The position numbers were made by a program, and so were the translations under genes. Below, piece after piece: positions 1 through 44,737 of a stretch of DNA of 44,737 nt. Each line of letters opens with the position of its first letter. Within the stretch, counting starts at the first letter, position 1. Location of the stretch: positions 1 through 44,737 of the forward strand of contig CAMBFO010000010.1 in assembly GCA_945865675.1 (NCBI GenBank), read 5' to 3'. Under the pieces are notes generated by a model. It did not search any database and was not told where the DNA came from. It saw only the letters and a program-made list of their open reading frames with translations. This stretch comes from Comamonas sp. lk. GTDB taxonomy: Bacteria > Pseudomonadota > Gammaproteobacteria > Burkholderiales > Burkholderiaceae_C.

Positions 1-1
1 C

Positions 2-268
2 GGCGGCACGTTTTCTATCTCGAACGGCGGCACCTTTGGCTCCATGCTGTCCACACCCATCATCAACCCGCCGCAGTCAGCAATTTTGGGCGTGCATGCC
101 ACCAAAGACCGTGCCGTGGTTGAAAACGGACAGGTGGTAGTGCGACCCATGAATTACTTTGCCATGAGCTACGACCACCGCATCATCGACGGCCGCGAAG
201 CTGTGCTCGGCTTGGTGGCGATCAAAGAGGCAATGGAAGACCCTTCACGCCTCTTGTTTGACATTTAA
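2..268 (+). CDS. odhB: Dihydrolipoyllysine succinyltransferase (E2 of 2-oxoglutarate dehydrogenase), C-terminal end, partial
   Basis: This is the last 88 residues of the E2 core enzyme of the 2-oxoglutarate dehydrogenase complex, which transfers succinyl groups from lipoyl-lysine to CoA in the TCA cycle. The reading frame is open from the window edge, so the start and the lipoyl and E1/E3-binding domains lie outside. Visible family signatures are [24 protein letters not shown] and the catalytic [13 protein letters not shown], which holds the active-site His and Asp-Gly. The ending RLLFDI is typical of the succinyl-type enzyme rather than the pyruvate-type. lpdA follows 12 bases later on the same strand, giving the usual odhB-lpdA order, so the two are probably co-transcribed. 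Confidence 0.95.
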
Positions 269-280
269 CAGGCACACACC

Positions 281-1708
281 ATGAGCACAGAATTTGACGT
301 CGTCGTCATCGGCGCTGGACCCGGCGGCTATATCGCAGCGATCCGCGCGGCCCAGTTGGGTTTTAAGGTCGCTTGCGTTGATGAATGGAAAAACGCCAAA
401 GGCGGCCCCGCGCCCGGTGGCACTTGTACCAATGTCGGTTGTATTCCCTCCAAGGCTTTGTTGCAGTCCAGCGAGCACTTCGACCATGCTTTGCACCATT
501 TTGCAGACCACGGCATCAGCGCCACGGGCGTGGCCATGGATGTCACGCAAATGCTGGCCCGCAAAGACGCGGTGGTCCAGCAAAACAACGATGGCATTTT
601 GTACTTGTTCAAGAAAAACAAAGTTACGTTTTTCCATGGACGTGGTGCAATGGCGCCGTCTCAAAATGGGCTGCACACGGTAGAGGTGAGCGGCGCACAG
701 GCGCAAAGCCTGGCAGCCAAGCATGTCATCATTGCCACCGGCTCCCATGCGCGGGCCATGGCGGGTGTGCCCTTTGACGAAGTCAACATCTTGTCGAACG
801 ATGGCGCGCTGCGCTTGGGTGCAGTGCCCAAAAAGCTGGCTCTGATTGGCTCTGGCGTCATCGGCCTGGAAATGGGCTCAGTCTGGCGCCGCCTGGGAGC
901 GCAGGTGACAATTCTGGAAGGCCTGCCCACGTTTTTGGGCGCGGTGGACCAGCAAATTGCCAAAGAGGCGAAAAAAGCCTTTGACAAACAGGGCTTGCAC
1001 ATCGAACTGGGCGTTCAGGTGGGCGACATCAAGTCTGGCGAAAAAGGCGTTTCTGTTGCCTATACCAACGCGAAAGGCGAAGCGCAAACCCTAGACGTGG
1101 ACAAGTTAATTATCTCGATCGGCCGAGTGCCCCATACCACCGGGCTGAACGCGCACGCGGTGGGTCTGGCGCTCGACGAACGCGGTGCCATTGTGGTGGA
1201 CGCTGATTGCAAAACCAATGTAGCCGGTATCTGGGCAGTGGGTGATGTGGTGCGAGGGCCGATGCTGGCGCACAAAGCCGAAGAGGAGGGCGTTGCCGTA
1301 GCCGAGCGCATTGCCGGCCAGCACGGGCATGTCAACTTCAACACCATTCCCTGGGTGATTTACACCAGCCCGGAGATCGCCTGGGTGGGCCGTACCGAAC
1401 AGCAGCTCAAAGCCGATGGCGTGGCGTACAAAGCCGGTACCTTTCCCTTCCTGGCAAACGGACGGGCCCGTGCCCTTGGCGATACCACGGGTATGGTGAA
1501 ATTTCTGGCAGATGCGACGACCGATGAAATCTTGGGCGTTCATATGGTCGGCCCACAGGTATCCGAGCTGATAGCAGAGGCGGTGGTGGCCATGGAATTT
1601 AGGGCGAGCGCCGAAGACATTGCGCGCATTTGCCATGCCCATCCCTCGCTCAGTGAGGCGACCAAGGAAGCAGCCCTGGCCGTGGACAAGCGCACGCTGA
1701 ACTTTTAA
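281..1708 (+). CDS. lpdA: Dihydrolipoyl dehydrogenase (E3)
   Basis: A 475-residue flavoprotein disulfide reductase that reoxidises dihydrolipoamide on E2 with NAD+. It is the E3 partner of the adjacent odhB product. Seen in order: an N-terminal FAD-binding GAGPGGYIAA (residues 11-20); the redox-active pair Cys49/Cys54 in GGTCTNVGCIPSK; a NAD-binding GSGVIGLEMG in the middle; the second FAD contact GIWAVGDV; and the C-terminal HAHPSLSE, whose His and Glu form the catalytic dyad at the dimer interface. Length is normal for the family. The Shine-Dalgarno sequence is weak, but the ATG lies 12 bases after the odhB stop, so it may be coupled. Its stop overlaps the stop of the opposing diguanylate cyclase gene by 4 bases, leaving no room for an intergenic terminator. 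Confidence 0.97.
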   Translation: MSTEFDVVVIGAGPGGYIAAIRAAQLGFKVACVDEWKNAKGGPAPGGTCTNVGCIPSKALLQSSEHFDHALHHFADHGISATGVAMDVTQMLARKDAVVQQNNDGILYLFKKNKVTFFHGRGAMAPSQNGLHTVEVSGAQAQSLAAKHVIIATGSHARAMAGVPFDEVNILSNDGALRLGAVPKKLALIGSGVIGLEMGSVWRRLGAQVTILEGLPTFLGAVDQQIAKEAKKAFDKQGLHIELGVQVGDIKSGEKGVSVAYTNAKGEAQTLDVDKLIISIGRVPHTTGLNAHAVGLALDERGAIVVDADCKTNVAGIWAVGDVVRGPMLAHKAEEEGVAVAERIAGQHGHVNFNTIPWVIYTSPEIAWVGRTEQQLKADGVAYKAGTFPFLANGRARALGDTTGMVKFLADATTDEILGVHMVGPQVSELIAEAVVAMEFRASAEDIARICHAHPSLSEATKEAALAVDKRTLNF

Positions 1709-3090
1709 GGTTTTGCGTCTTCGGGGCCTGCCACGCGGTGGCGCCCCTGTTGTTTAGCGCGGTACAGAGCAGCATCGGCTTGCTGCACCAATTGCAATGG
1801 TTTGGAGCCCTGATGGGGGTACGCCGTGGCCACGCCGATACTGACCGATACCCTTCCATAGGGCGAGTCTTCATGCTCTAGGGCCAGAGCAAACACTTCC
1901 TGACAGAGATACCTGGCAATCGTATGGATACCGTTTAGGTCGGTATCTGGCGCGATCAGCACAAATTCTTCGCCTCCGTAGCGCGCAATCAAATCACCGC
2001 TGCGCATCACACCCGCTTCAAACACCCGCGCCAATTGGCGCAGGCAGGCGTCACCCGCAGGGTGGCCATAGCGGTCGTTATAGCTTTTGAACCAGTCCAC
2101 ATCGATGAGTGCAACCGACAGGGGACGCTTGTCGCGCGTGGCGCGACCCCATTCCACTTGCAATGTTTCGTCAAAACGGCGGCGGTTAGCTACCCCCGTC
2201 ATGCCGTCCACGGTGCTGAGTGCCTCCAGGCGCCGCGCCGCCATGGCCAGCTCCTGCGTACGTTGGGAGACCTGCGACTCCAGGTCGATTTCGGCTTGGC
2301 GCGCTTTTTCCAAAGCCAGGTTTTGCTCTTGCAGCAAACCGCGCAATTCGCGCATATGGGTCTGGCGCTGGCGCACTTCCTGGTAGGCAAGCGCGCCCGC
2401 CAGCACGACCAGGCCCTGCACCAGCGCGTTGTCCATGCGGTAGCTGCTCAGCAAACCATTGCCGACCCCTAAAGCTTGCTGCAGATACATACTGACCAGC
2501 GGCACCAACAGGGCCATGCAGTACCACAGAAACGCGCGCTCACCGCGCATCGCAAGCCAGGCGGTCAGCAGCAACAACACCCCATAGGCCGAAGCTAAAC
2601 CGCCATGCAGTACCGCCGTTACCAGCAGGGGCCAGGGCGTCAGTGCCGCAAGCACCAGGCTGCTTACTCCTGCTGCGTACAAGATGCGCCGGTAGGGCAG
2701 ATCGGCCGCTTGACGCCCCAATGCTTGGAGTAGCAGGCCGACGGTAAAAAACAGCAAGGCCGAATCTGCTGGCCAATGCGATACCGTGGCCACCGCGTGT
2801 CCGCTCCCCGGAAATAGCGCGGGTAATTGCCCACTGTTTTCCCCGATGCGCCAACTAGCCGCCAGCACCATGCCCAGATACCAGCCAAAGCCTTTTTGTC
2901 CAGTCGCGACCCACAAAAAGCTAAATACCAGTGCCAAGGTGGCGCAGAGTCCACTTATCCAGGCGTAGCGCATCGCATCCGCAGGCTCGACTATGGCATC
3001 AGTGGCCAAGTCCAGTTCGCCGGCGAAGGCGCCTTTACAGAGTGCAATCACCAGCAGCATCCCGATGCTATGCCTTAGCGTGTTGCGCAT
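1705..3090 (-). CDS. Membrane-anchored diguanylate cyclase (GGDEF)
   Basis: It is predicted to make cyclic di-GMP from two GTP. The 461-residue product starts with a signal-like segment (MRNTLRHSIGMLLVIALCKG, likely cut after AFA). A run of hydrophobic helices follows to about residue 230, then a coiled-coil-prone stretch rich in Glu, Gln and Arg, and a C-terminal GGDEF domain. The active-site loop is GGEEF (372-376), a catalytically competent variant. RSGD at 363-366, five residues upstream, is a complete inhibitory I-site, so product feedback inhibition is expected. No EAL or PAS domain is visible. The reading frame extends upstream to a GTG at 3144; the ATG at 3090 was preferred because it puts the signal segment at the N-terminus, though neither start has a good ribosome-binding site. 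The signal sensed by the membrane part is unknown. Confidence 0.88.
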   Translation of the reverse strand: MRNTLRHSIGMLLVIALCKGAFAGELDLATDAIVEPADAMRYAWISGLCATLALVFSFLWVATGQKGFGWYLGMVLAASWRIGENSGQLPALFPGSGHAVATVSHWPADSALLFFTVGLLLQALGRQAADLPYRRILYAAGVSSLVLAALTPWPLLVTAVLHGGLASAYGVLLLLTAWLAMRGERAFLWYCMALLVPLVSMYLQQALGVGNGLLSSYRMDNALVQGLVVLAGALAYQEVRQRQTHMRELRGLLQEQNLALEKARQAEIDLESQVSQRTQELAMAARRLEALSTVDGMTGVANRRRFDETLQVEWGRATRDKRPLSVALIDVDWFKSYNDRYGHPAGDACLRQLARVFEAGVMRSGDLIARYGGEEFVLIAPDTDLNGIHTIARYLCQEVFALALEHEDSPYGRVSVSIGVATAYPHQGSKPLQLVQQADAALYRAKQQGRHRVAGPEDAKP

Positions 3091-3173
3091 CGCGGTCGGC
3101 GCTATGCCAAGGCTTACACGGGTCAGCAATTGGGGAGTTTGCACGCTCGACTTCGGGTGGACAGGTGACAGGT

Positions 3174-3240
3174 AAAGCTTAGTGTAATTATATTAATTTC
3201 AATTTTATCGAATAAAACATAGTTTTTTATTTTATTGCCG
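3174..3240. promoter_or_regulatory. A+T-rich divergent intergenic block
   Basis: About 65 bases made almost entirely of A and T runs, lying between the diguanylate cyclase gene (minus strand) and the small lysine-rich protein gene (plus strand) in an otherwise G+C-rich region. It probably holds promoter or UP elements for one or both genes, or a binding site for a nucleoid protein. No single -35/-10 pair could be assigned with confidence. No gene is seen between 3145 and 3351. Confidence 0.4.
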
Positions 3241-3351
3241 TTTCCTATCGATTTTCAAGGCCAGACCTGCCCGAATTCTGGCGGCTAGGCCGTCCTAGAG
3301 CCCAGGCTCGGGAGTGGTGTTAAAGTGAGCCTACATTTATGAAAGATCATC

Positions 3352-3540
3352 TTGGCAACACCTAATTACGGTTACGAAAAGCGCCAGAAGGAACTGGCTA
3401 AAAAGCGTAAAAAAGAAGACAAGCTCAAGAGCAAGACCGAGCGCAAGGACGCTGGCGATACGGTTGAATCTGGTGCCGAAGACGCGCTCGCGCCGACTTA
3501 CACCCCGCCCCAAGCCGATGCCGGCCCGGCAAATAGTTAA
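3352..3540 (+). CDS. Small lysine-rich protein of unknown function
   Basis: A 62-residue protein, MATPNYGYEKRQKELAKKRK at its start, followed by more Lys/Glu-rich sequence and an acidic, Pro-rich tail. The first half is predicted to form one long charged helix. No catalytic motif, signal peptide or membrane segment is visible. The start codon is TTG; the ATG 15 bases upstream belongs to another frame and stops after eight codons. Short proteins beginning with a very similar NYGYEKRQKELAKK-type helix are, as far as I recall, common as hypothetical proteins in Burkholderiales, which supports it as a real gene. Its stop overlaps the stop of the opposing mnmH gene by 3 bases. The basic helix could suggest nucleic-acid or ribosome binding, but that is a guess. 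Confidence 0.65.
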   Translation: MATPNYGYEKRQKELAKKRKKEDKLKSKTERKDAGDTVESGAEDALAPTYTPPQADAGPANS

Positions 3541-4586
3541 GCCAGCCTGGCGGCGGCCTGGCCCATAACCAATATGCCGCGATCGCTCAAATCTAGACGC
3601 TGCGCCTGTGCAAATTGCACAAAATTGCGCTCCATGGATTGCAGGTACACCGGATCGTAGTGATCGGTTAGCAGCGATCGCACCACACTGGCAAAGTCCC
3701 CCTGCTCGACCGCGTCTTGCCACGCTTGCACTTTGGCCTTACCGCGCTGCGCCGTCAGCGCCTCCAAGCGCTGGCAAAAGTGCTCAGGGTTACGCAGAAA
3801 AAACGCATAGTCTTCCAACAGCAGCGCGACGCGCTCGTGCAGCGGCAACTCAATGAACACGCAGGCGCTTGTACGCATGGCCTCCAGCAGGCCGAGGTGA
3901 ATCGCCACATTGCCTACTTTTTTGCTTTCACTCTCTACAAACACCGGGCGCTCAGGGTCAAAACCACGCAAAGCGTCCCAAACCAGGGTGTCAAAACGTT
4001 TTTGGCTGGGTTGCGCCTGCCCGGGAATAGCGCCCAAAACCGAGCTGCGGTGTTGCGCCAGGTCTTCCAGGTCCAGTACCTGCGCGCCTTGGGCAAGCAA
4101 TGCCTGCAGCAGCCTTGTTTTGCCGGAACCCGTGGTGCCGCAAATCACCTTGAATTGCAATTGCCCGGCCAGGCGCTCTATGTCGAGCAGCATTTCGGCG
4201 CGAAAGGCCTTGTAGCCTCCTTCGACCAGGCTGACCCGAAAGCCGATCTGGTCCAGGATCAGGGAGAGCGCGCCGCTACGCTTACCGCCCCGCCAGCAGT
4301 AGGCTAGCGGAGTCCAGTCACGCGGTTTGTCCAGCACATGGGTTTCAATATGGCTGGCGATATTGCGTGCCGCAATCGCCGCGCCACGTTTTTTGGCTTC
4401 AAAGGCATTGACCTGCTTGTACATCGTGCCAATCGCCTGGCGTTCGCTGTCATTGAGTGTGGGCCAGTTGATAGCTCCTGGCAGGTGGTCCAGCGCGTGT
4501 TCAGACTCGCTGCGGGCATCAATGATGCTGTCAAAGGTGCTATATCGGTCAATGACCTCGCGCGGGTTGACCAATTGCAAACTCAT
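3537..4586 (-). CDS. mnmH: tRNA 2-selenouridine synthase (MnmH/SelU/YbbB)
   Basis: The enzyme replaces sulfur in 2-thiouridine at the wobble position of certain tRNAs with selenium, through a geranylated intermediate. The 349-residue protein has an N-terminal rhodanese domain with the active Cys97 in AYCWRGGKRSG, then a P-loop domain with GTTGSGKT at 150-157. Both are diagnostic of the family. The ATG at 4586 overlaps the tesA stop (ATGA), implying translational coupling; an in-frame extension to 4613 would run into tesA. In E. coli ybbB also lies close to tesA and ybbA, so this small cluster is conserved. The selenophosphate synthetase SelD needed as donor is not in the window. Confidence 0.93.
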   Translation of the reverse strand: MSLQLVNPREVIDRYSTFDSIIDARSESEHALDHLPGAINWPTLNDSERQAIGTMYKQVNAFEAKKRGAAIAARNIASHIETHVLDKPRDWTPLAYCWRGGKRSGALSLILDQIGFRVSLVEGGYKAFRAEMLLDIERLAGQLQFKVICGTTGSGKTRLLQALLAQGAQVLDLEDLAQHRSSVLGAIPGQAQPSQKRFDTLVWDALRGFDPERPVFVESESKKVGNVAIHLGLLEAMRTSACVFIELPLHERVALLLEDYAFFLRNPEHFCQRLEALTAQRGKAKVQAWQDAVEQGDFASVVRSLLTDHYDPVYLQSMERNFVQFAQAQRLDLSDRGILVMGQAAARLA

Positions 4587-5215
4587 GGCAGCAGCTTTTT
4601 CAAGGCTGGCCACACATTGCCCAGCATAATCGGATGCGCTGCTTCCACCGGGTGGATACGGTCGCTCTGGAACATTGCGTCGGCATTATCGGTATCAGCC
4701 ACGCCCTTGAGAAAGAAGGGCACTAGGCCAGCCTTATGGCGCTTGGCTACTTCGGCGTACATCGCGCTGAACTCGGCGGCGTACTGCGGCCCGTAATTGG
4801 GTGGCACTTGCATGCCCAACAGCAGCACTTTGGCGCCTTGGCGCTGCGCCGCCTTGACCATGGCCTCTAAATTGTCTTGGCTGGTTTTTAGGGGCAGGCC
4901 GCGCAAGGCATCGTTGCCGCCCAGCTCAATAAGTACCAGTTGGGGTTGGTGCTGCTTGAGCAGCGCCGGCAGGCGCGACAGGCCGCCTGAGGTGGTGTCG
5001 CCGCTGATGCTGGCGTTGACCACGGTGATTGCCTTGCCCTCGTCGCGCAAACGCTTATCGAGCAGGGCGACCCAGCCGCTTGCGCGTTTGAGCCCGTATT
5101 CGGCGCTGAGCGAATCGCCCACCACCAGCAGCGTCGCCTGTGCTTTGGCCTGGGTCGTAAAGCTGCCAGAGAGTAAAAGGCCAAGTGCGCTTGCGTTAAA
5201 GTACCTGCGATTCAT
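4583..5215 (-). CDS. tesA: TesA-type arylesterase / lysophospholipase L1 (GDSL family)
   Basis: A secreted SGNH hydrolase expected to cleave acyl esters, acyl-CoA thioesters or lysophospholipids in the periplasm. The 210-residue precursor starts with a Sec-type signal peptide (MNRRYFNASALGLLLSGSFT, cut near QAKA). Block I is GDSLSAEYG with Ser35 as nucleophile, block III is GGNDALRG, and block V is DRIHP, giving the catalytic Asp and His. The start at 5215 is preceded by GGAA at suitable spacing; another in-frame ATG at 5227 is possible. Much longer upstream extensions are not real because they lie antisense to the ABC ATPase. The start of that divergent gene is only 10 bases away, and mnmH downstream is coupled through ATGA. 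Confidence 0.93.
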   Translation of the reverse strand: MNRRYFNASALGLLLSGSFTTQAKAQATLLVVGDSLSAEYGLKRASGWVALLDKRLRDEGKAITVVNASISGDTTSGGLSRLPALLKQHQPQLVLIELGGNDALRGLPLKTSQDNLEAMVKAAQRQGAKVLLLGMQVPPNYGPQYAAEFSAMYAEVAKRHKAGLVPFFLKGVADTDNADAMFQSDRIHPVEAAHPIMLGNVWPALKKLLP

Positions 5216-5225
5216 TGAAAGTTCC

Positions 5226-5924
5226 ATGTCTGATTCAATTATCGCGGTAAGCCAAGTCTGCAAGTCGGTCAGCGACTCCACCGGCACCCTGCAAATCCTC
5301 CACAACATCGACTTTTCGCTGCAGGCACGCGAGGCGGTCGCCATTGTGGGTGCCTCCGGGTCGGGTAAAAGTACGCTGCTGTCCATCATCGCAGGCCTGG
5401 ACACGCCCACCAGTGGCACGGTGCATATCGCGGGGCAGGACTTGTTTGCATTGGATGAAGACGCGCGCGCCGCCTTGCGGTCGCGGCAAGTTGGCTTTGT
5501 GTTCCAAAGCTTTCAGTTGCTGGGTAATTTGACGGCGCTGGAAAACGTGATGCTACCGCTGGAGCTATCGGGGAGCAAAGACGCGCGTAAGTTAGCTGCC
5601 GCCATGCTAGAGCGTGTGGGCCTGTCGCAGCGGCTGCATGCCTACCCCAAGGTGCTCAGTGGGGGCGAACAGCAGCGCGTGGCGCTGGCCCGCGCGTTTG
5701 TGGTGCAACCTGCCGTCTTGCTGGCTGACGAGCCCACGGGTAGCTTGGACTTTGCGACTGGCGAGACCATCATGGCGCTGATGTTTGAGCTCAACCGCGA
5801 GTTGGGAACGACGCTGGTGTTGGTCACCCATGACCGCGCTATCGCCCAGCGCTGCCTGCGCTGCCTGACGATTGAAGCTGGGCGCCTGGCCTCGGATGTC
5901 AGTACGGCGGTCTCGCTGGGCTGA
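5226..5924 (+). CDS. ABC transporter ATP-binding protein, YbbA/LolD-like
   Basis: A 232-residue cytoplasmic ATPase of the MacB/LolD/YbbA group, which powers lipid or lipoprotein export and mechanotransmission systems rather than classical uptake. Seen: Walker A GASGSGKST (42-50), Q-loop VFQSFQLL, signature LSGGEQQR, Walker B LLADEPTGSLD and the H-loop THD. Divergent pairing with tesA matches the E. coli ybbA-tesA arrangement, so YbbA is the best guess. In E. coli the permease gene ybbP follows ybbA, but here rlmB follows after 39 bases and no permease is seen in the window. The start at 5226 was chosen because the MSDSI N-terminus matches family length; an open frame further upstream is antisense to tesA. 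Confidence 0.9.
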   Translation: MSDSIIAVSQVCKSVSDSTGTLQILHNIDFSLQAREAVAIVGASGSGKSTLLSIIAGLDTPTSGTVHIAGQDLFALDEDARAALRSRQVGFVFQSFQLLGNLTALENVMLPLELSGSKDARKLAAAMLERVGLSQRLHAYPKVLSGGEQQRVALARAFVVQPAVLLADEPTGSLDFATGETIMALMFELNRELGTTLVLVTHDRAIAQRCLRCLTIEAGRLASDVSTAVSLG

Positions 5925-5963
5925 GCTGGCTGCAGCACCGCGGCCAGCCGCGATAATCGGGCG

Positions 5964-6761
5964 ATGTCCGCTTCCCACATTCTTTTTGGTTTTCATGCGC
6001 TCGGTGTACGACTGAAAATCGCGCCGCAGTCGATTGTCGAGCTGTACTACGAGCCCACCCGGCGCGACGCCCGCATGCGGCAGTTTCTGGAGAAGGCACA
6101 CGAAGCTGGTGTGCGGCTTATCGAAGCGGACGGCATGCGCTTGTCCAAACTTTGCGGCAACCACGGCCACCAAGGCGTTGCGGCGCGCACGCGGCCTTTG
6201 CCGCAGGCTCATTCGCTCGATACCCTGTTAGAAGATTTGGAATCCGCACAGGCTGATTTACCGGTTCAGGAAAGACAGGCGCCCTTGCTACTGGTGCTCG
6301 ACGGCGTTACCGACCCACATAACTTGGGCGCATGCTTGCGCGTTGCCGACGGTGCGGGAGCGCATGCGGTGATCGCTCCCAAAGACCACGCCGCAGGTAT
6401 CAATGCCACAGTGGCCAAAGTGGCCAGCGGTGCGGCAGAAACCGTGCCTTACTTTATGGTGACCAATCTGGCGCGCACCTTGATGGAACTCAAAGAGCGC
6501 AATATCTGGATTACCGGCACCAGCGATGCAGCGCCACGTACCTTGTACCAAGCTGATTTTCGCGGTCCGACTGCACTGGTGTTAGGCGCCGAGGGCGACG
6601 GCATGCGCCAACTGACGACCAAAACCTGCGACCAACTGGTCAGCCTGCCGATGCGCGGGGCGGTGGAAAGTCTCAACGTGTCAGTCGCCAGCGGCATATG
6701 TTTGTACGAAGTGCTGCGCCAGCGCAGCGGGCTAGCTATTCAACCCGGAGCATTACCATGA
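5964..6761 (+). CDS. rlmB: 23S rRNA (guanosine-2'-O)-methyltransferase RlmB
   Basis: A SpoU-type (SPOUT) methyltransferase predicted to methylate the ribose of G2251 in the peptidyl-transferase P-loop of 23S rRNA. The 265-residue protein has an N-terminal substrate-binding domain starting FGFHAL. The three SpoU motifs follow: DPHNLGACLR (motif 1 with conserved Asn, Gly and Arg), LVLGAEGDGMR (motif 2) and SLNVSVASGICLYE (motif 3, forming the SAM-binding trefoil knot). It is slightly longer than E. coli RlmB because of a short C-terminal tail. Its stop overlaps the start of the next gene (ATGA), so the two are probably co-translated. Confidence 0.95.
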   Translation: MSASHILFGFHALGVRLKIAPQSIVELYYEPTRRDARMRQFLEKAHEAGVRLIEADGMRLSKLCGNHGHQGVAARTRPLPQAHSLDTLLEDLESAQADLPVQERQAPLLLVLDGVTDPHNLGACLRVADGAGAHAVIAPKDHAAGINATVAKVASGAAETVPYFMVTNLARTLMELKERNIWITGTSDAAPRTLYQADFRGPTALVLGAEGDGMRQLTTKTCDQLVSLPMRGAVESLNVSVASGICLYEVLRQRSGLAIQPGALP

Positions 6762-7120
6762 AAAACCGTTTCAACTCGAAGTATCTCGCGCTTGGCGCAA
6801 GCGCAGCGGCAATCTTGTTTGCCCTGGGCGCCTGCACCCAGGAGCAGCAAAACAAACTGGGGCGTGACATCCAAAACTGGACCGGCACCAGCGGCGTATT
6901 GGAAGTCTATGCCGGCGACAAGCTGGTACGCCGCTTTCTGAAAGTGGACAAACTTAGCACTGCCATGGGAACCGACGACAACAAACCGCGCCCTTACCGC
7001 TTTGGTTATGGCGTGCTGGATGAAAACCAGAATATGCAAGCCGACGCGGCCGAGAAAAAAGTCTATTTCGAGATCAGCGACTACGCGACGAATTACGTGT
7101 TTTTCGAGAACCCAAACTAA
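6758..7120 (+). CDS. Small lipoprotein of unknown function
   Basis: A 120-residue precursor with a lipoprotein signal peptide: a basic start (MKNRFNSKYLALG), a hydrophobic stretch and the lipobox LGAC, so the mature protein should begin at a lipidated Cys. The mature part contains TGTSGVLEVYAGDKLVRRFL and a conserved-looking acidic C-terminal half ending DYATNYVFFENPN. No enzyme motif is visible. The start is supported by CCGGAG upstream and by the ATGA overlap with the rlmB stop; in-frame codons further upstream lie inside rlmB. Position after rlmB suggests co-expression but says nothing about function. Confidence 0.8.
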   Translation: MKNRFNSKYLALGASAAAILFALGACTQEQQNKLGRDIQNWTGTSGVLEVYAGDKLVRRFLKVDKLSTAMGTDDNKPRPYRFGYGVLDENQNMQADAAEKKVYFEISDYATNYVFFENPN

Positions 7121-7184
7121 GGGTTACCAAAACGCGTGGGTTAGTCCCAGGTCTGGCGGGTCTGAGGAAAACCAGGTGCCGTAG

Positions 7185-7310
7185 GTGAAACGACCGGACC
7201 AAGGCAAGATGAAAGATGTTGCGTTCATCAAAGAGCCCGATGGCTATTGGATCGAGATCGTCGAAGCCGCAAGGCTCAAACGATTAGGAATGCCCGCGAG
7301 CGGCGAATAG
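7185..7310 (+). pseudogene. Glyoxalase I (lactoylglutathione lyase) C-terminal remnant
   Basis: An open stretch directly after an in-frame TAG reads VKRPDQGKMKDVAFIKEPDG and then YWIEIVE. This matches the C-terminal strand of the larger type of glyoxalase I (family pattern KKPDDGKMKGLAFI.DPDGYWIEI), including the metal-ligand Glu of YWIE. The rest of the enzyme (about 130-150 residues with the other metal ligands) is absent; the upstream sequence to the lipoprotein gene has stops and no glyoxalase similarity in any frame I checked. Translation could start only at the ATG at 7209, giving 33 residues. It is read as a decayed tail left after a deletion, not a working gene. Confidence 0.7.
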
Positions 7311-7360
7311 GCAAAAAGCCATGGACGCTTATCAAGGGCGGCTAAGTGCAAAGGCATGGC

Positions 7361-7954
7361 TCACACCAAGCCCAAATACCCTGCAAGCGCGCCGGCCCCG
7401 ATGAGCCACAGCAAGTGGATACGCGTTTTCCACACCATCAGCGCCGACGCGACAGTAAGCAGCCAGAGCAAGGGCGCTTGCTGCAAATTGCCATGGCTAG
7501 CGGTAAGCAGCCAGCCGGTAGCGATCAGCAGGGCTATCACCACTGGGGCCATAGATTGCTTGAATGCGCGCACCTCAGGGCGTTCGCGATTGCGCTGACC
7601 CCAGCGGGCTGCAAAAAAGGTGAGCGTGGTGCTGGGAATGATGATCCCCACCATGGATACCGCCATGGCCGCGCTGGCCAAGGCCCAGGGCAGAGGGCCA
7701 TTGTCTGGGCCGCCGCCCGAGGCCATGCCCACATTCCAGCCCAGCACCGCCACAAACAAAACGTTGGGACCAGGCGCTGCCTGCGCCAGCGCAATTGAGG
7801 CGCTGAACTGGCTTTCCGTCAACCAGGGGTTTTGCGCCACCAAATAACGGTGCATTTCGGGTACGGTGGTAATTGCGCCACCTACCGACAGCAAAGAAAG
7901 GGTGACAAAGCAGCCTAGCAGGTCCAGTAAATTGCCGTAGCCAAACCCGGTCAT
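7361..7954 (-). CDS. Chromate transporter ChrA, C-terminal-half subunit
   Basis: A 197-residue integral membrane protein of the CHR (ChrA) family, short-chain type. Full-length ChrA is two homologous halves; here the halves are separate genes and this is the second. Visible signatures are LGCFVTLSLLSVGGA near the N-terminus, the WLT-type segment (NPWLTESQF), and AQAAPGPNVLF, the family PGPN motif. About six hydrophobic helices are apparent. The start at 7954 overlaps the stop of the first half (ATGA), so the two are almost certainly made together as a heterodimer. The family exports chromate from the cytoplasm, but many members are tested only by homology, so substrate is inferred. Confidence 0.9.
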   Translation of the reverse strand: MTGFGYGNLLDLLGCFVTLSLLSVGGAITTVPEMHRYLVAQNPWLTESQFSASIALAQAAPGPNVLFVAVLGWNVGMASGGGPDNGPLPWALASAAMAVSMVGIIIPSTTLTFFAARWGQRNRERPEVRAFKQSMAPVVIALLIATGWLLTASHGNLQQAPLLWLLTVASALMVWKTRIHLLWLIGAGALAGYLGLV

Positions 7955-8586
7955 GCAAGTTCCTGCGCTTTAGCGGCCAAAGTACGGATGCGGTGCAAGG
8001 CCCAAAAAAAGGCTGGCAAGCCAATGCCCAGCAGCGTCCAGGCCAGTGGCACCCTAAAAAGAGCAATGGCGATAAACACCAATCCGGCGATCAGCGCGCA
8101 GGGCAGTCTGCCCATGGCGTTGCTGCGCAAGGCCGGTACCAGGCGTATACCGGTACCACAAATCAAGCCCGCAGACACTGCGCCCATGCCGCGCAAAGCC
8201 CCCTGCACTGCGGGCAGATGCCCTATGCCGGCTAGCCCAATCGTCAGCGCCATGACCAAAAAAAGTGGGAAGGTGAGCATGCCCGCCAAGGCTACTAAAG
8301 CACCCCGCCAGCCGAAATAGCGGTCGCCGATGATGAGGGCCAGATTCACCACATTGGGGCCAGGCATGATTTGCGACACCGCCCAGTCCTCAACAAATTC
8401 CTCGGTCGTGAGCCACTGTTTCTTCTCGACCAGCTCGCGCTGCACCACCGCCAACACCCCGCCAAAGCCTTGCAGCGCGATTGCGCTGATGGCCCAGAAC
8501 AGGGCGGCGAGAGAGGCAGGGCGGGGCATGTTCGCAGGGCTGAAACCGGCTGCAATCGGAGCCAGGGAATCGTCTAATGGGGGCAT
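7951..8586 (-). CDS. Chromate transporter ChrA, N-terminal-half subunit
   Basis: A 211-residue membrane protein forming the first half of a split ChrA. Signatures: ALQGFGGVLAVVQRELVEKK followed by QWLTTEEF, and the PGPN motif in SQIMPGPNVVNLALI, then hydrophobic helices to the end. Start chosen at ATG 8586; an alternative at 8529 (MPRPASLAALF) would remove a 19-residue polar leader and neither has a clear ribosome-binding site. It lies 24 bases after the lipase-like gene on the same strand, so the pair may be the distal end of a longer operon. No ChrB regulator is seen nearby. Confidence 0.9.
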   Translation of the reverse strand: MPPLDDSLAPIAAGFSPANMPRPASLAALFWAISAIALQGFGGVLAVVQRELVEKKQWLTTEEFVEDWAVSQIMPGPNVVNLALIIGDRYFGWRGALVALAGMLTFPLFLVMALTIGLAGIGHLPAVQGALRGMGAVSAGLICGTGIRLVPALRSNAMGRLPCALIAGLVFIAIALFRVPLAWTLLGIGLPAFFWALHRIRTLAAKAQELA

Positions 8587-8610
8587 GCGATCAATGCGAA
8601 AGCCAACATC

Positions 8611-9519
8611 CTAGCGTATGGCTTGTTGCTTCTGACGCGCATGCAGTTGCGCTGCCACCCACGCAAACACCCGTACATCGGTACACAGCTGCAAATGCCC
8701 GATCCCGCTGAACACCTGGGTATCCACGCCAGGCAGACTTTGTGCAGTTTGTGGAAAAACAATAGCGTCTTGCGCGGTCAAGGCAAGGCGCAGCAGGGCG
8801 CGGCGCTGGGGGCTTTCACAATCTTGCAGTGCTTGCAGCCAGTCGTTGGCCCAGACCATTTGGCGAGCGTTCGCTAACTTGGCATGGGGCGTGATTTGGG
8901 TGCCCTGGTGTGGACTGCCCAGCGTCACTGCGACGGCGACTTGCGCGTCGCCATAGGCGCGCATCCAGGCGCGTATCACCAGGCCGCCCATGCTATGGCC
9001 CACCAGAGCTACACGCTGCTGACCGGTCTGGGCGCGTAGTTGCGCTACCGCTTGCTCCACCTGGGGCGCATAGTCATCAATGGAGCAAAAAAATGGCTCT
9101 AAGTTGATAGCCAGCACGGTATGGCCTAGGACTTGCAAGCGTGGCGCCACATCACGCCACACGCCATGGTTGCAGCAATAGCCATGGATTAACAACACAG
9201 GTATTTGCTGATCTTGGGCGCCGGCTTGCAGCATTTGCGAATGGGCACGGGCCCAGGGCATAGCCCAGACCAACAAGCGGTAAATCGCCCAGGTCTCGCC
9301 CGCGATAGCCCGCCACCAAACCCAGCCACTAAGCCCTTGCGGGCGGGAATGCAAAGTGAGTTTTGCAGTCCATACCCACAAAATTAGCAAGGGCAGCGCT
9401 AACCAAGCGGCCAGCAGCCACCAAGCCGGCCATTGCCAGACCATTACCAGCCACACACTGCCGGCGGCGTAAGCCAGGGTCTGCCACAAAAACCAACGAC
9501 GCAGAAAAGCGGCGAGCAT
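8611..9519 (-). CDS. Membrane-anchored alpha/beta hydrolase, triacylglycerol-lipase-like
   Basis: A 302-residue protein with two or three Trp-rich hydrophobic helices in the first 50 residues, which should anchor it in the inner membrane. An alpha/beta-hydrolase domain follows from about residue 105. The oxyanion-hole segment is LLIHGYCCNHGVW, the nucleophile elbow is GHSMGG, a TLGSPHQGT strand follows as in bacterial lipases, and GHLQL near the end supplies the catalytic His. This is the PGAP1/lipase-class pattern, so the substrate is probably a lipid ester, but this is inferred. The DUF1254 gene ends 13 bases upstream and the chrA pair follows 24 bases downstream. Confidence 0.85.
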   Translation of the reverse strand: MLAAFLRRWFLWQTLAYAAGSVWLVMVWQWPAWWLLAAWLALPLLILWVWTAKLTLHSRPQGLSGWVWWRAIAGETWAIYRLLVWAMPWARAHSQMLQAGAQDQQIPVLLIHGYCCNHGVWRDVAPRLQVLGHTVLAINLEPFFCSIDDYAPQVEQAVAQLRAQTGQQRVALVGHSMGGLVIRAWMRAYGDAQVAVAVTLGSPHQGTQITPHAKLANARQMVWANDWLQALQDCESPQRRALLRLALTAQDAIVFPQTAQSLPGVDTQVFSGIGHLQLCTDVRVFAWVAAQLHARQKQQAIR

Positions 9520-9532
9520 GGGCAGCTGCTAT

Positions 9533-10105
9533 TTAGACGGCCTTGGCCGACTCACAGCGCAGGGTGCGGCGGGCCGATTCCAACTGCGCTTGGTCAGCCT
9601 GGTAGTCCGAGGCGAGCAGACGCATCAGCAAAAAGCCGGTACCTGAGGGGCTCACTACGACTTGTGCGCCTTGGGGCACCGGCGTTGCACCCTTGGCGCC
9701 GCCGGCGGGCACCAGCCACAGGTCTATCGGTGCGCCCTGCGCTTGGCGGTCATTGCGCACAAAGAAGTTGTCGCTGTTGGCGCTGTACAAAGCTATCGAC
9801 CAATAATCTGGCGATTGGGGCGCGGCACGCACGCGCACCGGACCGTCGACCAGGTCAAACACGCAAACCGAATACAGCAAGTCCGGGCTGGGCATGACCA
9901 CGCTGCGAGACTGTGCATTGACCGGCGGCGGAAAAGCCGCCTGGTTGTGCATATTCATTTTTTGCGCCATCGGCCCGTTCATCAGCACCTGCATGATCAG
10001 GCGTGGCACTGCCCACACAGTGAGTAAATGCGCCAATACCGCCGTGCTTAACAGGGTGGCAATGCGGTAAAACCAAAGCCGGCGGGTGTTGGACCAGCTG
10101 GTCAT
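9533..10105 (-). CDS. DUF1254-type membrane-anchored protein
   Basis: A 190-residue protein with one N-terminal hydrophobic helix (IATLLSTAVLAHLLTVWAV) and a globular domain outside the membrane. The core, YSVCVFDLVDGPVRV followed by DYWSIALYSANSDNFFVRND, resembles the DUF1254 fold (family pattern of an Asp-Gly-Pro strand, then a Tyr-rich strand and an N-N-F turn). The molecular role of this family is not established. Its ATG overlaps the stop of the upstream DUF1214 gene (ATGA), so the two products are probably made in equal amounts. In many bacteria DUF1254 and DUF1214 are fused in one large protein; here they are two small anchored proteins. Confidence 0.75.
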   Translation of the reverse strand: MTSWSNTRRLWFYRIATLLSTAVLAHLLTVWAVPRLIMQVLMNGPMAQKMNMHNQAAFPPPVNAQSRSVVMPSPDLLYSVCVFDLVDGPVRVRAAPQSPDYWSIALYSANSDNFFVRNDRQAQGAPIDLWLVPAGGAKGATPVPQGAQVVVSPSGTGFLLMRLLASDYQADQAQLESARRTLRCESAKAV

Positions 10106-10710
10106 ACGCAGTCTCCCACGGGCTGAATTTTGGGTGGCACCAGGCTTTGCGGCGCCGCTTGCAGGGCCGCATCCGGGTTATACAAGCGCAAGGTGAGCAG
10201 CATGCCGCGCTTGCCTGGCGTAGGCAGCCAGTAGCTGCCGCTTTGTTCCTGGGGGCCGGTGGTAAAGCTGAAAAGGCCTTCGCTGCTGAGCTGCGCGATG
10301 TCGCCGTTCAGGCTGTAATGCGCATTGGGCGCATCAAACAAAAACATATCGTCGGCATAGGCCGTAATACTCCACCAGCGCGCTTTGGGCGGCACACCGC
10401 TGATGCGGTAATTGCATTGCGAGCGCAGGGCATGGCCGGTGTCATCGTGCGTCGCGACAAAATACATGGTTTCGCTGCGGCCCAGAGCCAATAAGGCGTT
10501 GACCGCCACGGTGGCACGGGTGTACATATCGGCATCTACGCTACCGGCCTGCAAGTCGGCACGCCAAGCGCCTACCTGTACCGAAGGGTTGAGCCAAGCT
10601 GCTTTTTTTAAGACCCAGAGCGCAGAGCCAATACCAATTGCCAGGGCACCCAGGTACAAGGCACCACCGACCAGAATACGCCGCAGACGCGAAGGCGCAT
10701 GGGCTGTCAT
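10102..10710 (-). CDS. DUF1214-type membrane-anchored protein
   Basis: A 202-residue protein with an N-terminal hydrophobic helix (ILVGGALYLGALAIGIGSAL) and a C-terminal domain with DUF1214 hallmarks: RWWSITAYADDMFLFD, a Leu/Ser-rich strand, GSYWLPTPGKRGMLLTLRLY and a closing PPKIQPVG. The family is of unknown function. The start was placed at the ATG at 10710, which overlaps the stop of the preceding gene (ATGA); a longer open frame upstream would be antisense-free but overlaps that gene and lacks sense as a signal segment. Coupled on both sides by 4-base overlaps, it sits in the middle of a tight cluster of membrane proteins. Confidence 0.78.
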   Translation of the reverse strand: MTAHAPSRLRRILVGGALYLGALAIGIGSALWVLKKAAWLNPSVQVGAWRADLQAGSVDADMYTRATVAVNALLALGRSETMYFVATHDDTGHALRSQCNYRISGVPPKARWWSITAYADDMFLFDAPNAHYSLNGDIAQLSSEGLFSFTTGPQEQSGSYWLPTPGKRGMLLTLRLYNPDAALQAAPQSLVPPKIQPVGDCV

Positions 10711-10991
10711 TGCGGCGATTGTTCTAGTGCCGCCTGGCGTGCCTTTCGCGCCAGCGGCATCCAATGCAGCAAGCCAAATAACAAAGACAGCAGGAGGCTT
10801 ACAAGTAGCGGACCGGAATATAGCTTGATGTAACGATAGGCCAGCAGGCACTCCAGCGCATGGATCAGCAACAAGGCCAGCGACATGGTTTGCACGATCG
10901 GCCCGCTCTGGCCGGGAAACACGACGATATGCGAGGCAATGCCCAACAGGTACACCCCAAGAATCGTGGCTTTGAAGAATAGATTAAGCAT
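10707..10991 (-). CDS. Small integral membrane protein, DUF1145-like
   Basis: A 94-residue, very hydrophobic protein with three likely transmembrane helices: LFFKATILGVYLLGIASHIV, MSLALLLIHALECLLAY and PLLVSLLLSLLFGLLHWMPL, and a short basic tail. The helix pattern with HALE in the second helix resembles DUF1145/YhhL-type proteins, an assignment I hold only loosely. No catalytic residues stand out. It follows the metallo-beta-lactamase-fold gene by 41 bases and is coupled to the DUF1214 gene through ATGA. Confidence 0.65.
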   Translation of the reverse strand: MLNLFFKATILGVYLLGIASHIVVFPGQSGPIVQTMSLALLLIHALECLLAYRYIKLYSGPLLVSLLLSLLFGLLHWMPLARKARQAALEQSPQ

Positions 10992-11032
10992 AGTGAAATT
11001 ATTTTATTGACCGCGCTTTGCGGACTGTGTCA

Positions 11033-12121
11033 TTACATCAGCCGCTTTTTGACCACGTCACTGGAGTTGGCGGGCAGGCTAAAGAACATGCCGTCTTCAC
11101 CAACCGTTATCGGGCCCTTGTAAAACTGGGCCGCGTCGCCCACAAAGGCCGGATAGCCAAAGCGCACCGGCATAGGGGGCACGATATGGTTAAAAACAAG
11201 GTGTTTGGCCCCGGCCTCTGAGGCCACTTGCGCCGCCTCTTCCGGCGTGGTGTGGTAAGTCAGGATGTCGCGCATCACATGCGCCAGGTTATCCATTTTT
11301 TTATCAGTCATCACATCGCCTAATAGCGCCACCAGCTTGGGTTGCAAAGCTTCATGCAACAAGATATCCACATCTTTGGAGATAGCCACCACCGAGGGCA
11401 CTTTGGTGGTGTCGCCGCTGATTACGATAGAGCGGCCCTTGTAGTCAAAGCGGTACCCCACGGCTGGCTCAACCGGCGCATGGTTAACGCGAAAGGCCGT
11501 TACTTTGAGCCCCTTGTCATCCAGCACTACAACGGTGTCACCCTGGCCATTGGGCGGCAGTTCAAAAGGCATGCCTTTACCGCCACTGCCGCCAGGGGGC
11601 ATGATTTTTTCGGTATGGTGACTGACGCGGTAGCCGTAGTCGAACACGTAGGCTGACCTCAAGCCATCGACCACTTTGTCTACACCCGTAGGGCCGTAGA
11701 CGGGCAGGGGTGCGGTGGACGAGGCCAGGCCCCAGTGCTGCAACATGATGGGGCTTAGGCCGTCAATATGGTCCGAATGGAAGTGGGTCAAAAATAGGGC
11801 TTCGGCTTTGCCAGTCGGTATACCCATGTAGCCCAGGTTGCGGGCGGCGCCTTCGCCGGCGTCGATAATGAACACCCGGTCCCCGGCGATCACTACTGAG
11901 CAAGGCCCGGCGCGGCTGGGGTCAGGAAAGGGAGAGCCGGTACCGCACAAGGCCAGGTGCAGACCATCGGGCAAATCGGGCACGATGTTGCGACCCACTT
12001 GGGTGTTCGCAATGCGCTTTAGCAACATGGTGCCAAGCTCGCGCTGAAATGCCCAAGCCAGTGCCGCCAACAACAGGCCGAGCGCCACCAAGCCCACCAA
12101 AATCCGTTTCACCAACTGCAT
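11033..12121 (-). CDS. Membrane-anchored metallo-beta-lactamase-fold hydrolase (RNase Z/arylsulfatase-like)
   Basis: A 362-residue protein with an N-terminal hydrophobic anchor (ILVGLVALGLLLAALAWAF) and a metallo-beta-lactamase domain. The metal-binding motif is THFHSDHIDGL, with further ligands likely in VNHAPVEPAVGY, SGDTT and LVFNHIVPP. The opening of the domain, LALCGTGSPFPDPSRAG, is typical of the RNase Z/arylsulfatase-type branch. The anchor argues against a role as cytoplasmic tRNase Z; a periplasmic esterase or sulfatase role is more likely, but the substrate is unknown. The ATG at 12121 was chosen because AAGGAG stands at good spacing; the frame continues nine codons upstream without support. 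Confidence 0.82.
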   Translation of the reverse strand: MQLVKRILVGLVALGLLLAALAWAFQRELGTMLLKRIANTQVGRNIVPDLPDGLHLALCGTGSPFPDPSRAGPCSVVIAGDRVFIIDAGEGAARNLGYMGIPTGKAEALFLTHFHSDHIDGLSPIMLQHWGLASSTAPLPVYGPTGVDKVVDGLRSAYVFDYGYRVSHHTEKIMPPGGSGGKGMPFELPPNGQGDTVVVLDDKGLKVTAFRVNHAPVEPAVGYRFDYKGRSIVISGDTTKVPSVVAISKDVDILLHEALQPKLVALLGDVMTDKKMDNLAHVMRDILTYHTTPEEAAQVASEAGAKHLVFNHIVPPMPVRFGYPAFVGDAAQFYKGPITVGEDGMFFSLPANSSDVVKKRLM

Positions 12122-12185
12122 GCCTGTCTCCTTGTATTTGGGCAGCAAGAATTATTGCATGCACATGTGTACGGATCTGTCCGCT

Positions 12186-14345
12186 TTAGTACACCGGGTG
12201 GTAGCGGCTAATCGTGTCTTTCACGTCCTGCCTCAGCGCAAAGCCATCGCCATATTGCGCAGCCAGCGCATCGCAGCGCGCGGAAAATGCATCCAGGCCC
12301 ATGCCGTAAATAAACTGCATCGCGCCTCCCGTCCAGGCAGGAAAACCGATACCGAAGATGGAGCCGATATTGGCTTCGTGCACACTGGTCAGCACGTTTT
12401 CATGCAGGCAGCGCGCTGTCTCTATGGCCTGGCGGTAGAGCAAGCGGTCTTTCAGGGTTTGGATGTCCCAGGCAAGGCTTGGCTTTTCATACAAGCTTTT
12501 CAGGCCTGGCCAAAGTGTTTTTTTCGCACCCTTTTCAGCCGGGTAATCGTAAAAACCGCCACCGCCTGCGCGGCCCGGGCGAGCATGTTTTTTCACCATC
12601 TCGGCCACCAGCGCTTCGCCGGGGCGGGGCACATAGGTTTTGCCCTCAGCCGCAAAGTCGGCGATGGTTTGCTCCATGACATGCACACTGAGCGACAGCG
12701 CAGTTTCGTCCAGCACGGCCAGCGGGCCTACCGGCATACCGATTTGCAGACCGGCGTTTTCAATCACGGTGGCCGGTATGCCTTCGCCCAGCATGGCTGC
12801 GCCTTCCATGACAAAGGTGCCAAACACCCGGCTGGTGAAAAAGCCACGTGAATCGTTGACCACGATAGGCATCTTGCCGATGGCTTGCACATAGTCAAAG
12901 GCGCGAGCGATGGTTTCATCATCGGTGGCTTTCCCACGAATGATCTCCACCAGTTTCATCTTGTCCACCGGGCTGAAAAAATGGATGCCGACAAACTTGG
13001 CTGGTGCGCGGCTTGCGGTGGCCAAGCCACTGATCGGCAGGGTGGAAGTATTAGAGGCAAAGAAACCGCCTTGGCGCAGCAGTGGCTCGGCCTCTTGCGT
13101 GACGCGCGCCTTGAGTTCGCGGTTTTCAAATACGGCTTCGATAATCAGGTCACAGTCTTGCAGGTCGGTGGCATCGCCGGTGGCGTGTATCAAGTCCAGG
13201 GTTTGCGCCATGGCCGGTAGGGTCATGCGGCCTTTGTCCACCATACCCTGGCAAAGCTTGCTGCTATAGGCTTTGCCGTGCGCGGCTTTTTCCAGACTCA
13301 CGTCCTTGAGCACCGTGGCAATGCCTTTGCGCGCCTGCACATAGGCAATGCCTGCGCCCATCAGCCCTGCACCCAAAATGCCCACTTTCTTCGGTGCAAA
13401 ACGCGGCACATTGGCCGGGCGCGCGCGCCCGCTTTTGATGGCATTGAGGTTGAAGAAAAAGGTGTTGATCATGGAGCGGGCGTTAATGCCCGTCATCAGC
13501 AGCGCCAAGTAGCGACTTTCAATGCGTAGTGCGGTGTCCAGGTCTACTCGTAGGCCTTCGACCATACAGGCCAGTATGGCCTCAGGCGCGGGGTAGAGAC
13601 CGCGGGTTTGCTTCATCAGCATGGCAGGAGCCACGGGCAGCATGCCCGCCACCTTGGGGTTGCTGGGCAGCCCTCCGGGCACTTTGTAGTCTTTGGCTTC
13701 CCAGGGGTGTTGGGCTTGGGGATTGGCGCTAATCCACTCCAAGGCGTGGCTGCGCATGGTGGCTGCGGCTTCGGGCCCGGGTGGCACCAAGGCATGCACC
13801 AGACCCATTTCCAAGGCCTGCGCTGGGCCAAACAATTTACCTTCCACCAAAAAAGGCTGAGCGCCCATGAGGCCCAGGTGGCGTGTCATTTTGGTCACAC
13901 CGCTGGCGCCGGGCAGCAGGCCTAGCGTCACTTCGGGCAGGCCGAACTGGGTCTTGCGGTCTTCGATGGCAATGCGGTAGTGACCGATCAGTGCCACCTC
14001 CCAGCCGCCGCCCAGTGCAGTGCCGTTGAGGCAGCTGACAACCGGCTTGCCAAGCGACTCTAAGGTGCGCATGGACTTTTTCATGCGCTCGATGCCGCCG
14101 AATACGCGGGGCGCATCCGAGGGCTCCAAACGCATGGTGCTTTTGAGGTCCGCACCGGCAAAAAAGGTCGATTTAGCCGAGTCCAGGATGATGCCCCGGA
14201 TACTGTCTTTGTCTTGGAGCACTTGCGCGGCCAATGCATCCATGTCTTGCTGCCATTGCAGGCACATGGTGTTGACGGGAGAATTGGGCTCGTCAAAGGT
14301 GACGGTGGCAATGCCGTCTTGCAGCGCGTAGCGAATGGTCTGCAT
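12186..14345 (-). CDS. Multifunctional enoyl-CoA hydratase / 3-hydroxyacyl-CoA dehydrogenase (FadJ/FadB type)
   Basis: A 719-residue alpha subunit of the beta-oxidation complex. The crotonase domain carries the oxyanion segment FFAGADLK and both catalytic Glu residues, Glu116 in LGGGWE and Glu138 in GLPE. The dehydrogenase half has a NAD-binding GILGAGLMGAGIAY, the catalytic-His region FVGIHFFSPVDKMKLVEII, and a C-terminal 3HCDH domain duplicated as usual. It therefore does hydration and NAD-dependent oxidation of acyl-CoA intermediates. The ATG at 14345 gives the expected MQTIRYALQ start. The thiolase gene ends 2 bases upstream, so the two form the alpha-beta pair of a trifunctional complex. 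FadB and FadJ cannot be told apart safely here. Confidence 0.93.
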   Translation of the reverse strand: MQTIRYALQDGIATVTFDEPNSPVNTMCLQWQQDMDALAAQVLQDKDSIRGIILDSAKSTFFAGADLKSTMRLEPSDAPRVFGGIERMKKSMRTLESLGKPVVSCLNGTALGGGWEVALIGHYRIAIEDRKTQFGLPEVTLGLLPGASGVTKMTRHLGLMGAQPFLVEGKLFGPAQALEMGLVHALVPPGPEAAATMRSHALEWISANPQAQHPWEAKDYKVPGGLPSNPKVAGMLPVAPAMLMKQTRGLYPAPEAILACMVEGLRVDLDTALRIESRYLALLMTGINARSMINTFFFNLNAIKSGRARPANVPRFAPKKVGILGAGLMGAGIAYVQARKGIATVLKDVSLEKAAHGKAYSSKLCQGMVDKGRMTLPAMAQTLDLIHATGDATDLQDCDLIIEAVFENRELKARVTQEAEPLLRQGGFFASNTSTLPISGLATASRAPAKFVGIHFFSPVDKMKLVEIIRGKATDDETIARAFDYVQAIGKMPIVVNDSRGFFTSRVFGTFVMEGAAMLGEGIPATVIENAGLQIGMPVGPLAVLDETALSLSVHVMEQTIADFAAEGKTYVPRPGEALVAEMVKKHARPGRAGGGGFYDYPAEKGAKKTLWPGLKSLYEKPSLAWDIQTLKDRLLYRQAIETARCLHENVLTSVHEANIGSIFGIGFPAWTGGAMQFIYGMGLDAFSARCDALAAQYGDGFALRQDVKDTISRYHPVY

Positions 14346-14347
14346 GT

Positions 14348-15553
14348 TTAGATTCTTTCCACAATAGTTGCAATGCCCATGCCGCCGCCCACGCACAGCG
14401 TGGCCATGCCGTAGCGCAGATTACGGCGATGTAACTCGTCAATCAGCGTGCCCAAAATCATGGCGCCGGTTGCGCCCAGCGGGTGGCCCATGGCAATAGC
14501 GCCGCCGTTGACATTGGTTTTTTCGTGGGGCACTTTCATTTCTTTCATAAAGCGCATGGCCACGGCGGCAAAGGCTTCGTTGATTTCCACCAGGTCCATC
14601 TGGTCCATGGTCATGCCAGCCTTGGCCAGCGCTTTGCGCGCCGCAGGCATAGGGCCAGTCAACATGATGGTGGGGTCAGCGCCGCTCAGGGCGGTGGCCA
14701 CAATGCGGGCGCGCGGTGTGAGGCCGTGTTGTTTGGCAGCGGCCTCGCTGCCAATGAGCACAGCGGCAGCGCCATCGACGATGCCTGACGAATTACCGGC
14801 GTGGTGCACATGAAAAATGCGCTCCACCTGCGGGTAGCGCGACAGCGCCACCTGGTCATAACCCATGGCACCCATTTGCTCGAAAGCGGGTTTGAGCGAG
14901 GCCAGGCCTTCTAGAGTGGTACGCGGCTTGATGAACTCATCTTTGTCCAAAATCACATTGCCCACGGCGTCATGCACGGGCATGATGGAATGATCGAAAT
15001 AGCCTTGCGCTTGGGCATAGGCGGCGCGGCGCTGCGACTCCATCGCGTAGGTATCCAGGTCGGTGCGGCTAAAGCCCTCCATGGTGGCGATCAGGTCAGC
15101 GCCAATGCCTTGGGGGACAAAAGCGGTTTGCATATTGGTCTCGGGGTCTTGCGCCCAAGCGCCGCCATCCGATCCAATGGGCACGCGGCTCATGCTCTCC
15201 ACACCACCGGCCACCACCAGGTCTTCCCAGCCCGAGCGCACTTTTTGCGCCGCCATGTTCACTGCCTCCAGGCCGGATGCACAAAAGCGGTTGATCTGCA
15301 CCCCGGCGCACTGAAAGTCCCAACCGGCCTTGAGCGCGGCCACCTTGGCGATGACGCTGCCTTGCTCACCCACTGGCGATACCACGCCCATCACCACATC
15401 ATCCACCATGGCGGTATCCAACTGATGGCGCTTTTGAAGGTCACTGAGTAAACCTGACAGCAGGTTGATAGGCTTGACTTCGTGCAGGCTGCCGTCTTTC
15501 TTGCCCTTGCCGCGGGGGGTGCGGATGGCGTCAAACACATAGGCTTCGGTCAT
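14348..15553 (-). CDS. Acetyl-CoA C-acyltransferase (thiolase)
   Basis: A 401-residue thiolase that splits 3-ketoacyl-CoA with CoA in the last step of beta-oxidation (beta subunit, FadA/FadI role). Catalytic residues are visible: nucleophilic Cys91 in [11 protein letters not shown], His357 in GHPLGATG and Cys387 in CVGGGMG. The NEAFA motif is also present. The start at 15553 is supported by AGAGGAG upstream; the reading frame extends further without support. It is the first gene of a long minus-strand run, and its start faces an acyl-CoA dehydrogenase gene on the other strand about 170 bases away, so promoters for both directions must lie in 15554-15724. Confidence 0.94.
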
Positions 15554-15724
15554 GGTCTGTCTCCTCTGAAATGGGGCGTAGTTGCCCGTTAAATAGTGGG
15601 GGTGGCTGTGCTCGGGGCAGCGCCAGCGCTTGGTGCGGTGGAGTATATTGTTCTGAAAACGGCAAGCGTAGGCCACCGCCCGCCTTGCATGTCCCTTGCA
15701 TGACTAATGAGAGAAGCCATCACC

Positions 15725-16888
15725 ATGATTGAACGCACGCTGTATTCCCCAGACCACGAAGCCTTTCGCGACAGCTTCAGGCGCTTTATTGACAAGGAAA
15801 TCGCGCCTTTCCATGCCGATTGGGAGGAGCAGGGTTATGTGGACCGGGCCGTATGGAACAAGGCGGGTGACAACGGCTTTTTATGCATGTCCATGCCCGA
15901 AGCCTACGGCGGCTCGGGCGCGGACCGCTTGTATTCGGTCATCCAGATGGAAGAACTGGGCCGGGCCGGATTTTCAGGCATAGGCTACAGCCTTCACAAC
16001 GAAATCGTAGCGCCGTATATCGAGCGCTACGGCACCGAGGCGCAAAAAGCCAAGTTCTTGCCTGCCATGGCCAGCGGCGCCATGATTGGCGCTATCGCCA
16101 TGAGCGAGCCCGCCGCAGGTTCAGACTTGCAAGGCATCAAGACTACGGCCCTCAAACAAGCCGATGGAAGCTACATCCTGAACGGCAGCAAAACCTTCAT
16201 CACCAATGGCTGGCATGCGGACATGGTGATTGTGGTCGCCAAAACCAACCCGGCAGCCGGTGCCAAAGGCACCAGCCTGCTGCTGGTAGAGCGCGGCATG
16301 CCCGGTTTCTCGGTGGGCAAGCGCTTGAAAAAAATGGGCCTCAAGGCGCAAGACACGTCGGAATTGTTTTTTGACCAAGTGCACGTACCGGCACAGAACC
16401 TGTTGGGTGGCGACGCGCTGGAAAACAAAGGCTTTATCTGCCTGATGGAGCAACTGCCCTGGGAGCGCCTGCAAATTGCCATCAGCGCCGTGGCCGCCGC
16501 CCAAGCAGCCATCGACTGGACGGTGGACTATGTGAAAGAGCGCAAAGTATTCGGCCAGGCTGTGGGCAGTTTTCAGAACACGCGCTTTACACTGGCCGAG
16601 CTGCAAACCCAGGTGCAAATTGCCGCCGTGTTTGTAGACAAATGCACCGAGCTGTTACTGCACGACAAGCTAGACACCGCGACTGCCAGCATGGCCAAGT
16701 ACTGGTGCTCGGACATGCAATGCAAAGTGATGGACGAATGCGTGCAGCTTTTTGGCGGCTACGGCTATATGTGGGAATACCCCATCACCCGCGCCTACGC
16801 CGACGCCCGCGTGCAGCGCATTTACGGCGGCACCAATGAAATCATGAAGGAAGTGATTACGCGGGCTATGGGCTTGGGCGGGAAGTAG
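15725..16888 (+). CDS. Acyl-CoA dehydrogenase, long-chain-type active site
   Basis: A 387-residue FAD enzyme for the first step of beta-oxidation, feeding the divergent thiolase and FadJ-type genes. Seen: AIAMSEPAAGSDLQG (FAD/substrate contact), the FITNGWHAD strand, and the C-terminal FGGYGYM and IYGGTNEIMKE. The usual short/medium-chain base in YEGT is replaced by Gly (YGGT). The likely base is Glu247 in LPWERLQIA, the position used by long-chain and isovaleryl-CoA dehydrogenases. Start chosen at the second ATG (MIERTLYSP) because GAGAAG-type sequence precedes it; the first ATG at 15707 adds six residues. Chain-length preference is inferred from the motif only. Confidence 0.92.
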   Translation: MIERTLYSPDHEAFRDSFRRFIDKEIAPFHADWEEQGYVDRAVWNKAGDNGFLCMSMPEAYGGSGADRLYSVIQMEELGRAGFSGIGYSLHNEIVAPYIERYGTEAQKAKFLPAMASGAMIGAIAMSEPAAGSDLQGIKTTALKQADGSYILNGSKTFITNGWHADMVIVVAKTNPAAGAKGTSLLLVERGMPGFSVGKRLKKMGLKAQDTSELFFDQVHVPAQNLLGGDALENKGFICLMEQLPWERLQIAISAVAAAQAAIDWTVDYVKERKVFGQAVGSFQNTRFTLAELQTQVQIAAVFVDKCTELLLHDKLDTATASMAKYWCSDMQCKVMDECVQLFGGYGYMWEYPITRAYADARVQRIYGGTNEIMKEVITRAMGLGGK

Positions 16889-16892
16889 GGCC

Positions 16893-16910
16893 CAGGAGCT
16901 AAGGCTCCTG
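16893..16910 (+). terminator. Hairpin after the acyl-CoA dehydrogenase gene
   Basis: A perfect 7-base stem CAGGAGC/GCTCCTG with a 4-base loop, directly after the stop codon and in the convergent gap to qmcA. No T run follows on either strand, so it is at best a weak or Rho-assisted terminator or an mRNA-end stabiliser. Confidence 0.35.
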
Positions 16911-16959
16911 CAGTCCGCCGCGCTGTCAAGTTCTGAAGTGCGGGGATAGATCGCGTTTG

Positions 16960-17868
16960 CTATTTCCCCACTTGCACCATCTTCATCGCCGACGCGATCA
17001 AGGCCGACACTTCGCTCATATTGCTTGGCACGATCAGCGTGGTAGTCGCGTCGGTGGCTACACGGGAATAGGCATCCACCGCGCGTTCGGCAACTTTGAG
17101 TTGCACGGCTTGTTCGCCGCCGGGTTGGCGGATAGCTGCGGCGATGCGCTCGATGGCTTCAGCGGTAGCATCGGCCACAGCGGTGATGGAGGCGGCTTCG
17201 CCAGCGGCCTTGTTGATGACCGCTTGCTTCTCGCCTTCGGAGCGGGCGATAAAGGCTTCGCGTTCGCCGGTGGCGATGTTGATCTGTTCCTGGCGCCGGC
17301 CTTCGGAGGCGGCGATCAGGGCGCGCTTTTCGCGCTCGGCGGTAATTTGCTGCTGCATAGCGTGCAGAATTTCTTTGGGTGGCGTCAGGTCTTTGATCTC
17401 ATAGCGCAGCACTTTCACACCCCAGTTCAGCGCCGCTTCGTCTATGGCTGCAACCACTTGGCCGTTAATCAGGTCGCGCTCTTCAAAGGTTTTGTCCAGC
17501 TCCAGCTTGCCGATGACCGAGCGCAGCGAGGTCTGCGCCAGCTGCGAAATCGCCACCAAGTAATTTGACGAGCCATAACTGGCGCGCATGGCATCGGTGA
17601 CCTGAAAGTACAGAATGCCGTCCACTTGCAGCTGGGTGTTGTCCCGTGTGATACAGACCTGGCTGGCAATGTCCAACGGTATCTCTTTAAGCACATGTTT
17701 ATAGGCTACCCGGTCGATAAACGGCACCAAAAAATTCAGGCCTGGGGTCAGCGTGCCCTGGTACTTGCCCAAGCGCTCGATGACCCAGGCATGCTGCTGG
17801 GGGACCACCTTGACCGACTGCGTGATAAATATGACTGCGATGACCAGTAGGACGATAGCGATTTCCAT
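16960..17868 (-). CDS. qmcA: SPFH/stomatin-family membrane protein (QmcA/paraslipin)
   Basis: A 302-residue protein with one N-terminal membrane helix (IAIVLLVIAVIFITQSV), an SPFH/band-7 domain starting VVPQQHAWVIERLGKY, and a long Ala/Glu-rich helical region ending in an oligomerisation tail. The match to QmcA/paraslipin is clear from LGKYQGTLTPGLNFLVPF and the TREKRA-type coiled coil. Such proteins form large membrane rings that organise lipid microdomains and modulate FtsH-type proteolysis. An AGGGAG-type ribosome-binding site precedes the ATG. nfeD lies 12 bases upstream on the same strand, the standard partner arrangement. Confidence 0.92.
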   Translation of the reverse strand: MEIAIVLLVIAVIFITQSVKVVPQQHAWVIERLGKYQGTLTPGLNFLVPFIDRVAYKHVLKEIPLDIASQVCITRDNTQLQVDGILYFQVTDAMRASYGSSNYLVAISQLAQTSLRSVIGKLELDKTFEERDLINGQVVAAIDEAALNWGVKVLRYEIKDLTPPKEILHAMQQQITAEREKRALIAASEGRRQEQINIATGEREAFIARSEGEKQAVINKAAGEAASITAVADATAEAIERIAAAIRQPGGEQAVQLKVAERAVDAYSRVATDATTTLIVPSNMSEVSALIASAMKMVQVGK

Positions 17869-17880
17869 AAAGTTTCTCCC

Positions 17881-18306
17881 TTAAGTTTTTTCAAGCACGA
17901 GGCGGCTGCCCTGAACTTCGACAACCCGGTGTTCACCGGGCTCGGACGTGACACCGGGCCGGTGCATAGCGGTCCAATTGGCGCCCCGGTAGTGCACTTG
18001 CGTGCTGCCATCTGGAGCCCATCCCTCCACGCTAACCAGTGCGCCGATGTCCAGATTCACATTAGGGTTGGATTGGGCTTCGAGCTCGGCACCGCGCACC
18101 TGTTTCAAACGGCGCCACAGCAGCACCGCCGCGCCGCCGACCACTGCGGCGACCACCAGCTGTACCGTAAGCGGACTGCCCGCTTGCGCGGCCACCGCCC
18201 CTGCGGCCATGCCCAGGGACAGCATCAGCAGGTAAAAACTGCCGATTAAGAGCTCGGCGGCCACCGTGATACCAGCCAAAACCCACCAAATGGTTGACGG
18301 TTCCAT
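17881..18306 (-). CDS. NfeD-family membrane protein
   Basis: A 141-residue protein with three to four hydrophobic helices in the first 85 residues and a C-terminal OB-fold domain of about 60 residues (NLDIGALVSVEGWAPDGSTQ, then VHYRGANWTA). This is the short NfeD class (YbbK/YbbL type in E. coli), which works with an SPFH partner in membrane quality control. AGGAGG stands 7-8 bases before the ATG at 18306, fixing the start; a longer in-frame extension has no such site. It is the first gene of the nfeD-qmcA pair. Confidence 0.9.
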   Translation of the reverse strand: MEPSTIWWVLAGITVAAELLIGSFYLLMLSLGMAAGAVAAQAGSPLTVQLVVAAVVGGAAVLLWRRLKQVRGAELEAQSNPNVNLDIGALVSVEGWAPDGSTQVHYRGANWTAMHRPGVTSEPGEHRVVEVQGSRLVLEKT

Positions 18307-18441
18307 GAGAATTTCCTCCTGTTTACACGCTTTTCTGGAGTGTATTGTGCGCCCGGCTTTGAACAATGCAAGCCTGCTGAAGTAATAAATCCTTACACTT
18401 GCGCCTCTTTTTTAACATATGGCCTGCGCCGGAGCCCTTAA

Positions 18442-20730
18442 ATGAAGTTTCGCTTCCCTATCATCATCATTGATGAAGACTTTCGCTCGGAGAACACCTC
18501 GGGGCTAGGCATACGGGCCTTAGCCCAGGCGATAGAGACCGAGGGTTTTGAGGTGCTGGGCGTCACCAGTTACGGCGATCTGAGCCAGTTTGCTCAGCAG
18601 CAAAGCCGCGCCAGTGCATTCATTTTGTCGATTGACGACGAAGAATTTACCCCCGGCCCGGACCTAGACCCTGCGGTGCTCAATTTGCGCAACTTTATTG
18701 AAGAAGTGCGCCGCAAAAATTTGGACGTTCCGATTTACGTCTATGGCGAGACCAAGACCAGCCGCCACATCCCCAATGACATATTGCGCGAGTTACATGG
18801 CTTTATCCATATGTTTGAGGACACGCCTGAGTTCGTAGCGCGTCACATCATTCGAGAGGCCAAGAGCTACCTCGAAGGGGTGCAACCACCGTTTTTTAAA
18901 GCCCTGCTTGACTATGCGGAGGACGGCTCGTATTCCTGGCATTGCCCTGGGCACTCCGGTGGCGTAGCCTTTTTGAAAAGCCCTGTGGGCCAGATGTTCC
19001 ACCAGTTTTTTGGCGAGAACATGTTACGCGCCGACGTGTGTAACGCAGTGGAAGAGTTGGGCCAGTTGCTGGACCACACCGGCCCGGTAGCTGCGTCAGA
19101 ACGTAATGCGGCCCGTATCTTTAACGCCGATCACTGCTTTTTCGTGACCAACGGCACCAGCACCAGCAACAAAATGGTCTGGCACCATACGGTTGCGCCC
19201 AACGATATCGTGGTGGTGGACCGCAACTGCCACAAATCCATCTTGCATGCCATCATCATGACCGGTGCGATTCCGGTCTTTCTCAAGCCTACGCGTAACC
19301 ATTTCGGCATCATCGGCCCGATTGCCAAAGAGGAGTTCGAGCCAGCCGCCATTCGCGCCAAGATCAAGGCTAACCCGCTGGTCAAAGAGCATTTGGGTGC
19401 GGTGGATGTGAACACCATCAAGCCGCGCGTGCTGACGCTGACCCAGTCCACCTACGACGGCGTGCTCTACAACACCGAGACCGTGAAAAACATGCTGGAC
19501 GGTTATGTGGAGAACATCCACTTTGACGAAGCCTGGTTGCCACACGCGGCCTTCCATCCGTTTTACGGCAGTTACCACGCCATGGGCAAAAAGCGCAAGC
19601 GCCCTAAAGAGGCCATGGTGTATTCCACGCAATCGATTCACAAGCTGCTGGCCGGTATCAGCCAGGCCAGCCATGTGTTGGTGCAGGACTCGCAAACCGT
19701 CAAGCTGGACAAGCATTTGTTCAATGAAGCCTACCTGATGCACACCAGCACCAGCCCGCAGTACAGCATCATCGCCAGCTGCGACGTAGCCGCCGCCATG
19801 ATGGAGCCACCCGGCGGGACCGCCTTGGTCGAAGAAAGCATTCTGGAAGCCTTGGATTTCCGCCGCGCCATGCGCAAAGTGGACGAAGAATACGGCCAGG
19901 ACTGGTGGTTCAAAGTCTGGGGACCGGACGGAATGGCCGACGAAGGCGTTGGCCGCGCGGACAATTGGAAATTGAAGGGCGAAGCTGCCAAAGCCAAGGT
20001 CGGCGTCAACTGGCACGGCTTTGGCAAGATGGCCACTGACTTCAATATGCTGGACCCGATCAAGGCCACCATCGTGACGCCGGGCTTGGACCTCAGCGGC
20101 AAGTTTGCCAAGCACGGTATTCCGGCCAGTATCGTCACCAAGTTTTTGGCCGAGCACGGCGTGGTGGTCGAAAAAACCGGCTTGTACAGCTTCTTCATCA
20201 TGTTCACCATCGGCATCACCAAAGGCCGCTGGAATAGCATGCTGACGGCTTTGCAGCAGTTCAAAGACGATTACGCCAAAAACCAGCCCATGTGGCGCGT
20301 GCTGCCGGAGTTTGTGCAGAAATATCCGCGCTACGAAAAAATGGGCCTGGCCGATTTGTGCCAACACGTACACCAGCTTTATGCCAAGTACGACATCGCC
20401 CGCCTGACGACCGAGATGTACCTGAGCGACCTAACGCCCGCCATGAAGCCTAGCGACGCCTATGCACACATCGCTTTGCGCAAAACCGAGCGCGTGGAGA
20501 TTGACCACCTGGAGGGCCGCGTTACCGTCGGCCTCGTCACGCCTTACCCCCCGGGTATTCCGCTGCTCATTCCCGGCGAAGTGTTTAACAAGAAGATTGT
20601 GGATTACCTGAAGTTCGCCCGCGAGTTCAATGCACTATGCCCTGGCTTTGAGACCGACATCCACGGTCTGGTGGAGGAAACCGACGACAACGGCAAAACG
20701 CGTTACTACGCCGATTGCGTTCGGGCTTAA
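18442..20730 (+). CDS. PLP-dependent arginine/lysine/ornithine decarboxylase
   Basis: A 762-residue fold-type I decarboxylase of basic amino acids. The N-terminal 130 residues form a response-regulator-like wing domain (FPIIIIDEDFRSENTSGLGI). The PLP domain contains SWHCPGHSGGVAFL and TNGTSTSNK, the phosphate- and ring-binding IHFDEAW, and the Schiff-base Lys401 in STQSIHKLLAG. The C-terminal domain ends CPGFETDIHGL. Length and architecture match AdiA/LdcC/SpeF-type decamers, whose role is acid resistance or polyamine supply. Which amino acid is used cannot be read from these motifs; the biosynthetic arginine form is the commonest annotation in Comamonadaceae. It stands alone between nfeD and fabI, with no antiporter gene nearby. 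Confidence 0.9.
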   Translation: MKFRFPIIIIDEDFRSENTSGLGIRALAQAIETEGFEVLGVTSYGDLSQFAQQQSRASAFILSIDDEEFTPGPDLDPAVLNLRNFIEEVRRKNLDVPIYVYGETKTSRHIPNDILRELHGFIHMFEDTPEFVARHIIREAKSYLEGVQPPFFKALLDYAEDGSYSWHCPGHSGGVAFLKSPVGQMFHQFFGENMLRADVCNAVEELGQLLDHTGPVAASERNAARIFNADHCFFVTNGTSTSNKMVWHHTVAPNDIVVVDRNCHKSILHAIIMTGAIPVFLKPTRNHFGIIGPIAKEEFEPAAIRAKIKANPLVKEHLGAVDVNTIKPRVLTLTQSTYDGVLYNTETVKNMLDGYVENIHFDEAWLPHAAFHPFYGSYHAMGKKRKRPKEAMVYSTQSIHKLLAGISQASHVLVQDSQTVKLDKHLFNEAYLMHTSTSPQYSIIASCDVAAAMMEPPGGTALVEESILEALDFRRAMRKVDEEYGQDWWFKVWGPDGMADEGVGRADNWKLKGEAAKAKVGVNWHGFGKMATDFNMLDPIKATIVTPGLDLSGKFAKHGIPASIVTKFLAEHGVVVEKTGLYSFFIMFTIGITKGRWNSMLTALQQFKDDYAKNQPMWRVLPEFVQKYPRYEKMGLADLCQHVHQLYAKYDIARLTTEMYLSDLTPAMKPSDAYAHIALRKTERVEIDHLEGRVTVGLVTPYPPGIPLLIPGEVFNKKIVDYLKFAREFNALCPGFETDIHGLVEETDDNGKTRYYADCVRA

Positions 20731-20750
20731 AAAAGAGCGACTCGGCGCTC
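20729..20750 (-). terminator. Rho-independent terminator of fabI
   Basis: Read on the minus strand it is a GAGCG/CGCTC stem with a 6-base loop followed by six T residues, 24 bases after the fabI stop. On the plus strand the same hairpin is followed by CTTTCTC, so it may also work weakly for the decarboxylase gene, whose stop codon lies in the A run. Confidence 0.75.
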
Positions 20751-20773
20751 CTTTCTCGTCTGCATGCCGCTTG

Positions 20774-21556
20774 CTATTCGGTTTGCACACCCATGGTTTT
20801 GTTAAACCCGCCATCGACAAAAGTGATTTCGGCAGTCACGCCCGATGCTAAATCGCTCAGCAAAAACGCCGCCACATTGCCTACGTCTTCTAGCGTGACA
20901 TTGCGACGGATGGGAGAGGCGTCCGCGACCACTTTGAGCAGTTTGCCGAAGTCTTTGATGCCGCTAGCAGCCAGGGTTTTGATGGGGCCGGCACTGATGC
21001 CGTTGACGCGGATTCCGCGCGGGCCTACGGCTTCGGCCAGGTAGCGCACCGAGGCTTCGAGCGAGGCTTTGGCCAGGCCCATGGTGTTGTAGTTGGGGAT
21101 GATGCGGTCCGCGCCCAGGTAGCTCAGCGTCAGCAAGGCCGAGCCGGTACGTAAGCGGGGCAGGGCGGCTTTGGCCATGGCTGGGAAACTGTAGGCGCTG
21201 ATGTCGTGCGCAATCTTGAAGGCCTCGCGGCTGATACCTTCCAGAAAATTACCTGCAATCGCCTCGCGCGGTGCGAAGCCGATGGCATGCACAAAGCCAT
21301 CAAACTGCGGCCAGTGCGCACCCAGATCGGCAAAGAGTTGGTCAATTTGCGCATCACTACCCACATCGCAGTCAAATACCAGCGTGGAATCAAAATCGGC
21401 GGCAAATTCAGTGATGCGCTCTTTGAAGCGCTCGCCTACGTAGCTAAAAGCCAGTTCCGCGCCCTGCGCCCGGCAAGCCTTGGCGATGCCGTAGGCAATC
21501 GAGCGGTTGGACAGTACGCCGGTGATGAGAAATTTTTTGCCCGCTAAAAAGCCCAT
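20774..21556 (-). CDS. fabI: Enoyl-ACP reductase (NADH), FabI
   Basis: A 260-residue short-chain dehydrogenase that reduces trans-2-enoyl-ACP in the last step of each round of fatty-acid elongation. Seen: the N-terminal [15 protein letters not shown] cofactor site, the Tyr-X6-Lys active pair in NYNTMGLAK, preceded by LSYLGADR, and the C-terminal [18 protein letters not shown]. These are classic FabI signatures and the length is normal. This is the target class of triclosan and isoniazid-like inhibitors. The gene sits after the cox cluster on the same strand but is separated from coxG by 49 bases and has its own terminator, so it may be read both from its own promoter and from upstream. Confidence 0.96.
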
Positions 21557-21605
21557 GTTCGTCGATGCCCCGTGTAGATGTCAATGCTGATTGTCGCACG
21601 CAGCT

Positions 21606-22193
21606 TTAGCGCATAAACACGTAGGCGGCTAGCGCCAGTACGACGATGGCGCCGCCGATGAGTACGCCCATGCCTGGGCCTTCGTTGCTGTCTGCGGTCG
21701 GCGCCGGTGCGGTGGCGGCATCTTGTGCGGGCGCGGCATAGGCCTCGGGGTAACGGGCCTGCATGGCCAGATCAAAACGCTTGAAGAAATCTTCGGCCAG
21801 TGTCTTGGCTACGCCGTCAATCAGTCTCTGGCCCATTTGCGCTACTTTGCCGCCCACCGAGGCTTGCACTTCGTAGCTCAGCGTATTGCCGCGACCGTTG
21901 GGCGTGAGCACCACTTTGGCATTGCCTTTGCCAAATCCGGCCGGGCCGCCTTGGCCTTCAAAGCTGATGGTGTAGCTGTTGGGTGGATTGATGTCCGACA
22001 GCGTGATCTTGCCGGTGAACTTGGCGGAGACCGGCCCGATTTTCAGGGCCATGCCGATGGAAAACGTATCAGGGCCGCTGGCCTCTACTTTGTCGCAGCC
22101 GGGAATACATTGCTTCAAGACTTCGGGGTCGTTGAGTGCGTCCCAAGCTTGTTGTTGCGTGATCGCCAGATCGCGGCTTCCTTGCATTTCCAT
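21606..22193 (-). CDS. coxG: CoxG-like membrane-anchored SRPBCC protein
   Basis: A 195-residue protein of the carbon-monoxide-dehydrogenase subunit G family. The N-terminal 150 residues form a START/SRPBCC-type lipid- or quinone-binding domain (QAWDALNDPEVLKQCIPGC, then FTGKITLSDINPPNSYTI and FEGQGGPAGFG). A Pro/Ala-rich linker and a single C-terminal helix (MGVLIGGAIVVLALAAYVFM) follow. CoxG recruits molybdenum hydroxylases to the inner membrane and is thought to bind the quinone acceptor. AAAGGAAA precedes the ATG. It is the last gene of the cox cluster. Confidence 0.88.
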   Translation of the reverse strand: MEMQGSRDLAITQQQAWDALNDPEVLKQCIPGCDKVEASGPDTFSIGMALKIGPVSAKFTGKITLSDINPPNSYTISFEGQGGPAGFGKGNAKVVLTPNGRGNTLSYEVQASVGGKVAQMGQRLIDGVAKTLAEDFFKRFDLAMQARYPEAYAAPAQDAATAPAPTADSNEGPGMGVLIGGAIVVLALAAYVFMR

Positions 22194-22235
22194 GGTGTTT
22201 CCTTTCGTCGGTATTCAAAACATGCCGCTATGGCC

Positions 22236-23420
22236 TTATTGCTTCATCAGTTTGGCCAGGCTGCTGGCCAAGTCTTCCAGTTTGGTCAGGTTGTGGATCG
22301 CCACCATGCCGTGTGCCACCTGGCTCAAAGCCTGTGCACCCTGGGCCAGCGGTGCATAACCGTCAAAGCGCAGCAGGGGATTGAGCCACAAGATCCGTCG
22401 CGTGTGCAGCTTCAGCCAGGCCAACTCCTCTGCCAAGTGCTGCGGCTCGCCGGTGTCCAAACCATCGGTCACGATCAGCACCATGGTACGCCGCCCCACC
22501 AGCGTGCGCGCATGGTGCTCGCGCAAGCTTGCAAGCGACTTACCCAGTTGGGTGCCACCAGCAAAGTCTTCAATCAAGGCATTGGCATAGTCCAGCATCG
22601 CGTCGGTATCGCCCAGTTTGAAGGCGCCGGTCAACTCGGTGAGTTGCGTACCAAAGGCAAATACTGCGCGGCGCGGATGCTTGCGCGTGGCGGCATGTAA
22701 AAAGGCCAGCAGCAAGCGCGCATAGCGCTCCATTGAGCCCGATACATCTACCAGTACCAGCAGAGGTAAGGGCTGCTGGCGGCGTTCGCGCTTAGGCAAG
22801 TGCAGGGTTTCGCCACCCAGGCGCACGGCGCTGCGCAGCACGCCGGACCAATGCAATTGGCTTCCATTGGCGCCCGGACGCATACGGCGACTGGCATGCT
22901 GCGGCAGGGGCAGGGCAATGTCGCGGGCCAGGCGCTCGACCAGACGGTATTCGCTGGCGGACAAGGCGTTGAAGTCCGCGTGGCGCAGTCGGTGGATGTC
23001 GCTGGCCGTCATGGCGGCGTCAAAGTCTACTTTTTGGTCTTCGGTTTTGGGTTTGGTTTGGTGGGCGCGTATTTTGGGCGGCGATAAGGCTTCGCGCACT
23101 CGGGGCCGACGCTTGCTGGGCTCTGCCTTACCCTCGGCGCTTGGGAGCATTTGCGACAAGAGCTTGTGCGCCATATTCGGGTCGCGGAAAAAGGCCTCGA
23201 AGAGTTCGCGAAACACCGCGCGGTCTTGCTCGCGGCTGATTAACACCGATTCCATCGCAGCGCTCAGGTCGTGCCGATCCGCCATACCGACTTCCAATGC
23301 TGCTTGCGCGCACAGGCCGATGCGCGCGCTGTCCACCTGCACGCCGGCCCGGCGCAGCGTGCGCCCGAAAGCGGCCAAGTTGCCCGCCAACTTGCCGGTG
23401 CGCGAATCACCCAGAGTCAT
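22236..23420 (-). CDS. coxE: CoxE-like VWA-domain protein
   Basis: A 394-residue protein with a C-terminal von Willebrand factor A domain. The metal-ion-dependent adhesion site is DVSGSM with a distal TDGLDTGEP. The N-terminal half is charged and has the ARRMRPG-type conserved stretch seen in CoxE. In the CO dehydrogenase system CoxE works with the AAA+ ATPase CoxD in building the copper-sulfur part of the Mo active site; in form II systems its job is probably general maturation of the Mo enzyme. The ATG overlaps the coxD stop (ATGA), supporting co-translation of the ATPase/VWA pair. Confidence 0.9.
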   Translation of the reverse strand: MTLGDSRTGKLAGNLAAFGRTLRRAGVQVDSARIGLCAQAALEVGMADRHDLSAAMESVLISREQDRAVFRELFEAFFRDPNMAHKLLSQMLPSAEGKAEPSKRRPRVREALSPPKIRAHQTKPKTEDQKVDFDAAMTASDIHRLRHADFNALSASEYRLVERLARDIALPLPQHASRRMRPGANGSQLHWSGVLRSAVRLGGETLHLPKRERRQQPLPLLVLVDVSGSMERYARLLLAFLHAATRKHPRRAVFAFGTQLTELTGAFKLGDTDAMLDYANALIEDFAGGTQLGKSLASLREHHARTLVGRRTMVLIVTDGLDTGEPQHLAEELAWLKLHTRRILWLNPLLRFDGYAPLAQGAQALSQVAHGMVAIHNLTKLEDLASSLAKLMKQ

Positions 23421-24352
23421 GCGGCTGCGTCAACTTCAGGGGGTGTAGCGAGTACGTCCTGCGCCAGCGCCAAGGTGAGGGCGGCGACGTCTTCGCGCTG
23501 CTTGAACATGATGCCTGCGGTATCGCTCATGATTTCGGGGTCCAACTCCAGCGTATCGAGCGCCACCAAAGCCTTGGCCCATTCCACGCTTTCGGCGATG
23601 CCGGGCGCACGCTGGAACGCGTTGGAAAACGGTTGGTTGCGAAGGCGAGTCACCACGTCGGCCACTTGCTGCGCCAGTTGGGCCGATGCGCCAGGCACCT
23701 GCGCGCTGATGATGGCTAGCTCGCGGTCCCGGTCTGGGTAATCCAGCCAGTGGTAGAGGCAGCGCCGTTTGACCGCGTCATTGAGTTCGCGGGTGCGGTT
23801 GCTGGTGAGGATGGTGACTGGCTTGACCACGGCGCGCACGGTACCGATTTCCGGGATGCTGACCTGGTACTCACCTAGGTATTCGAGCAAAAAGGCTTCG
23901 AAGGGCTCGTCGGCACGGTCCACCTCGTCAATCAGCAGCACTGCGCCGGGCGCCGGTGCTTGCAAGGCTTGTAGCAAGGGGCGGCGAATCAAGTAGCGGT
24001 CCTGGTAAACCTCGCGCTCCATGGCGTCTACCGCAGGCGCTGCGCCTTGCGCGCTTTCGGAATAGCTCTGCGCGGCCCGCATATGCAGCAATTGCGCGGC
24101 GTAATTCCACTCGTACAGCGCATCGCGCTGTTCCAAGCCGTCGTAGCATTGCAAGCGCAGCATCTGGCGTTGCAAGGCAAGGGCCAGGGCCTTGGCCAGT
24201 TCAGTTTTACCAACACCGGGCTCACCCTCCAGCAGCAAAGGACGCTCTAGCTTGAGCGCCAAAAAAACGGCGGTGGCCAGACGCCGGTCCGCAAAATAGC
24301 CGGCCTGGCGCAAGGCTTCGACCAGGGCATCGATGGAGGGAAACAAGTTCAT
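23417..24352 (-). CDS. coxD: CoxD-like MoxR-family AAA+ ATPase
   Basis: A 311-residue MoxR-type AAA+ ATPase. Walker A is GEPGVGKTE, Walker B is VLLIDEVDRADEPFEAFLLE, sensor 1 lies in ILTSNRTRELNDAVKRRC. Such ATPases act as chaperones with a VWA partner, here CoxE, to insert or activate metal centres of a target enzyme. The ATG at 24352 was chosen; a TTG four codons upstream is in frame but sits inside the T run of the terminator at 24363-24395. The ribosome-binding site is weak. Confidence 0.9.
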   Translation of the reverse strand: MNLFPSIDALVEALRQAGYFADRRLATAVFLALKLERPLLLEGEPGVGKTELAKALALALQRQMLRLQCYDGLEQRDALYEWNYAAQLLHMRAAQSYSESAQGAAPAVDAMEREVYQDRYLIRRPLLQALQAPAPGAVLLIDEVDRADEPFEAFLLEYLGEYQVSIPEIGTVRAVVKPVTILTSNRTRELNDAVKRRCLYHWLDYPDRDRELAIISAQVPGASAQLAQQVADVVTRLRNQPFSNAFQRAPGIAESVEWAKALVALDTLELDPEIMSDTAGIMFKQREDVAALTLALAQDVLATPPEVDAAA

Positions 24353-24362
24353 GGCTTGGCTC

Positions 24363-24395
24363 AAAAAAATGGCCCCGCGTTGTGCACACGGGGCC
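24363..24395 (-). terminator. Strong Rho-independent terminator between coxM and coxD
   Basis: On the minus strand: a perfect 7-base stem GGCCCCG/CGGGGCC, an 11-base loop, then A and seven T residues. A second short hairpin (CCGGC/GCCGG, 24404-24419) lies just before it, after the coxM stop. Both fall in the 75-base gap between coxM and coxD, so the coxSLM transcript should largely end here. Confidence 0.75.
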
Positions 24396-24427
24396 TTGTT
24401 GCACCGGCCCTTGAGCCGGAGGCGCTA

Positions 24428-25219
24428 TCAGGCCAGGCAGTGTGCCACGGCCCGCTGCGTCAACACGCTGATCAGGTTGGCCCGGTAGGCCGCGCTGGCA
24501 TGGATGTCAGCGTTCAGGCCATCAGCATCCACATGCACCGAGGCGGCAGAGGCCACGGTAAAGCTCTTATTGAGGGCGTCTTCCAGCCCTTTGTGGCGGA
24601 ACACGCCCTGGCTTGCGCCCGTGATGGCAACGCGCACGCCGCCCGCCGTCTGGGCCAGGAACACGCCCACCAAGGCAAAACGCGAAGCCGCTTGCACAAA
24701 TTTCATGTAGGCCGCCGATTTGGGTTGGGGAAAGCTGATCGCAGTGATCAACTCGCCTGCCTCTAAGGCAGTGGTAAACATACCTTGGAAAAAGTCATCG
24801 GCTTCGATGCGGCGCTTATTGGTGTGCACGGTGGCACCCAAACCCAATACCGCGCTGGGGTAGCAGGCGGAGGGGTCGTTGTTGGCGACCGAACCACCCA
24901 GGGTGCCCATGGCGCGGACCTGGCGGTCCCCGATGTGCGATGCCAGATCGGCCAGCGCCGGAATCATGGCCTGCACGGTGTTGCTATTGGCAACGTCCAT
25001 GTGGCGCGTCATGGCACCGATGACCACGGAATTGCCGTTGGGCTCAATGCCCGCCAATTCTTTCACGCCACCCAAATCGACCAAACGGCCGGGTTGGGAC
25101 AGGCGCATCTTCATGGAGGGAAGCATCGTTTGCCCGCCGGCCAGAACCTGGCCACCGGAAACCGCTGCGCTTACGGCATCAGCCAGGGAAGCAGGCCGGT
25201 CTAGTGTGAATGCATACAT
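24428..25219 (-). CDS. coxM: CoxM-like FAD-binding subunit of a molybdenum hydroxylase
   Basis: A 263-residue medium subunit that passes electrons from the [2Fe-2S] subunit to FAD. Two FAD-binding motifs are visible: LAGGQTMLP at residues 26-34 and TLGGSVANNDP at 106-116; a C-terminal CO-dehydrogenase-flavoprotein domain follows. Position third in the order coxS-coxL-coxM, 20 bases after the coxL stop, marks a form II (SLM) arrangement. The length is slightly shorter than in form I CO dehydrogenases. Confidence 0.9.
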   Translation of the reverse strand: MYAFTLDRPASLADAVSAAVSGGQVLAGGQTMLPSMKMRLSQPGRLVDLGGVKELAGIEPNGNSVVIGAMTRHMDVANSNTVQAMIPALADLASHIGDRQVRAMGTLGGSVANNDPSACYPSAVLGLGATVHTNKRRIEADDFFQGMFTTALEAGELITAISFPQPKSAAYMKFVQAASRFALVGVFLAQTAGGVRVAITGASQGVFRHKGLEDALNKSFTVASAASVHVDADGLNADIHASAAYRANLISVLTQRAVAHCLA

Positions 25220-25239
25220 GTGTGAACTCCTTTGCTGTT

Positions 25240-27612
25240 TTAGGCTTTGGCTGCCTGAATGGCTTCCCAGACGCGATGGGGCGTGGCCGGCATGTCAAAT
25301 TCTTTGACACCCAGACCATGCAGCGCGTCGAGCACGGCATTGATAACGGCCGGTGGCGACCCAATGGCGCCGGCTTCGCCGCAGCCCTTGGTGCCCAGCG
25401 GGTTGTGGGTGCAAGGGGTGCAGATGTTGCCGATTTTGAAATCGGGGAAGTCGTCGGCGCGGGGCATGGCGTAGTCCATGAAAGAGCCGGTGAGCAACTG
25501 GCCGGTTTCGCGGTCATACACACAGTTTTCCATCAGGGCTTGGCCAATACCTTGCACCAATCCACCGTGTACTTGGCCTTCAACAATCATCGGGTTGATG
25601 ATGGTGCCAAAGTCGTCCACTGCAGTGAATTTCTCCAGGCGGGTCACACCCGTAGCCGGGTCGATTTCCACTTCGCAGATATAGGTGCCCGCGGGGAAGG
25701 TGAAGTTAGTCGGGTCGTAGAAGGCGGTTTCGTTCAGGCCGGGCTCTAGCTTGTCAAGCGGGTAGTTATGCGGTACGTAGGCAGTGAGCGCCACTTGGCC
25801 GAAAGTCACCTTTTTGTCGGTGCCTTTGACGGTGAATTCGCCGTTGGCAAATTCGACGTCGGCATCGCTCGATTCCATCAAATGGGCCGCGATTTTCTTG
25901 GCCTTGGTCTCAATCTTGTCCAGCGCCTTCATGATGGCAGCGCCGCCCACCGAAATGGAGCGCGAACCGTAGGTGCCCATACCAAAGGGGACGCGACCGG
26001 TATCGCCGTGCACCACATCGACGGCGTCGACCGCCACGCCCAAGCGGGCGGCAACGACTTGGGCAAACGTAGTTTCATGGCCCTGGCCGTGGCTGTGTGA
26101 GCCGGTAAACACCGTGACGCTGCCCGTGGGGTGTACGCGGATTTCGCCGCACTCAAACAAGCCGGCACGCGCGCCCAGAGCGCCCGCGATATTGCTAGGT
26201 GCAATGCCGCACGCTTCAATATAGCTGGAGTAGCCAATGCCGCGCAGCAGGCCTTTTGCAGCGCTAGCCGCTTTGCGTCCGGGGAAACCGGCCACATCGG
26301 CCATATCTTGGGCTTTGACCATGCAGCCCAAGTAGTCGCCGGTGTCGTATTGCAAAGCCACTGGGGTTTGGTAGGGCCAGCTGTTGATGAAGTTGCGTTT
26401 GCGGATTTCGTCTTGTGACAGGCCCATCTCCCAGCCGCAGCGACTGACCAGGCGTTCCAGCAGGTAAGTGGCCTCAGGGCGGCCGGCACCACGGTAGGCA
26501 TCAACCGGCGCGGTGTTGGTAAACCACGAATCGACTTCCACATAAATTTGCGGGCAAGTGTATTGACCCGCTAGCAAGGTGGCATACAAAATCGTTGGTA
26601 CGGCGGTGGAGAAGGTGGACAGGTAGGCGCCCAGGTTGGCATGGGTATGCACCCGCATACCCAGGAACTTGCCGTCTTTGTCCATCGCCATTTCAGCGTG
26701 GCTGACGTGGTCACGGCCATGGGCATCGGTCAGGAAAGACTCGGAGCGCTCACAGGTCCATTTGATAGAGCGGTTGACTTCTTTGGCTGCCCAGGTGAGT
26801 GCGACGTCTTCGGCGTACAAATAGATCTTCGAGCCGAAACCGCCGCCCACGTCCGGGGCAATCACACGCACCTTGTGCTCGGGCAGGCCCAGCACAAAAG
26901 CCGTCATCAGCAGGCGCTCGACGTGCGGGTTTTGGTTGGATACGTAGAGCACGTATTCCTCGGTGGCGCGGCTGTAGTTGCCGATCGCAACCCGTGGCTC
27001 CATGGCGTTGGGTACCAGGCGGTTGTTGATGAGGTCTAGTTTGGTGACATGCGCGGCGTTGGCAAACGCGGCATCGACATTGCCTTTGTCGCCCAGCACC
27101 CATTTGTAGCATTTGTTATTGGGTGCAGCATCATGCAATTGTGGGCCGGTGGCGGCATCGCGCACATCAACCACGGCGGGCAGTACGTCGTAATCGACTT
27201 GCACGGCTTCGGCTGCGTTTTTGGCTTGCTCCAGCGTGTCAGCGATCACCATGGCCAATTGATCGCCCACGTGGCGCACTTTGCCCAAGGCCAACACGGG
27301 GTGCGGCGGCTCGTTCATGGGCGTGCCGTCAGGGTTGTTGATCAACCAGCCGCAGGGCAGTCCGCCCATCTTGCCTTCGAGGTCTTTGCCGATAAAGATA
27401 CGCACCACGCCAGGCATCGCCGACGCCGCGCTGATGTCAATGCTTTTGATCACGGCATGGGCGTGCGGGCTGCGCACAAAGACGGCGTAGCTCTGCGCTT
27501 GCATGGTGATGTCGTCGGTGTACTGACCGGCACCGGTCAGGAAGCGGTAGTCCTCCTTGCGCCGGACCGACTCACCGATATGCGGGAGGTTGGAAAAATC
27601 TGATGCACCCAT
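25240..27612 (-). CDS. coxL: CoxL-like molybdopterin-binding large subunit, form II
   Basis: A 790-residue large subunit of the xanthine-oxidase family carrying the Mo-MCD cofactor. Seen: N-terminal ald-Xan-dh a/b-hammerhead domain (residues about 20-140), GGGFGSK at 256-262, AYRGAGR at 372-378, and GCGEAGAIG with the probable catalytic Glu746. True (form I) CO dehydrogenases have AYXCSFR with a Cu-ligand Cys in the place of AYRGAGR; there is no such Cys here. The protein is therefore a form II enzyme, and the real substrate, perhaps an aldehyde or N-heterocycle, is unknown. AAGGAG precedes the ATG. It lies between coxS (21 bases upstream) and coxM. Confidence 0.92.
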
Positions 27613-27633
27613 ATTGATTGCTCCTTGAATGGT

Positions 27634-28104
27634 TTAGGCAGAAGCCATGGCAGCAGCACCCTGCTGTACCGCTTTGACGATGTTTTGGTAACCAGTGCAG
27701 CGGCACATATTGCCTTCCAGGTGCGTGCGCACTTCAGCCGCGCTGGCATGGGGGTGCTTGGCGCACAAGTCGATGGCGCTCAAGACCATGCCCGGCGTGC
27801 AGAAACCGCATTGCAAACCGTGGCAATCTTTGAAAGCGGCCTGCATCGGGTGCATGGTGCCGTCAGGGGCGGCCAGGCCTTCGATGGTGGTGATTTCGGC
27901 GCCGTCCGCCTGTGCGGCCAAGATATTGCAGGATTTGACGGCATGGCCGTCTTTGATCACGGTGCAGGCGCCGCATTGCGCGGTGTCGCAGCCTACGTGG
28001 GTGCCTGTCATATGCAAATGCTCGCGCAGTACCTGCACCAGCAGGGTATGGGGCGGGACGTCCACTGAAACCTGGCGGTTATTTACCTTCAATTGAACCT
28101 GCAT
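27634..28104 (-). CDS. coxS: CoxS-like [2Fe-2S] subunit of a molybdenum hydroxylase
   Basis: A 156-residue electron-transfer subunit with two [2Fe-2S] clusters. The plant-ferredoxin-like N-terminal cluster uses Cys39, Cys44, Cys47 and Cys59 ([10 protein letters not shown]). The C-terminal cluster uses Cys99, Cys102, Cys134 and Cys136 (CGFCTPGM and CRCTGYQ). All eight ligands are present. It hands electrons from the Mo site of CoxL to the FAD of CoxM. CGGAGA stands upstream of the ATG. It is the first gene of the cluster, so the promoter must lie in 28105-28450. Confidence 0.94.
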
Positions 28105-28136
28105 AGCGTATGTCTCCGAGAGGGGTTGTTAGGACG

Positions 28137-28169
28137 AATGACTTAGTCATTATCTTCCTTGATAATGAC
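28137..28169. promoter_or_regulatory. Nested palindromes upstream of coxS (operator-like)
   Basis: Two overlapping perfect inverted repeats: AATGAC-tta-GTCATT (28137-28151) and GTCATTATC-ttcctt-GATAATGAC (28146-28169). They share the central GTCATT arm, giving three copies of one half-site, 32-65 bases before the coxS ATG. The layout fits a dimeric regulator binding cooperatively, but no regulator gene lies in the window and no -35/-10 pair was assigned. Confidence 0.55.
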
Positions 28170-28450
28170 CGTTTGCCCTAGTAAAAACCCTTGAACATAC
28201 CCTTATTAAAAAGTGTTGCGAGCCATGCGGCTGCACTTGACTTCGCGCCCTATCGCGCTGGCGCAGCGGTACGGGTGCCACAGCCCATAGTCGTGGCGTC
28301 GCGCCTAGTGAAGTACCTGGGAGTGACTCTCTAGAACCTTGGGCCGGCCAATGAGGGCCCTTTAGCGGCGTGCAAAGCGGGCTGCGCCTAAGGCTTGCTT
28401 TGTGGAAATCGGAGACGGTGCTCCAGAAACATGGCTTCAAATGCGCTAAG
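28170..28450. other. Intergenic region without a recognised gene
   Basis: About 280 bases between the coxS operator-like repeats and the rimP promoter. It is G+C-rich in the middle, has no convincing reading frame with a ribosome-binding site, and I do not recognise a tRNA, SRP RNA, 6S RNA or riboswitch. It must hold the coxS promoter on the minus strand. Confidence 0.4.
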
Positions 28451-28453
28451 TGC

Positions 28454-28483
28454 TTGGTTTTTACGGGTTTTTTCCATTACAAT
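28454..28483 (+). promoter_or_regulatory. Sigma-70-type promoter for the rimP-nusA-infB operon
   Basis: TTGGTT at 28454-28459 and TACAAT at 28478-28483, 18 bases apart. Transcription should begin near 28490, about 10 bases before the leader terminator hairpin and about 107 bases before rimP. Confidence 0.6.
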
Positions 28484-28500
28484 ATGAGCTTCACGACCAA

Positions 28501-28530
28501 ACGGGCGGGTAATTACCGCCCGTTTTTTTT
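28501..28530 (+). terminator. Leader terminator/attenuator upstream of rimP
   Basis: A perfect 8-base stem ACGGGCGG/CCGCCCGT with a 7-base loop, followed by eight T residues. It lies between the predicted promoter and the rimP start, so it would end transcripts within about 40 bases unless bypassed. A regulatory leader for the NusA operon is the likely meaning. Confidence 0.8.
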
Positions 28531-28596
28531 GGTCGATTGTTTTTTGAGGCGCTATTTAAAGGTCGCCGGACACACAGGAAAGCGGGCATCAGCAAC

Positions 28597-29229
28597 GTGG
28601 CTTGGCAAGACATAGTGCGTCAAATTGTGGTCGGCCTGGGTTACGACCTGGTGGAGCTGGAACGCTCGGCTGGCGGCCTATTGCGGGTCACGATCGACCT
28701 GCCTTGGGTGCAAGTGGCGCCGGGTACGGCGCACGATGCGCAGTTTGTGACGGTGGAAGATTGCGAGAAGGTAACGCGCCAATTGCAATTTACGCTGGAA
28801 GTCGAGGGTACAGCCTACAGCCGTCTGGAGGTGTCTTCGCCGGGCATTGACCGACCCCTGCGGCACGAGGCAGATTTTGAGCGCTTTACCGGCCAGGTGA
28901 TTGATATCACCTTGCGCGAGCCGATTGGCGCGGCGGGCGTTGGAGTTGTCAACGCCAAGCGCAAGAAGTTTCGTGGCACCTTGGAGCGCCTGGGTGATGC
29001 GCTAGGCGCTGCGCATTGGCAGATCGTGTGGAGCGAGGTGCCGGCCGTAAAGCCGGGCCAAAAGGTGAGTAAGAAGCGGCCCGCGCCGCCCCTGCAGGCC
29101 ATGGGTTTCGCGCTGGACGAACTGAAAGAGGCGCGCCTGGCGCCCATTGTCAGCTTTAAGGGCCGTGGCAAGGGGCAGGGTGAGGCGCTGTTAGAACCGG
29201 GCGCGGATGCGCTTGGTGATGCTGCCTAA
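28597..29229 (+). CDS. rimP: Ribosome maturation factor RimP
   Basis: A 210-residue protein needed for 30S subunit assembly. The N-terminal domain contains GLGYDLVELERSAGGLLRVT followed by the IDLP strand. Next come ISRQL-type sequence (here VTRQLQFTLEVEG), the strongly conserved LEVSSPGIDRPLR, and the SH3-like C-terminal domain with the RKKFRGTL-type strand and a basic tail. The GTG at 28597 gives a start (MAWQDIVRQIV) matching relatives; a TTG 60 bases upstream adds an unusual basic extension. It is the first gene of the operon. Confidence 0.93.
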   Translation: MAWQDIVRQIVVGLGYDLVELERSAGGLLRVTIDLPWVQVAPGTAHDAQFVTVEDCEKVTRQLQFTLEVEGTAYSRLEVSSPGIDRPLRHEADFERFTGQVIDITLREPIGAAGVGVVNAKRKKFRGTLERLGDALGAAHWQIVWSEVPAVKPGQKVSKKRPAPPLQAMGFALDELKEARLAPIVSFKGRGKGQGEALLEPGADALGDAA

Positions 29230-29310
29230 AGGGCGCAGAGTTGCGATGCGCAAGGCTTTTGAATAGCACTTGTTTTTGTTTGTGAATTGAGTTGTCAGGA
29301 GAGTGAAGGC

Positions 29311-30816
29311 ATGAATCGCGAATTGTTGATGTTGGTTGAGGCGATCTCCCGTGAAAAAAACGTTGAGCGTGATGTGGTTTTGGGCGCCGTGGAGGCCGCC
29401 CTAGCACAAGCGACCAAAAAGCTCTACGCAGGAGACGTGGATATCCGTGTCGCCTTGGACCGCGACAGCGGAAATTACGAAACCTTCCGCCGCTGGCACG
29501 TCGTCCCTGACGAGGCGGGCTTGCAATTGCCGGACCAGGAAATCTTGCTGTTCGAAGCCAAAGACCAAATTGCCGACATAGAGGTTGATGAGTACATTGA
29601 AGAGCCGATTGAGTCGGTGCCCATCGGGCGTATCGGCGCCATGGCGGCCAAGCAAGTCATTTTGCAGAAAATCCGCGATGCTGAGCGCGAAATGCTGCTC
29701 AACGACTTTATGTCACGCGGTGACAATATTTTTGTTGGTACCGTCAAGCGCATGGACAAGGGCGATGTGATCGTCGAAAGCGGTCGTGTCGAAGGGCGTC
29801 TGCGTCGTGCCGAGATGATTCCCAAGGAAAACCTGCGCGCGGGCGACCGCGTGCGCGCCATGATCATGGAGGTGGACCTGACCCTGCGCGGCGCGCCGAT
29901 TCTGTTATCGCGTTCGGCGCCCGATTTCATGATTGAGCTCTTTCGCCAGGAAGTGCCTGAGATCGAGCAAGGCCTGTTGGAGATCAAATCCTGCGCTCGC
30001 GACCCCGGTTCGCGCGCCAAGATTGCAGTGCAATCGCACGACAAGCGCATTGACCCCATCGGCACCTGTGTGGGCGTACGCGGAAGCCGCGTCAATGGCG
30101 TCACCACCGAATTGGCAGGCGAGCGCGTAGATATCGTGCTGTGGAGCGAAGATCCGGCCCAGTTTGTGATTGGTGCATTGGCGCCCGCTAACGTCAGCTC
30201 CATCGTCGTAGATGAAGAGCGCCACGCTATGGACGTGGTGGTGGACGAGGAAAATTTGGCGATCGCCATCGGACGCGGCGGACAGAACGTGCGCCTGGCT
30301 TCCGAATTGACGGGCTGGAAGATCAACATCATGGACGCGGCGGAGTCCGCCGAGAAGCTGGCGGTGGAGACCGATTCTGGCCGCCGCTTGTTTATGGACA
30401 AGCTGGACGTGGACGAGGAGATTGCTGACATCCTGATCGCCGAAGGCTTTACCAGCCTGGAAGAAGTGGCCTACGTGCCCTTGCAGGAGATGCTGGAAAT
30501 CGAGAGCTTTGACGAGGACACGGTGCATGAGCTCCGTACCCGCGCCAAAGACGCGCTGCTGACCATGGAGATCGCGCGCGAGGAGAGCTCCGCCAATGTG
30601 TCGCAAGACTTGCGTGACTTGGAGGGCTTGAGCGCCGAGCACATTGGAATATTGGCCCAATACGGGATCAAGACCCTGGACGACCTGGCCGATCTGGCTA
30701 CTGATGAACTTACAGAAATCACCGGCCAGTCTATTGACGAAGCCACTGCCCTGATCATGAAGGCGCGCGAACATTGGTTTACCGATGACGCCACCGCTCA
30801 AGAGCCACGGCCATGA
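29311..30816 (+). CDS. nusA: Transcription termination/antitermination factor NusA
   Basis: A 501-residue RNA-polymerase-binding factor that controls pausing, termination and antitermination. The N-terminal RNAP-binding domain ([20 protein letters not shown]) is followed by an S1 domain at about 130-200, two KH domains (with [12 protein letters not shown] in the second), and two acidic repeats at the C-terminus. The double acidic-repeat tail is the proteobacterial form, which binds the alpha subunit. GAAGG lies upstream of the ATG. It is 81 bases downstream of rimP and 15 bases upstream of infB. NusA may act back on the leader terminator at 28501-28530. Confidence 0.97.
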
Positions 30817-30831
30817 AAGGTTACCCGCTAA

Positions 30832-33747
30832 ATGTCCAGTACGACTGTCGCCGAGTTTGCCAGTGAACTCAAGAAATCTACCGAAACCTTGTTGGAGCAA
30901 CTGAAATCCGCAGGGGTATCCAAAACCGTGGCAAGCGATATATTGACCGACGCCGATAAGCACAAATTGCTAAACCATTTGCAAGCTGCCCACGGGAGTG
31001 CTGGCGTCGAACGTAAGAAAATTACGCTGGTCAAGAAGCAGACCACGGAGATTAAGCAAGCCGATGCCAGCGGCAAGGCGCGCACCATCCAGGTGGAGGT
31101 GCGTAAAAAGCGCACTTTTGTGCGGCGGGAAGATGACTCGGACGCGGTGCCAGAGTCTGCCGAGGTATTTGAAGCCCCCGCGCCCGCAGCACCGGTGATC
31201 GACCAGGCCGAACTGGCGCGTCGCGAAGAAGAAGCGCGTCACCAGGCTGAGTTTTTGCGCAGGCAAGAAGAAGAGTTAGCCGCTCGCCGCCAGGCGCGTG
31301 AAGAGCAGGAGGCCAAGGCACGGGCAGCGCAGGAAGCTGCGGCCCAAGCCCGAGCCCAAGCCGAACCCCAAAGCGACAGCGCGGACGGCCCCGCCAGCGA
31401 TAACGCTAGGGCCAAACCCCGTAAATTGACCAAAGCTGCTGGAAAAGCGGCGCTAGATACAGCAGCGCAAGCCGAGGCTGCCGCTGCAGCGCAAGCGGCT
31501 TTGTTGCTTCAGCGCGAAGAAGATGCTGCGAAAGCAGCCTTAGCATCGCGTGAGGCTGCACTGGAAGAAAACAGGCGTGCTGCCGATTTGGGCGACCGTC
31601 GCCGCAAAGCCGAGGCCGAAGCTGCGGCCATCCGCTTGATGATGTCGGCGCCTGCCAAGGGCGCGCCGCCACCGAAAAAGGTAGAGCCCAAACCCGCTGT
31701 GGATCCGAAAACAGCGATAAAAGGCACCTTGCACAAACCTGCAGCAGGCTCGACGGTAGCTAAGCCTGCCAAAGTGGGTGGCAGCGCAGCGCCGGCGTCG
31801 GGCAAAGAGGTCAAATCGGCCAAGCTGTCCAGTAGCTGGGCCGGCGACCCGGCAAAGAAGAAAGAACTCAAAACCCGTGGCGACACCGGTGCAGGAGCGG
31901 GCCGTTCGACCAACTGGCGAGCCGGTCCGCGCGGTAAGCGCGGCGGCGACCGTGATCGCGAAGACCATGCGCCCATGCAAACGCAAGAGGTGCGGGTCAT
32001 TGAAGTGCATGTACCGGAAACCATTACCGTGGCCGAGTTGGCGCACAAGATGGCGATCAAGGCCTCGGAAGTCATCAAACAATTGATGAAGCTGGGGCAG
32101 ATGGTCACCATCAACCAGCCTCTGGACCAAGATACCGCCATGATTGTGGTGGAAGAGCTGGGCCACACGGCAGTGGTGGCGGCACTGGACGACCCCGAGG
32201 CGTTTACCGACGAAGAGCAGCATTCGCAGTCGGAGTCATTGCCGCGCGCTCCGGTGGTTACCGTCATGGGTCACGTCGACCATGGAAAGACGTCCTTGTT
32301 GGACTACATCCGCCGCGCCAAAGTGGCATCGGGCGAAGCTGGTGGAATCACCCAGCATATTGGCGCCTACCATGTGCAAACGCCCCGCGGCATGGTGTCC
32401 TTTTTGGATACGCCGGGACACGAGGCGTTTACCGCCATGCGTGCGCGCGGTGCCAAGGCAACCGACATCGTGATTCTGGTAGTGGCTGCTGACGACGGCG
32501 TGATGCCGCAAACCAAGGAAGCCATCAAACACGCCAAGGCGGCTGGCGTGCCTATCGTGGTAGCTATCAACAAGATTGATAAGCCCGACTCCAACCCGGA
32601 ACGCGTGAAAAACGAACTCGTGGTTGAAGAAGTAGTTCCCGAGGAATTCGGTGGGGACTCGCCCTTTGTCTCGGTTTCAGCGAAAACCGGGCAGGGTATA
32701 GATGAGTTGCTGGAACAAGTCTTGCTGCAGGCCGAAGTGCTTGAGTTGCGCGCGCCCGTCAATGCCATGGCCAAAGGCCTGGTCATTGAAGCGCGTTTGG
32801 ATAAAGGGCGCGGCCCGGTCGCCACCGTGCTGGTGCAATCGGGAACGCTCAAAACGGGCGATGTCGTACTTGCGGGTCAGACGTTTGGCCGCGTGCGCGC
32901 CATGCTGGACGAGAACGGCAAGTCGATCAAAGACGCCGGTCCTTCCATTCCGGTGGAAATCCAAGGCCTGACAGAAGTGCCGCAAGCGGGCGATGAGTTC
33001 ATGGTGATGTCGGACGAGCGCCGTGCGCGGGAAATCGCGACCTACCGCGCTGGCAAATTCCGCAACACCAAATTGGCCAAGCAACAAGCGGCCAAGCTGG
33101 AGAATATGTTTAGCGATATCGGTTCGGGCGATGTCAAAACCCTGCCCATCATCGTCAAAGCCGATGTGCAAGGTTCGCAAGAGGCCCTGGCCTCCTCGCT
33201 ACTCAAGCTCTCGACTGAGGAAGTGAAAGTGCAAATGGTGTACTCGGCGGTGGGTGGCATCAGCGAGTCGGACATTAATCTGGCTATTGCTTCTAAGGCC
33301 GTGGTGATTGGCTTTAATGTGCGCGCCGACGCCGGCGCACGCAAGCTAGCCGAAGGCAATGGGGTAGATATCCATTACTACAACATTATTTACGACGCGG
33401 TCGATGAACTCAAAGCGGCCATGTCGGGTATGTTGGCTCCCGAAAAGCGCGAGGAAATTATTGGCTTTGCCGAGATTCGTACCGTGTTTGTGGCGTCCAA
33501 GATCGGTACCGTGGCCGGCTGTATGGTCACTGGCGGCTTTGTCAACCGCAGCGCGCACTTCCGCTTGCTGCGCGAAAACGTGGTGATTTATACCGGCGAG
33601 CTCGATTCCCTCAAGCGCATGAAAGACGATGTGCGCGAAGTCAAAGAAGGCTTTGAGTGCGGTATCAAACTCAAGAACTACAACGACATTGCGGTGGGCG
33701 ACCAGTTGGAATTCTTCGAGATCAAGGAAATCGCGCGCACCATCTGA
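30832..33747 (+). CDS. infB: Translation initiation factor IF-2
   Basis: A 971-residue GTPase that places initiator tRNA on the 30S subunit and promotes subunit joining. The first 50 residues form an IF2-N domain, followed by a long Ala/Glu/Gln/Lys-rich linker to about 370, then a second IF2-N domain ([20 protein letters not shown]). The G domain has G1 GHVDHGKT at 480-487, G3 DTPGHE and G4 NKID. Domains II-IV follow, with the fMet-tRNA-binding end at the C-terminus. It is longer than E. coli IF-2 (890) because of the linker, as is usual in betaproteobacteria. Only one start is clearly supported, so internal start isoforms were not called. Confidence 0.97.
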
Positions 33748-33760
33748 GCGTTTACCTTGC

Positions 33761-34129
33761 ATGCGCAAAAAGTCCTCCACCCCCAACCGCGGTTTTCGCG
33801 TGGCCGATCAGATCCAGCGCGATCTGACCGAGCTGATTGCCCGCGAACTCAAAGACCCGCGGGTGGGCATGGTGACGATTCAGTCGGTGGAGGTCACGCC
33901 CGACTATGCGCACGCCAAGGTGTATTTCAGTTTGCTGGTGGGCGATGCGGCGCAGTGCGGCGAAGGACTCAACCAAGCGGCGGGCTTTTTGCGCGCCGGT
34001 TTGTTTAAACGCCTACACATCCATACCGTGCCGACATTGCACTTTATTTTTGATCGAACCACCGAGCGCGCTGCGGACATGAACGCCCTGATAGCGCGGG
34101 CGGTATCCTCGCGAGCCCAGGAAGACTGA
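33761..34129 (+). CDS. rbfA: 30S ribosome-binding factor RbfA
   Basis: A 122-residue single-KH-like protein that binds pre-30S particles and helps mature the 5' end of 16S rRNA. The family core is [20 protein letters not shown] followed by [20 protein letters not shown] and, near the end, [13 protein letters not shown]. The ATG at 33761 gives [17 protein letters not shown]; the frame is open further upstream only inside infB. It sits 13 bases after infB and 5 bases before truB, within the operon. Confidence 0.95.
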
Positions 34130-34134
34130 GCAGC

Positions 34135-35094
34135 ATGAACGCGCCGCATGCACGGGTTGCAAGGCGCCCCGTGCATGGGGTGCTCTTACTGGACAAGCCC
34201 TTGGGTTGGTCCAGTAACCAGGCTTTGCAAAAAGCCAAGTGGTTGCTGGCCGCTGAGAAGGCGGGGCATACGGGCACTCTGGATCCCTTGGCCACCGGTG
34301 TACTGCCATTATGTTTTGGTGCTGCGACTAAGTTCAGTCAAATGCATCTGGATGCGGACAAGGTGTACCAAGCAGTTTTGCGATTGGGTGTGACGACTAC
34401 GACGGCAGACGCGGAAGGCGACGTCTTGCAAACCCGGCCTGTGGAGGTTTCCCGCCAAAGCATCAACGAAGTGCTGGCCCGCTTTACCGGTCCGATTGAA
34501 CAAATTCCGCCCATGCACAGTGCGCTGAAAAAAGACGGTAAGGCTTTGTATGAGTATGCACGTGCCGGAATTGAAGTGGAGCGGACGGTCCGCCATGTGC
34601 AGATTCATGCAATCACGCTACTGGCCGATGACTCGGCGGCAACCGTGCCAACGTTGTCGGTCGAAGTGGCCTGTAGCAAGGGTACTTATGTCCGTACCCT
34701 GGCAGAAGATATCGGGCAAGCCCTGGGTTGCGGCGCGCACTTGAGTGCATTGCGCCGTGTGCAGACTGGCGATTTCCAGATAGGCACTTGCGTGGAGTTA
34801 CAGGCGTTCGAGGCCATGGATATGGCGCAGCGCCTGGCCTGCTTGCAAAGCGTGGACAGCTTGTTGTCCGGTCATGCGCCCATCACATTGGATACGGACA
34901 ATGCAGGGCGGTTTCTAAGTGGCCTGCGCCGTCGTGGCAATTGGGACGATGCGAGGCAGGTGGCGGTGTATGCGCAAGACCCCCGTTCCCTGCTGGGCAC
35001 TGGCCATATCGAGGCAGGCGAGTTGATCCCCACCCGCCTGCTTAGTCCGCTGGATATTGCGCAGGTGCGCCAGCAAGCGGCCTGGCTGAATTGA
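34135..35094 (+). CDS. truB: tRNA pseudouridine(55) synthase TruB
   Basis: A 319-residue enzyme that makes pseudouridine at position 55 of the T loop of all tRNAs. Motifs in order: [13 protein letters not shown], the catalytic motif [14 protein letters not shown] with its Asp, [20 protein letters not shown], and the tRNA-binding C-terminal half with [19 protein letters not shown]-like C-terminal domain is present, ending [12 protein letters not shown]. It is the last gene of the rimP operon; typA follows after 36 bases on the same strand. Confidence 0.96.
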
Positions 35095-35130
35095 ATTTTG
35101 AGTTTTGAGTTTGTAGAAAGAAAGATAACC

Positions 35131-36960
35131 ATGAGCAGTAAACAAATCCGCAATATCGCGATCATTGCGCACGTTGACCACGGTAAGACCACGATGGTGG
35201 ACCAGTTGTTACGTCAGTCCGGCACTTTTGCAGACCATGAAAAAGTGGTGGACACGGTGATGGACAACAACGCCATCGAACGCGAGCGCGGTATCACCAT
35301 TTTGGCCAAGAACTGCGCCGTCAGTTGGGAGGGGACCCACATCAATATTGTCGATACCCCTGGACACGCCGACTTCGGCGGCGAGGTAGAACGCGCGCTG
35401 TCTATGGTCGATGGCGTGGTACTGCTGATCGATGCGCAGGAAGGACCGATGCCCCAAACCCGCTTTGTGACCAAGAAGGCGCTTGCCCTAGGACTCAAAC
35501 CCATTGTGGTGGTGAACAAAGTGGACAAGCCGGGTTCTAACCCAGACATGGTGGTCAATGCGGCTTTTGATTTGTTTGACAAACTTGGTGCAAGCGATGA
35601 GCAACTGGATTTTCCGGTGGTCTACGCATCTGGCATCAACGGCTGGACCTCGATGGAGCAAGGCGCTTCCGGCGAGCAGTGGGGGCCCGATATGTCGGCC
35701 TTGTTCAACACCATCTTGAGCCATGTGCCACCGCAGGCAGGCGACCCCGAGGCCGCACTGCAACTGCAGATTTCAGCGCTGGACTTTTCCACTTTTGTCG
35801 GTCGCATCGGCGTGGGCCGAATCAGTGCGGGCACGCTTAAAGCCGGCCAGGATGTGCTGGTGATGTCCGGTGAAGATGGGCCGGTGGTCAAAGGCCGCGT
35901 GAACCAAGTGCTGACTTTCCAGGGCTTAGACCGCGTGCAGGTCACTGAAGCTGGGCCGGGCGAAATTGTGCTGATCAACGGTATTGCCGATATCGGTATC
36001 GGCGTAACAGTCACCGATCCGCTGCGCCCGGCGCCTTTGCCTATGCTCAAGATTGATGAGCCCACGCTGATCATGAACTTCTGCGTCAACACCTCGCCAC
36101 TGGCAGGGCGCGAAGGCAAATTCGTCACCAGTCGCCAACTCTGGGACCGCCTGCAAAAGGAACTGCAACACAATGTGGCCCTGCGGGTGAAGGAAACCGA
36201 CGAAGAGGGTATTTTCGAAGTGGCCGGACGCGGCGAATTGCACCTGACCATTCTGTTGGAAAACATGCGCCGCGAAGGCTATGAGATGGCAGTATCCAAA
36301 CCCCGCGTGGTGTTTCGGGATGTGGATGGCGAGCGCCACGAGCCTATCGAGTTGGTCACTGCCGACATCGAAGAACAGCACCAGGGCGGCGTCATGCAAG
36401 CGCTGGGCGAGCGCAAGGGTGAGTTGGTGAACATGGAGCCCGACGGACGCGGACGCGTACGTTTGGAATACCGCATTCCTGCGCGCGGCCTGATCGGCTT
36501 TACCAATGAATTCATGAACTTGACCCGCGGCTCGGGCCTGATTTCCAACATTTTCGATAGCTACGAGCCGCACAAAGGCGATATCGGTGGTCGTAAAAAC
36601 GGTGTACTTATTTCCATGGACGACGGCGAAATTTTCACCTACGCCCTGGGCAAGCTGGACGACCGGGGCCGCATGTTTGTGCGGGCCAACGACCCGGTCT
36701 ATGAGGGCATGATTGTGGGCATCCACAACCGCGATAACGACCTGGTAGTCAATGCCACGCGGACCAAACAATTGACGAACTTCCGGGTGTCCGGCAAAGA
36801 AGACGCTATCAAAATCACGCCCCCTATCGACTTGAATTTGGAGTATGGCGTGGAGTTCATTGAGGATGATGAGCTGGTCGAAATCACTCCCAAAAGCGTA
36901 CGCCTGCGCAAGCGCTTTTTGAAAGAACACGAGCGCAAGAAAGCCAGCCGCGGCGCTTAA
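35131..36960 (+). CDS. typA: Ribosome-associated GTPase TypA/BipA
   Basis: A 609-residue translational GTPase related to EF-G, involved in 50S assembly and growth under stress or cold. G1 is AHVDHGKT (13-20), G2 ERGITI, G3 DTPGHADFGGEVERAL, G4 NKVDKPG. Beta-barrel domain II, two EF-G-like alpha/beta domains and the BipA-specific C-terminal domain follow, ending RKRFLKEHERKK. Length matches the family (607 in E. coli). The ATG at 35131 has AAAGAAAG upstream; the in-frame TTG at 35098 was rejected. Confidence 0.96.
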   Translation: MSSKQIRNIAIIAHVDHGKTTMVDQLLRQSGTFADHEKVVDTVMDNNAIERERGITILAKNCAVSWEGTHINIVDTPGHADFGGEVERALSMVDGVVLLIDAQEGPMPQTRFVTKKALALGLKPIVVVNKVDKPGSNPDMVVNAAFDLFDKLGASDEQLDFPVVYASGINGWTSMEQGASGEQWGPDMSALFNTILSHVPPQAGDPEAALQLQISALDFSTFVGRIGVGRISAGTLKAGQDVLVMSGEDGPVVKGRVNQVLTFQGLDRVQVTEAGPGEIVLINGIADIGIGVTVTDPLRPAPLPMLKIDEPTLIMNFCVNTSPLAGREGKFVTSRQLWDRLQKELQHNVALRVKETDEEGIFEVAGRGELHLTILLENMRREGYEMAVSKPRVVFRDVDGERHEPIELVTADIEEQHQGGVMQALGERKGELVNMEPDGRGRVRLEYRIPARGLIGFTNEFMNLTRGSGLISNIFDSYEPHKGDIGGRKNGVLISMDDGEIFTYALGKLDDRGRMFVRANDPVYEGMIVGIHNRDNDLVVNATRTKQLTNFRVSGKEDAIKITPPIDLNLEYGVEFIEDDELVEITPKSVRLRKRFLKEHERKKASRGA

Positions 36961-36987
36961 GGCGGGCGGGGAATTTGGAGCCAGGCG

Positions 36988-38097
36988 ATGTCTGAATTTC
37001 TGCTGCTGGAAGAGAAGGGCGGCGTAGGCCTGATCACGCTGTCACGTCCCAAGGCTATGAATGCACTGAGCCTGGGCATGGTGCGTGGCATAGCGGGCGC
37101 CTTGCTCCGCTGGAAAGACGATCCGACGATCCACGCCATCGCCATGCGGGGCAGCGATAAAAACGGGCCCTTTGGCAACTTTTGCGCTGGCGGAGATATC
37201 CGTTTCTTCCATGAAGTTGCAATGGCAGGCACGCCGCAATTGGAAGACTTCTTTACCGAAGAATATGCACTTAACTACCTGACCCACCACCTGGGCAAGC
37301 CTTTAATTGCTTTTTTGGACGGTATTGTGTTCGGCGGCGGCATGGGCTTATGCCAGGGTGCGACCCACCGCTTGGTGACCGGGCGGACCAAAATGGCCAT
37401 GCCCGAAACCTTGATCGGTTTGTTTGCTGATGTAGGCGGCGGTTATTTTTTGAGCCGTTGCCCAGGGGCTACCGGGCAATGGCTAGCGCTGACGGGGCAG
37501 CATATCAATGCCGACCAGGCCATTTCCCTGGACCTTGCTGACTGGCATATCGAGGCTGCGCACCAAACCGCCGCCTGGGATGGCTTGCAAACGCTGGATT
37601 GGACAAAAGCCCAGGCCTTGGATACATGGCTGCAAGGCCATACCGTGGCCGCGCAAGCCGGCCCGCCGTATCCTGATATGCACGCCTGGGGCCTGATAAA
37701 CCGCCATTTTTCGCATGCCACGGTGGCTGAAATCCTTCAGTCATTGGATACGGACCCGGACCCGTGGGCGCAGGAAACTGCCGCGGGATTGCGAAAACGT
37801 TCGCCCTTGATGTTGCACGTGGCACTGGAGCATGTGCGCCGTGCGCGCACCATGTCATTGGCCGATGACTTGCGTATGGAACGCGATATGGTGCGCCATT
37901 GCTTTCACAGCGCGCACCTAGGTCGCAGCGGCGCTGCCACCGACACCGTGGAAGGCATCCGGGCACTGGTTATCGATAAGGATCAGAACCCCCAGTGGAA
38001 CCCTGCCCGGGTGGAAGATGTGACGCTGCAGATGGTGGAACCCTTTTTCCAAAGCCCTTGGCCGGTTTTTTCGCATCCGCTGAAAGACTTGGTGTAG
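36988..38097 (+). CDS. Enoyl-CoA hydratase/isomerase family protein, 3-hydroxyisobutyryl-CoA hydrolase-like
   Basis: A 369-residue crotonase-fold protein. The first half has GLITLSRPKAMNALS, the oxyanion segment NFCAGGDIRF, GIVFGGGMGL and MPETLIGLFADVGGGYFLSR followed by LALTG. The last pattern with an extra C-terminal region of about 130 residues (ending FFQSPWPVFSHPL) is the HIBCH layout, which hydrolyses 3-hydroxyisobutyryl-CoA in valine breakdown. Simple hydratases are about 260 residues, so the length supports the hydrolase. GGAG precedes the ATG at some distance. It follows typA by 27 bases but has no functional link to it. Confidence 0.85.
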   Translation: MSEFLLLEEKGGVGLITLSRPKAMNALSLGMVRGIAGALLRWKDDPTIHAIAMRGSDKNGPFGNFCAGGDIRFFHEVAMAGTPQLEDFFTEEYALNYLTHHLGKPLIAFLDGIVFGGGMGLCQGATHRLVTGRTKMAMPETLIGLFADVGGGYFLSRCPGATGQWLALTGQHINADQAISLDLADWHIEAAHQTAAWDGLQTLDWTKAQALDTWLQGHTVAAQAGPPYPDMHAWGLINRHFSHATVAEILQSLDTDPDPWAQETAAGLRKRSPLMLHVALEHVRRARTMSLADDLRMERDMVRHCFHSAHLGRSGAATDTVEGIRALVIDKDQNPQWNPARVEDVTLQMVEPFFQSPWPVFSHPLKDLV

Positions 38098-38167
38098 GGC
38101 CGAAACAGGCTACGCACCGATAGGCTGCCGTATCCCATTGCGCTTAGCGGGGATGGCCTGCAAGCGC

Positions 38168-38641
38168 CTAGCGGTGGTGAACCTTCATCGCGCGCTCTAC
38201 CTCCCGCTTGCCCTCGCGGTCTTTGATGGTGTCGCGTTTATCGTGCTCGGCCTTGCCTTTGGCCAGCGCAATATCGCACTTGATCTTCCCCGCTTTCCAG
38301 TGCAAATTAATGGGCACCAAGGTGTAGCCTTTTTGGTCCACTTTGCCGATCAGGCGCTTAATCTGGGCTTTGTGCATCAGCAATTTGCGGGTGCGCACCT
38401 TGTCTGGGCTGATATGGGTGGAAGCGGTGTTGAGCGGGTGGATTTGCAGGCCAATGATGAATATCTCGCCGTTGCGCACCACCACATAACCGTCGGTGAG
38501 CTGCACTTTGCCTTCGCGCAGCGATTTGACCTCCCAGCCTTCAAGCACCAGGCCCGCTTCAAATCGTTCTTCGAAAAAATAGTCGAAAGCCGCCTTTTTA
38601 TTGTCGGCAATGCGGGCGGAGGTATCGGGTTTTTTGGCCAT
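38168..38641 (-). CDS. smpB: SsrA-binding protein SmpB
   Basis: A 157-residue tmRNA partner required for rescue of stalled ribosomes by trans-translation. Motifs: [29 protein letters not shown], and the basic C-terminal tail with [16 protein letters not shown], which enters the empty decoding site. Start at the ATG at 38641 ([16 protein letters not shown]); an upstream in-frame extension is not supported. It is divergent from ratA with 80 bases between, and convergent with the HIBCH-like gene. The tmRNA gene itself is not in the window. Confidence 0.96.
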
Positions 38642-38721
38642 AGCGCTCGGGAGAAGGGGGCGGCGGAGCCAGGTCGCAGGCCCAAAGGCCTTCACTACAA
38701 TCCGCGCGCAAGGCCCATTCT

Positions 38722-39160
38722 ATGAAAACCGTTCACAAGTCAGTCCTGCTGTGCTACAGCCCGGCGCAAATGTACGCTCTGGTGACGGACGTGGCGCGCT
38801 ACCCGCAGTTCCTGCCCTGGTGCGACCGTGCCGAGGTTTTGCAGCAGGACGACGCAGGTATGACGGCGCAAGTCGGTATTGCCTTTGGTGGCATCCACCA
38901 AAGTTTTACCACCCGCAACACCCACACCGCCCCCAGCCAGGTAGATATGCAATTGGTCAAAGGGCCGTTTTCTAATCTGGATGGGCAATGGCTATTCCTG
39001 CCAGTGGGTGATGGCTCGCAGCAGGCCAGCAAAGTAGAGCTTTCACTGCGTTATGGTTTTTCTAGTGCCACGCTGGGCGCCTTGGTAGGCCCTGTGTTTG
39101 ACAAAATTGCCGCCACGCTGGTAGAAGCCTTTGTGAAACGCGCGCAGCAGGTATACGGTG

Positions 39161-39168
<8 letters not shown>
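38722..39168 (+). CDS. ratA: RatA-type START-domain protein (YfjG family, coenzyme Q-binding)
   Basis: A 148-residue member of the polyketide cyclase/START-like family (COQ10/YfjG). Signatures: VTDVARYPQFLPWC near the N-terminus, VGIAFGGIHQSFTTRNT, KGPFSNLDGQWLF and VGPVFDKIAATLVEAFVKRA. E. coli YfjG has been reported as a toxin (RatA) blocking 70S association, while eukaryotic COQ10 binds ubiquinone; which role applies here is open. It is divergent from smpB and overlaps rnfH by 8 bases, the conserved smpB/ratA-rnfH arrangement. Confidence 0.9.
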
Positions 39169-41082
<1,914 letters not shown>

Positions 41083-41099
41083 AGCCCGCCATTGACCCG

Positions 41100-42731
41100 A
41101 TGTCGCACCAAAAAATACTGATACTGGACTTCGGTTCGCAAGTTACCCAATTGATTGCCCGCCGCGTGCGCGAGGCGCATGTGTTTTGCGAGGTGCATCC
41201 TTGCGATGTCAGCGAGGACTGGCTGCGCGCCTATGCACGCGATGGCAATTTGAAGGGCATCATTCTTTCGGGTAGCCACGCCAGCGCCTATGAGGATGAC
41301 ACCGACAAAGCGCCGCAATTGGTGTTTGAACTGGGTATCCCGGTTCTGGGAATTTGCTATGGCATGCAAACCATGGCCCAGCAACTGGGCGGGCGGGTAC
41401 AAAGCGGCACTATGCGCGAATTCGGCCATGCCGATGTGCGCGCCCATGGCCACACACAGTTGCTAGACGGCATACAAGACTACGCTACCCCCATGGGCCA
41501 CGGCATGCTGCAAGTCTGGATGAGCCATGGCGACAAGGTGACAGATTTGCCGCATGGCTTCAAGCTAATGGCCAGCACCGATAGCTGTCCGATTGCTGGC
41601 ATGGCCGATGAAGAACGTCACTTTTACGGTGTGCAGTTTCACCCGGAAGTCACCCACACCAAGCGCGGCGCGGCGATTTTGGAGCGCTTTTTGCTCGATA
41701 TCTGTGGCACCAAGGCGGATTGGATCATGGGGGACTACATCTCGGAAGCGGTCGAGAAAATCCGCGCCCAAGTGGGCACTGAAGAGGTGATATTGGGCTT
41801 GTCCGGCGGGGTGGATTCCTCGGTGGCTGCCGCCTTGATTCACCGCGCCATTGGCGATCAGCTCACCTGCGTTTTTGTGGATCATGGACTGCTGCGCCTT
41901 AATGAAGGCGACGCGGTGATGGAAATGTTTGCAGGCAAACTGCACGCCAAAGTGATCCGCGTGGATGCGGCGGATTTGTTTTTGGGCAAGTTAGCAGGTG
42001 TGTCCGAGCCAGAGGCCAAGCGCAAGATTATTGGTGGCTTGTTTGTCGATGTTTTCAAGGCCGAAGCCGCCAAACTCAAAGCTGGGCAGGGCGCCGCTGG
42101 CACCGTCGTGAAAGGCGCGACCTTTTTGGCCCAAGGCACGATCTACCCGGACGTGATTGAGTCGGGCGGCGCAAAAAGCAAAAAAGCGGTCACGATTAAA
42201 AGCCACCACAACGTGGGTGGCTTGCCGGAACAATTGGGATTAAAACTGCTCGAGCCCTTGCGCGATTTGTTCAAAGACGAAGTGCGTGAATTGGGCGTGG
42301 CGCTGGGCCTGCCCGCGGCCATGGTCTATCGCCACCCCTTCCCCGGCCCAGGCTTGGGCGTGCGCATTTTGGGGGAAGTGAAAAAAGAATACGCCGACCT
42401 GCTACGCCGCGCCGATGCCATCTTCATCGAAGAACTGCGCAATTTCCGTGACGACGACAGCGGTAAAAACTGGTACGAACTGACCAGCCAGGCCTTTGCC
42501 GTGTTCCTGCCGGTGAAAAGCGTGGGCGTGATGGGCGATGGCCGCACCTACGACTATGTGGTGGCGCTGCGCGCGGTACAAACCACCGACTTCATGACTG
42601 CCGACTGGGCTGAATTGCCTTACGCGCTGTTGAAAAAAGTCTCCGGCCGCATCATCAATGAAGTGCGTGGAATTAACCGCGTGACTTACGACGTATCGAG
42701 TAAGCCGCCGGCTACTATTGAGTGGGAATGA
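41100..42731 (+). CDS. guaA: GMP synthase (glutamine-hydrolysing)
   Basis: A 543-residue enzyme that aminates XMP to GMP. The glutamine amidotransferase domain has Cys86 in GICYGMQ and the His-Glu pair in [11 protein letters not shown]. The ATP pyrophosphatase domain has the PP-loop [13 protein letters not shown], and the C-terminal dimerisation domain carries [17 protein letters not shown] and ends PPATIEWE. It is a little longer than E. coli GuaA (525), mostly in the middle of the ATPase part. The 3' end is intact and overlaps one of two near-identical sites that bracket a small A+T-rich insert downstream (see findings). Base composition changes right after its stop. Confidence 0.97.
42720..42731 (+). 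repeat. Candidate attachment site att1 (3' end of guaA)
   Basis: The last 12 bases of guaA, GAGTGGGAATGA, encoding Glu-Trp-Glu-stop. A copy with one mismatch lies at 43488-43499. The 3' end of guaA is a known target for tyrosine-recombinase genomic islands, which rebuild the gene end on integration; att identity here is inferred from the repeat. Confidence 0.6.
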
Positions 42732-42796
42732 CGGGAATTTTTAAGTGATTGATTGGTAAAGATTTTTGATTTTTGAGTGTCAATCTAAGAAATAAC

Positions 42797-42854
42797 TAAG
42801 TCATTGATTTTATTGAGTTCTGAAATTTTAGTTACACATAAACTTACACACTGG
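42797..42854 (+). repeat. Left copy of a diverged direct repeat flanking the DUF2306 gene
   Basis: In order: TAAGTCATTGATT (42797-42809), GAAATTT (42822-42828), GTTACACA (42831-42838) and CTTACACACTGG (42843-42854). The same elements occur in the same order at 43350-43432, with different spacing. It lies just before the ribosome-binding site of the DUF2306 gene. It could be arm-type recombinase sites or a duplicated regulatory region. Confidence 0.6.
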
Positions 42855-42895
42855 TGACACTACTCGAAATCATAGTTACGCAATAGAGGAAATAG

Positions 42896-43309
42896 ATGAA
42901 TTTTAGTTTGTTGTTTGATACATCTGCTTTTATACAAATACACTTTTTTTTCGCAATAAGTGCCTTTTTAATTGGTGCTTTACAGCTACTAGGAAGAAAA
43001 GGAACAACTCCACATAAAGTATTGGGTAGATTGTGGGTTGCGATGATGTTAATCATTTGCGTAACTTCTTTTTGGATAAAAGAGTTAATGCCAGGTGGTG
43101 TTTTTTGGGGTTACTCGCCTATCCATTTGTTGAGCATTTTTGTGCTTTTCCAAATTACTTTAGGCGTTTATTTTGCTAGAGTTGGTAACATCATAGGACA
43201 TAAAAAATGTATGACTTACACATACATTGGCGGTTTGATAATCGCAGGTGCCTTTACTTTTTACCCTGACAGGCTTCTTTATAAAGTTTTTTTATCAACC
43301 TATTCTTAA
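42896..43309 (+). CDS. DUF2306-type small membrane protein
   Basis: A 137-residue membrane protein with four predicted helices: residues 10-32 (FIQIHFFFAISAFLIGALQLLG region), 46-62 (LWVAMMLIICVTSFWI), 76-95 and 105-122. The sequence His-X-X-X-A then GRKGTTPHKVLGRLWVAMM and the later HLLSIFVLFQITLGVYFARV match the DUF2306 (YozB-like) pattern; function unknown. AGAGGA lies 5 bases before the ATG. The gene is clearly richer in A+T than guaA upstream. It is the only gene between the two guaA-like att sites. Confidence 0.8.
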   Translation: MNFSLLFDTSAFIQIHFFFAISAFLIGALQLLGRKGTTPHKVLGRLWVAMMLIICVTSFWIKELMPGGVFWGYSPIHLLSIFVLFQITLGVYFARVGNIIGHKKCMTYTYIGGLIIAGAFTFYPDRLLYKVFLSTYS

Positions 43310-43327
43310 ATTTTTAAAGGAGCCGCA

Positions 43328-43430
43328 AAGTGTGTAACTTCAATTTGCTTAAGTCGTTGATTAAGAAGAGAATTAGGAAATGAAATTTGCTAACAAATTC
43401 TGTCGCGACTTACACAAAAGTTACACACTT
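43328..43430 (+). repeat. Two-block imperfect inverted repeat downstream of the DUF2306 gene
   Basis: Outer stem of 13 perfect bases, AAGTGTGTAACTT (43328-43340) with its complement at 43418-43430. Inner stem of 7 bases, TAAGTCG (43350-43356) with CGACTTA (43406-43412). They are separated by unpaired 9 and 5 bases, with a 49-base loop. It begins 18 bases after the gene stop and overlaps the right copy of the direct repeat. It resembles a folded recombination site more than a terminator: no T run follows. Confidence 0.55.
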
Positions 43431-43432
43431 GG
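43350..43432 (+). repeat. Right copy of the diverged direct repeat flanking the DUF2306 gene
   Basis: TAAGTCGTTGATT (43350-43362), GAAATTT (43382-43388), CTTACACA (43409-43416) and GTTACACACTTGG (43420-43432), in the same order as the left copy at 42797-42854. The middle spacing is longer by about 25 bases. It ends 55 bases before the second att-like site. Confidence 0.6.
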
Positions 43433-43487
43433 TTTTGGATTGCTTGAAACCCGCATAAACACTGAGTTTTTTGACAGAGTAACTACG

Positions 43488-43499
43488 GAGTGGGAGTGA
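43488..43499 (+). repeat. Candidate attachment site att2 (displaced guaA 3' end)
   Basis: GAGTGGGAGTGA, 11 of 12 bases identical to the guaA end at 42720-42731 and 768 bases downstream. The preceding codons read RVTTEWE then stop, compared with PPATIEWE then stop at the true guaA terminus, so it looks like a second guaA C-terminal end without its gene. Confidence 0.6.
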
Positions 43500-43593
43500 C
43501 TAAAGTTAAAATTTATGTCTTTTCTGTTTACTAATCCAAATATTATTGTCTAGTTGCTCCGCATTTAAATCCGCCCGTTATAACGTTTACTCA

Positions 43594-44547
43594 ATGATAA
43601 ATTTAGGATTCTGGTTGGCTTTGTCAATCATCTCATTGATTAGTACAAGTTTATATGCTCAGCATAGTTCGGAATCAGTTGAGCTGGCTAAAACCATCCC
43701 AATTGCTGATGTTCATATGCATACCTACTTTCGTGGCGGGCCCACAAGTTCTGCAATCTTGGAGCAAATGGACAAAAACAATGTGAGATGGGGAGGTGCC
43801 GTAGGTGACTATAGAGATGATGTTGCAGATAAATTGAAAGTACGTTATATCCCTGCCGTTGGGCAAATGGAGTTCATGGAAGTCTTCTTTAGCCGTGGCG
43901 TTTCTGGACTTGTAGATGATGAAAATTTGACTTTTAAACGCTTGTTCAAAAATGCAGAAGAGCAGTTTTCCAACGGAGCGATCAAAGGATTTGGCGAGCT
44001 TCACACGAATAATAGTTTAAGCGGTCCAATAAACATTAGGCGAACGATCAGGACAGATAGCCCGGCAGTCCGAAAGATGTATTCCATTGCAAACAAATAC
44101 AATGGATTTGTTCAGCTACATTCACAACATGACGAAAACTTTACCATTGATATTTTGAAGTTATCTGCTGAATTTCCAAATACTATTACTGTTTTGTCAC
44201 ATTGCTTGCCATTATCTCAGCCTAAAGATCTTGCTAACTTGTTCAGTAAGAGAAAGAATATTGTTTGTGAATTATCTGCACAGGGCTCTACGCACAATAA
44301 AATTCAAGGCATCAATCGTACAGCTCGCGTATTTGACGACAATGGATTAAAACAAGCTTGGAAAAACCTAATTGAAACGTACCCTGATCAAATTATGATT
44401 GGTACAGATGCTTGTTGTGGTTGGTTCAACTCATATGGCGATATGGTTGCAGAGATTCGCAATAATCTTCTACCTTATCTTTCACCTGAATTAATGGAGA
44501 AGGTTGCTTATAGAAATGCAGTTCGAATTTTTAAGCTTAACGAATAA
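43594..44547 (+). CDS. Secreted amidohydrolase-family metal-dependent hydrolase
   Basis: A 317-residue precursor with a Sec signal peptide (MINLGFWLALSIISLISTSL, cut after YAQ or LYA). The mature protein looks like a TIM-barrel metal hydrolase of the amidohydrolase-2 type: the HxH metal site is ADVHMHTYF, a barrel strand with His is VQLHSQHDENF, another is TVLSHCLPL, and the Asp-bearing strand is IMIGTDACCGW. The start is taken at the ATG at 43594, since the upstream TTG of the same frame gives no signal peptide. It is strongly A+T-rich with codon use unlike guaA, so it is probably acquired. The substrate is unknown. An IS30-type element lies just downstream. Confidence 0.78.
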   Translation: MINLGFWLALSIISLISTSLYAQHSSESVELAKTIPIADVHMHTYFRGGPTSSAILEQMDKNNVRWGGAVGDYRDDVADKLKVRYIPAVGQMEFMEVFFSRGVSGLVDDENLTFKRLFKNAEEQFSNGAIKGFGELHTNNSLSGPINIRRTIRTDSPAVRKMYSIANKYNGFVQLHSQHDENFTIDILKLSAEFPNTITVLSHCLPLSQPKDLANLFSKRKNIVCELSAQGSTHNKIQGINRTARVFDDNGLKQAWKNLIETYPDQIMIGTDACCGWFNSYGDMVAEIRNNLLPYLSPELMEKVAYRNAVRIFKLNE

Positions 44548-44588
44548 ATCCTGACTAAATTATTTCTAAATTAAATTCTTTGCGGAAT

Positions 44589-44614
44589 TGGCGGATTCAA
44601 GTTCGAAGCGCAAC
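44589..44614 (-). repeat. Probable terminal inverted repeat of an IS30-family element
   Basis: The first 26 bases inside the element, starting TGGCGGATTCAAG, overlap the stop codon of the transposase and look like an IS30-type end. The other end lies outside the window, so the match could not be tested. Confidence 0.45.
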
Positions 44615-44737
44615 GCGGTTTAAAGATTGATGGAACACCTCTGAAGGTGTTTTGAATCCAAGTCTTTTCCTCGGTCGGTTATTTAATCTGTTTTGAATCA
44701 TTGTAATTTCCTCCTCATCAACCGTATTCATCGATCT
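44597..44737 (-). CDS. IS30-family transposase, C-terminal end, partial
   Basis: Read on the minus strand the last 46 residues are open to the window edge and contain NNRPRKRLGFKTPSEVF, followed by HQSLNRVALRT and a stop. N-RPRK-LG-KTP-EVF is the C-terminal hallmark of IS30 transposases, just after the last catalytic Glu of the DDE domain. The N-terminal DNA-binding part and the DDE residues are beyond the window. It is not in the list of longer reading frames because only the end is present. It ends the foreign, A+T-rich stretch visible here. Confidence 0.85.
   Translation of the reverse strand, partial: RSMNTVDEEEITMIQNRLNNRPRKRLGFKTPSEVFHQSLNRVALRT

Follow-up and report, generated by a model that had tools for sequence, protein, structure and literature searches.

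A probable non-autonomous mini-island of 768 bp, carrying a single DUF2306 gene, at the 3' end of guaA in Comamonas sp. lk

Single-gene acquisitions without a visible vehicle are often met in bacterial genomes. Islands integrated at guaA are already known, as are integrase-less elements flanked by attachment (att) sites, the CIMEs. In GIsul2, the integrase excises and integrates a sub-unit that lies between GAGTGGGA cores and encodes no integrase of its own (PMC9376610); as the integrase is on the same element, that experiment is not a pure test of action in trans. In the same work, DNA whose att sites had been deleted was still inserted on rare occasions, at a core reduced to TGGG. CIMEs have kept their att sites, have lost the genes for integration and transfer and often lie in tandem with other elements (PMC5704250, PMC7563491). 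In a survey of S. salivarius, gene-carrying CIMEs measured 1.2-13 kb and gene-less microCIMEs 130-220 bp (PMC7563491).

The window (the whole stretch of DNA analysed, 44,737 nucleotides) is the entire contig C10 of the 169-contig draft genome of Comamonas sp. lk, which is 88.9% complete, so that its right edge is an assembly limit. The last 12 bases of guaA, GAGTGGGAATGA, were found to recur 768 bp downstream as GAGTGGGAGTGA, as the initial annotation had reported (Table 1). The surroundings of the two cores agree at 16 of 19 bases (42714-42732 against 43482-43500), and as extension to 21 bases gains no match, the agreement of 16 in 21 given earlier holds. The right copy reads T-T-E-W-E-stop, and between the cores there is one gene, of the DUF2306 family, and no integrase among the frames, both as first described. 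The fall in G+C at the guaA stop, from about 0.57 to 0.335, was also borne out. The second core is no composition edge, as G+C is 0.38 over 43500-44560 and the DNA remains A+T-rich to the contig end, where the cut transposase is presumably IS30-like.

Table 1 Features of the guaA locus in the window, with positions numbered from its first base. Offsets are in bases from the core.
Feature	Position	Strand	Remark
guaA (GMP synthase)	41100..42731	+	543 aa; last 12 bases form the left attachment core; Pfam GMP_synt_C, E 2e-42
Left core GAGTGGGAATGA (attL side)	42720..42731	+	end of guaA; BAL199 homology starts at its TGGGA
Perfect IHF-consensus site WATCAANNNNTTR	42742..42754	-	offset 22 from first base of core; similar in other guaA islands
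Conserved island leader (model R1)	42788..42881	+	whole or partial integrase behind it in 10 of 15 other genomes of the order matched
Second perfect IHF-consensus site	42797..42809	-	offset 77 from core
Left arm-type pair TTACACA-TAAAC-TTACACA	42832..42850	+	offset 112 from core
DUF2306 membrane-protein gene	42896..43309	+	137 aa; occupies the integrase position of related islands
Inverted arm-type site TGTGTAA	43331..43337	-	offset -157 from right core; -156 in G067, -158 in G397, -141 in G288
Third perfect IHF-consensus site	43350..43362	-	inside the unit near its right end
Right arm-type pair TTACACA-AAAG-TTACACA	43410..43427	+	78 bases before right core
Terminator-like hairpin and T run	43447..43472	+	read by eye; also at right end of G067
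TAACTAC, partly conserved	43480..43486	+	directly precedes right core
Right core GAGTGGGAGTGA (attR side)	43488..43499	+	BAL199 homology ends here
Amidohydro_2 gene	43546..44547	+	in A+T-rich DNA past the unit
C-terminal end of a transposase	44600..44737	-	cut by contig end; from translation

The stretch 42720-43499 is probably a mini-island unable to move by itself, which belongs to a family of islands that integrate at guaA and depends on a guaA integrase from elsewhere. The exact pattern GAGTGGGARTGA occurs at two places in the whole draft genome (2,716,626 bases), both at this locus; with two mismatches allowed, four occurrences were found in the window against 4.04 expected, no excess over chance. 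Any 12-mer can recur in a genome, and conservation at the 3' end of guaA is sufficient to allow homologous recombination on the left, from which it could be argued that the second core is a chance 12-mer and the DUF2306 gene an ordinary acquisition by homologous recombination at guaA. This is very improbable, as the pattern has no third occurrence in 2.7 Mb, homology with the copy in Alpha proteobacterium BAL199 stops at both cores, and arm and IHF sites stand at similar distances from the core in other islands.

A scan of the 137-aa protein against the species-genome collection gave six loci (L010-L015). The unit in L010, from an uncultured Burkholderiales MAG, is identical at 742 of 744 bases (99.7%), and that in BAL199 (L011) at 736 of 741 (99.3%). 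Window and L010 share 70.5% identity in guaA and 74.4% in guaB, which, set against the likeness of the unit, points to a recent transfer between distant hosts. The BAL199 alignment covers 42723-43499, starting within the left core and stopping where the right core ends. Neither flank is in common with the window; the BAL199 flanks are foreign, guaA does not adjoin the copy on the left, and the left junction reads CATTGGGAATGA. The BAL199 right core bears an IS-like element that has ends of 24 bases and a target duplication of 10 bases (GGGAGTGAGG), which suggests that the unit has been resident there for some time. Against the mini-island reading, window and BAL199 agree at only 17 of 23 aligned bases over the 24 bp that precede the right core, and the L010 copy lacks the last 24 bp and is joined to another GAGTGGGA. 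The window from 43500 to 44737 had no match in L010-L041 except the own-genome locus, and what the three hosts share upstream is guaA itself, in two of them only.

On the strength of the uniqueness of GAGTGGGARTGA in the own genome and of the BAL199 boundaries, a chance repeat was rejected. Recurrence from core to core at 99.3-99.7% in two genomes with different downstream flanks bears out the proposal of a tiny integrase-less unit targeted to guaA. Its expected presence next to guaA elsewhere was found in L010; the BAL199 copy, not beside guaA on its left, does not conform. Contamination or mis-binning might be invoked for the cross-class copy, given that L010 belongs to a MAG, its unit ending about 320 bp from its contig end, and that the window comes from a 169-contig draft and BAL199 is a draft as well; we regard this as extremely improbable, since the three copies each stand in different flanks and the BAL199 right core bears the IS with its 10-base duplication.

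Diverged copies of the gene lie behind guaA in L012 (86.9% identity over the gene) and L013 (84.0%), and L014 and L015 are remote relatives (41 and 44%). No second core was detectable at L012 or at L013, whose contig ends soon after the gene. A DUF2306 region lacking a second site is what the initial annotation had held to count against its own proposal; both of these copies are diverged, and they are read here as older, decayed copies.

Behind the resident guaA of L010 (4611-5836) stands a repeat of the unit's left end, over its first 60 bases. Between the repeated left ends are a PIN-domain gene, an 85-aa frame with a Phd/YefM match below the cut-off and, before the DUF2306 unit, some 260 bases from the 3' end of a foreign guaA, to which L012 is the closest of four tested (75%). 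This arrangement is read as a nested or tandem insertion.

A plasmid or phage vehicle was considered and rejected. The DNA from 42732 to 43540 matched none of 72,556 plasmids, and neither a relative of the unit nor an exact left end was found in the IMG/VR contigs. Six plasmid records matched the 137-aa protein, at 36-44% identity.

Sixteen regions of genomes of the genus were fetched around exact core matches, and guaA was present in eight. All eight have a single uninterrupted GAGTGGGA core within the 1.2-8 kb fetched, as predicted for relatives without the insert, in what is a non-random sample because the regions were selected by the exact core. In these eight, G+C is 0.49-0.61 in the first 500 bases after the core and the island leader is absent. 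The whole unit was found in one of 100 genus genomes, with short partial matches only in seven others. Another member of the genus, G017, carries a guaA island with an integrase that runs to the contig end.

In L032 and L033, guaA is followed by a metal-dependent-hydrolase-like gene and, in L032, by PNPOx-like and then tadA-like genes (all named by eye). A search of the own genome with the native guaA-downstream DNA of L033 gave nothing. A protein search placed a tadA-like frame (72% identity) at the start of contig C47 of the own genome, which begins with about 750 bases of G+C 0.40-0.43 containing a hydrolase-like frame, followed by a PNPOx-like gene and then the tadA-like frame. This gene order suggests one insertion with C10 on one side and C47 on the other, in which case the insertion is longer than the unit and has the second core inside it; the second core seems to lie within a longer A+T-rich insertion.

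Perfect copies of WATCAANNNNTTR, which we take to be the IHF consensus, number four in the window, three of them inside the unit and one elsewhere. The arm-type motif TTACACA occurs seven times, six inside the unit and once elsewhere. None of 1000 dinucleotide shuffles of the unit reached the observed TTACACA count, the IHF count or the two arm pairs. Judged from these motifs, the unit appears to have an attP-like anatomy of core, IHF sites and paired arm sites. Against the mini-island reading, the core-proximal left arm of other islands (+52) was not recognisable in the window. The segment 42720-42812 is 74-76% alike to L124:1501-1586 and L125:202-287 of genus genomes, neither of which adjoins guaA; with the +52 arm not recognisable, this opening part of the unit, of some 90 bases, may have another origin.

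A profile of the leader (R1, made from seven sequences, two of these from one genome) matched 16 of 399 genomes of the order. Directly upstream was guaA in 13 of the 16 and, outside the genomes used to build the model, in nine of 11, the exceptions being G123 and G232. In the first 200 bases of the left ends of 14 loci, the window included, perfect IHF-consensus sites occur only at positions 23-24 or 78-81 from the core (17 sites, at 12 of the 14 loci). The control kilobases beside these left ends contained one such site, whose position identifies it as the right-end site of the window itself. A full-length tyrosine integrase is encoded directly behind the leader in G067, G078, G385 and G037, and a partial, truncated or cut one in G044, G081, G145, G250, G415 and G266, that is, an integrase of one family in ten of the 16 matched genomes; tblastn found no integrase of the G067 type in the own genome, G054, G123, G140, G434 or G232. 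Outside the R1 set, an integrase of this family was present behind guaA in G017 (cut), G578 (full-length) and G582 (part). The Pfam match of the G067-type integrase is PF00589, and comparison of the G067 protein with solved-structure sequences found nothing. The islands occur in several families of Burkholderiales.

Two loci of this set have a different arrangement. In L025 (contig C5 of G054) two leaders stand in tandem behind guaA, the first leading to a desaturase-like gene (by eye) and the second to an apparent short integrase start fused to another frame, with a degenerate core. In G123 (L134:733-885) core and leader occur without guaA upstream and with no integrase match in the 19.9 kb fetched, which is read as a secondary-site insertion or a relic.

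The right ends of the window and of G067 align, with the inverted arm site, arm pair, hairpin and T run, GAGTAACTA and core. A right-end profile (R2, four sequences) gave nine matches at E <= 0.001 in the 399 genomes of the order (33 at E <= 0.1, mostly weak) and eight at E <= 0.01 in 187 genomes of the family of G288. The right core was on one contig with guaA in six of the nine order and two of the eight family matches, and in the remainder guaA was not beside the right end on the stretch examined. In each of G288, G078, G397 and G439, which were found by R2 and had no part in its making, a single contig bears both guaA and a second core, and the right arm pair stands at -77 or -78.

Seven core-to-core insertions at guaA were measured, namely 768 bp in the window, 1,396 in G288, 1,802 in G439, 4,178 in G250 (right core the variant GGGTGGGA), 5,219 in G397, 14,468 in G078 and 15,892 in G067. 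The two longest keep a full-length integrase and G250 a fragment; no match to the G067-type integrase was obtained by tblastn in the insertions of the window, G288, G439 and G397. The right arm pair stands at -76 to -78 in six of the seven, that of G250 differing by one base and being missed by the pattern. The left arm is at +52 in G067, G439 and G397 and at +112 in the window, with none matched in G078, G288 and G250. A point against the mini-island reading is that the leader model is weak or absent at the left ends of G288 (17.4 bits), G439 (12.4 bits) and G397 (none). The insertions of G288 and G439 are two further guaA units below 2 kb without that integrase and with other cargo: one 304-aa frame without a Pfam match above the cut-off in the former, and a polysaccharide pyruvyl transferase with a 65-aa frame lacking a Pfam match in the latter. 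The 5.2 kb insertion of G397 (L135, 107-5326) has no match to that integrase; its cargo consists of a carbamoyltransferase, a DUF6641 gene, a 451-aa frame lacking a Pfam match and a further 132-aa frame.

The cargo of the unit under study belongs to DUF2306 (PF10067; E 9.2e-17, 62 bits against a curated cut-off of 31.6). In an alignment of six sequences H16, H40, H77 and H102 are invariant, and the four histidines alternate between both ends of four predicted helices; we presume, speculatively, that they would suit a bis-histidine di-haem bundle of the b561 kind. The structure model was of low confidence (pLDDT 69.1), and a fold search with it gave no match at E <= 0.001.

The unit shares with the guaA islands the insertion at the 3' end with duplicated GAGTGGGA core and ends homologous to those of integrase-bearing islands, and it departs from them in having no integrase gene of its own between the cores. 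An integrase family profile (A3, built from four sequences), which scores 754 bits in G067, reached at most 45 bits in the own genome and those of L010-L013. The weak matches numbered two in the own genome (best E 1.1e-5, 24.5 bits), three in the L010 genome and seven in the L011 genome, and the genomes of L012 and L013 had none. No integrase of the G067 family was found in these five carrier genomes, all drafts, three of which gave weak generic matches; an integrase may have been missed, as most of the genomes are drafts and the own genome is 88.9% complete. Three carriers hold other, generic tyrosine-recombinase-like proteins. The own genome has three PF00589 matches, of which tblastn at E 0.01 aligned none with the G067 integrase. 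These proteins were considered as an own-genome helper and set aside, being unlike the G067 integrase and weak to the family model. No sequence link between the G067-type integrase and the GIsul2 Int emerged, the comparison yielding only two plasmid matches of 23-26% identity.

A decayed island of the CIME kind would account for the locus if internal deletion of a large island had left the ends and one gene, moved only as a cis passenger of full islands in tandem. Truncated integrases in several guaA islands (G250, G415, G266), the commonness of CIMEs that retain att sites (PMC5704250, PMC7563491), the A+T-rich DNA that persists past the second core and the repeated left ends behind guaA in L010 and G054 are in keeping with this. 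Against it, the units of three hosts are 99.3-99.7% alike, the DNA after them is not and upstream they share guaA alone, in two hosts; nor did the searched sequence of the hosts contain a G067-family integrase. This explanation is considered unlikely. The initial annotation had left the choice between a passenger mobilised in trans and the leftover of a deletion; the passenger fits better, and a leftover of a deletion in this genome less well, because the integrase-less form is common to unrelated hosts.

Movement as a non-autonomous mini-island would proceed as follows. The unit keeps both island ends, with core, IHF sites and paired arm sites, and has the DUF2306 gene where the integrase normally sits; as both ends are kept, a circle formed from it would have an attP. 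A guaA-type tyrosine integrase of another island, acting in trans or by tandem insertion, would excise the unit at its cores, presumably with IHF bound at the consensus sites, and after passage between cells the circular form would insert into the GAGTGGGA of another guaA, where the core would restore the gene end (TIEWE-stop). Several other right cores, preceded by ACTATT, also read TIEWE-stop. The restorable GuaA C-terminus, together with the ends, supports site-specific excision and insertion by the guaA integrase of another island.

In comparison with described systems, the locus resembles GIsul2 with CR2-sul2 in the insertion at the 3' end of guaA, the core GAGTGGGA and an integrase-less, att-bounded sub-unit, and the reduced TGGG core is comparable to the TGGGA at the BAL199 left junction (PMC9376610). 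CR2-sul2 differs in lying inside an integrase-coding island and in carrying the ISCR2 gene and resistance cargo, whereas the present unit has 768 bp and one gene. Like a CIME, it retains attL and attR and is without recombination and transfer genes; it is unlike the CIMEs of the S. salivarius survey in combining 768 bp with a gene and in having near-identical copies in two bacterial classes. It shares with integron cassettes and CALIN arrays the small size and a tyrosine recombinase encoded elsewhere, which for the unit is the probable situation, and with MITEs the nature of a short, non-autonomous derivative using the enzyme of a larger relative (PMC11389934). It differs from integron cassettes in being bounded by guaA-type cores with island-attP arm sites and IHF-consensus sites and in inserting at guaA, and from MITEs in its site-specific, tyrosine-recombinase anatomy in place of a transposase and terminal inverted repeats.

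In the open-licence literature, mostly judged by title and the start of the abstract, no paper was found on sub-kilobase guaA units or on guaA with Polynucleobacter, and a paper on Methylophilaceae islands (PMC10872708) makes no mention of guaA in its main text. A gene-carrying, sub-kilobase unit with attP-like anatomy that is near-identical in two classes looks new, as do the additional small units that are built along similar lines and carry different cargo.

The unit indicates the size to which a tyrosine-recombinase island can shrink while still recurring, core to core, among unrelated hosts, and it provides a searchable anatomy for such vehicles, with a core, IHF-consensus sites near +22 and +77, and arm pairs at +52 or +112 and at about -78. 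As a tentative proposal, guaA might serve an integron-like system that lacks attC as its point of insertion. Compact units holding one gene or a few, and each provided with an attP of core, IHF sites and arm pairs, would then form a pool exchanged among Burkholderiales and as far as Alphaproteobacteria by the integrases of other islands. The three smallest units carry a predicted helical membrane protein, a 304-aa protein lacking a Pfam match above the cut-off, and a polysaccharide pyruvyl transferase accompanied by a small second frame, which may be a sign that small traits of the cell surface or of metabolism are exchanged in this way.
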